Positions 1 through 48,249 of a DNA stretch of 48,249 nucleotides are shown in pieces. Position 1 is the first letter of the stretch; every line of letters begins with the position of its first letter. Origin of the DNA: Candidatus Zixiibacteriota bacterium (GTDB lineage Bacteria; Zixibacteria; MSB-5A5; GN15; PGXB01); NCBI GenBank assembly GCA_900498245.1, contig LS998015.1, positions 3,185,850 to 3,234,098 on the forward strand, written 5' to 3'. Below the pieces are notes generated by a model that did not search any database, had not been told where the DNA came from, and saw only the letters and a list, made by a program, of their open reading frames with translations. The position numbers were made by a program, and so were the translations under genes.

Positions 1-2189
1 TGTCCGCCGAGAATGTCGGTATTGTATTCTATATAGAACAGGTGCTTCTTGCCGCGGTTGGGAAAGGAGTAGCGGTCGAATGTCTCCACGAGCGAGCGGA
101 GTCCCAGGGTGCGGAGACGATTCTTCTCTTTAAGTCCGCCCGGAGCATATTTATTGTTTATTTCCTCCCACCTGATTTCGCCGGTCACCGTTCCCAGCCG
201 GGCGATCTGCTGGCCCAGAACCAAGCCGATCCCCTGTCTTCGTTCCCGGCGCGAGGCAATAGCCTCTCCCCGCGGATCATACAACTGCCGCTCCAAAATA
301 TTGTAATAAGCGCTGGCCCGGTAGGTCAGGTACGTCGAAAAAAAGCGATCGGCCTTGAGAGAAACCTCGTACTTCTGCCGCCATCGTCCGTACTGCCCAT
401 GAATCATAAATTCCTGTCCGGCGCCGAAAAGATTGTCGTCGAGAATTTCGGCGAATTCCTCGCTCCGGTATTCATCCTGCCAGTGCCAGCCGAAGCGCAT
501 CTGGGTATATTTTTCCTCTTCGACATTTATCCGCACGATGGCACCGCTTTTTCCCGGAAGAATATTCATGGCGACCCGATCGAAGAGACCGGTGTTGTAA
601 ATATTTCTGATCCCCTGGGTGGCTTCTTTCGTGCCGAGCGGTTCCCCTTCCTGAAAAGGCAAATTGGAGCGGATCAGCCAATTCTTGGTGCGGCGGTTGC
701 CGGAAATTTCTATTCGTTCCACCGCGGCCTCATCGATATCAATGTCGAGCGTCCGGTCGGATGGAGAGTAACTCAGGCGACGCACGTAGGCGAGATCGAA
801 TCCCCTATCTCGATACAGTTGGCGCAATTTCCGGGAGAAGATGTTTATATTTTCGGAAGACAACCGTACAGCGCCGTCTTCCAGGAGGGTCGTGATGACG
901 GAGTCGCTAAAAATCTCATTGCCGTAAATATTGATCTTAAGACTTTTCGTTTCCGGCTGGGGAATCATACTTATTTCCAGAATCATCTTGTTTTGGCCGG
1001 GAAAATCGGAGGAATCGCCGATGAGCCGGGCCTCCAGTAATAACAAGTTTTCCTTCCGGAATATTTCGTTGAGCATTTTTTTCAAATCGGTCCGCCTGAT
1101 ATATCCCGGCGACGGCAAGCCGACCGCCGCGGTATCGAAATTCGGGGCCGTGTCGGTCAGGCGGACGGCGCCGATATAAAGCGAGTCGTGAGCGCAATTT
1201 TCGTTCAGTTTCTTCATAATCAGGGGAACTTCTTCCCAACCGGCCTCGTACCCTTTCTCGATCAAGGCCGGGGCCTGGTCGAAATCGGAATTGTAGTATC
1301 CGGTCAGATCCGGCGTAATCACGACATCGGCGGCTTTCAGGCCGGCCATTTTCTGATCCTGAGTCATGATAGTCGTCACCTGTCCGGCGATATCAATCGG
1401 ATCATTGATTTTATTTTTGGGCAGAAGGTCACTGGTGGTATTGACGGCAATGACCAGATCCAGATTATTCTCGATGCTGTGAACGACATCGATCGGGATC
1501 GGGTCCAGCATGCCGCCATCCATCAGGATTTGGCCGTCCCGGTCAACCCCGGTAAACGCCAGGGGAAAGGCCATAGTGGCGCGCATGGCATCGGCCAGAT
1601 TGCCGCTATCGAGCACCACCTCTTTTCCGCTGACAATGTCGGTGGTGACGGTTCGGAAGGGAATTTCCATTCGGGAAAATGATCCGCCGGAAATATAATT
1701 GGCCTTGAGCGTAAGAGAGGTTATCAAATCGGTCAGTCTCTGCCCGGCGGTCAGACCCTGGGGGATATAGGGCCGGAGGCCGTTGAATCGCACCGATAGC
1801 AGGTACCGCTCTTTTTCGGTCCGTTGCGTCAAGTATAAGGCGGTCCGCGACGGCCGATCCGAAAAGAGCGATGAGAAATTGATAGCGCGGATAATTTTTT
1901 CAAGGCTGTCGGCATCGTAACCGCAGGCGTAGAGGCCGCCGACAATCCCCCCGATCGAGGTTCCGGCGATAGCGTTGATATGAAGACCGGCCTCTTCGAG
2001 GGCCTTGATAACGCCGACATGCGCCAGGCCGCGGGCCCCGCCGCCGGAGAGGGCCAGACCCAGTTTGTAGCCCGATTCCGGAGGATTATAATGAGTCCCA
2101 TCCCAGCCGATAACGATCCGGGTAGTATCGGCCCCGTAAAGCAGGGCACTCAAATTTAAAATGAGTACAAGTCTACAGAGAGTTTTCAC
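1..2189 (-). CDS. Patatin-like phospholipase with BamA-type C-terminal barrel (partial, 3' end beyond window)
   Basis: Read from the reverse strand as one open frame of about 729 codons that runs off the window edge. A GTG start at 2187-2189 precedes a signal peptide (MKTLCRLVLI and onward, ending near YGA). The patatin domain follows: oxyanion motif GGGARG near residue 52, nucleophile elbow GTSIGG near residue 79, and the Asp of the dyad in DGG near residue 226. After about residue 290 come POTRA-like segments, and from about residue 490 repeated amphipathic strands typical of a BamA/TamA barrel. Known family: outer-membrane patatin-barrel fusions (PlpD/FplA-like), in which the lipase is exported to or through the outer membrane. 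It is divergent from the trmH operon, 67 bp away. The lipase fold is secure; substrate and surface exposure are inferred. Confidence 0.88.
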   Translation of the reverse strand, partial: MKTLCRLVLILNLSALLYGADTTRIVIGWDGTHYNPPESGYKLGLALSGGGARGLAHVGVIKALEEAGLHINAIAGTSIGGIVGGLYACGYDADSLEKIIRAINFSSLFSDRPSRTALYLTQRTEKERYLLSVRFNGLRPYIPQGLTAGQRLTDLITSLTLKANYISGGSFSRMEIPFRTVTTDIVSGKEVVLDSGNLADAMRATMAFPLAFTGVDRDGQILMDGGMLDPIPIDVVHSIENNLDLVIAVNTTSDLLPKNKINDPIDIAGQVTTIMTQDQKMAGLKAADVVITPDLTGYYNSDFDQAPALIEKGYEAGWEEVPLIMKKLNENCAHDSLYIGAVRLTDTAPNFDTAAVGLPSPGYIRRTDLKKMLNEIFRKENLLLLEARLIGDSSDFPGQNKMILEISMIPQPETKSLKINIYGNEIFSDSVITTLLEDGAVRLSSENINIFSRKLRQLYRDRGFDLAYVRRLSYSPSDRTLDIDIDEAAVERIEISGNRRTKNWLIRSNLPFQEGEPLGTKEATQGIRNIYNTGLFDRVAMNILPGKSGAIVRINVEEEKYTQMRFGWHWQDEYRSEEFAEILDDNLFGAGQEFMIHGQYGRWRQKYEVSLKADRFFSTYLTYRASAYYNILERQLYDPRGEAIASRRERRQGIGLVLGQQIARLGTVTGEIRWEEINNKYAPGGLKEKNRLRTLGLRSLVETFDRYSFPNRGKKHLFYIEYNTDILGG

Positions 2190-2256
2190 TTGCCATATGC
2201 ATTACAAGTTTCTTTAATACATTATTAAAAATTGTATTTGGGAAAAGCAAGGAATA

Positions 2257-3060
2257 TTGTCGCCGCTGAATCCGGAGGAACGAAAAAGACTGCAGTCCCT
2301 GCTCACCAAGAAGGGACGGCGCCGCGAAAAGCTCTTTATGGCCGAAGGAATCCGCCTTCTGGAGGAATCGGCCCGATACAAAAGACTGCCCCAGGCAATC
2401 TATTTTACCCCCTCGGGTCTGACCGAACGCGCCGAACTTCTCCTTGGGAAAATGCGGAAATGGCGCGTGCCGCTCCTTTCGGTATCGGCGAAAGATTTAA
2501 ACCGCCTGTCCGATACGGAAACCAGCCAGGGCCTTATCGGAATATTCAAAATCCCCGATAGTGCGCCGGAGAAAACAGTCCGCCCCGGCCCGGGGCGAAT
2601 TCTCCTCATGGATAATATTTCCGATCCCGGCAACGCCGGCACCCTGATTCGCTCCGCGCTGGCTTTCGGGTTCAATCCGGTCCTGGTAACTTCCAATACG
2701 GTCGAGCCGTATAACCCCAAGGTGGTCCGATCGTCGTCAGGAGCCATTTTCGGAGTCGCCATGGCCGAAACGGAACCGGCCGATTTGACACGGTTGAAAC
2801 GGGAAAGCGGGTATGAATTATGGGTCGCGGATATTTCCGGAGAGAGTCTGACCGGGGCCATCATTAAAATGCCCGGGAAAGAGAAAATTATACTGGCGGT
2901 CGGTTCCGAAGCGACCGGCCCGACCCCGCCGATAATGAAACTGGCCGATCGCAAGATAAGGATTGGTCACACCTCGCTCGTGGAATCGCTGAATGCGGCG
3001 GTCGCCGGTTCGATAATTATGCAGAAAATTTATGAAATAAATATAGAGTCAGAAAAATGA
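2257..3060 (+). CDS. TrmH/SpoU family RNA 2'-O-methyltransferase
   Basis: A 267-residue SpoU-class methyltransferase that would transfer methyl from S-adenosylmethionine to a ribose 2'-OH of rRNA or tRNA. Residues 1-100 form the SpoU_sub_bind-type N-terminal domain (L30e-like). The knotted catalytic domain carries motif 1 (DNISDPGNAGTL, 119-130), motif 2 (VGSEATG, 215-221) and motif 3 (ESLNAAVAG, 243-251). The start is TTG at 2257, preceded by AAGGA with good spacing; no ATG gives the full N-terminal domain. The stop overlaps the next start (ATGA). It is closest in layout to RlmB/TsnR-like rRNA methyltransferases, but the exact target nucleotide cannot be told from sequence. Confidence 0.9.
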   Translation: MSPLNPEERKRLQSLLTKKGRRREKLFMAEGIRLLEESARYKRLPQAIYFTPSGLTERAELLLGKMRKWRVPLLSVSAKDLNRLSDTETSQGLIGIFKIPDSAPEKTVRPGPGRILLMDNISDPGNAGTLIRSALAFGFNPVLVTSNTVEPYNPKVVRSSSGAIFGVAMAETEPADLTRLKRESGYELWVADISGESLTGAIIKMPGKEKIILAVGSEATGPTPPIMKLADRKIRIGHTSLVESLNAAVAGSIIMQKIYEINIESEK

Positions 3061-4118
3061 AAAAAGGAATCGTCATTTTTTATTTTCTGGGTTTGTTTCT
3101 AAACGTCATCGCGCCGGCGGAGGCGGAAGAGGTCATTCAGACCGATGATCGCTTCATGACCAGAAAAACGGAATTAACATTGCCGGTCAGCCCCAGAGCG
3201 AGAATCGCGATAAGTTCGGCCCGGCACTTAATCGGAAAAATAAATGTTATCGCCGACAATCCCGATCAGGTATTATTTCAATACAAAAAAGTCCTGAAGG
3301 TGCCGCGGCAATCGCTGGCGATCGATTACGCCGAATTGATCGATGTTTCTATCGAAAAGACCCCGACGGGGGCAAAACTGATTTTTAAGGCCCCCAATCC
3401 CGCACCCTGGTCGGGGACCGACAACTCCGCCTCGATCGAGGGCGAATTGCACCTTCCGGACAATATCACGCTCGAGGTCAGCGCCGAGTATTTCGATCTT
3501 AATATAGTCGGACCATTACGGGCCGTGGAAAATCTCTCCTCTTTCGGCCGAATGGAAGTGGAGAAAATAACGGAGCGGCTCAATCTTTCGACGAGTAATC
3601 AGGATATAATCGCCACCGGCGTTTCGGGGGACATTTTTCTGGCCACCACCAACGCCGATATTCGGGTGGAGAACATGAAATCGGGAGCCACGCCGGCGCA
3701 GTTGCGCAATCAAAGCGGGAATGTTGTGGTTGCGACCGCTTCGGGGGCCCTCGATATCAAGAACAGTTACGGCAAAATAAGACTTGAAGATATTCATTTG
3801 ACCCTGCCGGGAAGCCGCGTGATCGACAGTTACGGGCCAATCCGGATGATGCTGGCGGAAGCGAAACAGGCCACGCTGGAAGTGTCCAATACCAATGACG
3901 ATGTCGAACTGGAAGTCTCGCCGGATATAAATGCCTCATTTTTATTATCAGTCGATTCCGACGGGGAAATATCGGCGGAAGGCCTGATGATGGAGCCGAC
4001 CGAAGTCATGAAAAATCGACTTCGCTTTACCAGCGGTTCGGGGGGGGCGGATATAAGCGTCAAGATTAGCGGCGACGGGAATATTTCTCTCAAAGGCACC
4101 GCCGCAGGGGGCAAATGA
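3057..4118 (+). CDS. Exported DUF4097-type beta-helix protein
   Basis: A 353-residue protein with a clear Sec signal peptide (MKKGIVIFYFLGLFLNVIAP, cleavage near AEA). The mature part is made of short beta repeats (for example ASGALDIKNSYGKIRLEDI) alternating with Asp/Asn turns, as in DUF4097/DUF4098 proteins that fold as right-handed beta-helices. Function is not known for the family; it is often found near sigma or anti-sigma and envelope-stress genes. It overlaps the methyltransferase stop by 4 nt and overlaps the following outer-membrane gene (ATGA), so all three are translated from one transcript. Probably periplasmic or surface-attached; no lipobox seen. Confidence 0.7.
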   Translation: MKKGIVIFYFLGLFLNVIAPAEAEEVIQTDDRFMTRKTELTLPVSPRARIAISSARHLIGKINVIADNPDQVLFQYKKVLKVPRQSLAIDYAELIDVSIEKTPTGAKLIFKAPNPAPWSGTDNSASIEGELHLPDNITLEVSAEYFDLNIVGPLRAVENLSSFGRMEVEKITERLNLSTSNQDIIATGVSGDIFLATTNADIRVENMKSGATPAQLRNQSGNVVVATASGALDIKNSYGKIRLEDIHLTLPGSRVIDSYGPIRMMLAEAKQATLEVSNTNDDVELEVSPDINASFLLSVDSDGEISAEGLMMEPTEVMKNRLRFTSGSGGADISVKISGDGNISLKGTAAGGK

Positions 4119-4939
4119 ATCTCGCCAGGACGATAATATTTTTGACCCTGTCCACATTTTTGATTGGCCGAAATCCGGCCATGGGTACCGTGGAACTTCG
4201 CCTTCCTCAAGATGTCTTTTATGACCGTCCCGCCTCGGCGGTCATGTCGCCCGAAGCGATCTGGGTCAACCCGGCTTCCATAACGCATGATTCCACGGCC
4301 GGATTTCAATATATGGGAGAAGTAAAAAAATCAAGTTGGTTTAAAAATTGGGGAATCGCGTCCACCGGGAACGGCCTGGGAATCGCCTATCGTCATCTGA
4401 AGAATTTTGAAGCGAGCGCTTTCGAGGAATATATTTTCGCGGCCGGCGCCGAAATCGTCCGGGGTTTGAATTGGGGCGGCTCGTATCGTTATATTCGAAA
4501 GGGACCGGCCTCCTATAACAGAAGGCACTTATGGAACCTGGCCCTGTACATGAGGAGAAGCCGGGATATCGCGCTGGCGGCCGTGTTCGAAAACCTGAAT
4601 CGAGGCGAAATAGAGGGGCAGAAAAGCGCGGTTGTACAGCGCTACGCTTTCTCTTACTACCTGCTCCAGAGTCGGGTAATACTCTCCATCGAAGCCAGAA
4701 CGGCCACCGGCCGCGGCTTCTCCGATGCCGACTATTTATATACGGCGGAATATTTCTCAACGAAGAACTGGGATTTTTTCGCCGCCGCCGACAATGCGAA
4801 AAGTTACCAGTTCGGTGTCCGCTATACCCACGGTTATTATACCTACGGGGTTCAGAGCCGCATCGCGCACAATGACGGCCCGATGACAAATATATTTTTC
4901 ATAGAATACCGCCCCGCATGGGGGAGGGGCCGAAGATAG
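4115..4939 (+). CDS. PorV/PorQ-like outer-membrane beta-barrel protein
   Basis: A 274-residue protein with a signal peptide (first ~24 residues, ending PAMG). The early motif WVNPASIT recalls the NPA(S/G) element of PorV/PorQ and FadL-related barrels. The remainder alternates polar and aromatic residues (YIFAAGAEI, LNWGGSYRYI, YQFGVRYTHGYYTYGVQSR) and ends in a strand rich in aromatics followed by an Arg-rich tail, rather than the usual terminal Phe. It starts inside the stop of the DUF4097 gene. It is likely an outer-membrane barrel or surface-assembly factor; no specific substrate can be inferred. Confidence 0.6.
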   Translation: MNLARTIIFLTLSTFLIGRNPAMGTVELRLPQDVFYDRPASAVMSPEAIWVNPASITHDSTAGFQYMGEVKKSSWFKNWGIASTGNGLGIAYRHLKNFEASAFEEYIFAAGAEIVRGLNWGGSYRYIRKGPASYNRRHLWNLALYMRRSRDIALAAVFENLNRGEIEGQKSAVVQRYAFSYYLLQSRVILSIEARTATGRGFSDADYLYTAEYFSTKNWDFFAAADNAKSYQFGVRYTHGYYTYGVQSRIAHNDGPMTNIFFIEYRPAWGRGRR

Positions 4940-4983
4940 GATTTGCTCTCTCATAGGGGTTGCCAATAGGGTATTATTTTATT

Positions 4984-6378
4984 ATGTTGGACTTAATGCA
5001 GGATTGGCGCAAATTCGGTCGCGGCTTTGGGCCGCTGTTTGTTTCCGCAATCATAATCGGTTTGTTCTCCCCGGTTCTCCGGGGGGACGATATTCCGGTT
5101 CAACCGGTTATGATGAAAACGCTTTCCAACGGACTGACCGTTCTCATTCAAGAGGATCACTCCGCTCCCCTGGTCGCCGTGAACGTCATGTACCACGTGG
5201 GCATCAAGGACGAACCGCCGGGCCTGACGGGCATGTCCCAACTTTGCGAAAAATTGATGTATGAAGGAACCCCGCACTATCCCAAGGGGGAATTCAGCCG
5301 GATAATACAATCGGGCGGCGGCAGTATCAGTTCCATGACCGATTATGATGTCATCAATTTTTCATCGAAAGGGGCGATATCGCTTTTGGATTCCATCCTT
5401 CTATTGGAAGCGGATCGGATGCAGAATATCGACATAACCTACGAAAAACTCTTTGCCGCCCGCGAGGCGGCCAAAAAGGATCGTCTTTCGCTGGTGGAAG
5501 GCTCCCTCTACGGGCCGATTAATGAAGAGGCCTTCAATTTATCTTTCCGCGCCCATCCGTATCAGCATCCCTATTACGGGTGGCCGAGCGATTTGGAAAG
5601 TCTGACCCTGGATGATATCAGAGAATATTTTCGCAAATATATTCAGCCCGCCAATGCGATCATCGTGATTGTGGGCGATGTGGCCGCCGTAAAAACCGTT
5701 GAAGAGGTACAAAAATATTTCGGCAATATCCCCGCCCTGCCGCTGCCGGCGCGGCGGCCTGTTGCGGAACCGGAGCAGAGAGGAGAACGGACCGAAATCC
5801 TGGAGAATCCCTCGCAGATCCCGGTGGTGTTAATCGCCTACCATATCGGAAAAATCGGTTCCCCTGATAATACGGCTCTGAATTTAATCCGCCGCGTTCT
5901 CGTGGGCGGGGGATCGGCTCGTCTCTATCAAACGATGGTCCTCGACAAAAAATCGGCGGTTTCGCTGGGCGGAAATCTGATTGAGTTGGAAGACGCCGGA
6001 TTGATTTTTTTCTATGCCCTTCTCAATTATGACGCCTCCGTGGATACGGCCCGAAAGGTCATGATCGACGAGATAGAACGCCTGGGAAAGGAAATGGTCC
6101 CCCCGGGAGAACTGGAAAAGGTCAAAAATCAGCGGGAAAGCGAATATTACCGTTACAATAGCACCCTGGATCAAAAGGCCGCGTGGCTGGGATATTATTA
6201 TCTCTTGACCGGCGATTGGTCCACGCAGAATAAAGAACTGGCCGCCTCCCGCGGAGTGACGGCCGCGGACATAAAAACTATTGCGGCCAGGTATCTTCGC
6301 TCCAGCAATCGCAACGTCATTCTCCAGAAACCGCTCCAACCGTACACCGGTGATTCCACCGTCGGAGACTCCCGATGA
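4984..6378 (+). CDS. M16-fold (insulinase-like) protein A, zinc motif lost
   Basis: M16 peptidase fold with two homologous halves. The start is ambiguous: ATG 4984 gives an N-terminus with a plausible signal/anchor (FVSAIIIGLFSPVLRG); an upstream TTG at 4960 is possible but its purine tract is too close. In active M16B peptidases the sequence G-x-x-H-x-x-E-H-M-x-F-x-G-T binds zinc. Here the aligned stretch is GMSQLCEKLMYEGT, so both His are replaced (Q and K). The distal acidic helix reads AREAAKKDRLS, without the usual ExxxxxxE. The C-terminal half keeps SARLYQ but has Ser where the usual Tyr follows. It is therefore probably a non-catalytic subunit, translated with the next gene (ATGA overlap). 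Confidence 0.85.
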   Translation: MLDLMQDWRKFGRGFGPLFVSAIIIGLFSPVLRGDDIPVQPVMMKTLSNGLTVLIQEDHSAPLVAVNVMYHVGIKDEPPGLTGMSQLCEKLMYEGTPHYPKGEFSRIIQSGGGSISSMTDYDVINFSSKGAISLLDSILLLEADRMQNIDITYEKLFAAREAAKKDRLSLVEGSLYGPINEEAFNLSFRAHPYQHPYYGWPSDLESLTLDDIREYFRKYIQPANAIIVIVGDVAAVKTVEEVQKYFGNIPALPLPARRPVAEPEQRGERTEILENPSQIPVVLIAYHIGKIGSPDNTALNLIRRVLVGGGSARLYQTMVLDKKSAVSLGGNLIELEDAGLIFFYALLNYDASVDTARKVMIDEIERLGKEMVPPGELEKVKNQRESEYYRYNSTLDQKAAWLGYYYLLTGDWSTQNKELAASRGVTAADIKTIAARYLRSSNRNVILQKPLQPYTGDSTVGDSR

Positions 6379-7760
6379 AAAAATTCCCTATAATCGTTCT
6401 GCTCCCGGTGGTGTTTTTTATTTTTGTCTCCGTGTCAATCGGAGGCGGCATTACTCCGGCGTCCGAGCAATTTTCCCTCGGCAACGGCCTGAAAGTCGTG
6501 GCCTGGGAGGATCATGAGCAGCCGATGGTCCATTTTTCATTACTGGTCAAATGCGGCCCGGCCACGGATTCGGCCCGGTTGTCCGGGCTGGCGGCCCTGA
6601 CCTCTCTGATGCTGAGAGAAGGGACCGCAAAATTTCCGGGAACACGGCTGGTGGAGGTTATCGACTCGGTGGGAGGAGTTCTCACTCCCCTGCAGGATGA
6701 AAAGGACGCCCTCTTATTCGAGGGGAATTTCATGTCCCGCGATTTGGCCCTGGGGATGAAAATTCTGGGGGAGATGATGGCTCACCCCTTACTTCCGGAG
6801 GAATCGCTCGAGCGCCTGAAAAAGCGCCTCGTCTCGGTCAACCTTCAACATCGCTCTCTGCCGCAGATATTGATGAAGGATGAAGTTTACCGGGCCTTCT
6901 ACGACAATCGGGGCTACGGCCTTTCCAACTGGGGCAGAGTTTCCACCATAAACCGCATTACAATCGACGATGTGCGGAAATTCTATCGCGACAATTTTGC
7001 CCCGGGAAATTGTGTCCTTCTGATAGCCGGGGATTTTGCGATTAAAGATCTCAAAAAAATAATCGGCGCATCCTTTGCGGTTTGGTCATCGAACGGCAAA
7101 TGCTGGGGCACGCGCGGTTCCGCCTCCATACCGGACACATCAAAGATTATTTTGATCGACAATCCGGCCTCTCCGGGTGTGGATTTCGCCCTGGGACGAA
7201 CCATCGTTCCCGCGTCGTCACCCGATTTCCCATCTCTGGCCCTGCTCAATTATATACTGGGGGGCGGAGGACGGGTTTCCCGGCTGTTTCAAAATTTGAT
7301 CGTCAATAAATCTTCGGCGACATATATCTCATCGAGCCTGGATCTCTCCCGGGGCGACGGAATGATTTTTATTTCCGGGGCCACCACCAGAAATGCCGTC
7401 ATCGACGCCATAAACGGGGCCAGAGAGACCCTTGACGAACTGCGCCGGATTAGGATTCCCGTGAAGGAACTCGACGGAGCGAAGTATTATTACCGCGGCT
7501 ATTTTGCCTCATTGTATGAGACGCCGCAAAGTTCGGTGGATGTTCATTCCCGGCTTTTGAGTCATGGGGTTTCCTTTGACTTTCATGACAAATTGCTCGC
7601 CGCTTTTAATCGGGTAGATGTCAATCGGCTCCGCGACGTGGCCGAGCATTATCTGGATTATAATAATTATATAGTAATCATATATGGCTCCGAAGCGGCG
7701 CTGAAGAATTCTTTGCAGCAACTGGGGCCGGTCGAGGTTATCAAACTCGGGCAGGAATGA
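6375..7760 (+). CDS. M16-fold protein B, non-catalytic type
   Basis: A 461-residue M16 protein with a signal peptide (MKKFPIIVLLPVVFFIFVSV). The position of the zinc motif reads GLAALTSLMLREGT, without any His or Glu ligand, as in PqqG-like partner subunits. The second half retains the R/Y pair expected of the substrate-binding partner (RVSRLFQNLIVN then SSATY). Known M16B pairs combine one zinc-bearing subunit with one such R/Y subunit; here the zinc-bearing role should fall to the preceding gene, which lacks the ligands too. Ends just before a strong bidirectional terminator. Confidence 0.85.
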   Translation: MKKFPIIVLLPVVFFIFVSVSIGGGITPASEQFSLGNGLKVVAWEDHEQPMVHFSLLVKCGPATDSARLSGLAALTSLMLREGTAKFPGTRLVEVIDSVGGVLTPLQDEKDALLFEGNFMSRDLALGMKILGEMMAHPLLPEESLERLKKRLVSVNLQHRSLPQILMKDEVYRAFYDNRGYGLSNWGRVSTINRITIDDVRKFYRDNFAPGNCVLLIAGDFAIKDLKKIIGASFAVWSSNGKCWGTRGSASIPDTSKIILIDNPASPGVDFALGRTIVPASSPDFPSLALLNYILGGGGRVSRLFQNLIVNKSSATYISSSLDLSRGDGMIFISGATTRNAVIDAINGARETLDELRRIRIPVKELDGAKYYYRGYFASLYETPQSSVDVHSRLLSHGVSFDFHDKLLAAFNRVDVNRLRDVAEHYLDYNNYIVIIYGSEAALKNSLQQLGPVEVIKLGQE

Positions 7761-7775
7761 CCATAAAGTACAAAT

Positions 7776-7811
7776 AAAAAATGCCCCGGTCGAAACGCCG
7801 GGGCATTTTTT
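7776..7811. terminator. Bidirectional rho-independent terminator
   Basis: Arms ATGCCCCGG and CCGGGGCAT around an 8-nt loop, with an A tract on the left and a T tract on the right. It sits between the convergent M16 operon (+) and the pilin operon (-) and can stop transcription from both sides. Confidence 0.93.
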
Positions 7812-7823
7812 TATGCCTTGAGA

Positions 7824-9434
7824 TTATTCTTCGTAACCGACAAATTCCTGTTTCCAGCCGGTCCGCTGGAAGACACGCGCCCGGGGCGAGCCGGGAGGTA
7901 AATTGGCGGGATCATCGAGCGACGTATCATACGCCCAGTCACGTACCGGAGGATCATAATAGGTACCGTTCCAGTTTCCCGTGGCCTGGGTCGAATTCCA
8001 CAAATTGACCATCGAACCGCGCCAGATAAATTTAGTCCCGTTCCAGGTTTCCAGGAAGCGCGGCAGATTCTCCAGCCCGCCGTTGTACTGCGTGCTCGTG
8101 GTATTGGTGTTGCCCGTCAGGAAGCAGGCGTTGACAGTGGTCTGGTTGGCCACGCGGCTGGACTTGGTCAAAGTGGAATTGGCATCGTTCCAGTTATTGG
8201 AAAGGTAGGTCACCGCGTCGCCGGCAATGAAAGCCGGAACTTTATTGGCGCTGTTGAAGTCACCTTTGATGTACAGAGGATTTTCACTTATAAATGCCAG
8301 CGGATGTCCCAGGTCAGAGCCGTTAACCAGTCGGGCCGCGTTAAAACCGCTCCGATGATCGGAAGAATAAATTACGCCGTTGGAAGGGAAATAGGTGCTG
8401 GTTTTCAATAGCGACATATCAACTTGAGTGGTATTGACATTTTGTCCTTCACGCGCATCATAAAACGTCCTGGTCGTAATGGTTCCGGCGGGCAGAAGGG
8501 CCGAAACGTTGACCCAGGTGGCCCCGACCAGGGCCTGCGCCACGCCGTCGATTATCTTGAAATTGGCCTGATTTTCGTATGAATCGGGATTGCCGGTGCC
8601 GCGCTCGATTAATTTGTGAGGATCGCCGGTATTGGTCAGGGGAAGATTCAGCGGGCCCTGTCCGAAAGCGGCGTCTTGCACGCGGCCGCCCCAGCGGGTC
8701 GAGGCCGAATCATACCAACTCGTCTGCGTGGCATCGAGCCAGGTTCCGTTTCGCAACATATTCTGGTAGTTACCGTCGGTGTCTTTGATAAAGACGTCGC
8801 CGTAGGAGGTTCCCCCGGGTCCCTTGCGGCCGTGCACAATTTGACCTGAGGCCGTTACATAGCTGTCCATATATAGGTTGCTGTTGGCCTGGAGGTACAA
8901 ATTGCCGTTGCTGTGGACGCGTCCCATCAATGTCATATCCGGTCCGGGCGCGATTTCCAGATCGTTACCGTAAAAAACGGCAAACTGAAAAAGAGGCACC
9001 AGGGCGCATTCGAAGGTCTCGGTGAGCGACACCTGACTGCCCCGGACATTGGACGAGCCGGTTGAAGTTATCGTATAGGTTTTCACCAGAGCATCCAGTC
9101 CGGCCAGCGGCCCCTGGGCCAGTTCGCGTGATACGGCCGCCCCGTTATCGACCGTATTATAGGCGGCCACGCAATTATTGATGGTCTCGCTCCCCGAAGG
9201 CATCGTGGTCGGGGGCAAACCGGTGGTTTCATACTGACTCTGTATGGCCGCGCTGGCCCGTTCCAGACCGGCCTCGGCCGCATAAAATGACGACATTTCA
9301 TTCATTTCATTACCGGCAATCGTGACCTCGTCGTTGGACAGACGAACCGCCGCGATACCGATAAGGGTCATCATCAGCATCAGCATCAAAGCGATAAAGG
9401 TCGCAACTCCGCAATTTGATTTGAGTCTATTCAT
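7824..9434 (-). CDS. PilX-type minor pilin / pilus assembly protein
   Basis: The likely start is the ATG at 9434 (MNRLKSNCGVATFIAL and onward). An upstream in-frame ATG at 9506 would overlap the preceding pilW gene and adds a basic, unconserved stretch. After a short basic N-terminus comes a hydrophobic helix rich in Met and Leu, then SNDEVTIAGNEMNEMSSFYA and AEAGLERA, the hallmark of the PilX N-terminal domain. The remaining ~450 residues contain Asn/Gly-rich beta-like sequence (GRVHSNGNLYLQANSN), as in long PilX-like proteins carrying a large pilus-tip or surface domain. Last gene of the minor pilin operon. Role inferred: priming of the type IV pilus or a pseudopilus. Confidence 0.8.
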   Translation of the reverse strand: MNRLKSNCGVATFIALMLMLMMTLIGIAAVRLSNDEVTIAGNEMNEMSSFYAAEAGLERASAAIQSQYETTGLPPTTMPSGSETINNCVAAYNTVDNGAAVSRELAQGPLAGLDALVKTYTITSTGSSNVRGSQVSLTETFECALVPLFQFAVFYGNDLEIAPGPDMTLMGRVHSNGNLYLQANSNLYMDSYVTASGQIVHGRKGPGGTSYGDVFIKDTDGNYQNMLRNGTWLDATQTSWYDSASTRWGGRVQDAAFGQGPLNLPLTNTGDPHKLIERGTGNPDSYENQANFKIIDGVAQALVGATWVNVSALLPAGTITTRTFYDAREGQNVNTTQVDMSLLKTSTYFPSNGVIYSSDHRSGFNAARLVNGSDLGHPLAFISENPLYIKGDFNSANKVPAFIAGDAVTYLSNNWNDANSTLTKSSRVANQTTVNACFLTGNTNTTSTQYNGGLENLPRFLETWNGTKFIWRGSMVNLWNSTQATGNWNGTYYDPPVRDWAYDTSLDDPANLPPGSPRARVFQRTGWKQEFVGYEE

Positions 9435-9492
9435 CTTATGATTCACCGCCTTCCTCGGTTTCTTGTTCAGTTTCTGCCGGTTCGCTCGTATA

Positions 9493-10335
9493 TCACGAAC
9501 CTTCATTGCAGCGTATATCGAGATTTCTCAAATTGACGCGCGACGAAAAGACCCGATGCCGATAGGGGTCCGGCTGGTCGGGATCCGGTTCGGCCGATCG
9601 GGTGGCCACGGTTATCAATATTTCCCGGACATTGGACGGAATGACCGGAACATCAAGAACCATTTCGTTTTTCATCCGATACTTGAATTGTATGTCATCG
9701 ACCCCTTCGGCGTACACGACCGGATTCTGCCCCAATAACTGAAGCATCAGATTGGGGTGCAAAGAGTCGCTGTAATCGACATAGTACTTCATGCTCTGGA
9801 TCGGAAGAATCAGGGAGCCGTGCGGGTAATTTTGGGACAGCGGGGTGTAAGCATGGTCGATTACATAGGCCCCGGAGTCGATATGGCTGACCTGTAAAAA
9901 CTCACCGCCGCCGGAATCGGGGCTGTAGATGTACAGCCATTGTCCTTCCTTGAAATAACTCAGATCATAGCCGTCGCAATGAAGCGCTTCCGACGGGGTC
10001 GCCATATCATAGGCCAGCGCCGCTCGGCCCCGATCGGAACAGAAGGAAACCATAATCGTATCCGGATCGGTATTGAGACCCTCCACCGCGTTGAAACCCG
10101 GAGGCAGGTTGTACCCGGCCATCCGGATATATCGGGTCAGTTCATCGATGGCGCCCCGCGCGCTCTGCTGCATATCGGTTATTCCTTCCTGTATCATCCA
10201 GTTCTTGTGCTGGTCGATATAAACTTTGAACACGGCCGAGGAAACCAGCCCGGTCAGAAACAAGGCTATCATCGTCTCGGTCAGAGTAATGCCCGCGGCA
10301 TTTCGTATTAGGGATTTTATTTTTCTCATAGTCAT
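9493..10335 (-). CDS. pilW: PilW-family minor pilin (copy 2)
   Basis: A type IV prepilin with the class III/N-methylation motif GITLTETMIALFLTGLV: Gly at -1 and Glu at +5 of the processing site. Then QHKNWMIQEGITDMQQSARG and AIDELTRYIRMAGYNLP, typical of PilW. Start candidates are ATG 10335 and ATG 10329; the AAGGG just upstream gives better spacing to 10329, so the first two residues are uncertain. A GTG at 10347 is less likely. It is paralogous to the gene at 10477-11298: shared QHKNWMIQE, DELTR, IRMAG and SPDSGGGEFL blocks. The 58-bp gap to pilX suggests one operon. Confidence 0.88.
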   Translation of the reverse strand: MTMRKIKSLIRNAAGITLTETMIALFLTGLVSSAVFKVYIDQHKNWMIQEGITDMQQSARGAIDELTRYIRMAGYNLPPGFNAVEGLNTDPDTIMVSFCSDRGRAALAYDMATPSEALHCDGYDLSYFKEGQWLYIYSPDSGGGEFLQVSHIDSGAYVIDHAYTPLSQNYPHGSLILPIQSMKYYVDYSDSLHPNLMLQLLGQNPVVYAEGVDDIQFKYRMKNEMVLDVPVIPSNVREILITVATRSAEPDPDQPDPYRHRVFSSRVNLRNLDIRCNEGS

Positions 10336-10476
10336 GGCCCTTATCACTTCATTTCAGGTTCCGGTTCAGTCGTCTTATGAAGCTGCCGGTCTCCACGAAA
10401 GGCGCGAGGCAAAATCAAAGCAGGGTATCAAACTCCATTCTTCATAGAGAACTTTTTCATTCTCACCTTTTTCAAA

Positions 10477-11298
10477 TCAATCCATGGCGAAATTTCTAAG
10501 GTTAACCACGGAATTAAATGTCCGGCGCCGGTACTGGTTGGCAAAAGAGGGATCGGTTCGTGACGATCTTCCGATTAGACTAATTTTCACGGCCCGGATG
10601 TCATCGACGATCGCGGGCAGGTTGACGGTGGCGCCATTCTTCATCGTATATTGAAACTGCAGGTCCTCGATATTTTCCGCATAGACCTGAGCGGCCTTGC
10701 CGGGCACCTTAAGCATCAAGTTGGGATGGGCCGTATCGGTCCGGTCAATGTAATATTTAAGTTGTTCCATCTGCAGGACAATCGACCCCTGGGGATAGCA
10801 GCGCGATAGTATTGTGGTATTATGCTGCAGGTGAAAGGCGGCCGCCTGCACTTCAGTTATTTCCAAAAATTCCCCGCCGCCCGAGTCGGGCGAAAAAATA
10901 TAAACGTACTGACTGTCGTGAAAACATGAGACGTCATGTCCGTCGCAGCGCAACTCAGACGAGGGAGTTGGCATGGCGTGCTCAATAGGCGCCTGACACC
11001 CGGTTGAACTATAGTTTATGGTGATGGTGTCCGGGTTGGTATTGCTGGCGACAATACCCGGCAGACCCAGCGGCAAACCGTTTCCGGCCATTCGAATCTG
11101 GCGAGTCAGTTCATCGATAGCGGCGCGGGAGTTCTGCTGAATATCGGTCACGTCTTCCTGAATCATCCAATTCTTGTGCTGATTGATGTACACGCCGAAA
11201 ATGGCCGAGAGAACGAGGGCGGTCATGAATAAGGCAATCAGCATTTCCACCATCGAAATGCCCCGCTCGCCGCCGCATAGAAATCTTATATTCTTCAT
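10477..11298 (-). CDS. pilW: PilW-family minor pilin (copy 1)
   Basis: Prepilin with motif GISMVEMLIALFMTALV (Gly -1, Glu +5), followed by QHKNWMIQEDVTDIQQNSRA and DELTRQIRMAGNGLP. The start is ATG 11298 with AGGTGG five bases upstream; the GTG nine bases earlier lies inside the ribosome site and follows the pilV stop directly. The C-terminal part contains two Cys-bearing segments (STGCQAP, LRCDGHDVSC) that may form a disulfide. It lies 9 bp after pilV, so co-translation is likely. Tandem with a second pilW, which points to a duplication in this lineage. Confidence 0.88.
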   Translation of the reverse strand: MKNIRFLCGGERGISMVEMLIALFMTALVLSAIFGVYINQHKNWMIQEDVTDIQQNSRAAIDELTRQIRMAGNGLPLGLPGIVASNTNPDTITINYSSTGCQAPIEHAMPTPSSELRCDGHDVSCFHDSQYVYIFSPDSGGGEFLEITEVQAAAFHLQHNTTILSRCYPQGSIVLQMEQLKYYIDRTDTAHPNLMLKVPGKAAQVYAENIEDLQFQYTMKNGATVNLPAIVDDIRAVKISLIGRSSRTDPSFANQYRRRTFNSVVNLRNFAMD

Positions 11299-11307
11299 AA
11301 TTACCAC

Positions 11308-11667
11308 CTATATGCTATCGGTTCGAATGTAGGCCGTGATATTATTATGGAGCGAATCGCCCCGCTTGTTCATCCAGGCCGCGGAGATATCGATCCGGCG
11401 CAGATGATTGGCGGAACTGGTGATGGTCCAGGTGCGCTGGATATCCGCGACCGTGTCGCGGCCATTGGTTAAATTCATTCCCGTCCGCAACTGCTCCAGT
11501 TTTTCCTGCAGAAGTTGGGTCGAACGGGTGGCCTTATTGGACCAGTCATTTCCCTCCAATGCTATCATCGCCATATTCAAAAGCATCAGAAGAGAGAGGG
11601 TCAGGATAATCACGGCAATCAGGACTTCCAAAATCGTGAAGCCGTCATTTTGAGATATCTTTTTCAT
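11308..11667 (-). CDS. pilV: PilV-type prepilin
   Basis: Starts at ATG 11667 with AAGGA eight bases upstream; the longer frame back to 11724 has no ribosome site. The 119-residue protein begins MKKISQNDGFTILEVLIAVI, a near-perfect prepilin peptidase site (G|FTILE) and hydrophobic assembly helix, then LEGNDWSNKATRSTQLLQEKLEQL, which is typical of PilV (type IV pilus modification protein). First gene of pilV-pilW-pilW-pilX. No prepilin peptidase or motor gene is in the window, so these proteins must use machinery encoded elsewhere. Confidence 0.85.
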   Translation of the reverse strand: MKKISQNDGFTILEVLIAVIILTLSLLMLLNMAMIALEGNDWSNKATRSTQLLQEKLEQLRTGMNLTNGRDTVADIQRTWTITSSANHLRRIDISAAWMNKRGDSLHNNITAYIRTDSI

Positions 11668-12045
11668 AGATATTTTCCTTTTTCGATGCTCATTTGCCGG
11701 ATATGTTTGAAAAAGGTCTGCCAAATTGAAACAAATATTGGCAAAAGGATTATTGTGGTTTTAAAATATTGTAACTAACCGCGTAACTTATTGACATTTG
11801 TGATCTTAAAGGGGGGAGGCAATTTGAGAAAAAACCGAACCGGAACTGACCGAAGTCGTCATGGGCGGATTCAAAAGGGTCATTTTCCCCTATTTTATTG
11901 CTTTGGATATGGGATTTTTCCCATAGAAAGAGGAGTTCTTCCAGAGTCTGAAATCGGGCTCTTTCCCGAATTCGGTTGAAAACGCTCCTGAAAAGATATA
12001 TCTATATATCAATATTCGGATTACAGCATTTAAAGGAATAACAAT
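11668..12045. other. Divergent intergenic region, pilV / aldehyde dehydrogenase
   Basis: About 380 bp between divergent genes. It contains the sigma54-like element toward pilV and, toward the dehydrogenase, TTGAAA (11976-11981) 17 bp before TATCTA, a weak sigma70 candidate. A purine run GGGGGGAGG (about 11810-11819) precedes a 52-codon TTG frame that does not look like a protein. Nothing else recognisable. Confidence 0.5.
11708..11723 (-). promoter_or_regulatory. Sigma54-like element before the pilin operon (weak)
   Basis: On the minus strand, TGGCAG, five bases, TTTCA: nine of eleven consensus positions of TGGCAC-N5-TTGCA, with the -24 GG intact but the -12 G replaced by T. A start about 30 nt upstream of pilV would follow. 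Sigma54 control of pilins is known in other bacteria, so this is plausible but unproven. Confidence 0.3.
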
Positions 12046-13470
12046 ATGAGTGAATATCATAAAATGTATTTGGGCGGCGAATGGGTCGATTCGGCACAAA
12101 AACTGCCCGTGCAGTCACCCTATGATTTGAAAGAAATCGGGACCGTGGCCCTGGCGTCAAATGCCGATTACACACGGGCCATCGAGATCGCCGCAAAGAC
12201 TTTCGCCATCACCCGCGAATTGCCGTCGTACAAAAGGGAGGCGATCTGCCTGGCAATTGCCGCCGGGCTGGAAGAAAATATCGAGTCGTTCGCCCGCAGT
12301 CTGGTCCTGGAGGTCGGAAAAACCCACCGCGACGCCACTACGGAAGTACGGCGGGCCGTGAGTGTCTTTCGCACGGCGGCCGAAGAGGCCAAACGGATCG
12401 GAGGAGATATTATCGACATGGATTGGACGGCCGGCTCCGAAGAGCGTCTCGGTTTGATTCGCCGCTTCCCCCTCGGGGTAGTCGCCGGAATATCCCCCTT
12501 TAACTATCCCCTCAATCTGACCGCCCACAAAATAGCACCCGCTATTGCTTCCGGCAATTGTATGATTCTGAAACCGGCATCCAAGACACCGATCAACGCA
12601 TTGATGCTGGCCGAACTGATTGACAGGACCGACCTCCCTAAAGGAGCCATCTCTATCCTCCCGGCTCCGGCCGGTGAAACCGTGCCGCTAATTGAAGATC
12701 CCCGGGTCAAACTGATCACGTTCACCGGTTCGCCCGAAGTCGGCTGGTGGATCAAGGAAAGGGCTAAAGATAAGAAAGTGGTGCTCGAACTCGGCGGTAA
12801 TGCCGGCGTGGCGGTGGCCGATGACGCCGATCTGGAGTTGGCGGCCTCGCGGCTGGTCATCGGGGCGTTCGGTCATGCCGGGCAATCATGCATATCGGTG
12901 CAGAGAATCTATCTTCAGGAAAAAATCTACGAGCCGTTTCTTGACATATTCAAGGAGAAAATTGCAAAATTGAAAGTCGGCGATCCTTTGGACCCAACGG
13001 TCGATGTCGGCCCGATGATCGATGACGCCTCGGCGTCCAGAATCGAGGGGTGGATAAATAATGCCGTGAAGAATGGCGCCAGAATAATCGCCGGCGGAAA
13101 GCGGCATGAACGGATACTGGAGCCGACCCTTTTGGCCGATGTCAAACCGGATATGGAGGTTTGCTTCAAAGAGGCTTTCGCGCCCCTGGCCATCATCTTC
13201 AAGTACAAAGACTTCAGAGAAGTGGTCGCCGAAATCAACCGCTCCGATTACGGACTCCAGGCCGGTATCTTTACGAACCGGATAAAAGATATTTTTTATG
13301 CTTTCAAACATCTTGATGTCGGCGGAGTAATGATAAATGACATCTCGACCTACCGCGCCGACCACCAGCCGTACGGCGGAGTGAAAAAATCGGGCGTGGG
13401 GCGCGAGGGAGTCAAATATGCCATCGAAGATATGACCGAAATGAAGATATTGGGGTTGAACCTGAAATGA
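12046..13470 (+). CDS. Aldehyde dehydrogenase family protein
   Basis: A 474-residue NAD(P)-dependent aldehyde dehydrogenase. Visible landmarks: GISPFNYPLNL (Rossmann entry), KPASKTP (cofactor Lys), FTGSPEVG, general-base Glu248 in LELGGNAG, nucleophile Cys282 in GQSCISVQ, and C-terminal PYGGVKKSGVGREG. The start has AAAGGA eight bases upstream. Length and motifs resemble the lactaldehyde / non-phosphorylating glyceraldehyde-3-phosphate dehydrogenase branch, but the exact aldehyde is uncertain. The stop overlaps nfo (ATGA), so the two are translationally coupled although their functions are not obviously linked. Confidence 0.9.
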   Translation: MSEYHKMYLGGEWVDSAQKLPVQSPYDLKEIGTVALASNADYTRAIEIAAKTFAITRELPSYKREAICLAIAAGLEENIESFARSLVLEVGKTHRDATTEVRRAVSVFRTAAEEAKRIGGDIIDMDWTAGSEERLGLIRRFPLGVVAGISPFNYPLNLTAHKIAPAIASGNCMILKPASKTPINALMLAELIDRTDLPKGAISILPAPAGETVPLIEDPRVKLITFTGSPEVGWWIKERAKDKKVVLELGGNAGVAVADDADLELAASRLVIGAFGHAGQSCISVQRIYLQEKIYEPFLDIFKEKIAKLKVGDPLDPTVDVGPMIDDASASRIEGWINNAVKNGARIIAGGKRHERILEPTLLADVKPDMEVCFKEAFAPLAIIFKYKDFREVVAEINRSDYGLQAGIFTNRIKDIFYAFKHLDVGGVMINDISTYRADHQPYGGVKKSGVGREGVKYAIEDMTEMKILGLNLK

Positions 13471-14333
13471 AAAAGCAAGTCAATTATAATCTGGGCGCGC
13501 ATATGTCGATTGCCGGGGGCGTTTTTAATGCCGTCCTCGACGGACTCAAAGCGACCTGCGACACGATCCAGATTTTCACCAAATCATCCAACCAGTGGCG
13601 GGCCAAGCCGTTGACCGATGAAGAAGTGGAACGGTTTCTGGCCGAACAGAAGAACACCGGGGTGACGGTGGCCTGCGCTCATGACAGTTATCTCATCAAC
13701 CTGGCGTCGCCCGACAAAGAGATGTTTCAAAAATCGTTGGAGGCGTTCGGAATCGAACTGGAGCGCTGCAACATGCTGAGCGTTCCCTATCTGGTGATGC
13801 ATCCCGGTTCGCACATGGGCGAGGGCGAAGAGGCGGGGCTGAAAAAAATCGCGGGGGCCTTCAATAAACTGTTTGAAAAAGACCCTGAGAATAAGACTAT
13901 TGTTTGCCTGGAAACAACCGCCGGTCAGGGAACCAATCTCGGCTACAAATTCGAGCAATTGGCGCAGATTATCGACATGGTCGAGGACAAATCCCGTATG
14001 GGGGTTTGCCTTGATACCTGCCATATATTCGCCGCCGGTTATCCGATTCAGGAGGAAAAAGATTATAGGGCGACCATGAAACAGTTCGATACTATCCTCG
14101 GCCTGGATCGCCTGAAGGTAATGCATTTCAACGACTCCAAGAAAGGGTTCGGCTCCCGGGTCGACCGGCACGATCATATCGGACAGGGAGAGTTGGGGCT
14201 GGAACCATTTCGGCATATAATGAATGACAAACGGCTGGTCAAAATCCCCAAAATTCTCGAGACACCCAAAGGGGAGGAATTGCTGGAAGATATCGAGAAT
14301 CTCAAAATCCTCCGCTCGCTGGTAAAAAAATAG
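13467..14333 (+). CDS. nfo: Deoxyribonuclease IV (AP endonuclease)
   Basis: A 288-residue TIM-barrel endonuclease of the Nfo/AP2 family, which cleaves 5' to abasic sites during base excision repair. Zinc-ligand motifs are all visible: GAHMSIAGG at the N-terminus, CAHDSYLINLASPD, LVMHPGSHMG, CLETTAGQGTNLG, GVCLDTCHIFAAGY, MHFNDSKKGFGSRVDRHDHI and the terminal ETPKGEE. Length is normal. It begins inside the aldehyde dehydrogenase stop codon. Confidence 0.96.
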   Translation: MKKQVNYNLGAHMSIAGGVFNAVLDGLKATCDTIQIFTKSSNQWRAKPLTDEEVERFLAEQKNTGVTVACAHDSYLINLASPDKEMFQKSLEAFGIELERCNMLSVPYLVMHPGSHMGEGEEAGLKKIAGAFNKLFEKDPENKTIVCLETTAGQGTNLGYKFEQLAQIIDMVEDKSRMGVCLDTCHIFAAGYPIQEEKDYRATMKQFDTILGLDRLKVMHFNDSKKGFGSRVDRHDHIGQGELGLEPFRHIMNDKRLVKIPKILETPKGEELLEDIENLKILRSLVKK

Positions 14334-14367
14334 TCCTTTCAGCCGTAAGGTTAAATCCGGTTTGGGC

Positions 14368-14396
14368 TTGCCTTAACGGCGGTTCTTCCATACTAT
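14368..14396 (+). promoter_or_regulatory. Possible promoter of ychF, giving a leaderless mRNA
   Basis: TTGCCT, 17 bp, TACTAT ending six bases before the ATG at 14403. No Shine-Dalgarno sequence lies in between, so a transcript starting at or next to the ATG would fit. Each hexamer matches consensus at only four of six positions. Confidence 0.4.
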
Positions 14397-14402
14397 ATTG
14401 AT

Positions 14403-15458
14403 ATGAAATTGGGAATTATAGGACTGCCCCAGTCGGGCAAGACCACATTATTTAATGCCGCTTCCGGGCAGACCGAAGCGGTCGGCGACTATTCGCGGGC
14501 GACGCATCGCGCCATTATTAAGGTCCCCGATGAACGGCTCGACAATTTATCGACGCTGGTTGATCCGAAAAAAATCACCTATGCCGAAATAGAATTTCTC
14601 GATGCCGCCGGATTCTCCGGCAAAGGTAAAGAAACCAAAGGCGATCTGGAAATCACCCCGGAATTGCGGATGATGGATGCGCTGGTCATTGTCCTCGATT
14701 ATTTCAACCCCGGCGCCAGACCGGAGAAGGACCTGCAGGCGATTCAGGATGAGATGATAATCTCCGATATGGCCCAACTCGAAACCAATATCGATAAGAT
14801 TGCCCGGACCATCAAACTGACCGGCAACCAGGAACGGACCCAGGAACTGGAAGTTCTCAAAAAATGCCAGGAGGCGTTGAATACCGACCGTCTGATCGCC
14901 GAATTGGCCCTGACCGAGGAGGAAGCCAAACTGATTCGCGGCTATACTTTCTTAAGTCAGAAGCCGCAATTGGCGGTGTTTAATATATCCGAAGACAGAC
15001 TGGCCGATTCCGATAAAATCGCGGAGGAGTTTTCGTCGCTGGTCAAGCCGGAAGTTCGGGAGATCGCGGTCATATGCGGCAAAATTGAGATGGAACTGGC
15101 GCAGCTATCGGAGACGGAGCGATTTGAATTCATGAAAGACCTCGGCATAGAGCGTCCCGCCGTGGAGAAATTCATTCAGCAATCGTACGCCCTTTTGGGG
15201 CTGATATCGTTCTTCACCATCGGCCCGCCGGAGGCCCGCGCCTGGACTATCCGCAAGGGCTGGACCGCGCCCAAGGCGGCCGGGGCCGTGCATTCCGATT
15301 TCGAGCGGGGATTCATTCGGGCGGAAGTGGCGTCATATGATGATTACATGGTTCACAAAACCCTGCCCGCCCTTAAAGCGGCCGCGAAACTTCATGTGGA
15401 AGGAAAAGACTATGTGGTTCAGGACGGCGATGTCATCCTGTTCCGCTTCAATATTTGA
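14403..15458 (+). CDS. ychF: YchF/OLA1-family P-loop NTPase
   Basis: A 351-residue Obg-like NTPase. The P loop is GLPQSGKTT (residues 7-15), in place of the usual GLPNVGKST. The switch II region reads EFLDAAGFSGKGKETKGD. The base-specificity motif is NISE rather than NKxD, the form that makes YchF prefer ATP. The C-terminal TGS domain is present (LISFFTIGPPEARAWTIRKG to YVVQDGDVILFRFNI). Members bind ribosomes and take part in oxidative-stress and translation control. No ribosome-binding site precedes the ATG; see the promoter entry. Confidence 0.9.
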   Translation: MKLGIIGLPQSGKTTLFNAASGQTEAVGDYSRATHRAIIKVPDERLDNLSTLVDPKKITYAEIEFLDAAGFSGKGKETKGDLEITPELRMMDALVIVLDYFNPGARPEKDLQAIQDEMIISDMAQLETNIDKIARTIKLTGNQERTQELEVLKKCQEALNTDRLIAELALTEEEAKLIRGYTFLSQKPQLAVFNISEDRLADSDKIAEEFSSLVKPEVREIAVICGKIEMELAQLSETERFEFMKDLGIERPAVEKFIQQSYALLGLISFFTIGPPEARAWTIRKGWTAPKAAGAVHSDFERGFIRAEVASYDDYMVHKTLPALKAAAKLHVEGKDYVVQDGDVILFRFNI

Positions 15459-15503
15459 TATATTTGAAAAAAATCCGACACTATAGATACGAGAGGGATA
15501 TCT

Positions 15504-17900
15504 ATGGAAGATGCCATGGATAAAATTCAGGAGAAAGTAGAAATCAAGCCGACCCCGCCGACCTTGCCGATATTGCCGGTGCGCGGGACGGTGGTGTTCC
15601 CGTTTCTGGTCGTGCCGCTCATGGCTAACGAGCAGAGACAGGCGCGGCTGATTGACGAGGCCCTGATGCGGGGAAGCGTGGTCGGGCTGTTTCTTCAGAC
15701 CGACCAGAGCAAGGAAGACCCCGGGCAGGCCGACATTTACGAAGTGGGCACATCCGGCAACATTCTCAAAATGCTCCGGTTTCCCGACGGTACAATCCGG
15801 TTTCTGGTGCAGGGGCTCTCCCGCATCCGGATAAAAAAATTCCTGTCTAACGACCCGTATCTCACGGCCGAAGTGGAAGAGATTGTCGAGAAAAAAGCCG
15901 AATCCGTCAAGATGGAGGCCCTCCAGAGAAATCTTCTGGAGCGGCTCAAGGCCGTGGTCGATCTTTCCCCCAGTCTGTCCGAAGAATTGTACATATCGGC
16001 CATCAATCAGGAGACGGCGTCGAAATTGGCCGATCTGATCGCCTCCAATCTGAATTTCGCCATCAAGGAAAAACAGGAATTGCTCGAAGAGACCAATGTT
16101 TTCAAGCGGATGGAACGACTTCTGACAATTATCAACCGCGAAATCGAAGTGCTCGAACTTTCCAAAAAAATTCAGACCGAAGCGCAAACGGAATTGGGAA
16201 AAATACAGCGCGAATTCATTCTTCGCGAACAACTGAAAGCGATCAAGCGGGAATTGGGCGATAAAGACGACCGGGCCGAAATCGATGAATTCGAGAAACG
16301 GATCGCCGATGCCCGGATGCCCGAAACTGTCGATGCCGCCGCCAGAAAAGAGTTGGAGAGACTCTCCCGAATGAATCCGGCCTCCGCCGAATACACGGTC
16401 TCCCGCACCTATCTGGAATGGCTCGTGGCTCTCCCCTGGTCGGTCTCCACTACCGACATTCTCGATGTCGCCAAAGCCAAGAAAGTTCTCGATGAGGACC
16501 ATTACGACCTGGAAAAGGTCAAGGATCGTATTATCGAATATCTGGCGGTTCGGAAATTAAAGAGCGATGTCAAAGGGCCGATTCTCTGTTTTGTCGGTCC
16601 GCCCGGAGTCGGTAAGACTTCGCTGGGCCGCTCTATCGCCCGGGCCATGGGACGCAAATTCGAGCGGATTTCGCTCGGCGGAATGCGCGATGAGGCCGAA
16701 ATTCGGGGCCATCGCCGCACATATATCGGCGCCCTTCCGGGACGAATGATACAAAGCATCCGCCGGTGCGGTTCCAACAACCCGGTTATCATGCTCGATG
16801 AGGTCGACAAAATCGGGGTCGATTTCCGCGGCGACCCGGCCAGCGCTCTGCTCGAGGTTCTCGATCCCGAGCAGAACGACAGTTTCTCCGATCACTATCT
16901 CGAGGTGCCGTTCAATCTTTCTAAAGTGATGTTTATCACGACGGCCAATCTGCTCGATCCGATTCCGCCGGTCCTGCTGGACCGGATGGAAGTGATTCGC
17001 ATTCCCGGTTACACCGATCTGGAGAAACTGGAAATTGTTAAACGTCACCTTCTCCCCAAGCAACTGGAAAATCACGGCATTCCCAAAGGAAGACTGATAT
17101 TCAAGGACGACGCCATCCTGGCGATCGCCAACGGGTACACCCGCGAATCGGGGCTCCGCAATCTGGAACGGGAAATTGCCTCGATATGCCGTAAGGTGGC
17201 CCGTCGTATCGCCGGCGGCTCTAAAAGCAAGTACACAATCAAGGCCGATAGCGTCCCCGATTATCTCGGGCCGCAGCGGTTCTCGCGCGAAATTATCTCC
17301 CGCACCGGTCAGATCGGCGTAGTCCCCGGCCTGGCCTGGACCTCGGTCGGCGGCGAGATTCTATTTATTGAAGCCACCGCCATGAACGGGAAACGCAATT
17401 TGACTTTGACCGGGCATCTCGGCGATGTCATGAAAGAATCGGCCATGGCCGCGTTATCTTACGTCCGGACGCACTGCAAAGATATCGGTATCACCCCCGA
17501 ATTCTGCGAGAGTCATGAGATACATATTCATGTCCCATCGGGATCGACTCCCAAGGACGGTCCCTCGGCCGGGATTACCATGGCGACGGCGCTGGCGTCT
17601 CTGCTTTCGGGGCGGCCCGTAAAACCGCGTCTGGCGATGACCGGTGAAATTACCCTGCGCGGTGAGGTGCTTCCAATCGGCGGATTAAAGGAGAAACTTC
17701 TCGCGGCGCATCGGGCCGGAATCAAGACTGTAATTTTGCCGGATGAAAATAAAAAGGATATGACAGAAATTCCCGATGAAATCAAGAAGGGGATGAAATG
17801 CCTCTTCGTCAAGAACGCCGGAGAAGTCCTGGAACTGGCGCTTGAAACCAAGAAGCCGGCCAAAAAACAGACTGCACCCAAAAGGAAAAAGCGGAAATGA
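15504..17900 (+). CDS. lon: ATP-dependent protease Lon
   Basis: A 798-residue LonA with full domain order: N-terminal substrate domain ([13 protein letters not shown]), long coiled-coil helices, AAA+ module with Walker [10 protein letters not shown] (365-373), Walker [12 protein letters not shown], and the protease domain with catalytic Ser688 (DGPSAG) and Lys731 (GGLKEK). It degrades misfolded and regulatory proteins in the cytoplasm. The ribosome site GAGAGGG precedes ATG 15504. It ends in a basic tail ([16 protein letters not shown]), longer than in most Lons and possibly nucleic-acid binding. The stop overlaps the next gene. Confidence 0.97.
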
Positions 17901-19441
17901 AACTGGTCACCGCTGAAACCATGCGGGCCCTTGACCGCGAGACCATCGACAATCGCGGCATTCCCGGTCCGGAACTGATGGAGAATGCCGGGCGCGGTAT
18001 TGCCGAACGGATCCGCGACGAGATCCTTGTCGAGCCGCAGGGAAAACAGATGGTCGTCTTCTGTGGCAAGGGGAATAACGGCGGCGATGGCTTTGTGGTC
18101 GGACGGTACTTGCACCAGTACGGCTGTCGGGTCAAAATCATTTTTCCCGGCCCGCCGGAGAGTCTCTCCCCCGACGCCTTGCAAAATTATAAGCGGATCG
18201 GCACCGGTATCGATCTTATCGACGCCCGGCTCAACGAGCAATTGTGCGTCAATATTGAGGCCGATTATGTAATCGACGCCGTTTTCGGAACCGGTTTCAG
18301 CGGGGTGCCCACGGGACTGTCGCACGAATTTATCGAGTGTATCAACCGCCTTGATGCCCCTGTTATCGCGGTCGACTGTCCATCGGGACTCAATATCGAC
18401 ACCGGCACGCATGACGGTGCGGTCGTGCAGGCGGAATATACATTCACGCTGGCCCTTCCCAAAATCGGCCTTTTCCAGTCGCCGGGGCGGGAGCTGGCAG
18501 GGCTGGTGGAAGTTGTACCGATTGGGATACCCGATGATGTTGTGACCTCATTCAATATCAAGGAAAACCTGATCGTAACGGAAACAGTACGGGATTTGCT
18601 TCCCAAACGCAAACCCGACGGCCACAAAGGGGATTTCGGCAAATTGTTCATTCTTGCCGGCTCCACCGGCCTGACCGGGGCGGCAACTCTATCGGCTATT
18701 TCTTCGGCGCAGGCCGGCTTGGGCCTGGTGACAGTCGGCTGTCCGGCATCGTTGAACCATATTCTCGAAATGAAATTGACCGAACCGATGACCTATCCCC
18801 TTCCCGATGTCGGCAAAAGAGGCGCTTTGGCGCTTCGCGGACTGGGCGAAATAAGAAAGAAAATCACCAAATCCGACGCGGTCGTAATCGGCCCCGGAAT
18901 CGGGCGGCATCATGAAACCTCGGAACTGGTGCGAAGAATTGTGGCCTCGCTGGATAAACCGGCCATTATCGACGCCGACGGGCTGAATGCTTTCGAAAAA
19001 GATCGCGAACCGCTCAAAGGGAAACATCCGACCCTGGTTCTCACGCCACATCCCGGCGAATTCCGGCGGCTGGTCGACGAGGAACTTCCCGGCGGTTTGT
19101 ATGACAGGTTCAATCTAGTCCGCAAATATGCCGCGCCTTACAACGCCGTAATTATTTTCAAGGGATCGCCGTCGATCGTGGTTTCCCCTGAAGGCGGACT
19201 CTATCTCAATCCGACCGGCAACAACGGGATGGCGACCGGCGGGACGGGTGATGTTCTCTCCGGGCTGGTCGGCTCATTTCTGGCCCAGGGAATGACCCCG
19301 TTGCACAGCGCCATATGTGCCGTCTATTTGCACGGTTTGGCCGGTGATCTGGCCGCCGGGGAATTGGGAGTCCGCTCCCTGATTGCCGGGGATTTGATTG
19401 AGTATTTGCCGGACGCCTTTAAGTTGATAGAAGAATCCTGA
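17897..19441 (+). CDS. nnr: Bifunctional NAD(P)H-hydrate repair enzyme (epimerase + dehydratase)
   Basis: A 514-residue fusion of YjeF_N and YjeF_C (carbohydrate-kinase-like) domains. The N-terminal epimerase (1-215) shows ARNLMENAG-like PELMENAGRG, GKGNNGGDGF near residue 57 and VDCPSGLNIDTG. The C-terminal ADP/ATP-dependent dehydratase (about 220-514) shows KGDFGKLFILAGSTGLTGA, VIGPGIGRH, LTPHPGEF and NGMATGGTGDVLSG. Together they restore NADHX and NADPHX, damaged by hydration, to NAD(P)H. It overlaps lon by 4 nt, so both quality-control functions share a transcript. Length is standard for the fused form. Confidence 0.95.
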   Translation: MKLVTAETMRALDRETIDNRGIPGPELMENAGRGIAERIRDEILVEPQGKQMVVFCGKGNNGGDGFVVGRYLHQYGCRVKIIFPGPPESLSPDALQNYKRIGTGIDLIDARLNEQLCVNIEADYVIDAVFGTGFSGVPTGLSHEFIECINRLDAPVIAVDCPSGLNIDTGTHDGAVVQAEYTFTLALPKIGLFQSPGRELAGLVEVVPIGIPDDVVTSFNIKENLIVTETVRDLLPKRKPDGHKGDFGKLFILAGSTGLTGAATLSAISSAQAGLGLVTVGCPASLNHILEMKLTEPMTYPLPDVGKRGALALRGLGEIRKKITKSDAVVIGPGIGRHHETSELVRRIVASLDKPAIIDADGLNAFEKDREPLKGKHPTLVLTPHPGEFRRLVDEELPGGLYDRFNLVRKYAAPYNAVIIFKGSPSIVVSPEGGLYLNPTGNNGMATGGTGDVLSGLVGSFLAQGMTPLHSAICAVYLHGLAGDLAAGELGVRSLIAGDLIEYLPDAFKLIEES

Positions 19442-19474
19442 GATATTCACATTAAGTATATTGGAATAATAAAT

Positions 19475-19502
19475 GTCAGGATCTAAGACGATCCTGACCT
19501 AC
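19475..19502 (-). repeat. GTAG-headed REP-like hairpin, family B copy 1
   Basis: Minus strand: GTAG followed by arms GTCAGGATC and GATCCTGAC (perfect 9 bp, 6-nt loop). It lies between the convergent nnr and hydrolase genes and may also end transcription. It matches the element at 27352-27379. Confidence 0.75.
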
Positions 19503-19533
19503 GGGAACCTGGCTTAAGTCATTAATATAAACA

Positions 19534-20313
19534 TCACATCAGCACGGCGTCAGCCGTAATTTTTTTGTTTTCTCTTTTCTCCGAGCCGATATCGGTCGGC
19601 TGGCCGTGCCCGGGGTAGACTACGGTCTTGTCCGAAAGCAAATCATACAATCGCCGCACCGATTTGGTCAGCGCTTCTTTGCCCCCGGATTCAGGCAAAT
19701 CGGTCCGCCCGACTGTCCTGTAAAACAAAACATCACCGGAAAAGAGGGTGCTGTCAAGATAGAAACAGATACTTCCGCGCGAATGCCCCGGAGCCATAAC
19801 AGTTTTAATTTCCTGTTCGCCCAGCCAGTAGGTCTGGTTGTCGGCCAGATAGATATCCGGCTCGCCGAGTCGCCCGAAATCGAAATCCATGAGGGCCAGC
19901 AGGGCCGGATCGCTCTTGATTTGAGCCAGGGCCGCCGAATCGAACGCCCTTTCCCACTCCATATACAGCCGGGTCATATCGTCGAATTCCTCGCGGGCAA
20001 TCGCAAACTGCACCTCGGGATAGGCGTTCATCACCGCCGGCATTCCCGCCACATGGTCGCAATGGGCATGAGTGACAAAGAGGTATTTTAATTTCAGATT
20101 CTCGCTGGCGATGATATCCGTAAGAGAATCGATGGGCCCGCCGACATCAAAAAGCGCCGCCTCGCGGCTGTTCAGGTCATATAATAAATAGCAATTCGTC
20201 TCGCCGGTTCCGGCAAGTTGATGCGCGACCTTGAACCCGTGCTCTCCGGAGCAGGCAACAAAGAGCAAAAGAACAATTATGAGAAAAAGATACAGCCGAG
20301 TTGTCTTAAACAT
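19534..20313 (-). CDS. MBL-fold metallo-hydrolase lipoprotein (glyoxalase II-like)
   Basis: A 259-residue metallo-beta-lactamase-fold hydrolase. The signal peptide ends in lipobox FVAC with lipidated Cys21, so it should be anchored in a membrane outside the cytoplasm. Zinc ligands are visible: THAHCDH (His82, His84, Asp86, His87), PGHSRGS, FSGDVLF (bridging Asp) and YPGHGQPT. The motif set matches hydroxyacylglutathione hydrolase and related thioester or persulfide hydrolases. An exported lipoprotein form is unusual for glyoxalase II, so the natural substrate is uncertain. It stands alone, divergent from the gene at 20442. Confidence 0.85.
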   Translation of the reverse strand: MFKTTRLYLFLIIVLLLFVACSGEHGFKVAHQLAGTGETNCYLLYDLNSREAALFDVGGPIDSLTDIIASENLKLKYLFVTHAHCDHVAGMPAVMNAYPEVQFAIAREEFDDMTRLYMEWERAFDSAALAQIKSDPALLALMDFDFGRLGEPDIYLADNQTYWLGEQEIKTVMAPGHSRGSICFYLDSTLFSGDVLFYRTVGRTDLPESGGKEALTKSVRRLYDLLSDKTVVYPGHGQPTDIGSEKRENKKITADAVLM

Positions 20314-20406
20314 GGCACCCTCCTGATTATTGATGGTGACGGCAAACCAGCCGCTTTGTCCCAGTAATTCAAAATATATTACTCCCTTAAAAAAGGCAAA
20401 GATTTC

Positions 20407-20436
20407 TTGACACGAAAGAGATAAATATTCTATTTA
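20407..20436 (+). promoter_or_regulatory. Possible promoter of the AKR-like gene
   Basis: Perfect TTGACA followed 18 bp later by TATTTA, five bases before ATG 20442. No Shine-Dalgarno sequence precedes the ATG, so a leaderless transcript is again suggested. Confidence 0.4.
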
Positions 20437-20441
20437 ATATC

Positions 20442-21254
20442 ATGTCAAACGATTTCCTCCATACCACTTTCGGATCGAGCGGGAAGGAAATTTTCCGCCT
20501 CGGCCTTTCGGCCACCTATCGCCCCGGCAGGGAAGCGATTCATAAGGCGATCGATGCCGGAGTCAATTTCTTCTTCTGCTACGGGTTCGATACCCATATG
20601 ACCAAAACCCTTCGCGAATTGTTCAAAACCGACCGCGAGAAATATATTGTCGCCACCGGCGCATACAACCTTCTTCTGGGGCATCTCAATCTTCGCCGCA
20701 CCCTCGAAAAAAGGCTTCGCCAACTCGGCACCGACTATATCGATGTCTTCCTCTATCTGGGCGTCATGAAAGAAAAACATCTCGACCCAAAAATAATTGA
20801 TGAATTCCACCGTTTCCGCGATGAGGGCAAGGTGCGGATGATCGGGATGTCGTGCCACAACCGCAAGTTAATCGGGCGGCTGGCCGACGATGGGACTTTC
20901 AGCGCCTTCATGACGCGTTATAATGCCGCCCATCGCGGAGCCGAACAGGACATCTTCCCCCATCTGGAGAAACATAATCCCGGGGTAATAAGTTACACCG
21001 CCACCCGCTGGAGTTATTTACTGCGCCGCCCGAAAAATTATCCCAAAGACGGCCGTATCCCGACGGCCGGGGAGTGTTACCGCTTTGTACTTTCCAATCC
21101 GCATGTCGATGTCTGCCTGACGGCGCCGTATAATGAAAAGCAATTATTGGAAAATCTGAAAGCAATTCAAGCCGGACCGCTGGATGAAGACGATATGAAA
21201 TTCATGCGCGGCTTCGGCGATATTGTCCATCACACCAAAAAGTGGTTCATGTAA
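20442..21254 (+). CDS. Aldo/keto-reductase-fold protein lacking the catalytic tetrad
   Basis: A 270-residue TIM-barrel protein of the aldo/keto reductase superfamily, recognisable from GVNFFFCYG (41-48), RRTLEKRLRQLGTDYIDVFL and EGKVRMIGMSCHN. The usual catalytic tetrad Asp-Tyr-Lys-His is mostly absent. The Asp of NFFDTA is replaced at NFFFC, the Lys-bearing iaTK segment reads VATGAY (70-75), and the His of the LIHW-type segment reads LYLGVM (104-109). Such members may bind NADPH without reducing carbonyls, or use another chemistry. Single gene, followed by the structured RNA region. Confidence 0.75.
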   Translation: MSNDFLHTTFGSSGKEIFRLGLSATYRPGREAIHKAIDAGVNFFFCYGFDTHMTKTLRELFKTDREKYIVATGAYNLLLGHLNLRRTLEKRLRQLGTDYIDVFLYLGVMKEKHLDPKIIDEFHRFRDEGKVRMIGMSCHNRKLIGRLADDGTFSAFMTRYNAAHRGAEQDIFPHLEKHNPGVISYTATRWSYLLRRPKNYPKDGRIPTAGECYRFVLSNPHVDVCLTAPYNEKQLLENLKAIQAGPLDEDDMKFMRGFGDIVHHTKKWFM

Positions 21255-21276
21255 TCGACAATCGCCAATTTTTCGC

Positions 21277-21304
21277 TTGACAGAAAACAGCGGCGCCGTA
21301 TATT
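21277..21304 (+). promoter_or_regulatory. Strong sigma70-type promoter of the structured RNA
   Basis: TTGACA (21277-21282, 6/6), 16 bp, TATATT (21299-21304, 5/6). The predicted start is about 21311. No coding frame follows within 400 nt; the region downstream is the hairpin array ending at 21706. Confidence 0.75.
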
Positions 21305-21310
21305 ATTATT

Positions 21311-21715
21311 GTCGTCCTCACTAATCATAAAATAGATCGCACCTCAGACCTCTTGATTTAATTATATGCCTGGGCGGGTGGGTCAACGTCGTTGACGCTG
21401 ACATTTCATCCCCTCCCCACCTCCTTTTTGGCCGATTCCTCATGCAACCGGAGAAAGGAGGAGCAGTTATGACATAGTACCCCTGATGAGGGGGGCAGGG
21501 CCTATGCCCTGTGGAACCATCGACGGTTCCGATTGAGAGTCACCCGTGGCTGTATCTATTCGTCCGCCGTCAATAGGTTCTCGACCTATCATCTCTATTG
21601 CGGCGGGGGGAGGATTTCAGCCCGATACTAATACTCCGTCATACGAGACTACCGGGCGGAGTACCGCAATACGTATCTTAGGCCCCGGCTCAACTTCGAG
21701 CCGGGGTTTAGTTTA
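21311..21715 (+). ncRNA. Candidate structured non-coding RNA of about 400 nt (unclassified)
   Basis: It begins after a strong promoter and ends at an intrinsic terminator. Stems visible in order: GTCAAC/GTTGAC (21382-21396); CCTCCTTT/AAAGGAGG (21420-21461); CCCC/GGGG (21480-21493); CAGGGC/GCCCTG (21496-21511); GGAACC/GGTTCC (21513-21530); AGTCAC/GTGGCT (21538-21551, one G-U); CCGCCG/CGGCGG (21564-21606), enclosing either CAATAG/CTATTG or ATAGGT/ACCTAT; and GATAC/GTATC (21624-21677), enclosing TACTCCG/CGGAGTA. The longest frame with a ribosome site is a 2-codon ATG-ACA-TAG at 21469. I could not match the sequence to RNase P, tmRNA, SRP, 6S or known riboswitch consensus. Confidence 0.6.
21683..21715 (+). 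terminator. Rho-independent terminator of the structured RNA
   Basis: Arms CCCCGGCTC and GAGCCGGGG (9 bp, 6-nt loop) followed by TTTAGTTTA. Two further hairpins follow at about 21724-21762 and 21763-21789. Confidence 0.8.
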
Positions 21716-21861
21716 GGGACTCGGGTATGGGGAAATCACCATACTTCTTTTTGTATCCCCATAAGAATCAGGGGCCCGGGCCCATTCTTCCTGTTCCCAT
21801 TTGACATCGTATCGTGTCGTCCGGCAACAAGATAGAGAGTTTCCAAAGAATCCTTTCGTGA

Positions 21862-21877
21862 TGGCACCCCGCTTGCA
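21862..21877 (+). promoter_or_regulatory. Sigma54 (-24/-12) promoter, perfect consensus
   Basis: TGGCAC, five bases, TTGCA, exact to the RpoN consensus with 10 nt between the -24 GG and -12 GC. The predicted start is about 21889, 42 nt before the first gene of the small-protein operon. An enhancer-binding protein would be required; none is encoded in the window. Confidence 0.75.
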
Positions 21878-21930
21878 ATTTGGTTCTTTCAAAGTGAGAA
21901 CTTTTTAAGGACGAAAAGCAGGCGGTTACA

Positions 21931-22149
21931 ATGAAAGTCAAATTCACACTGACCATGGATGACGTGACGGTCGAGGGCAACCAGATCGACACCATCATTC
22001 TCGACTGGACCTCGGAGGTCGATTCCAACGAAGTGCTGGCGATATCGCAGCGCTGGATCACCTCGCAGAATTTTCTGACGCAGAGAATGAACGGCCTGAG
22101 CCGGGTCGGCGAGTCTTCATTGACGATCGAGCCGCTGGAAGATTTTTAG
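21931..22149 (+). CDS. Small protein of unknown function (72 aa)
   Basis: Not recognised. 72 residues, acidic, no signal peptide, Cys-free. Predicted pattern: a strand (VKFTLTM), a strand (IDTIILDW), a helix (SNEVLAISQRWITSQNFLTQRM), then a strand (SSLTIEP), suggesting a small alpha/beta fold. AGGCGG five bases upstream supports the ATG. First gene after the sigma54 promoter, so probably made under a specific stimulus. Seventeen bases separate it from the next gene. Confidence 0.65.
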   Translation: MKVKFTLTMDDVTVEGNQIDTIILDWTSEVDSNEVLAISQRWITSQNFLTQRMNGLSRVGESSLTIEPLEDF

Positions 22150-22165
22150 GATTCTTGGAGACGGT

Positions 22166-22471
22166 ATGACAAATCTACTGCACCAGGCGGCTACGACCAT
22201 CGATTCCACCGGATTTATCATGGCCGGGAAGAATTTTATCGAAGCCCGTTTCGGCGTTCCCGGCCTGATCGCGGCCGCGATTCTACTCTTGAGCATCCTT
22301 GCCATCCTGACCATGAAAATAGTCAAGATATCGTTCGATGTCCTGCGCTTTGTCGTGGTCCCGTCGGTGGCTATAACTTTTGTTGCCACCTATTTTCTGC
22401 CCTATTCGTTCTCGTACATTTTGCCGGTAACGGTGGCCTTTTTCTCCATCGTCCTGATAGCGAAAAGTTGA
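22166..22471 (+). CDS. Small membrane protein of unknown function (101 aa)
   Basis: Not recognised. Three hydrophobic segments can be seen: about 29-49 (GVPGLIAAAILLLSILAILT), 58-78 (VLRFVVVPSVAITFVATYFL) and 82-99 (FSYILPVTVAFFSIVLIA). GGAG six bases upstream of ATG 22166. The N-terminal 28 residues are soluble and may be outside. Second gene of the sigma54-driven group. Confidence 0.65.
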   Translation: MTNLLHQAATTIDSTGFIMAGKNFIEARFGVPGLIAAAILLLSILAILTMKIVKISFDVLRFVVVPSVAITFVATYFLPYSFSYILPVTVAFFSIVLIAKS

Positions 22472-22493
22472 CCAAATCTCCGGGAGGGTAACC

Positions 22494-22931
22494 ATGTCGA
22501 AGGCATCGGCGTCGAATAATAAACTCAAGAAGACAGACGATGTGCCGTCGCGCCACCCGGTTTTTCCCTTTGTGGACGGCGACCGGAGTATTGCCGGCGA
22601 ACCGGAGATTCTCGATGCTGATAAAATGTTTATCGAATGTCCGGGGGCGACCGTGTACGAGCCGGGGACCAGAAATGTTGTCGCCGGGGTTCATTTTTTC
22701 GATGACAGCGATCCCTCGGCCGGATACGAAATAATCGATCATGCCGTCTTCGCCCCGGAACATCGGCGCCGCCGCATAATCAAGAAAGAACATGCCCATT
22801 CGATCCGCCGCTGTCAGGCCTGCCAGGATTTAACGGTCCGGCTGATGCGCCGCGAAGGGCCCGATTTTTTCATTCCCAATCCCCGTTTTCCGCGAAAAAA
22901 ACGTCTCAAACCGGTCGAAAAAAACTGGTAA
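22494..22931 (+). CDS. Hypothetical protein with CxxC and basic C-terminus (145 aa)
   Basis: Not recognised. GGGAGGG precedes the ATG with good spacing. The N-terminus is Ser/Lys-rich, and the middle is acidic with beta-like stretches (TVYEPGTRNVVAGVHFF, DHAVFAPEH). The C-terminus is strongly basic (HRRRRIIKK; PRFPRKKRLKP) and includes RRCQACQD, a single CxxC that could bind metal or form a disulfide. Third gene of the group downstream of the sigma54 promoter. The 124-bp gap to dciA lacks a clear terminator. Confidence 0.6.
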   Translation: MSKASASNNKLKKTDDVPSRHPVFPFVDGDRSIAGEPEILDADKMFIECPGATVYEPGTRNVVAGVHFFDDSDPSAGYEIIDHAVFAPEHRRRRIIKKEHAHSIRRCQACQDLTVRLMRREGPDFFIPNPRFPRKKRLKPVEKNW

Positions 22932-23055
22932 TTTAAAGCCCTTTTTTATTCCAAAAAAACATTAATAAATCTCTCATAACATATTATACTACATATTGTT
23001 ATATCTATCTTTTTTGCTTGCAGGAATGCCCATTTTATCGTATTATATATGTATC

Positions 23056-25331
<2,276 letters not shown>

Positions 25332-25370
25332 CCCGGAGCCGAATAATCATACAAAAATATTGTTTCCTTT

Positions 25371-25399
25371 GGTAACCCACCCCTTGGGGTGGGTTATCC
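25371..25399. repeat. GC-rich hairpin downstream of gyrB
   Basis: Arms with an 11-bp perfect core (TAACCCACCCC / GGGGTGGGTTA), a 2-nt spacer and two more pairs after a bulge. It is not followed by a T tract, so it may be a repeat unit or a weak terminator for gyrB. Confidence 0.6.
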
Positions 25400-25401
25400 G
25401 G

Positions 25402-25459
25402 CATTCGTAGGTCAGGTTCCGAGTCCGGCAATCACCGGATGAGAAATCCGACATTTTCG
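25402..25459 (+). repeat. GTAG-headed two-stem repeat, family C copy 1
   Basis: Begins CATTC-GTAG. Outer arms GTCAGGTT/AATCCGAC and inner arms TCCGG/CCGGA. It shares the exact 19-base block GGTTCCGAGTCCGGCAATC with 27208-27264. A further inverted repeat, CGGGTCC/GGACCCG, follows at about 25476-25491. Confidence 0.75.
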
Positions 25460-25602
25460 TCTGTGTCGTATTTGGCGGGTCCTCGGACCCGTCGGAATAT
25501 TTTGCTTTTATTCTATCAATTGCCTAATTTCCTTCAGGCCAGGTTACGGAAGCGTAGCGGCTGATGATAACTGAACTCAAAGAGGACTAGATACAATCAA
25601 CT

Positions 25603-26586
25603 ATGCTGGATACAATCGATATTACCAAGCAGGTCGGTGAGTACGGACAGAAGCGGCTCACCACCCTGCAGAAAGATCAGAGTGTCGGGGACGCCTTAAC
25701 GTATCTCCGGGGCAGGGAATTAGCCGAAAAAATTGTATATTTTTACGTCGTGGACGACAGTCAAAAACTTGTCGGAGTAGTGCCGGTGCGGCGGCTCCTG
25801 ATGAGCCGCCCGGAGCGGAAGATATCGGAAATCATGGTCACCAGGGTCATCGCCGTTCCCCATACCGCCACTCTGCTGGAAGCCTCGGAAATATTCCACG
25901 AGCACAAATTAATGGCCCTCCCGATAATCGATGATGACGGAAAATTAATCGCGGTTCTGGATATCACTATCTTTTCCCGCGAAACATCGCGCCCGGAATA
26001 CCGCCAGGAGATGGAAAATATTTTTCAGATGGTCGGGATCCATTTGACCCTGGGCCGCAATCTCTCACCGTTATCGGGTTTCGGGGTCCGATTCCCCTGG
26101 CTTCTGAGTAATATCATCGGCGGTCTAATCTGCGCCTTTATCGCCAGCCGCTACGAATCATTGATAAGCATGGTGACCATACTGGCGCTGTTCATACCGG
26201 TGGTGCTGTCGCTCTCCGAAAGTGTCAGCATGCAGTCGATGACGGTGGCCCTGCAGACCATGCCGTCGTCAAGAATGTCGATGCGCCTCCTCTGGCGATT
26301 CATCCGTCGAGAATTCTTCCCGGCCGCCCTGCTGGGACTGGGCAGCGGCGGTCTGGTCGGGCTCATCGCCTACCTATGGAAGCGCCAGGGTGAGGTTTCT
26401 ATCACCATCGGCGCCAGTATTGCCCTGGCCATCATGGTCGCCTGTCTCCTGGGTATTATCATTCCCGGGGTGGTGCGCATTTTCCGGGTCGATCCCAAAA
26501 TTGCTTCGGGTCCGATTGTCCTGGCGCTCGCCGATATCGCGACCATGATATTTTTCTTCGCCCTGTCCGGCTGGATGCTAAGTTAA
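25603..26586 (+). CDS. Short MgtE-like divalent cation transporter
   Basis: 327 residues: a tandem CBS pair (about 25-130: VVDDSQKLVGVVPVRRLL; ALPIIDDDGKLIAVLDI), then five predicted membrane helices of the MgtE integral domain (RFPWLLSNIIGGLICAFIAS; PVVLSLSESVSMQSMTVALQ; DPKIASGPIVLALADIATM). MgtE normally also has a ~130-residue N-terminal gating domain, absent here. The pore motif usually containing GGN-x-G-x-Q reads SESVSMQ, and the conserved helix-5 Asp is kept (ALADIA). Likely Mg2+ or Co2+ transport or sensing, with altered gating. It follows about 270 bp of repeat-rich DNA after gyrB, so it is probably a separate unit. Confidence 0.8.
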   Translation: MLDTIDITKQVGEYGQKRLTTLQKDQSVGDALTYLRGRELAEKIVYFYVVDDSQKLVGVVPVRRLLMSRPERKISEIMVTRVIAVPHTATLLEASEIFHEHKLMALPIIDDDGKLIAVLDITIFSRETSRPEYRQEMENIFQMVGIHLTLGRNLSPLSGFGVRFPWLLSNIIGGLICAFIASRYESLISMVTILALFIPVVLSLSESVSMQSMTVALQTMPSSRMSMRLLWRFIRREFFPAALLGLGSGGLVGLIAYLWKRQGEVSITIGASIALAIMVACLLGIIIPGVVRIFRVDPKIASGPIVLALADIATMIFFFALSGWMLS

Positions 26587-26818
26587 AGCCGGGAGAAATA
26601 TTAGCCGGAACGGCGGCGATTCATGGGAAACTGCGATCCCCCTCTTCGGTTCAAGTCTCTCATTATCACCCAAATGTGATTGACAATTTCTGTCATCGTC
26701 CGGATATTTATCGTATCAATAATTAATTAGCCCAACGAAACAAAATGCGGCTGGACTCGACCCGGCCCGGAAATTGAATGTAAAGTAAATTTAGCCATAG
26801 ATTTAATGAGGAACCAAA

Positions 26819-27172
26819 ATGAACGGCTTCTGTCACATCGAAATCCCCTGCACCGATCTGAAACGGATAAGCAAATTCTACAACTCCGTCTTTTCCTGGG
26901 AATCGAAGGAATACCCGGAAATGCAGTATATCGTCTTTAAGGCCCCCGAGGGGGTCAGTGGCGGCTTCTCCAAGGACCTGAAAGCGGCGCCGAAAGGAAC
27001 CGGCCCGCTGATGCATATCATGGTAAATGATATCGAAGCGTACTTCAAGAAGATCGAAGCCAGCGGCGGGAAAACGGTTCGGCCAAAGACCGCCATCCCC
27101 GGAATCGGGCATTACGGCGTTTTCAGCGACACCGAGGGGAACGAAATCGCGATGTTCACTCCGCAGATGTAG
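26819..27172 (+). CDS. VOC-family (glyoxalase/bleomycin-resistance fold) protein
   Basis: 117 residues with two beta-alpha-beta-beta-beta modules. MNGFCHIEIPCTDLKRISKF at the start gives the first metal-ligand position (His6), MHIMVNDIEAYFKKIEASGG the second half, and GHYGVFSDTEGNEIAMF the terminal Glu-bearing strand. Ribosome site GAGG nine bases upstream. Members include glyoxalases, dioxygenases and antibiotic-binding proteins; the substrate here cannot be told. Single gene. Confidence 0.85.
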   Translation: MNGFCHIEIPCTDLKRISKFYNSVFSWESKEYPEMQYIVFKAPEGVSGGFSKDLKAAPKGTGPLMHIMVNDIEAYFKKIEASGGKTVRPKTAIPGIGHYGVFSDTEGNEIAMFTPQM

Positions 27173-27207
27173 TCCATTAACCCGCTTTCGGGAAGTAGAT
27201 TACTCAA

Positions 27208-27264
27208 CATTCGTCGGTCGGGTTCCGAGTCCGGCAATCGCTGGACGAGAAACCCGACTTTTGC
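27208..27264 (+). repeat. Two-stem repeat, family C copy 2
   Basis: Begins CATTC-GTCG (GTAG altered by one base). Outer arms GTCGGGTT/AACCCGAC are perfect; inner arms GTCCGGC/GCTGGAC have one G-U. Compared with 25402-25459, paired positions differ on both arms while the stems are kept. Confidence 0.75.
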
Positions 27265-27351
27265 TTCTCCATTAATTATAGGAAAATGTCAAAACCGCCC
27301 CCGGCCAAAATCTCCTCCACCCCAATCGAGGTTTTGACATACTGTATCCTT

Positions 27352-27379
27352 GTCAGGATCTAAGAAGATCTTTACCTAC
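27352..27379 (-). repeat. GTAG-headed REP-like hairpin, family B copy 2
   Basis: Minus strand GTAG, then arms GTAAAGATC and GATCCTGAC (seven pairs, one G-U, one mismatch). It matches 19475-19502 at most positions and lies just downstream of the minus-strand gene ending at 27405. Confidence 0.7.
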
Positions 27380-27404
27380 ATCACTACAAATTTAATTTGG
27401 GATA

Positions 27405-27866
27405 TTATTTCTTCTTCTTGGAAAAATCAAACGGCGGGGTGCGGAGGTTTTCGGGGTACACGACTGGCGGCTTGGCGATCCCCAGATATCTCTGGTACCA
27501 TTTCCATTTTTTCTTCTCCTGCCGCATAAACTTGCGCAAATCTTTTTCCCATTGATACATCAGGGCGTCATACTTCTCGATTTTTTGCAGGAGATTCTCG
27601 ATATTCTCCCGCCGTTCCATCGCCACCCGGAACGTTTCGTACTCCTTGAAGTTGAATACTCCCTGTACGATCGGCTCAAAGAAAACCATCATCTGGGAGC
27701 CGATATAATTGAGCGGCTTGACCGATTCGAGCGCCAGAATCGCCGGGATCGCCATCCGCCATTGAATCACTTTAAGGGCGACCTTCTCCAGAACCGCATT
27801 TTCTTCTTCGGGGATGGCCGGCTCGGGGACATCGGAACCGCCGGTGGTGCCTTTGAAAAACGACAT
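27405..27866 (-). CDS. Hypothetical protein (153 aa)
   Basis: Not recognised. The middle is hydrophobic to amphipathic (VIQWRMAIPAILALESVKP; YIGSQMMVFFEPIVQGVF), followed by a charged helical, probably coiled-coil, stretch (MERRENIENLLQKIEKYDAL) and a Lys-rich tail ending KKKK. No signal peptide. It may be a peripheral membrane protein. Last gene of the long minus-strand cluster, 2 bp after the 175-residue protein, so the two are probably made together. Confidence 0.65.
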   Translation of the reverse strand: MSFFKGTTGGSDVPEPAIPEEENAVLEKVALKVIQWRMAIPAILALESVKPLNYIGSQMMVFFEPIVQGVFNFKEYETFRVAMERRENIENLLQKIEKYDALMYQWEKDLRKFMRQEKKKWKWYQRYLGIAKPPVVYPENLRTPPFDFSKKKK

Positions 27867-27868
27867 GG

Positions 27869-28396
27869 CTATTTATCCACTCCCTCATCGGCGCGAACCT
27901 TATCGATCTGCTTTTTCACAAAAGCGATGACCTCGTCGCGGTTATTCCAGAAACGAATATAAAGGCCGCGGAAATTCTCCAGCCGCGACGGTCTCAAGAA
28001 GGGGGAAAGAAGGACCCCGTTTTTATCGGGGTAACAGGAACGGTACTGAGTCCATTTTCTTTTCTGGGTCTGGATGGTGCTTTTGACGGTTATCTCATTT
28101 TCGGTTAACCGGTACCGGGTCGGGAAATAAAAAGCGGCCAGAGAGCCGATCAGAATGGCAAAACCGAGGACGGCGAACCAGACCGAATAGGTCATATAAT
28201 AGACCATGACAACCAGCACCGCGATAAACAATGATACGGCCACGGTGCGGGCAAGATTCTTTTTGGCCGGATGACAGACCCACTCCATGACCGGGCCGTC
28301 ATACGCGGCCTCATCATTTTTCTTCTCCCCCGTCTTTGGCCTCTTCTGCTCAACCGGGAGATTGAATGATAATTGATCCGGTTTCTGTTCCGGCAT
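27869..28396 (-). CDS. Two-helix membrane protein with PH-like C-terminal domain (175 aa)
   Basis: Function unknown. A polar N-terminus of about 45 residues, two adjacent membrane helices (about 50-93: AVSLFIAVLVVMVYYMTYSV and WFAVLGFAILIGSLAAFYF), then about 80 residues starting PTRYRLTENEITVKS. This resembles bacterial PH-like (bPH) domains, which typically follow two helices. Coupled to neighbours by 2-6 bp gaps; the small 71-residue gene precedes it. Confidence 0.65.
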   Translation of the reverse strand: MPEQKPDQLSFNLPVEQKRPKTGEKKNDEAAYDGPVMEWVCHPAKKNLARTVAVSLFIAVLVVMVYYMTYSVWFAVLGFAILIGSLAAFYFPTRYRLTENEITVKSTIQTQKRKWTQYRSCYPDKNGVLLSPFLRPSRLENFRGLYIRFWNNRDEVIAFVKKQIDKVRADEGVDK

Positions 28397-28401
28397 AAAG
28401 A

Positions 28402-28617
28402 TTACTTCTTTTCCTGCTCGGGAGTACGGTACCGTTCTTTCTTGACCAGTTCCATTTTCTCGATCAGTTCTTTTGGCTCGAAGACTTTCTTGTCGATCAG
28501 AAGGCGCACCAGCGCTTCCTGCGCCAGATTGTTGGAAAGGGCCAGCTCCTCGAAAGAAACATCCCGCTCCTTGCCGTCAATAATCATTTTCAATGCGAAT
28601 TTTTTATCTTCGGTCAT
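28402..28617 (-). CDS. Small hypothetical protein (71 aa)
   Basis: Not recognised. Highly charged, with short strands (KKFALKMIIDGKERDVSFEE) followed by two helices (ALSNNLAQEALVRLLIDKKV; ELIEKMELVKKER). AGGAG seven bases upstream. It starts within the larE stop (ATGA overlap), which suggests a stoichiometric partner or co-regulated product. Confidence 0.6.
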   Translation of the reverse strand: MTEDKKFALKMIIDGKERDVSFEELALSNNLAQEALVRLLIDKKVFEPKELIEKMELVKKERYRTPEQEKK

Positions 28618-29450
28618 CGCTTTTCTCCTGATTTGAGATTTTGATTGAGACTTCCCTGACGGTACCCTTCGAGGTCGAGCGCCACATATCTGAATCCGGC
28701 CTTTTTCATTTCCGCGACAATCTTATCCTTGACGCCATTTTCAAGCACCCGGATAATATCTTCGGGCCGGAATTCCAGCCGGGCGACATCGTTATGATAC
28801 CGGACCCGAAACCCGGTGAAACCGAGTTTTCGCAGAGCCGATTCGGCGGTGTCTATTTGGCGCAATCGTTCCTTGGTAACCTCGGTCCCGTGCGGTATCC
28901 GCGAGGCCAGACAGGCGGCGGCCGGCTTTTCCGAAAAAGAAAGTTTATATTTACGAGCCAATCCGCGAAGGTCGTCTTTGGTCAATTCCGCTTCGAGAAG
29001 AGGCGATACGACTTGAAATTCCTCCGCGGCCTTCCGCCCCGGGCGATAATCACCGAGATCGGAAAGATTGGCTCCGTCGAAAACGACCTCGGCCCCCAGT
29101 TGCGAGGAGAGCTCTTTCAATTTATCAAATAATTCTTTCTTGCAGAAATAGCAGCGATCGATCGGATTCTGTCGGTAATTAGGATCATTAATTTCATCGG
29201 TCGTGATGATGATATGCTTCTCGGCCGGAAGTCCGATTTCGCCTGCCAGTAAGCGCGCCTCTCTTTCTTCGTCTTCGGGAAGCGAGGCGGAATTCGATGT
29301 CACCGCCCAGACATTATCATGGCCGAGCGCTTTCACGGAGGCCCAGAGAACGATAGCGGAATCGAGCCCGCCGGAAAAAGCCACGAGGGCATTTTTGTAC
29401 CGGCCGATAATTTCGAATAGTTTTCTTTCTTTTGATTCGAGCGGCATCAT
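28614..29450 (-). CDS. larE: LarE-type ATP-dependent sacrificial sulfur transferase
   Basis: A 278-residue PP-loop protein. Motif SGGLDSA (26-32) binds ATP; RCYFCKKELF (99-108) and EKPAAACLASRIPHGTE (174-190) are family signatures, with Cys180 in the position region of the sulfur donor. In the Lar pathway LarE turns the dicarboxylated nicotinate intermediate into the thio form of the nickel-pincer nucleotide cofactor of lactate racemase. No larA, larB or larC is in the window, so the partner genes must be elsewhere, or the protein serves another sulfur-transfer role. It overlaps both neighbours by 4 nt. Confidence 0.85.
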   Translation of the reverse strand: MMPLESKERKLFEIIGRYKNALVAFSGGLDSAIVLWASVKALGHDNVWAVTSNSASLPEDEEREARLLAGEIGLPAEKHIIITTDEINDPNYRQNPIDRCYFCKKELFDKLKELSSQLGAEVVFDGANLSDLGDYRPGRKAAEEFQVVSPLLEAELTKDDLRGLARKYKLSFSEKPAAACLASRIPHGTEVTKERLRQIDTAESALRKLGFTGFRVRYHNDVARLEFRPEDIIRVLENGVKDKIVAEMKKAGFRYVALDLEGYRQGSLNQNLKSGEKR

Positions 29451-31195
29451 TGGTCGGCCCGCTTCGGTTTTCCGTTCTCGATCGTGTAAATCGGCATAAT
29501 CGTATTTTCCCGATCGTCGCCAAATAATACGTCGCCGGCGGCGCCATGAAAGCCGTTAATGTTTATCAGGTAATGTACCAGGGCGCTCCGGGAAAAGGCC
29601 CCGGTTTCGAGGCCGTCGCAGATGAGCGACATGGCGTCGTACCCCAGCGCTTCCAGGTGCCCCGCACTCTGACCGTACCGGTCGAAGAACGCGGAATTGA
29701 ATTTGCGGAAAGTGGTGTTGTTTTCATTGGCGATCATAGCCGTGGTGAAATAGCAGGTCTTGATAATATCCCGTCCCATGAAATAGATGGTGCTGTCGGC
29801 CCAGCCGTCGCCCCCGAGGTAGGTGGCTCGGACATTATAGAAATTTATCTGCGGCAGAAGTTGATGAAGTTGCGGCGCCTCGGCCGGAATATAGATGGCA
29901 TCGATCCGGGCCGGCATCTCTTTCGATTCCAGGGTATCCCCGTTCTCATTCACATAGACGGCCGAGTCGGAAAGTTTGCCGCCGAAAGAGAGGTTTTTTA
30001 AATCATTTATGATCCCCCCGAAGTCGGTTTCGCGCAGGCGGAAATATTCGACGCCCAGGATTGTCCCGCCGAGGGCCTTGAAACGATCGATGAAAGCCTC
30101 GGCCATCCGCAAATTTTCCGGAAGGGTTGGTGTAATAACGGCGACCGTATCGATTTTAAGGCGCTGGAAGGCAAATTCGGCCATTTTGATTCCCTGCCGG
30201 TCGAGGGTCGGTTGGAGTTGGAAGGAGGTAAGCGACAAATCGGTCAGCCCCCCCTGCCCGGCCGCGGGAATAATTAGGGGCATATCACTGCATGACAGGG
30301 CCGCCGAAGTAACTGCGGTTTCTTCGCTGGTCAACGGACCGATGACAGCATTCACGCCCCGGGCGGCCAGACGGCGGACGATACGGGCCGCTTCCACCGA
30401 TTCGCCCCGCGTGTCATAAACGATCGGGGTGAGATTTTTCCCCGTTTCGCGGGTATATTGTCCTGCCCGCAGCATGGCGCCGTCGAGGATCGATTCCCCG
30501 AATTTTTGGAGTTCCCCCGAAAGCGGCAGGACAATTCCGATTTCAGCGGTCTGGCGGAGCGACTGCTCCACGGATGCTTTCAATCGGGCCGCCTCGGGCG
30601 AGGTGCACGATGCCAGAAGCGAAAGGACGGCCTGATAGTTTTTGGCGGTTTTGAGGCCCCGCGCCAGCGCCAGTTCCAGATCGCATTTTTTTCGTTCCGG
30701 AATCGAAGTCAGATTGACTTTTTCATAAATTCCGACCGGCGCATTGGAAATCGCCGTCTCCAGCGATTTGAGAAGGAGCGAATCAAGGCGGGAATCATCG
30801 GAGAGAGAATAGGCCGAGAGGTACGCTTGAATCGCCGCCGATTCGAAAGCCTGGCGATAACGGACATTGCCGAGAAAATAGAATGCATACGGTAAGTACG
30901 GGGACTCCTGATACCGGGCGATGAGAAGATTGAATTGACCGGCGCTCTGCTCCAGATTGCCGGCGTAATAAGCGGCCTTGCCGCCGTAATAGAGAAACAG
31001 GGGCGCCGCGGCGGAATCGGTCCCGGAGTCATACAGATCCTTGAAATACCGGTACGCCTCCGAATACTTCTTGTTTAAAAGAAGCCGGTGACCCTGATTG
31101 AAAGCCTGATGCTCCGCGGCACGAGGCTGTGGTGACAGAATGATGATCGCAATCAGGCTCAACAGGAGCGATATTTTTCGCCTATGCGTCGCCAC
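29447..31195 (-). CDS. LpoA/LivJ-like periplasmic binding protein with N-terminal TPR repeats
   Basis: 582 residues; GTG start at 31195 overlapping the preceding stop (TAGTG). A signal peptide is followed by TPR-like helices (about 27-205) and a type I periplasmic-binding-protein fold (from EIGIVLPLSGELQKFGESIL, about 218). Typical elements are RLAARGVNAVIGPLTSEET and TSFQLQPTLDRQGIKMAEFA. The same architecture occurs in LpoA (penicillin-binding-protein activator) and in ABC-type amino-acid binding proteins. With no permease nearby, an envelope-assembly role is as likely as transport. Confidence 0.75.
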   Translation of the reverse strand: MATHRRKISLLLSLIAIIILSPQPRAAEHQAFNQGHRLLLNKKYSEAYRYFKDLYDSGTDSAAAPLFLYYGGKAAYYAGNLEQSAGQFNLLIARYQESPYLPYAFYFLGNVRYRQAFESAAIQAYLSAYSLSDDSRLDSLLLKSLETAISNAPVGIYEKVNLTSIPERKKCDLELALARGLKTAKNYQAVLSLLASCTSPEAARLKASVEQSLRQTAEIGIVLPLSGELQKFGESILDGAMLRAGQYTRETGKNLTPIVYDTRGESVEAARIVRRLAARGVNAVIGPLTSEETAVTSAALSCSDMPLIIPAAGQGGLTDLSLTSFQLQPTLDRQGIKMAEFAFQRLKIDTVAVITPTLPENLRMAEAFIDRFKALGGTILGVEYFRLRETDFGGIINDLKNLSFGGKLSDSAVYVNENGDTLESKEMPARIDAIYIPAEAPQLHQLLPQINFYNVRATYLGGDGWADSTIYFMGRDIIKTCYFTTAMIANENNTTFRKFNSAFFDRYGQSAGHLEALGYDAMSLICDGLETGAFSRSALVHYLININGFHGAAGDVLFGDDRENTIMPIYTIENGKPKRADQ

Positions 31196-31683
31196 TATAA
31201 TGAATACTTCCCAAAATCCTCGGGATTTATTTTTTTCAACCGGTCGGCCAGTGATTCCGGATCATTGCTCAAATCGATCTTCTGCTCCCCTTCATGAAGG
31301 TTGAAGAGGGCCTCCTCGGCAAATATCGGGGCGCCCCATTTCAGCGCCAGCGCGATGGAATCGGAAGGACGGGCATCGATGGCGAAAACCGACCCGGAAA
31401 CATTGAGGAGAAGCCGGGCGTAGAAGGTTTGCTCCTTCAATTCCGTGATTTCCACTTTTTCCAGTTGCGCCGACAGGGCCACGATGACGGCCTTGAGCAG
31501 GTCATGGGTCATCGGCCGTTTGGAACCGATCCCGGAAAGTTCCATGGCGATCGCCCAGGCCTCCGAATGGCCGATCCAGATGGGAAGAACTTTGTTGAGA
31601 TTGATCGGAGCCAGAATGACCACCGGGGAGTTGGTGGTCATGTCGAGCGCCAATCCGTCAACTTTCACTTCCAGCATGCTCAT
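31195..31683 (-). CDS. Bifunctional nuclease family protein (DUF151)
   Basis: 162 residues; core MLEVKVDGLALDMTTNSPVV, LPIWIGHSEAWAIAMELSG, RPMTHDLLKAVI and the family signature DARPSDSIALALKWGAPIF. Plant homologues have DNase and RNase activity; bacterial members are often annotated bifunctional nuclease, with function poorly known. ATG at 31683 or 31677; the first is 3 bp after rplI. It follows L9 in a translation operon. Confidence 0.85.
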   Translation of the reverse strand: MSMLEVKVDGLALDMTTNSPVVILAPINLNKVLPIWIGHSEAWAIAMELSGIGSKRPMTHDLLKAVIVALSAQLEKVEITELKEQTFYARLLLNVSGSVFAIDARPSDSIALALKWGAPIFAEEALFNLHEGEQKIDLSNDPESLADRLKKINPEDFGKYSL

Positions 31684-31686
31684 TAT

Positions 31687-32133
31687 TTACGCCTTCCTGA
31701 TCACCCAGGTTTTCACGTTGGCGATAACGTCCTTGTCGACCTTGATCGGAATGGTGTAAACGCCGAGCGATTTGATCGGCTCTTCGAGAAGGATGTTGCG
31801 CTTGTCGATTTCCATTCCCTGAGTCGCCAGATGCTCGCTTACGTTCTGCGAGGTGACCGACCCGAAAATCTTATCCTCTTCGCCCACCAGAACCTCGATG
31901 GTCAGGGATAATTTCTCCAGTTTGTCTTTGAGTTGTTCGGCGGTCCGACGGCGTTTCCGCTCCTGAACCTGATTCTGCTTTTCGATTTCGCCGATCGCCC
32001 GCAGGTTGGCTTTGGTGGCCGGAATGGCGAGGTTGCGGGGAATCAGGAAGTTACGTCCGTAACCTCCCTTGACTTCGATGGTCTGTCCCGCCTTGCCGAG
32101 ATCGACAACATCCTGACGAAGAATCACTTTCAT
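31687..32133 (-). CDS. rplI: 50S ribosomal protein L9
   Basis: 148 residues. The N-terminal globular domain opens MKVILRQDVVDLGKAGQTIE and GYGRNFLIPRNLAIPATKAN; a long connecting helix (QNQVQERKRRRTAEQLKDKL) leads to the C-terminal rRNA-binding domain (EEDKIFGSVTSQNVSEHLAT). Standard length. It binds 23S rRNA near L1 and limits translational slippage. It lies in the conserved rpsF-ssb-rpsR-(DUF2232)-rplI order. Confidence 0.97.
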   Translation of the reverse strand: MKVILRQDVVDLGKAGQTIEVKGGYGRNFLIPRNLAIPATKANLRAIGEIEKQNQVQERKRRRTAEQLKDKLEKLSLTIEVLVGEEDKIFGSVTSQNVSEHLATQGMEIDKRNILLEEPIKSLGVYTIPIKVDKDVIANVKTWVIRKA

Positions 32134-32161
32134 CTCTCTATCCTTTCTAACTGATTATACT

Positions 32162-33088
32162 CTAACCAATCATTTTGGCCTTCACGCGCCGGAAATCGAA
32201 ATAACTATCGAACACTCCCAGAGCGGCGGCGAAAACCAATCCCGGCAATTGCAGAAAAACAAAGCCGGCGTAAAAAATTATTTTCAAAAAGAGCGAGGCC
32301 TTTATCCGCCTCAAAAAATACTCGATAACCGAAAAGCCGAAAACGGCGTAAATGACGCCCATAAAAACCAAAAAATTATCGGCGACTATTTTCATCAAAT
32401 CGTTTCCGGCCAGGCGCATCACGATGAACAAACCGGCCGGGTAAATGAAATTGAAGGACATCTTCCAAAAAAGAAAATTCCCGAATGACGGGGCAAACTG
32501 TCCGATACCGCGCAAAAGAAATATGACGGCCACCGCGGCCACGAACAATTGCGCCGCCGCCGAAAGGGCCATCAACGCCGGCATCAGCCGCTTGATGATA
32601 GATATCAAATTGGTCGCCCATGAAGTCATATCGGCTTTCTCATCCACCGACCCGGAATCGCTCATAAGGGTCGCCTGCACCCATTTCTGCATTTCGTCCA
32701 TCGAGTCCATCAGCAATTTTCTTTCGCTTGCGAAGATAAAGAGGGAAATTATTCCCGATATTATCATGGCCGCTACAAAGGTCCGTCCGGGTGAAATTCC
32801 GTACAGCACCAGTTTTCCGAAGATGGTCCCCGGAATGATCACCAGGGCCCATAATCCGAGTAACATCGGACTGGGGCCGAATAAGAGTGATGCTACGATC
32901 ACCGAACCTATGGAGCCGACCGTCAAGAATAATTGCCTCCTTTGCAGGGCGAAAAGTATCACATAGGCCAGGGCCGCCGTTTCGATAAAATATCCCAGGA
33001 CCGGGATAGTCACGGCGATGGGAAAGACGAGAATGACAAAGAGACCGAAAATATTGAAGTACGGTTCGATCCGGCGCCATTCCGTCAT
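32162..33088 (-). CDS. DUF2232 multi-spanning membrane protein
   Basis: 308 residues from ATG 33088, which has GGAGG seven bases upstream; the extra 20 codons to 33148 read into rpsR. Seven to eight hydrophobic segments (FGLFVILVFPIAVTIPVLGY; IVASLLFGPSPMLLGLWALV; NFIYPAGLFIVMRLAGNDLM). DUF2232 proteins (YybS-like) occur between rpsR/rpsF and rplI in many bacteria and resemble small-molecule (ECF-type S component) transporters; the ligand is unknown. Confidence 0.8.
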   Translation of the reverse strand: MTEWRRIEPYFNIFGLFVILVFPIAVTIPVLGYFIETAALAYVILFALQRRQLFLTVGSIGSVIVASLLFGPSPMLLGLWALVIIPGTIFGKLVLYGISPGRTFVAAMIISGIISLFIFASERKLLMDSMDEMQKWVQATLMSDSGSVDEKADMTSWATNLISIIKRLMPALMALSAAAQLFVAAVAVIFLLRGIGQFAPSFGNFLFWKMSFNFIYPAGLFIVMRLAGNDLMKIVADNFLVFMGVIYAVFGFSVIEYFLRRIKASLFLKIIFYAGFVFLQLPGLVFAAALGVFDSYFDFRRVKAKMIG

Positions 33089-33110
33089 CCCATTACCTCC
33101 GGCCGCGGCC

Positions 33111-33359
33111 CTACCGGTAAATCTCGCTGGTAAACGGCATAATGGCAATATGCCTGGCCCGCTTGATGGCGGCGGTCAGCATCCGCTGATGCAGGGCGCA
33201 ATTGCCCGAAATCCGCCGCGGTACGATTTTGCCGCGTTCGTTGACAAAACGGCGCAAGAGACGCTCGTCGTGAAAACTTATATGGTTGATCTTGTCTTCG
33301 CAAAAACGGCAAACCCGCCGTCTCCTTCTGTCATATTCCTGCGATAAATTCTGTCTCAT
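33111..33359 (-). CDS. rpsR: 30S ribosomal protein S18
   Basis: 82 residues with all S18 landmarks: [50 protein letters not shown] and [13 protein letters not shown] plus GNCAL give three Cys, as in zinc-type S18 proteins. It follows the ssb stop directly; the GAGGAG within the ssb 3' end serves as ribosome site. Confidence 0.97.
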
Positions 33360-33863
33360 TTAGAGTGAATTCTCCTCATAATCATAATTGTTGGCGGGAG
33401 CGTCCGCCTCGACAACCGCCGATGTCAGCGGTGCCGATTCCGAAATAGCATGTTCATGATCGGCCGCCAGGACCGGATCGGCCGCTCCCTCTTTTTCCGC
33501 CAGGGTGACATTTTCGTCACGATGGTTCAAAATCTGAATCTGCTGAGCGCGGATTTCCACAAAACTGCGCCGGGTCCCGTCATTTTCATTCCGGCTCCGG
33601 CTTTTCAGTTCTCCCTCTATCAGGACCGTACAGCCCTTCTTAAGATACTCGACACACTGTTCCGCCAGACTCTGCCAGGCCACCACACCGATATAACAGA
33701 CGTCATCTTTCATGACGCCGTTGCCGTCGCGATACCGCCGGTTGGCGGCGATACGAAAATTAGCGACCGGGATATTGGAGGTGGTATAGCGCAGTTCCGG
33801 ATCCCGTATGATATTGCCGACCATCATTACCTTATTCAAGTATGGAAGTCTCGCTTGTCCCAT
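33360..33863 (-). CDS. ssb: Single-stranded DNA-binding protein
   Basis: 167 residues; OB fold from LNKVMMVGNIIRDPELRYTT through VCYIGVVAWQSLAEQCVEYL and KGCTVLIEGELKSRS. The disordered tail is present, but the terminal tip is NNYDYEENSL. It lacks the DDDIPF-type end that binds partner proteins in most bacteria. The gene keeps its conserved place between rpsF and rpsR, and its 3' end encodes the rpsR ribosome site. Whether this is the main SSB cannot be settled here. Confidence 0.94.
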   Translation of the reverse strand: MGQARLPYLNKVMMVGNIIRDPELRYTTSNIPVANFRIAANRRYRDGNGVMKDDVCYIGVVAWQSLAEQCVEYLKKGCTVLIEGELKSRSRNENDGTRRSFVEIRAQQIQILNHRDENVTLAEKEGAADPVLAADHEHAISESAPLTSAVVEADAPANNYDYEENSL

Positions 33864-33881
33864 AAACGATTCCTTTGATGA

Positions 33882-34313
33882 TTAGATATCTTCTTCGTCG
33901 TTCTTGGCTTCGTTACCGGTTTCTTTTTTTTCGGTCTCGGTACCGGCCGCCTCGACCGGGGCCGTCTCCGGCGCGGATGCCGCCGGCGCCGCAACTTCTT
34001 CAACGGTACCGTAACGATCTTCCAGACTGCCCTCGAAAAGAACTGTCATATAACGAATATACGGCTCCTCAATCTTGTAGAACCGCTCCAGTTCTTTCAG
34101 GACCTGGGGATTGGCTTCAAAAATGAGCCGGGTATAAAAGCCCTGAGTGAACCGCTTGATCGGGTAGGCCAGTCGGCGGATACCCCAGCGGCTCTCCCGG
34201 ACAACCTTGCCGTCATACCTGTGAATGACATCGGAAACAGCCTTGATCTGGCGATCAAAGGTGGCCTCGTCGGCCTGGGGACTCAAAATAAACGTGGTCT
34301 CATAAAGACGCAT
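33882..34313 (-). CDS. rpsF: 30S ribosomal protein S6
   Basis: Starts at ATG 34313 with GGGAGG seven bases upstream. The S6 core MRLYETTFILSPQADEAT, RYDGKVVRESRWGIRRLAYP and FYTRLIFEANPQVLKELERF is followed by a ~50-residue acidic, Ala/Glu/Pro-rich tail (APAASAPETAPVEAAGTETE to NDEEDI). Glu-rich S6 tails recall the poly-Glu extension added by RimK in E. coli. First of the ribosomal gene group after pth. Confidence 0.96.
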   Translation of the reverse strand: MRLYETTFILSPQADEATFDRQIKAVSDVIHRYDGKVVRESRWGIRRLAYPIKRFTQGFYTRLIFEANPQVLKELERFYKIEEPYIRYMTVLFEGSLEDRYGTVEEVAAPAASAPETAPVEAAGTETEKKETGNEAKNDEEDI

Positions 34314-34358
34314 CAATGTCCTCCCTATGGACGTTTAAGGGTTAAAACGGCCCCGGAA

Positions 34359-34943
34359 TTATGCTTCTTCCGGAGCAGGGTTATATATTGACATCGCCTC
34401 GGCGATGTTATGTTTCAGCAAATATAATACTGCCTCGACCCCTTTTTCAAGCATTTTATTCTTCTCCGGCAACTCTTTTTCCGCGAAGGGGCTGAGGACA
34501 AAAACAACCGGGTCGAGGCCTTCGGAAACCGGCCCAACCCCCAGCCGCAGGCGGGCGACCGACTCAGTGTTGAGATGGTAAATAATCGACGAGATCCCGT
34601 TATGTCCGCCATCGGAGCCGCCGGACCTAATTCGGAGGCGCCCCAGAGGCAGGACAAAATCGTCGTACACAACCAGTAACTCGTTGGGAGATAATTGATA
34701 ACGCTCAACTACCTGCGCCGCCGCCAAACCCGAATTATTCATATAAGTCGTCGGCCAGATGAGCCGAATCACTTTGCTGTCGAGGTCTTTTTCGGCAACA
34801 TAGAAATCCCCCTCGGTCGGGGCGGCTTTGACACCCCAACTTTCGGCCATTTTATTCAGAAGTTCAAATCCGAGATTGTGCCTTGTGCCGGCGTATTTCC
34901 GGCCGATATTGCCAAGACCGATGATGGTGGTAATGTTGCTCAT
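34359..34943 (-). CDS. pth: Peptidyl-tRNA hydrolase
   Basis: 194 residues from ATG 34943 (MSNITTIIGLGN); the longer TTG frame to 34970 would translate the REP hairpin and is rejected. Active-site motif GLGNIGRKYAGTRHNLGF (catalytic His22), then TYMNNSG, YDDFVLPLGRLR and GGSDGGHNGISSI are intact. It releases peptides from drop-off tRNAs. No ribosome site is visible before the ATG, and the RAYT with its hairpin ends less than 45 bp upstream, so the native promoter region may have been altered by the insertion. Confidence 0.95.
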   Translation of the reverse strand: MSNITTIIGLGNIGRKYAGTRHNLGFELLNKMAESWGVKAAPTEGDFYVAEKDLDSKVIRLIWPTTYMNNSGLAAAQVVERYQLSPNELLVVYDDFVLPLGRLRIRSGGSDGGHNGISSIIYHLNTESVARLRLGVGPVSEGLDPVVFVLSPFAEKELPEKNKMLEKGVEAVLYLLKHNIAEAMSIYNPAPEEA

Positions 34944-34960
34944 ATAATTAAAAACAAGTT

Positions 34961-34985
34961 GGTCAAACAAGAATGTTTGACCTAC
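34961..34985 (-). repeat. REP hairpin at the RAYT 3' side, family A copy 1
   Basis: Minus strand: GTAG, then arms GTCAAACA/TGTTTGAC (8 bp, loop TTCT). The GTAG abuts the RAYT stop codon. Confidence 0.85.
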
Positions 34986-35501
34986 CTATAAATCTAATTT
35001 GTGCCGTTCCAAATTCGGGGAATTTTTGCCATTTCCGTAAATATTATTTAAAAACCAGCCTTCATATTCCCACGGATCCGCGACCAATCCTTTCCTTTGC
35101 GAATTTAAAAGCATATAATTCAACTTCTCAATCAATTCATCTTCATCCCTGATAATTCTGTCATATGATTCATGTTGCCAAACGGCGCCGGAATTTCCTC
35201 TTGATATATTGATTTGTCGGGCTGTCACCCCCTTGATTCCTTTCATAATTCTTGACAGTGAATACGATTCCCCCGGCTGTATTAATATATGGAAATGATC
35301 CGGCATTATAATTAAAGCCAAGAGTGCACAATATTTGCCGTCCCCTTTTTTGATGTATTCAAATACCAATTTCTGCTCGACACCTGATAGGGAGCCGGCG
35401 AAAACCCGACAGGTAATAAAATAAATTGAGCCTTCTTTGAACCAATGAGGCAAATGCCTTTTCTTTATTATCAAATTTGCACTGCCGTCCAAATCACTCA
35501 T
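34986..35501 (-). CDS. REP-associated tyrosine transposase (RAYT, Y1_Tnp family)
   Basis: A 171-residue single-domain HUH transposase of the IS200-like superfamily. Core signs: YFITCRVFAGS near residue 30, LIIMPDHFHILIQ with the HUH pair His69/His71, LSRIMKGIKGVTARQIN, and VWQHESYDRIIRDEDELIEKLNYML, with Tyr113 and Tyr129 as candidate nucleophiles, then LNSQRKGLV. RAYTs are domesticated or semi-mobile and cleave REP sequences that start with GTAG/GGAG. Two such hairpins flank this gene. GAGG upstream supports the start. The element lies directly ahead of pth. Confidence 0.9.
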   Translation of the reverse strand: MSDLDGSANLIIKKRHLPHWFKEGSIYFITCRVFAGSLSGVEQKLVFEYIKKGDGKYCALLALIIMPDHFHILIQPGESYSLSRIMKGIKGVTARQINISRGNSGAVWQHESYDRIIRDEDELIEKLNYMLLNSQRKGLVADPWEYEGWFLNNIYGNGKNSPNLERHKLDL

Positions 35502-35543
35502 CCTATCCTCGAAAACATTCCTTTCAACATTTCCCCTATATCA

Positions 35544-35567
35544 GTAGGATAAACATTCCTGTTTGTC
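35544..35567 (+). repeat. REP hairpin at the RAYT 5' side, family A copy 2
   Basis: Plus strand: GTAG, then arms GATAAACA/TGTTTGTC (seven Watson-Crick pairs and one G-U), loop TTCC. It is inverted relative to the copy at 34961-34985. Confidence 0.85.
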
Positions 35568-35583
35568 CCGCAGAATTTCATGT

Positions 35584-36585
35584 CTATTTTGGGCATGGAA
35601 AGGTTTCACTCCCTCCGGAGCCTTCCCAGACAGTATATATTCTATTTTCTTCCTCCAATATCCAGTGATTATCTTCGGTACGCCTTCCACATAATATCAT
35701 CCCGCCGACTCCTCCGCGGTCCTCACCGCAGGCGACAGCAACCTGATTGTTGCCGTCACCATGAAGATCGGTTATACCCGCGAGGCAAATCGGTATTGTG
35801 GGGCTTTTTAAAATCGGCCCACCCAAATTTTCCCCCTTGTCATCAAAAATGAGACAGGTCGTGGTATCGCGGAAGTCGTGAGGGGCATGAAAAATCGTCA
35901 GATAATACTCATCAATTCGCCTCGAACCTGATTTTGAATGGAACGGTTGAACCGAAAGGATATTCTCTATCAGGGAATCGCGCCTCATATCGTCCAGAGA
36001 ATCGATCATATGTTTATTCGCGGCGCTCAGCCCCCCGAGCCATTGAACGGCCGCATCGGCGATTCGCTTTAGAATATTGTCGGGAATTATTTCGGTCTCC
36101 AGTTTTTTCGGCGGTGACTGATGCCCATATAGTTTCGCGATTAAATATCCATCCAGCCCGGCGACATCGCCCAGCGGTTCGGCCCATATTTCGACCCGCG
36201 GAGGAATAATTCGCCCATAATCATACAGAGGATGATAATAGATGCCGGTTACTTTGACATTAATATAACCGCCGTCGCCCCGGGGAGTCGGTTTCTGAAC
36301 CACGAATTGATCTCCGGGATAAATGCCCATATCATAGGCGACTTTTACATAACCACTTTCATCCCTCCGCAATGAATCGCAGAAATTTCCGCCCGTTTCG
36401 AAGAGGTGATGCAATAGACCGCTTTCCAATTTCTGCAATTCTTTTTCGCCCAGGATGATATGGCATCTCCCGGCGCTGTCAAAATAGGCGAATTGATATT
36501 CGGTGGATAATATCGGTTGGGCATGCAGTGCGGAAAATGTGACAAACAAGAATATCATCAATGCGAAAATGCATTTGGTACGCAT
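35584..36585 (-). CDS. Secreted protein of unknown function with FG-GAP/VCBS-like motif
   Basis: 333 residues from ATG 36585, where a good signal peptide begins (MRTKCIFALMIFLFVTFSAL, cleavage after HAQ); 14 upstream codons lack support. No family recognised for the first two thirds. The C-terminal part has FDDKGENLGGPIL and ITDLHGDGNNQVAVACG, resembling a Ca2+-binding FG-GAP/VCBS propeller blade. Likely exported. Monocistronic, beside the RAYT. Confidence 0.65.
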   Translation of the reverse strand: MRTKCIFALMIFLFVTFSALHAQPILSTEYQFAYFDSAGRCHIILGEKELQKLESGLLHHLFETGGNFCDSLRRDESGYVKVAYDMGIYPGDQFVVQKPTPRGDGGYINVKVTGIYYHPLYDYGRIIPPRVEIWAEPLGDVAGLDGYLIAKLYGHQSPPKKLETEIIPDNILKRIADAAVQWLGGLSAANKHMIDSLDDMRRDSLIENILSVQPFHSKSGSRRIDEYYLTIFHAPHDFRDTTTCLIFDDKGENLGGPILKSPTIPICLAGITDLHGDGNNQVAVACGEDRGGVGGMILCGRRTEDNHWILEEENRIYTVWEGSGGSETFPCPK

Positions 36586-36729
36586 GACAATCGACCCCCG
36601 CTTACAAGTCATCTTTGGACATTTCAATATGCATACTCAATAATCCCCCGAAAAACAATAATTAATTGCCGGTAATTCGTCTCTTGATAAAGCACCCCGC
36701 AGAGGAATCATCAGCCGGATTGAAAAGGA

Positions 36730-38949
36730 TTAGACCGCGCCCGTGCCTGTCCGCAGCAACCGCAAGGAATTCGTCACCACGAAGAGCGACGAAAAGGCCA
36801 TCGCTCCGGCCGCGATTATCGGGGAGAGGCCCCAGCCGAAGACCGGATAAAGGGCCCCGGCCGCCAGCGGAATGGCAATCACGTTGTAGAAAAACGCCCA
36901 GAACAGATTCTGCTTGATAGTGCGGAACGTCATTTTTGAAATCTGAAGCGCCTCGAGAAGCGACTGAAGATCATCGCGCACGAGAATAATATCGGCCGAT
37001 TCCATTGCCACATCGGTGCCGCTCCCCAGACTCACCCCGATATCGGCCGCCGCCAGCGCCGGGGCATCATTGATACCGTCGCCGACCATCATCACGCTTT
37101 TTCCGGCGCGGCGGAATGTTTCGACAATGGTCGCTTTTTGATCGGGGCGGATGCCGGCTTCGAATTTGTCGATTCCGAGTTGCGCGGCCACCCCTCGTGC
37201 CGTTTTCACATTGTCGCCGGTCAGCATTATAACTTCGCGGTCGGTTTTCTGAATCTTATTTATGACTTCACCGGCCTCGTCTTTTATCTTGTCGGATAGT
37301 GCAAAATAACCGAGGGGAACGCCATCGGCGGCGGCAAAAACCACGGTGCGCCCGCGGGCCATTTCTTCCTCGGCGGCGGTCTCCAATTCACCGGCGTTGA
37401 TCCCCGCTTTTTGCAGAGTTGCCAGGTTTCCTACCAGCACCGTTTTTCCGTCAATTTCCCCCTTGACTCCGAACCCCGGATATTCCACCAAGTCCCGAAC
37501 AGTACTTACCGGTGTGTCCAGAGATTTGGCTTTTTCCACAATTGCCACGGCCAGGGGGTGCTGGGAGCCGGCTTCGGCTGAGGCCGCCAGCCGGAACAGT
37601 TCCCCCTCGGTCTCTTCATCGACCGCCTTGAAGGCCGAGACCTCAAAGTGACCTTCGGTTAACGTGCCGGTTTTGTCGAAAATTATATGATTGGTTCTGA
37701 CGGCATTTTCCAGGATATCGCCGCCGCGAATATAGATACCGCGCCGGGCGGCGCGGCCGGTTCCGGCCAGGATAGCGGTCGGCGTGGCCAACCCCAGAGC
37801 GCAGGGACAGGCGATAATTAAAACCGCCACCGGGGCCTTGAGAAGCATGGCACTGTGTGGGTCCAGAATGTACCATAGGACGAATGTGATAATGGCAATC
37901 AGAAGCACCGCCGGGACGAAAATGCCCGCAATTTTATCGGCTAGACGCTGAACCGGGGCCTTGCGATTCTGGGCTTCCGACACCAGCCGGACAATCCCGG
38001 CCAGAAAAGTATTGTCGCCGGTTCCGGTGACTTCGAAGCGAAAAGCGATATTGCCGTTGACCGACCCGCCAATAACTTCGTCTCCATTCTTCTTTTCCAC
38101 CGGCATCGATTCCCCGGTCAGCATCGATTCATCGACCGACGGTTCCCCGGAAATAATTTTCCCATCGGCCGCGATTCTCTCTCCCGGCTTGACATTGATT
38201 ATCATCCCCGGTTTGATTTCGCCGACCGCCACCGGCACTTCCCTGCCATCGATTATGGCCGAAGCGGTCTCCGGCCGGAGCCGGAGCAGAGCGCCGATGG
38301 CATCGCGGGCCTTTCCTTTGGCCCTTGTTTCCAGATAACGGCCGAGCAGAATCAGGGCAACAATTGCGGCCGCCGTCTCAAAATAGAAATGAACTTCGGC
38401 ATGGGCCGCTCCCAGAAAGAGCGACACCAGAATATAAGCGCTGTATAAATATGCCGCCAGCGACCCGAGAGCGATCAGGGAATTCATATTGGCGCGAAAG
38501 TGACGGGTCTGGAGCCAGGCATCGCTGAAAATTTCCCGGCCGGCATAAAACAAGACCGGCGTGGTCAGAAGCAGGAGAATGATGCCTTCGGCTCGATGAC
38601 TAAGGATAGGCGATTTAAACACCATGAGACCCATGCTGATCAAAATCGCCGGGATGCCGAAAACCAGTGACCAGATAAAATTACGGCGCGCACCGCCGAG
38701 TTCGTCCGCAAAAGTGTCTCCCGCTGTGGCGGCCGATTCGGCCCCATAGCCTAATTCACTTATGGTTTGGAAAATGGAACTCTCGCTGACCCGGCCCGGC
38801 TCGAAATCGACCCGCCCCGTTCCCATGGCATAATTCACCTGTACCAGTTTGATACCGTCGAGCTGCTTCAAACCGTTTTCAATTCCGGAAGCGCACGACG
38901 CGCAATGCATGCCGTCGATTTTAAGATTTAATTCTTTTACTTCAGCCAT
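36730..38949 (-). CDS. copA: Copper-translocating P1B-type ATPase
   Basis: 739 residues. One N-terminal HMA domain ([12 protein letters not shown], 13-24); eight membrane helices; TGES actuator; CPC metal site Cys381-Pro-Cys383 followed by ALGLATPT; phosphorylated Asp425 in DKTGTLTEG; hinge [12 protein letters not shown]. In the last helices YN and MAFSS residues mark the Cu+ (P1B-1) subgroup. It exports Cu+ from the cytoplasm. No CopY/CueR-type regulator or chaperone gene is adjacent. The start has only a weak purine-rich site. Confidence 0.94.
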
Positions 38950-39048
38950 GGCCTTAACCTATATAAAAGCGGACATAGATATAAAGGCAACAGATTTTTA
39001 TCGAGGAAAACGGGAATGACCGATATGAAACGGAAACCGCGAACGCCT

Positions 39049-39684
39049 TTATTTAAACCCCAGAGTGATTAGGAGCTGCGGGCACTTCTTCAGCAGTTCT
39101 TTTCTTATCTTCGCCCGGGCGCGATGCAGGTACCACCGGACGGTCGCTTCCGGCATATTCATGATATTCGCCACATCATCGATATGACAGCCATCGACAT
39201 CCCGAAGGACAAAGGCCGAGCGCTGTTTGTCGTTCAGGGAATCGGTGGCCTCATCGATATACTGGCGGAGCCGCTCCCTCTGATACGACATCTCCGGGGT
39301 ATCATGATGATCATCGGTTCTTTCGGGAATATTATCGATTGATTCGTGATGATACCGGTGATGTTTGCGCATATAATCTATCGAGGCATTGACCGTAATG
39401 CGGTACAGCCAGGTGTAAAATTTCTTCGTTTCATCGTAGCGCCAGATATTGCGGCTGGTCTTGACAAAAACATTCTGCGTAATATCGGCGGCCTCATCGT
39501 AATCACCGACCATCTTGTAAGCCAGCGATGCAACCTGATTGCGATAGAGACGGACCAGATCGGCGAAAGCATTGTTATCACCCTTTTTTATCCGGGCGAT
39601 AATTTCCTTCGTCTCGTTTTCGAACCGATCGTCTTCTTCGGTGATCTCGATCTTCTTTACGGCTTTGATGGCAGAGGTTCTCAT
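39049..39684 (-). CDS. ECF-subfamily RNA polymerase sigma factor
   Basis: 211 residues: sigma region 2 (NNAFADLVRLYRNQVASLAY; DYDEAADITQNVFVKTSRNI; FYTWLYRITVNASIDYMRKH) and region 4.2 (DSLNDKQRSAFVLRDVDGCH, then NMPEATVRWYLHRARAKIRK). Close in pattern to SigE/RpoE-like ECF factors. The N-terminal 25 residues are charged. No anti-sigma gene is next to it, which is unusual; control may reside elsewhere or act through its own transcription. The ~300 bp upstream carries no other gene. Confidence 0.92.
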   Translation of the reverse strand: MRTSAIKAVKKIEITEEDDRFENETKEIIARIKKGDNNAFADLVRLYRNQVASLAYKMVGDYDEAADITQNVFVKTSRNIWRYDETKKFYTWLYRITVNASIDYMRKHHRYHHESIDNIPERTDDHHDTPEMSYQRERLRQYIDEATDSLNDKQRSAFVLRDVDGCHIDDVANIMNMPEATVRWYLHRARAKIRKELLKKCPQLLITLGFK

Positions 39685-39982
39685 TATTTCCTCTTTTCAA
39701 AATAGGACATTATAGACAAGTTTAGTATATTATATAAAATTAAACAAGTCATTTCTGGCCTTGTTCCAAAAAAATCTTCACTTTTTTGTATCTGATAAGC
39801 CCGGCCCCCGAGGGACTATTTTGCGGCAACGGCCTATCCCTCGATATTAGCGTAACCTTATATTAATTAATGGGATGCTAAATAAAAGTCGTTTTCGGGC
39901 CATTCAAGGAAAGAAAAAAGCAAAAGCCCCGATCGGTTCGATTTCCGGTCGGGGCTTTGAATACCTTTGCCTGTGTGCAGGT
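39685..39982. other. Intergenic region between sigma factor and M23 peptidase
   Basis: AT-rich next to the sigma gene (39718-39752 could hold its promoter). It contains the terminator below. No coding frame with a ribosome site was seen. Confidence 0.5.
39922..39958 (-). terminator. Rho-independent terminator of the M23 peptidase gene
   Basis: Arms AAAGCCCCGA and TCGGGGCTTT (extended by CGG pairs) around a short loop, followed on the minus strand by a T-rich tract interrupted by G and C. It lies just downstream of the peptidase stop at 39983. Confidence 0.88.
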
Positions 39983-40891
39983 CTATTTCAAATTTACAAT
40001 ATAGTCTGCGGGATTGACCGGCACCCCGTTTTTCATGACCTCATAATGGAGATGCGGGCCGGTGGAATATCCGGTCGAACCGACATACCCGATCAGGGTG
40101 CCGCGTTTGACCAACTGGCCGCGAATCGCTTTTACCCGGCTCATATGACCGTAGCGGGTAACCAGGCCGTTACCATGATTTAATTCAACCATATTCCCCA
40201 GGCCGCTTCCCGAAAATCCGGCAATGGTAACCATGCCGTCAGCCGGTGCAAAAATCGGCGTCCCGGTTCGGTTGGCGATATCTATCCCGGTATGGGGCTG
40301 ACGGTTACCGGTGAACGGGTCGTGCATCATCCCGAAACCGCGGGAAACATAGCCGCGGACCGGCATAATCGACGGGGTATGGTCAAGCTGATCTTTCTTC
40401 TTCTCGAGAGTGTTATAAACTTCCTCGTATTTTTCTTTCTCAAAGTTGGCCAACCGCAGGAGCGATTCGACCTGAGTCTCGGTCGATGAGGCCGCTTTGA
40501 CGGCTCCCGATACGGTGCCGTAATTTATGGTCGTGGTCGGCCCGCCGATTCCCAACTGGCGCTCTTCAGGATCGATCTCCGGAAGATTGAAAATGTTCCT
40601 GATGACGACTTCCTTTTCCACCAGTTGGTCGTAGATAGCGGTTATTTCCGATACCTTCCCGTGGAGCGACTCAAACTTCTTCGTCAACTGCTCATTTTCC
40701 GCCTTCAATTTCTTGATCTCCATAGCGGAAACCTGAGATTTGACGAACGAGGTTGTGAGGAGAATATTGGTGACGAACAGGAAGGCGGCCAGAATGGCGC
40801 AACCCAGGATAAAACGGTAAGACAATTGAAAATGACGTAACTTATCCCGGCTATCGGTAATAAGCATAAAAGAGAGCTTCTTATTCAGCAT
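39983..40891 (-). CDS. M23-family peptidoglycan endopeptidase, membrane-anchored
   Basis: 302 residues. Short cytoplasmic start, one membrane helix (FILGCAILAAFLFVTNILLT), a periplasmic coiled coil (MEIKKLKAENEQLTKKFESL), linker, then the LytM domain with zinc ligands in HTGIDIA and HLHYEV and the motif GNMVELNHGNGLVTRYGH. Ligand His are present, so either active or an amidase activator cannot be excluded by sequence. Position of coiled coil plus LytM resembles cell-division and envelope-remodelling endopeptidases (MepM/EnvC-like). Confidence 0.92.
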   Translation of the reverse strand: MLNKKLSFMLITDSRDKLRHFQLSYRFILGCAILAAFLFVTNILLTTSFVKSQVSAMEIKKLKAENEQLTKKFESLHGKVSEITAIYDQLVEKEVVIRNIFNLPEIDPEERQLGIGGPTTTINYGTVSGAVKAASSTETQVESLLRLANFEKEKYEEVYNTLEKKKDQLDHTPSIMPVRGYVSRGFGMMHDPFTGNRQPHTGIDIANRTGTPIFAPADGMVTIAGFSGSGLGNMVELNHGNGLVTRYGHMSRVKAIRGQLVKRGTLIGYVGSTGYSTGPHLHYEVMKNGVPVNPADYIVNLK

Positions 40892-41041
40892 AACCTTTCC
40901 CTATCTTGTCGACTGACTGCCCGCTAATCGGGAGATGTCCATATCAAATCCACGAAGTCGCCCGAAGATATGTTGCCGGGGCAGTTCTGTCAACAAAAAA
41001 TTGACATTAAGGCTATCAGGGGCAAATCGGCCCAAAAGAGA

Positions 41042-41182
41042 TTATTTAATCAGTTGAAACTCTTTTTTCAGGACCTTATCTACCACTCTGATAAACTTCT
41101 CACTACTCAGGTTCTGCAAACTATATAGATGCCAATAAATTTTGCGGGGCATCAATATAGTGTTTTTCTTCTTCGAAGCCAT
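41042..41182 (-). CDS. Small basic protein (46 aa), unknown
   Basis: Frame read on the minus strand from ATG 41182 (MASKKKNTILMPRKIYWHLY and onward) to TAA at 41042-41044. AAAGG eight bases before the ATG, and a promoter-like TTAACA-17-GATAAT starting transcription about 54 nt upstream, support expression. The protein is strongly basic with a C-terminal amphipathic helix (EKFIRVVDKVLKKEF). No family recognised. A chance frame remains possible. Confidence 0.45.
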   Translation of the reverse strand: MASKKKNTILMPRKIYWHLYSLQNLSSEKFIRVVDKVLKKEFQLIK

Positions 41183-41242
41183 CTTAGGTGCCTTTCCTTA
41201 GCCCGGTCGGAATCGGAAGGCCCCTATAGATCGCCTTCATAT

Positions 41243-41271
41243 ATTATCGACCCCGGTCGGAGAAATGTTAA
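41243..41271 (-). promoter_or_regulatory. Sigma70-type promoter of the 46-codon gene
   Basis: Minus strand TTAACA (41266-41271), 17 bp, GATAAT (41243-41248); each box matches consensus at five of six positions. Confidence 0.6.
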
Positions 41272-41335
41272 CTTCCTTAACACCTGGATTTGCAGAATCC
41301 GTGCCCCAGCCGGGGATCGTCAATATTTTCAACAG

Positions 41336-41376
41336 CACCAAGTTATATTATTAATTGTCAACAATATAACTTAGTG
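41336..41376. repeat. Large AT-rich inverted repeat
   Basis: Arms AAGTTATATT and AATATAACTT (perfect 10 bp), extended by CAC/GTG after one mismatch, around a 13-nt centre. It lies between the divergent 46-codon gene and SDR gene; operator or hairpin. Confidence 0.65.
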
Positions 41377-41487
41377 TTCAAAGGGTGAAATTTGGTCAAA
41401 ATCGGCCCCGGGCCCAATTAAAATATGGGTATCCATCCATACTGTCTGTTTCAAATTCCATAGGTAAAATCATACGATAGTCGCCCC

Positions 41488-41514
41488 TTGACAGATGGTC
41501 GATCCCCATATAAC
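41488..41514 (+). promoter_or_regulatory. Promoter of the SDR gene
   Basis: TTGACA (6/6) at 41488-41493, 15 bp, TATAAC (5/6) at 41509-41514. The predicted start is about 41521, 36 nt before the chosen ATG; it rules out a start at 41488. Confidence 0.55.
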
Positions 41515-41556
41515 TTGAAAAAGAAAATCGAACCACCCAAAAAGGATATAAATCGT

Positions 41557-42330
41557 ATGAAATTGCTCGCAAATCGAATCGCTTTCATAACCGGCGCTTC
41601 GGCCGGCATCGGCGAAGCCACCGCGCACTGTTTCGCCCAGAATGGCGCCGACCTCATTCTGGCGGCCAGGCGCCTTGACCGGGTCGAAAAACTGGCGGCG
41701 GAGTTAAAAGATAAATATCAAATTGACATCCACACTTTTCAACTCGATGTCCGCCATCAGCCGGAGGTCGAAAAGAAAATCGGCGGACTGCCGGAAAAAT
41801 GGCAAAAAATCGACATTCTGGTCAACAACGCCGGCTTGAGCCGGGGGCTGGAAAAATTACATGAAGGGAAACTATCCGACTGGGAAGAAATGATCGACAC
41901 CAATGTCAAGGGCCTGCTTTATGTCAGCCGGGCGGTTATTCCCGGGATGGTGGCTCGCGGCAAGGGGGATATTGTTAATATTGGCTCGATTGCCGGGCAC
42001 GAGGTCTATCCGGGCGGGAATGTCTATTGCGCCAGCAAGTTCGCGGTCGATGCCCTGACCAAGGGGATGCAGATTGACCTGGTCGATACGCCGCTCCGGG
42101 TCAGCACGGTCGATCCCGGCATGGTCGAGACAGAATTCTCGATGGTTCGTTTCCACGGCGATAAAGAACGCGCCACGAAAGTCTATCAAAACCTTGCGCC
42201 ATTGACCGGGGCCGATATTGCCGAAGCGATTCTATTCTGTGTCACCCGTCCGCCGCATGTCAATATCCATCAGGTCCGGATCATGCCGACTTGCCAGGCC
42301 GCCGCGATGGTGGTCAGCCGGAAGGGCTGA
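41557..42330 (+). CDS. Short-chain dehydrogenase/reductase
   Basis: 257 residues from ATG 41557, with AAGGA upstream. Classical SDR: cofactor loop TGASAGIG (12-19), AARRLDRVEKL (Arg suggesting NADP preference), NNAGLSRG, and active-site YCASK (Tyr157, Lys161) after the Ser in NIGSIAG; C-terminal VDPGMVETEFS. The pattern matches the YdfG-type 3-hydroxy-acid / serine dehydrogenase group. Single gene. Confidence 0.9.
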   Translation: MKLLANRIAFITGASAGIGEATAHCFAQNGADLILAARRLDRVEKLAAELKDKYQIDIHTFQLDVRHQPEVEKKIGGLPEKWQKIDILVNNAGLSRGLEKLHEGKLSDWEEMIDTNVKGLLYVSRAVIPGMVARGKGDIVNIGSIAGHEVYPGGNVYCASKFAVDALTKGMQIDLVDTPLRVSTVDPGMVETEFSMVRFHGDKERATKVYQNLAPLTGADIAEAILFCVTRPPHVNIHQVRIMPTCQAAAMVVSRKG

Positions 42331-42374
42331 GAGACAATTCTCTTTTCTGTTGATTAATAAACGAAGGCCGGAGA

Positions 42375-42743
42375 CTATTCCGCCTGCACCGACAGGCACT
42401 TGAAAACCTGCCCCGAGGTCCCGTCGTTGAATTGAATCTCCGCTTCCATTATCGCCTTGATGCTGTCAATAGATATGATACCGGGATCATATGTGAAAGC
42501 CGCTTTGTGCTCGGTGGCATAGGTTTCGATACCGATAATTCCGGGAATGTCCTTATATAATGATGTGAAGAAGGCCGCCGTTCCTTTGCACTTGACGCCA
42601 TCGACCACAAAAACCGCTTTTTCGCCCTGCGCGGAGTCATAGGCGACCGCGGTGGTCGGCTGCGTGAAAGCAGTTCGCAGGAAATATCCGCCGGTTAGGG
42701 CTAAGAGAACCAAAAGGGGAATTACTAATTTCGGTATCCGCAT
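42375..42743 (-). CDS. Membrane-anchored HMA-like protein with single Cys (122 aa)
   Basis: N-terminal membrane helix (LVIPLLVLLALTGGYFL), then about 75 residues with the beta-alpha-beta-beta-alpha-beta pattern of heavy-metal-associated domains. The metal loop reads GVKCKGTA (Cys52) where HMA domains have GMTCxxCA, so only one Cys remains; a second Cys lies near the C-terminus (FKCLSVQAE). Ten base pairs after the Fe-S membrane protein. Perhaps a metal or thiol carrier for that protein; function unproven. Confidence 0.65.
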   Translation of the reverse strand: MRIPKLVIPLLVLLALTGGYFLRTAFTQPTTAVAYDSAQGEKAVFVVDGVKCKGTAAFFTSLYKDIPGIIGIETYATEHKAAFTYDPGIISIDSIKAIMEAEIQFNDGTSGQVFKCLSVQAE

Positions 42744-42752
42744 AAATCCCTC

Positions 42753-43517
42753 CTATAATCCGGCCTTGATTTGAAGTGTATCTTTTTCGGGACAGGCATC
42801 AACACACTCGAGGCAGTTGGTGCAATCTCGATGCCTGACCGTGGGCAAGGATTGGACCGGGATATCGTAAAGGCAGGCTTTGGTGCATTTGCCGCACGAG
42901 GTGCAACTGTCGCTGTTGCGCGCCACCCGGATGAACCCGATCCGGCTGAAAGGATCAAACACCGCCCCCATCGGGCAAAGATACCGGCAGAAAAACATCG
43001 GGATCAAAAGCGCTCCCAGAACGGTTGCCCCCAGAACAATAATGGAAATGATTCCGATTGTACCGTGGCCGAATCCGGAAAAAATCAGGTAGAACGGGTC
43101 ATAGCCGCGAAGGATCAATTCCCCGGTACGATAGGTGAAAATCAGGGCTAGAATCAAAACGGCATAACGAAACAATTTGAGCCAGCCGTTGAGACGGGTG
43201 TTGACTCTCGGCCGTTTTTTCCAGAACAGACTGGCAAAACGGGACCCGAGTTCGCTCAAGAAACCTATCGGGCAGGCCCACCCGCAGAATGATTTCTTGG
43301 ATAGTATGACCAGCCCGATCATCGCCAGCATGAGAGACAGGTTCAGCGGCCCCAGGGCGCACGAAAATTCCCCGGCGGTAAAAAGACCCCAAAGACTTTC
43401 GGCCCCGCCGAAAGGACAATACGCTTCGAAAGTTCGGGAACCAAGACCCAAAGCAAGATAGATGACCAAGCCGGTGACAATTGAGGCTGTTAAGTAGCGC
43501 AGGTAGCGGTTTTTCAT
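42753..43517 (-). CDS. NapH-like polyferredoxin membrane protein
   Basis: 254 residues from ATG 43517 (MKNRYLRYLTASIVTGLVIY); 37 codons further upstream lack a ribosome site. Four or five membrane segments contain CGWACPIGFLSELG and CRYLCPMGAVFDPF, the paired CxxxCP motifs of the NapH/NosR/CcoG family. The C-terminus has two CxxCxxCxxxC clusters (CTSCGKCTKAC and CTNCLECVDAC), binding two 4Fe-4S centres. Probably passes electrons from quinol to an unidentified periplasmic or cytoplasmic partner. No reductase subunit is nearby. Confidence 0.85.
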   Translation of the reverse strand: MKNRYLRYLTASIVTGLVIYLALGLGSRTFEAYCPFGGAESLWGLFTAGEFSCALGPLNLSLMLAMIGLVILSKKSFCGWACPIGFLSELGSRFASLFWKKRPRVNTRLNGWLKLFRYAVLILALIFTYRTGELILRGYDPFYLIFSGFGHGTIGIISIIVLGATVLGALLIPMFFCRYLCPMGAVFDPFSRIGFIRVARNSDSCTSCGKCTKACLYDIPVQSLPTVRHRDCTNCLECVDACPEKDTLQIKAGL

Positions 43518-43840
43518 GTTTTTTCCCCGTTGCCGTTCATTGGTAGGGCCAATATAATAAATTCCGCCAAAATTGGTAGACTTTATTACTCCGATTCGGT
43601 CCAGAAGATCTCGATCGAAATTTCGCATCTCTGGTTAGCCATTTTAGTCTGCACTAGACGGTATCCATAGGGGGCGGCTCGAGCATTCCGCGACATCTAT
43701 AGTAATCTGTTGTATAACAACAGCTTCAAATAGTCTATCGCGAGCCAAATTGACCGGCATATCGTCTGCTTTTGGCATTATTGAATATAGAGACTCTTAA
43801 AATTGGCCGTGCTGAAAATTAAGATGTAACGGAGGATGAT
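43518..43840. promoter_or_regulatory. Divergent control region with nested palindromes
   Basis: Between the Fe-S operon (-) and the lipoprotein operon (+). The core at 43676-43746 has outer arms GGCTCG/CGAGCC, an inner perfect repeat CTGTTGT/ACAACAG (43707-43723, 3-nt spacer) and CTAT/ATAG pairs between them. The remainder has no recognisable gene; ATTGGTAG occurs twice at about 43544 and 43574. Confidence 0.5.
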
Positions 43841-44467
43841 ATGAAAAGGACGGCATTCTTACTGGCCCTGCTGGCGGTCATTTCTGGCTGCGGCAAAGAC
43901 AAAGGAAACGGCCCCGATTCTGAGACAGCGACCATCTGGCCGCTTCAGATCGGCAGCCAATGGACCTATGAAGAAATAGAATATGATTCCGCCGGCCATA
44001 TTACGGCGGTTGACACGACCATCCTCGCCGTCGCGGATGATACCATAATTGGAAATGAAAGATGGTATATTCTTACAAGCAACGGCATCGCCGATCAGGA
44101 AATAGGCCCCATTACAAACCGCAATGACGGATTATGGGCCGGAGGGATATCAGGTACTCTTCAATTCAAATACCCGGCGGGACTCAATGACACCTTCATG
44201 ATGGGATCGCAGGTATCGATCGTGGAATCGATTCATGATTCGATAACGGTTCCGGCCGGGGTATTTATCTGCTACAATTACAAGTGGCTTGACGATAGTA
44301 CCGGCTTCCGCGCCTTTCAATACCATTACCTGTCGACGGAAATCGGATTTGTCATGGCGGTAGAATATTACCGGACCCAGAGCGGTACAATTTACCCGGG
44401 TCATACTTCGGAACTTATTTCATACCTCCTCAACAAGGAGTTAGATGGGAACTGGCGGGGATTATGA
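43841..44467 (+). CDS. Hypothetical lipoprotein (208 aa)
   Basis: Signal peptide ending in lipobox VISGC with Cys17. The mature protein opens WPLQIGSQWTYEEIEYDSAG, a pattern common in FCB-group lipoproteins of unknown role, with many beta strands (HITAVDTTILAVADDTIIG, then ITVPAGVFICYNYKW). GGAGG precedes the ATG. The stop overlaps the next start. Expected in the outer membrane; no enzyme motif seen. Confidence 0.7.
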   Translation: MKRTAFLLALLAVISGCGKDKGNGPDSETATIWPLQIGSQWTYEEIEYDSAGHITAVDTTILAVADDTIIGNERWYILTSNGIADQEIGPITNRNDGLWAGGISGTLQFKYPAGLNDTFMMGSQVSIVESIHDSITVPAGVFICYNYKWLDDSTGFRAFQYHYLSTEIGFVMAVEYYRTQSGTIYPGHTSELISYLLNKELDGNWRGL

Positions 44468-45222
44468 AAAGTCTCACCAGATTTACAGGTCTAGCCGTCA
44501 TCCTGATTCTGCCGTTCGGCTATTATACCGGGAGTGATGACTCGACCCATTTCACGGCAGGAGCAGGGTTTGGTTTCGGAAATTACGCCACAATCATTGA
44601 AGGATGCGAGGGCAGGGAAGTGCATATGGTGTCATTTCGTGATTTTGGAGGCTCGGTCGCCTATCACCCGTCGGTTCATTTCCCGTTTGTATTCGGCTTT
44701 CGCGCCGGGCAGTTGTCGGTCGATGATCCGCCCAAGTCGAAATCGATCGATCAAAATTACCCTTATCCCGCGTCCAAGCACGGTTACATAAATCCTAATA
44801 TTTCGCTGGAATTCAAATCATTCGGCCTTGGAGCCGGATGGGTGCGCAACACCGGGACAGTCTACCCCAATGATCAATGGCAGATTCAGCCATTTGATTT
44901 CCGCCGCTCCCGCAATTTTCCATCGGGGCATATTCGTCTCGGTCCGACCGATAAGTGGTTTTTCCTCGGCTCCTTCTGCGAAGGGGTGCCGATCATGACG
45001 CAGTACGGCACGATTCTCGGGGCCATGGGGTACGGCGGCTCTGAGGATAAGATTATAGTTATGGGATTATGCGGCGGCATCCATGAACATGCCGGATTAT
45101 ACACCGGCATAATTTTCAAGCCGGGACATCTGGGCGGAAAAGTGCTATCGATACGGGTCGGGGAGAACTATGACCGGCTCGAAGGTTCATTTTCATTTGA
45201 GTGGTATTTACCGATCAGATAG
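44464..45222 (+). CDS. Hypothetical outer-membrane or secreted protein (252 aa)
   Basis: Not recognised. Signal-like N-terminus (FTGLAVILILPFGYYTG). Gly- and aromatic-rich alternating strands (FTAGAGFGFGNYATII; FGFRAGQLSVDD; GLYTGIIFKPGHLGGKVLSI) and a final strand FSFEWYLPIR suggest a small beta barrel. Translationally coupled to the preceding lipoprotein (ATGA), so the two may act together. Confidence 0.65.
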   Translation: MKSLTRFTGLAVILILPFGYYTGSDDSTHFTAGAGFGFGNYATIIEGCEGREVHMVSFRDFGGSVAYHPSVHFPFVFGFRAGQLSVDDPPKSKSIDQNYPYPASKHGYINPNISLEFKSFGLGAGWVRNTGTVYPNDQWQIQPFDFRRSRNFPSGHIRLGPTDKWFFLGSFCEGVPIMTQYGTILGAMGYGGSEDKIIVMGLCGGIHEHAGLYTGIIFKPGHLGGKVLSIRVGENYDRLEGSFSFEWYLPIR

Positions 45223-45292
45223 TTTATTTTATCAAGACAGCCGAAAAGAGCAAAATCGAAGAAATAATTATCGAAGAGAACGCGCGGAATAA

Positions 45293-45685
45293 ATGATGAC
45301 CGGCGACAGGAATAAGATTATCCTTGTTTACGCGATACTGCTGTTTTTTCATATCGCTCATGTGGGAGAAGAAGTATTAGGGCGCTTTTGGGTGATGGAT
45401 TCAATTGGAGGTATCGGCCCGTTCCTGTCAATCAATGCGATTTTGTTCTGCGTGCCGCTTGCTCTTTTTTATTCGGTCCTCAAGGGAAAGAGAATCGGAT
45501 ATTATCTAAGTATGGTTTATGCGGTTTTCATGGTCGTGAATGGAATTGTCCACAACGCCGCCACGATAATCACCGGCAGATATTTCGGCGGTTTCGCCGG
45601 CGGCTTTTCCGGAATCGGTTTGATTATTTTCAGCGCTATATTGACTGTCCTGCTTTACAAAAATGTACCGGCGACAACCAAATGA
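45293..45685 (+). CDS. HXXEE-domain membrane protein (130 aa)
   Basis: Four predicted membrane helices. The naming motif HVGEE (His23, Glu26, Glu27) lies at the end of the first helix, and a paired His-Asn occurs in VNGIVHNAATI. The conserved polar residues suggest a membrane-embedded, possibly metal-dependent enzyme, but no function is established for the family. It follows about 70 bp after the preceding gene and may be part of that operon. Confidence 0.75.
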   Translation: MMTGDRNKIILVYAILLFFHIAHVGEEVLGRFWVMDSIGGIGPFLSINAILFCVPLALFYSVLKGKRIGYYLSMVYAVFMVVNGIVHNAATIITGRYFGGFAGGFSGIGLIIFSAILTVLLYKNVPATTK

Positions 45686-45709
45686 TCCTTCGCTGACAGA
45701 ATTCCCCTC

Positions 45710-45733
45710 GTAGTGACACGGCGTGCCGTGTCA
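45710..45733 (+). repeat. GTAG-headed REP-like palindrome, family D copy 1
   Basis: GTAG, then arms TGACACGG/CCGTGTCA with loop CGTG. Forms an inverted pair with 45777-45799. Confidence 0.8.
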
Positions 45734-45776
45734 TATGAGAAAGCGACAGGCTTTCATTAATTTCTTCTATCAACAG

Positions 45777-45799
45777 GGCACGGCACGCCGTGCCACTAC
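45777..45799 (-). repeat. GTAG-headed REP-like palindrome, family D copy 2
   Basis: Minus strand GTAG-T, then arms GGCACGG/CCGTGCC with loop CGTG. It differs from copy 1 at matched stem positions and lies 43 bp away in the opposite orientation (BIME-like). Confidence 0.8.
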
Positions 45800-45825
45800 G
45801 CCAATGATGTTATGATAAAAGCAAA

Positions 45826-47247
45826 TCACTTATCATAATACAGGTAAAACTCCCAGGGATGGGGGCGAACACGCAACTGCTCCACATCACGGCGCTTCAA
45901 TGTCACCCAGGTTTCGATTAAATCCTCGGTGAAAACCCCGGCCTTAAGAAGAAACTTATGATCTTCCTCCAGCGCATCGAGCGCCTCGGTCAGCGAGGTC
46001 GGCAGAAGGGGAATTTTGGCCAGTTCGGCTTCCGGCAAATGCGTTATATCTTTATTAAACGGCTCCCCCGGATCAATCTTGTTTTGAATCCCATCCAGCC
46101 CGGCCATTATCATCGCGGCGTAGGCCAGATACGGGTTACAGGTGCCGTCGGGAGGACGGAACTCCATCCGGTGATGTTTGGGATTACGCAGATATCCCGG
46201 AATCCTGATACAGGCGGTGCGATTGCCGACCGAATATGTCCCCCGCACCGGGGCCTCGAAACCGGGAATCAGCCGCTTGTAGGAATTGGTCGACGGATTA
46301 GTGAGGGCCAGAAGCGCGGCGGCATGTTTCAGAAGGCCGCCGACATAGTACGACCCGATTTTGGAAAGCATCGCCGGTCCCTTTTTATCGTAGAAAATCG
46401 AGCCGTTCTTATTGGCCAGATACTGATGCACATGCATCCCGCTGCCCGGTTCGTTGAAGAGCGGCTTTGGCATGAAGGTCGCGGAACGCCCCCGCCGGAA
46501 AGCGTGATTGCGGATAATATATTTGACCATCATGGAATGATCGGCCACCCGGACCATGGTATCCATCGCGGTTTCAATCTCATGCTGTCCGGCCCCGCCG
46601 ACTTCATGGTGATGGTACTTGATCGGAATTCCGACTTCGGCCAGAAGGGTGGTGATTTCGGAGCGAAGGTTGAAAGTCTGGTCCTTGGGAGGCGCCGCAT
46701 GGTAACCGCCCTTGTACTGCACTTTATAGCCGAGGTTGTTGGCCCCTTCACGTCCGGCCGCGTTCCACTCGGCTTCATCGGAATCGATAAAATAGTACCC
46801 CTCGCGCGGTCCCTGACTGAACCGAACATCCTCAAATAAATAAAATTCGAATTCCGGCCCGAGAATGGCATCGGTCCCCGGCAGAAGTTTTTTCAGGTAT
46901 TTATCGGCATCGCGAATCACCCGCCGCGGATTGCGCGCAAATGGCGCAATGCCGCCGTCGACCGCCATGAAATCGCAAATAAAGGACAGGGTCGGTTTCT
47001 CGAAAAACGGGTCAACGAAGGCGGTCTCGGGATCGGGCACCACCAGCATGTCGCCCCGTTCGATCCGGGCGAACCCGGGAAGCGAGGACCCGTCGACCCC
47101 CACGCCGATATCGAACAGATCGGCTTTCAGGCTCGACACCGGCTGGGTGATATGATGCCATTCGCCAAGGAGGTCACAAAATTTTATATCGATATATTCG
47201 ATATTCTTTTCTTTCGCAAGTTTAGTCAGTTTTTCCAGCGCCGTCAT
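45826..47247 (-). CDS. glnA: Glutamine synthetase, type I
   Basis: 473 residues from ATG 47247 (AGGAG seven bases upstream); the longer frame to 47283 is not supported. Signatures: KFCDLLGEWHHITQP, DGSSLPGF, GPEFEFYLFE, GGAGQHEIE, GSGMHVHQYL, NPSTNSYKRLIPGFEAPV and NRTACIRIP. It makes glutamine from glutamate, ammonia and ATP as a dodecamer. At the E. coli Tyr397 adenylylation site (KNLYDLP) this protein has KDITHLP, so control by GlnE-type adenylylation is not expected. C-terminal RPHPWEFYLYYDK is complete. Confidence 0.96.
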   Translation of the reverse strand: MTALEKLTKLAKEKNIEYIDIKFCDLLGEWHHITQPVSSLKADLFDIGVGVDGSSLPGFARIERGDMLVVPDPETAFVDPFFEKPTLSFICDFMAVDGGIAPFARNPRRVIRDADKYLKKLLPGTDAILGPEFEFYLFEDVRFSQGPREGYYFIDSDEAEWNAAGREGANNLGYKVQYKGGYHAAPPKDQTFNLRSEITTLLAEVGIPIKYHHHEVGGAGQHEIETAMDTMVRVADHSMMVKYIIRNHAFRRGRSATFMPKPLFNEPGSGMHVHQYLANKNGSIFYDKKGPAMLSKIGSYYVGGLLKHAAALLALTNPSTNSYKRLIPGFEAPVRGTYSVGNRTACIRIPGYLRNPKHHRMEFRPPDGTCNPYLAYAAMIMAGLDGIQNKIDPGEPFNKDITHLPEAELAKIPLLPTSLTEALDALEEDHKFLLKAGVFTEDLIETWVTLKRRDVEQLRVRPHPWEFYLYYDK

Positions 47248-47285
47248 TATCAATCTCCTGTAAAATTTGACAATTTTGCCCATTT

Positions 47286-47337
47286 AATTTAATAATTCCG
47301 CCCCAAAAGGCAACCGGAAAGTGAGCGGTTTTCCGGT
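47286..47337 (-). promoter_or_regulatory. glnA promoter with overlapping palindrome
   Basis: Minus strand TTGCCT (47308-47313), 16 bp, TAAATT (47286-47291), start about 47279. An inverted repeat, arms ACCGGAAA/TTTCCGGT (47313-47337, 9-nt centre), abuts and overlaps the -35 box by one base, placing it as a possible operator for nitrogen control. Confidence 0.45.
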
Positions 47338-47465
47338 GCGAAATATTGCCATTGCCAAACTGATAAGATTTCCATTATTAATTGCATATCGGCGGCCGAT
47401 AGACAATAATAGAAACCGCTTGAATAAATGACGGAAGGCCCTATATTAATTATGGTGATAGCCGC

Positions 47466-48116
47466 ATGCCCAATTTACTGAAATTTAATCGTTCTTTCGA
47501 TTTGCTCCCCAATCTGGAGCAGGTCGAAAAATCGCTCCTGGAGAAAGGGTATAATTTTATCGCCGGAGTCGATGAAGCCGGGCGCGGACCGCTGGCCGGA
47601 CCGGTCGTCGCCGCCGCGGTTATCTTTCCCCGGGGAGTAATAATCGAGGGACTCGACGATTCCAAGAAACTCTCGGCCAAAAGGCGCGATTTATTATTCG
47701 ACGAAATCGCCGCGTCGGGGGCCTTCTGCGCGGTCGGCGTGATTGATAATATTACCATCGATAAAATAAATATCCTGCGGGCGTCGCTACTGGCGATGCG
47801 CAAAGCGGTGATATCCCTCAAAACCAAACCGGAGTTTGTGCTGGTCGACGGTTCTCACACCATTCCCAATCTCGACCTGCCGCAATTTTCCATTATCGGC
47901 GGCGATGCCCTCTGCGCCTCGATTTCGGCGGCTTCAATTATCGCCAAAGTGACCCGGGATCGGATCATGGATAAATACCAGGAAATCTATCCGGAATTTT
48001 CGTTCTCGGTTCATCGCGGCTACCCCACCCCTCAGCACCTGAATGAACTCCGCACCAACGGCCCGACCGAAATACACCGCCGCACTTTCCGCCCGGTCGA
48101 GGAAATACTCAAGTAA
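47466..48116 (+). CDS. rnhB: Ribonuclease HII
   Basis: 216 residues. GVDEAGRGPLAGPVVAAAV (Asp36, Glu37), DDSKKLSAKRR, FVLVDGSHT and the C-terminal SIIAKVTRDRIMD and HRGYPTPQH are intact. It removes ribonucleotides and RNA primers from DNA hybrids. Weak GGTGAT ribosome site. Followed after 2 bp by a yraN homologue, a common pairing. Confidence 0.96.
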   Translation: MPNLLKFNRSFDLLPNLEQVEKSLLEKGYNFIAGVDEAGRGPLAGPVVAAAVIFPRGVIIEGLDDSKKLSAKRRDLLFDEIAASGAFCAVGVIDNITIDKINILRASLLAMRKAVISLKTKPEFVLVDGSHTIPNLDLPQFSIIGGDALCASISAASIIAKVTRDRIMDKYQEIYPEFSFSVHRGYPTPQHLNELRTNGPTEIHRRTFRPVEEILK

Positions 48117-48118
48117 TT

Positions 48119-48249
48119 TTGGCTCTGTCCTCTCCCCCAAACCGCCGCTCGCTCGGCAACCGCTACGAAAAACAGGCCGAAAATTTTTTGATCGCCAATG
48201 GCTATCAGATTCTGGCACGGAATATTCATCTGGGCCGAAAAGAAATCGA
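48119..48249 (+). CDS. YraN/UPF0102 family protein (partial, 3' end beyond window)
   Basis: Frame from TTG 48119. RRSLGNRYEKQAENFL, then NGYQILARNIHLGRKEID matches the start of UPF0102 proteins (LG..GE..A..fL...G..il.rN.r...gEID), a restriction-endonuclease-like fold often encoded after rnhB. Only 43 codons are in the window. TTG is chosen because no ATG lies between the rnhB stop and the conserved LG motif. Confidence 0.8.
   Translation, partial: MALSSPPNRRSLGNRYEKQAENFLIANGYQILARNIHLGRKEI

Follow-up and report, generated by a model that had tools for sequence, protein, structure and literature searches.

Positions 21277-21715 (plus strand) of the window, by which we mean the whole stretch of 48,249 nucleotides analyzed, almost certainly contain a real RNA gene. 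On the basis of sequence comparisons, this gene is undescribed, lineage-specific and conserved in one order of uncultured Zixibacteria, and its RNA carries a genuine-looking translation start that usually opens a minimal ORF, the encoded peptide not being conserved. We assign a probability of about 0.35 to the reading that the RNA regulates in trans through exposed, C-rich pairing motifs and is gated or protected by a ribosome sitting on its mini-ORF. An earlier note on this DNA had proposed an RNA gene of this extent from its promoter, stems and terminator and the absence of a protein gene, all of which were confirmed by re-inspection of the window. It overlooked the main feature, the Shine-Dalgarno (SD) sequence and the mini-ORF included among the features below.

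21277-21306, plus strand: sigma70-type promoter (TTGACA 21277-21282, TATATT 21299-21304, spacer of 16, 11/12 matches)
21311-21710, plus strand: predicted transcript of ~400 nt, with the start site placed from the promoter (241-506 nt among homologues, median 442 nt)
21316-21321, plus strand: CCUCAC motif (hereafter M1) of the 5' leader, from homologue counts, motif search and unpaired probability
21410-21429, plus strand: C-rich stretch CCCCTCCCCACCTCCTTTTT, the predicted partner of the SD in this genome (minimum free energy, MFE, structure)
21457-21461, plus strand: Shine-Dalgarno sequence GGAGG, which matches by complementarity the 16S tail of this genome, GGATCACCTCCTTTCT
21469-21477, plus strand: mini-ORF ATG-ACA-TAG, two codons (frame-length test over homologues)
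21480-21493, 21496-21511 and 21513-21530, plus strand: hairpins directly after the mini-ORF (predicted fold, arm-swap test)
21564-21606, plus strand: hairpin P4, CCGCCG-U-CAAUAG / CUAUUG-CGGCGG, with an open loop (arm-swap test)
21584-21593, plus strand: loop motif M3, ACCUAUCAUC (family consensus CACCUAUCAUCCA)
21663-21673, plus strand: motif M4, ACCGCAAUACG (family consensus UCCGYAAUACGA), just before the terminator
21683-21710, plus strand: intrinsic terminator with a 9-bp stem, CCCCGGCTC/GAGCCGGGG, and a T-rich tail (stem 21683-21706 perfect)

The TTGACA-16-TATATT promoter of the earlier note is present, and an alternative -10 element (TATTAT, 21301-21306, spacer of 18) fits equally well. 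This layout recurs among the homologues: 43 of 47 have TTGAC-N16..19-TAnnnT at 70-230 nt before the SD, with 0.5 expected from shuffled sequences and none on the minus strand. The 9-bp terminator stem was likewise confirmed, and in the family alignment six of its eight pairs display double-sided changes. The region thus has the conserved promoter and covarying intrinsic terminator of a stand-alone RNA gene, and compensatory change extends to the post-start hairpin, the M3 hairpin and the outer stem. The sequence 21311-21715 has a predicted folding energy of -153.7 kcal/mol (z -3.5), equalled by none of 100 shuffled sequences, and the folds of the homologues have a median z of -3.6. The strong folding implied by the earlier claim of at least eight consecutive stems was therefore upheld, but the simple row was not, as the stems are partly nested. 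The view that the region has no plausible protein gene also held: the longest plus-strand frame inside the RNA encodes 56 aa, and the longest plus-strand frames of the homologues (median 46 aa, versus 50 aa in shuffled sequences) show no excess.

The Rfam covariance models proposed as a check were run on the window and on 20 homologous loci, and they identified no known RNA-gene class. No Rfam 15 family reached the gathering level anywhere in the window, and one tRNA was the only match at that level among the 20 loci. Weak matches in the window (E ≤ 10) to anti-hemB (20.7 bits, versus a cut-off of 49.5), STnc450 and sR33 were rejected, as they corresponded mostly to the terminator hairpin or to chance. 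The description of the gene as one of no recognized class, undescribed or lineage-specific, is borne out by this result and by the homologues, which share motifs and have stems that stay paired despite sequence change.

A DNA BLAST search of the RNA against 60 relatives retrieved only the RNA itself. Homologues upstream of the same small genes, which the earlier note had suggested collecting, were nevertheless found: upstream of the 72-aa gene within the same family, the layout is identical with almost no sequence identity, and compensatory change is seen in the stems and the terminator. Synteny with this conserved downstream gene exposed the same transcription unit across the order, with few exceptions. 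Matches of the 72-aa family among named genomes identified the hosts as Candidatus Zixiibacteriota. A profile of the 3' block matched 48 of the 91 loci of the 72-aa gene, its spacing from the gene staying close to 270 nt. A covariance model comprising M4 and the terminator (R1) was then run over 132 genomes of the phylum, with good matches in ~50 genomes, all from two families of one order. Some of these sequences had served to build R1, which makes their scores in part circular; the evidence lies instead in the co-occurring promoter, start, hairpins and motifs absent from the model. Weak R1 matches outside the order lacked the promoter and the SD-AUG and were discarded. There is one credible RNA copy per genome, the second matches that were inspected being without promoter and start. 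Every homologue derives from a metagenome assembly or the genome of an uncultured organism.

Two sets of divergent forms were also observed. In a third family, diverged and apparently longer versions lie at L049, L050 and L095 (three found, 0.2 expected), ~860 nt before the 72-aa gene, with the mini-ORFs ATG-AAG-TAA, ATG-AGG-TAG and ATG-CTG-TAA, respectively. The near relative L064, with an upstream region of ~1,600 bases, has a 241-nt version that keeps the promoter, SD-AUG, M4 and terminator without the middle domain.

The sequence GGAGG-N5-10-AUG is present in all 53 readable homologues, one of which (L109) reads GGAGU, with a modal spacing of 7-8 nt, and the 16S tail of the genome is the canonical CACCUCC. 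In 30 of the 53, this start opens a frame of no more than three codons, versus 4.5 ± 2.0 (maximum 11 in 500) with shuffled downstream sequence, six in each of the other two frames and 26 of 212 for SD-less AUGs in the same RNAs; these counts ignore shared ancestry, a bias best countered by the diversity of codons and stops within the window's family. All 10 members of that family have such a frame, with differing codons and all three stops, and in L209 the mini-ORF is AUG-UAA. Shortness is not absolute, because the other 23 members have frames of 7-55 codons; in L071, by comparison with its relative L085, one base in the start region, either real or an assembly error, lengthens the frame. The start therefore resembles a two-codon minigene (SD, AUG, one or two codons, stop and selected shortness), with 23 longer exceptions. 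The second codon varies, GAG being the commonest, followed by GAT, ATT, GAA and others. Given this variation in codons, stops and length, the peptide does not appear to be the selected product, and the selected feature may be brief ribosome occupancy.

The RNA on either side of the start contains conserved elements. The 5' leader of the homologues is rich in C (29%) and poor in G (17%), with 31 occurrences of CCUCAC versus 2.3 expected and none downstream of the start; its motif-search score exceeds those of all shuffled sequences. As MAFFT alignments of the M3 hairpin placed the arms out of register, the stems were assessed by an arm-swap test. The post-AUG hairpin forms 8.14 bp with its own arms, versus 6.53 bp with those of other species (permutation p < 5e-5), P4, the M3 hairpin, forms 5.22 versus 3.62 bp over 23 homologues (permutation p < 5e-5), and the outer stem around it gave the same significance (p < 5e-5), although shuffle and swap tests model phylogeny only partly. 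M3 is a CACCUAUCAUCC loop, predicted to be mostly unpaired, atop stems that have wholly changed in sequence among homologues. Its motif-search score is 101, versus 43-47 in shuffled sequences, and it scores clearly in only about half of the members. Mean unpaired probabilities are 0.62 for CCUCAC, 0.66 for M3 and 0.58 for M4, each versus 0.41; as would be expected of conserved single-stranded seeds, all three are more unpaired than random stretches (p ≤ 2e-5).

The earlier suggestion that 21564-21606 could fold in two exclusive ways and act as a switch did not survive comparison. The ATAGGT/ACCTAT pairing is possible in the window, with a similar possibility in the sister pair L086 and L119, but across 22 homologues pairing of the ACCTAT element with upstream sequence (4.32 bp) was similar to that in shuffled sequences (4.17 bp). 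It is the outer stem and open loop that recur among homologues, not the alternative pairing. A specific, conserved upstream partner hiding the SD was likewise rejected, as exchanging the upstream regions between homologues left the pairing just as good (p 0.46). In the MFE structure of the window, the SD has an unpaired probability of 0.00, and for 41 of 44 homologues its predicted partner is located upstream, within the leader. The degree of SD sequestration was no stronger than in flank-shuffled controls for these homologues, and ribosome gating is for this reason something that we infer.

The genes downstream of the RNA in the conserved arrangement encode proteins of 72 aa (21931-22149), 101 aa and 145 aa, then DciA and GyrB. 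The three small genes (21931-22931), which adjoin dciA-gyrB, are conserved in Zixibacteria; their products match no Pfam or NCBIfam family above cut-off. An AlphaFold model of the 72-aa protein (pLDDT 82.5), searched with Foldseek for clues to RNA binding, had no PDB match at E ≤ 0.001, and the protein was not found in viral contigs. Most genomes place the RNA ~270 nt before the 72-aa gene, on the same strand and with little change in spacing, so that it could be a cis-acting leader or attenuator, with the mini-ORF and terminator controlling read-through into the operon of these three genes. We consider this unlikely. A leader should always lie upstream of, and be co-transcribed with, the gene that it regulates, but genome G010 carries the RNA on a separate contig (L185), complete with promoter, GGAGG-AUG, ATG-AAA-TGA, M3, M4 and terminator, and the 72-aa locus of the same genome (L037) has no RNA. 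In genome G042 (L187), the RNA is likewise unlinked from the 72-aa gene. A gene kept when relocated behaves, with respect to its usual neighbor, as the unlinked gene of a trans-acting sRNA would, and its unlinking in two genomes argues for an independent, probably trans-acting gene rather than a leader. Furthermore, 73 of 91 loci (0.9 expected), L037 among them, have a sigma54-like GGC-N7-TTGC element between the terminator and the 72-aa gene, so the operon appears to have its own start. In the window, the sigma54-type -24/-12 promoter is TGGCACCCCGCTTGCA, at 21862-21877. A palindrome, GGGTATGGGGAAATCACCATACTT, is found at 21723-21746, 3' of the terminator; as a similar palindrome before the 72-aa gene persists in the RNA-less L037, it may belong to the control region of that gene.

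The start region is open to other interpretations. The sequence AUGGAGGA...AUGGAG around it forms a double ANGGA, such that the RNA might titrate CsrA or be translationally gated by it. CsrA is encoded in 73 of the 80 genomes of the order (44 of the 44 high-quality ones), there are 69 ANGGA in the SD-AUG stretches of 49 RNAs, and the RNA resembles the CsrA sponges CsrB and RsmZ in its length (~370-440 nt), its many hairpins, its terminator and the presence of CsrA in the host. Outside the SD-AUG stretch, however, ANGGA is not clearly enriched (leader, 16 versus 10.7 ± 3.6; downstream, 80 versus 68.9 ± 7.5), and a sponge of the CsrB/RsmZ type was rejected for lack of such an excess. Moreover, the AUG is universal and the GGA after it is not, as expected of a start codon rather than of a CsrA site, and a role in CsrA binding seems improbable. 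It is similarly improbable that the output consists simply of initiation and drop-off or termination on the two- to three-codon ORF, which would sense or alter the levels of peptidyl-tRNA, release factor or free ribosomes. The selection of frame shortness rather than peptide fits such an effect, and two-codon minigenes with a strong SD are active in E. coli (PMC8708949), but some frames extend to 55 codons, the conserved distal M3 loop, M4 and terminator would be superfluous, and the characterized axe-txe minigenes are cis-acting and not toxic to growth (PMC8708949). That the RNA is a dual-function mRNA with a short peptide that matters is very unlikely: all readable members have a strong SD and start, but the second codon and the length vary and most frames encode two or three residues. 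A diverged housekeeping RNA such as 6S is more unlikely still. The 6S model has no match in this genome, an absence that says little because the same model also failed in 9 of 14 control genomes; against a housekeeping identity, the covariance models of 6S, RNase P, tmRNA and SRP gave not even a weak Rfam signal in the window, the RNase P and tmRNA genes were located elsewhere on the same chromosome, and the ~440-nt length combined with an SD-AUG start does not resemble 6S.

Trans action through exposed C-rich motifs, the reading that we prefer, would be an economical account of the C-rich leader, the M3 loop and the independence of the gene. A single-copy, independent gene with a sigma70 promoter and a terminator of its own would produce the RNA, whose unpaired C-rich motifs might pair with the Shine-Dalgarno or start regions of target mRNAs, or bind a protein. 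A ribosome initiating and quickly terminating on the mini-ORF could fix the central part of the RNA in a single conformation; its occupancy may free the C-rich leader, which would otherwise mask the SD, and may shield the RNA from nucleases. We propose that the activity of an RNA freed and shielded in this way would follow ribosome availability. A further, doubtful possibility is a stand-alone RNA, the first of its kind, that takes brief ribosome occupancy of its minimal ORF as regulatory input, thereby sensing how available ribosomes are and exposing trans-acting C-rich motifs accordingly, in bacteria with no Hfq found. It counts against the preferred reading that Hfq was not found in the 25 genomes nearest that of the window. 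A pattern search with the complement of M3 gave 12 one-mismatch matches. The rRNA was rejected as a target, because M1, M3 and M4 were no more complementary to the rRNA operon of this genome than shuffled sequences were.

The C-rich motifs of RoxS and RsaE pair with Shine-Dalgarno sites, and the CCUCCUCCC-loop sRNAs of Alphaproteobacteria are C-rich and trans-acting. The Zixibacteria RNA shares with them an independent gene, a terminator and unpaired C-rich motifs of the anti-Shine-Dalgarno type. Unlike these sRNAs, it is multi-domain and three to four times longer, has CCUCAC/CACCUAUCAUCC rather than CCUCC/UCCC and contains an SD-AUG mini-ORF; the mRNA pairing considered here is putative. Lambda bar is a two-codon minigene. 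The start resembles the minigenes of bar and of the axe-txe leader in having a strong SD, an AUG, one further codon and a stop, the identity of the peptide being apparently unimportant, but those minigenes lie in an mRNA leader and act in cis on a downstream gene, whereas this one lies within a terminated, stand-alone, order-wide RNA. Ribosome protection by the two-codon ORF has been proposed for axe-txe (PMC8708949). SgrS/SgrT and VcdRP also combine an RNA of the regulatory type with a translation start, but they encode a functional peptide, that of VcdRP having 29 aa (PMC8672173), whereas the Zixibacteria frame is minimal and not conserved, and no conserved encoded peptide of the kind expected of a dual-function sRNA was found. 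The RNA is long, structured and lineage-restricted, like OLE, GOLLD, ROOL and raiA, but differs from them in having no covariance-model match in Rfam 15. Novelty was judged from the absence of matches in Rfam 15 and in a literature search, which retrieved no noncoding-RNA study for this candidate phylum.

These findings illustrate that synteny can recover RNA genes invisible to BLAST and Rfam. A candidate phylum gains an RNA gene that is order-wide and probably core, in genomes where Hfq was not detected, and a conserved start yielding two to three residues in a terminated, structured RNA provides a testable case of translation for occupancy, not product.
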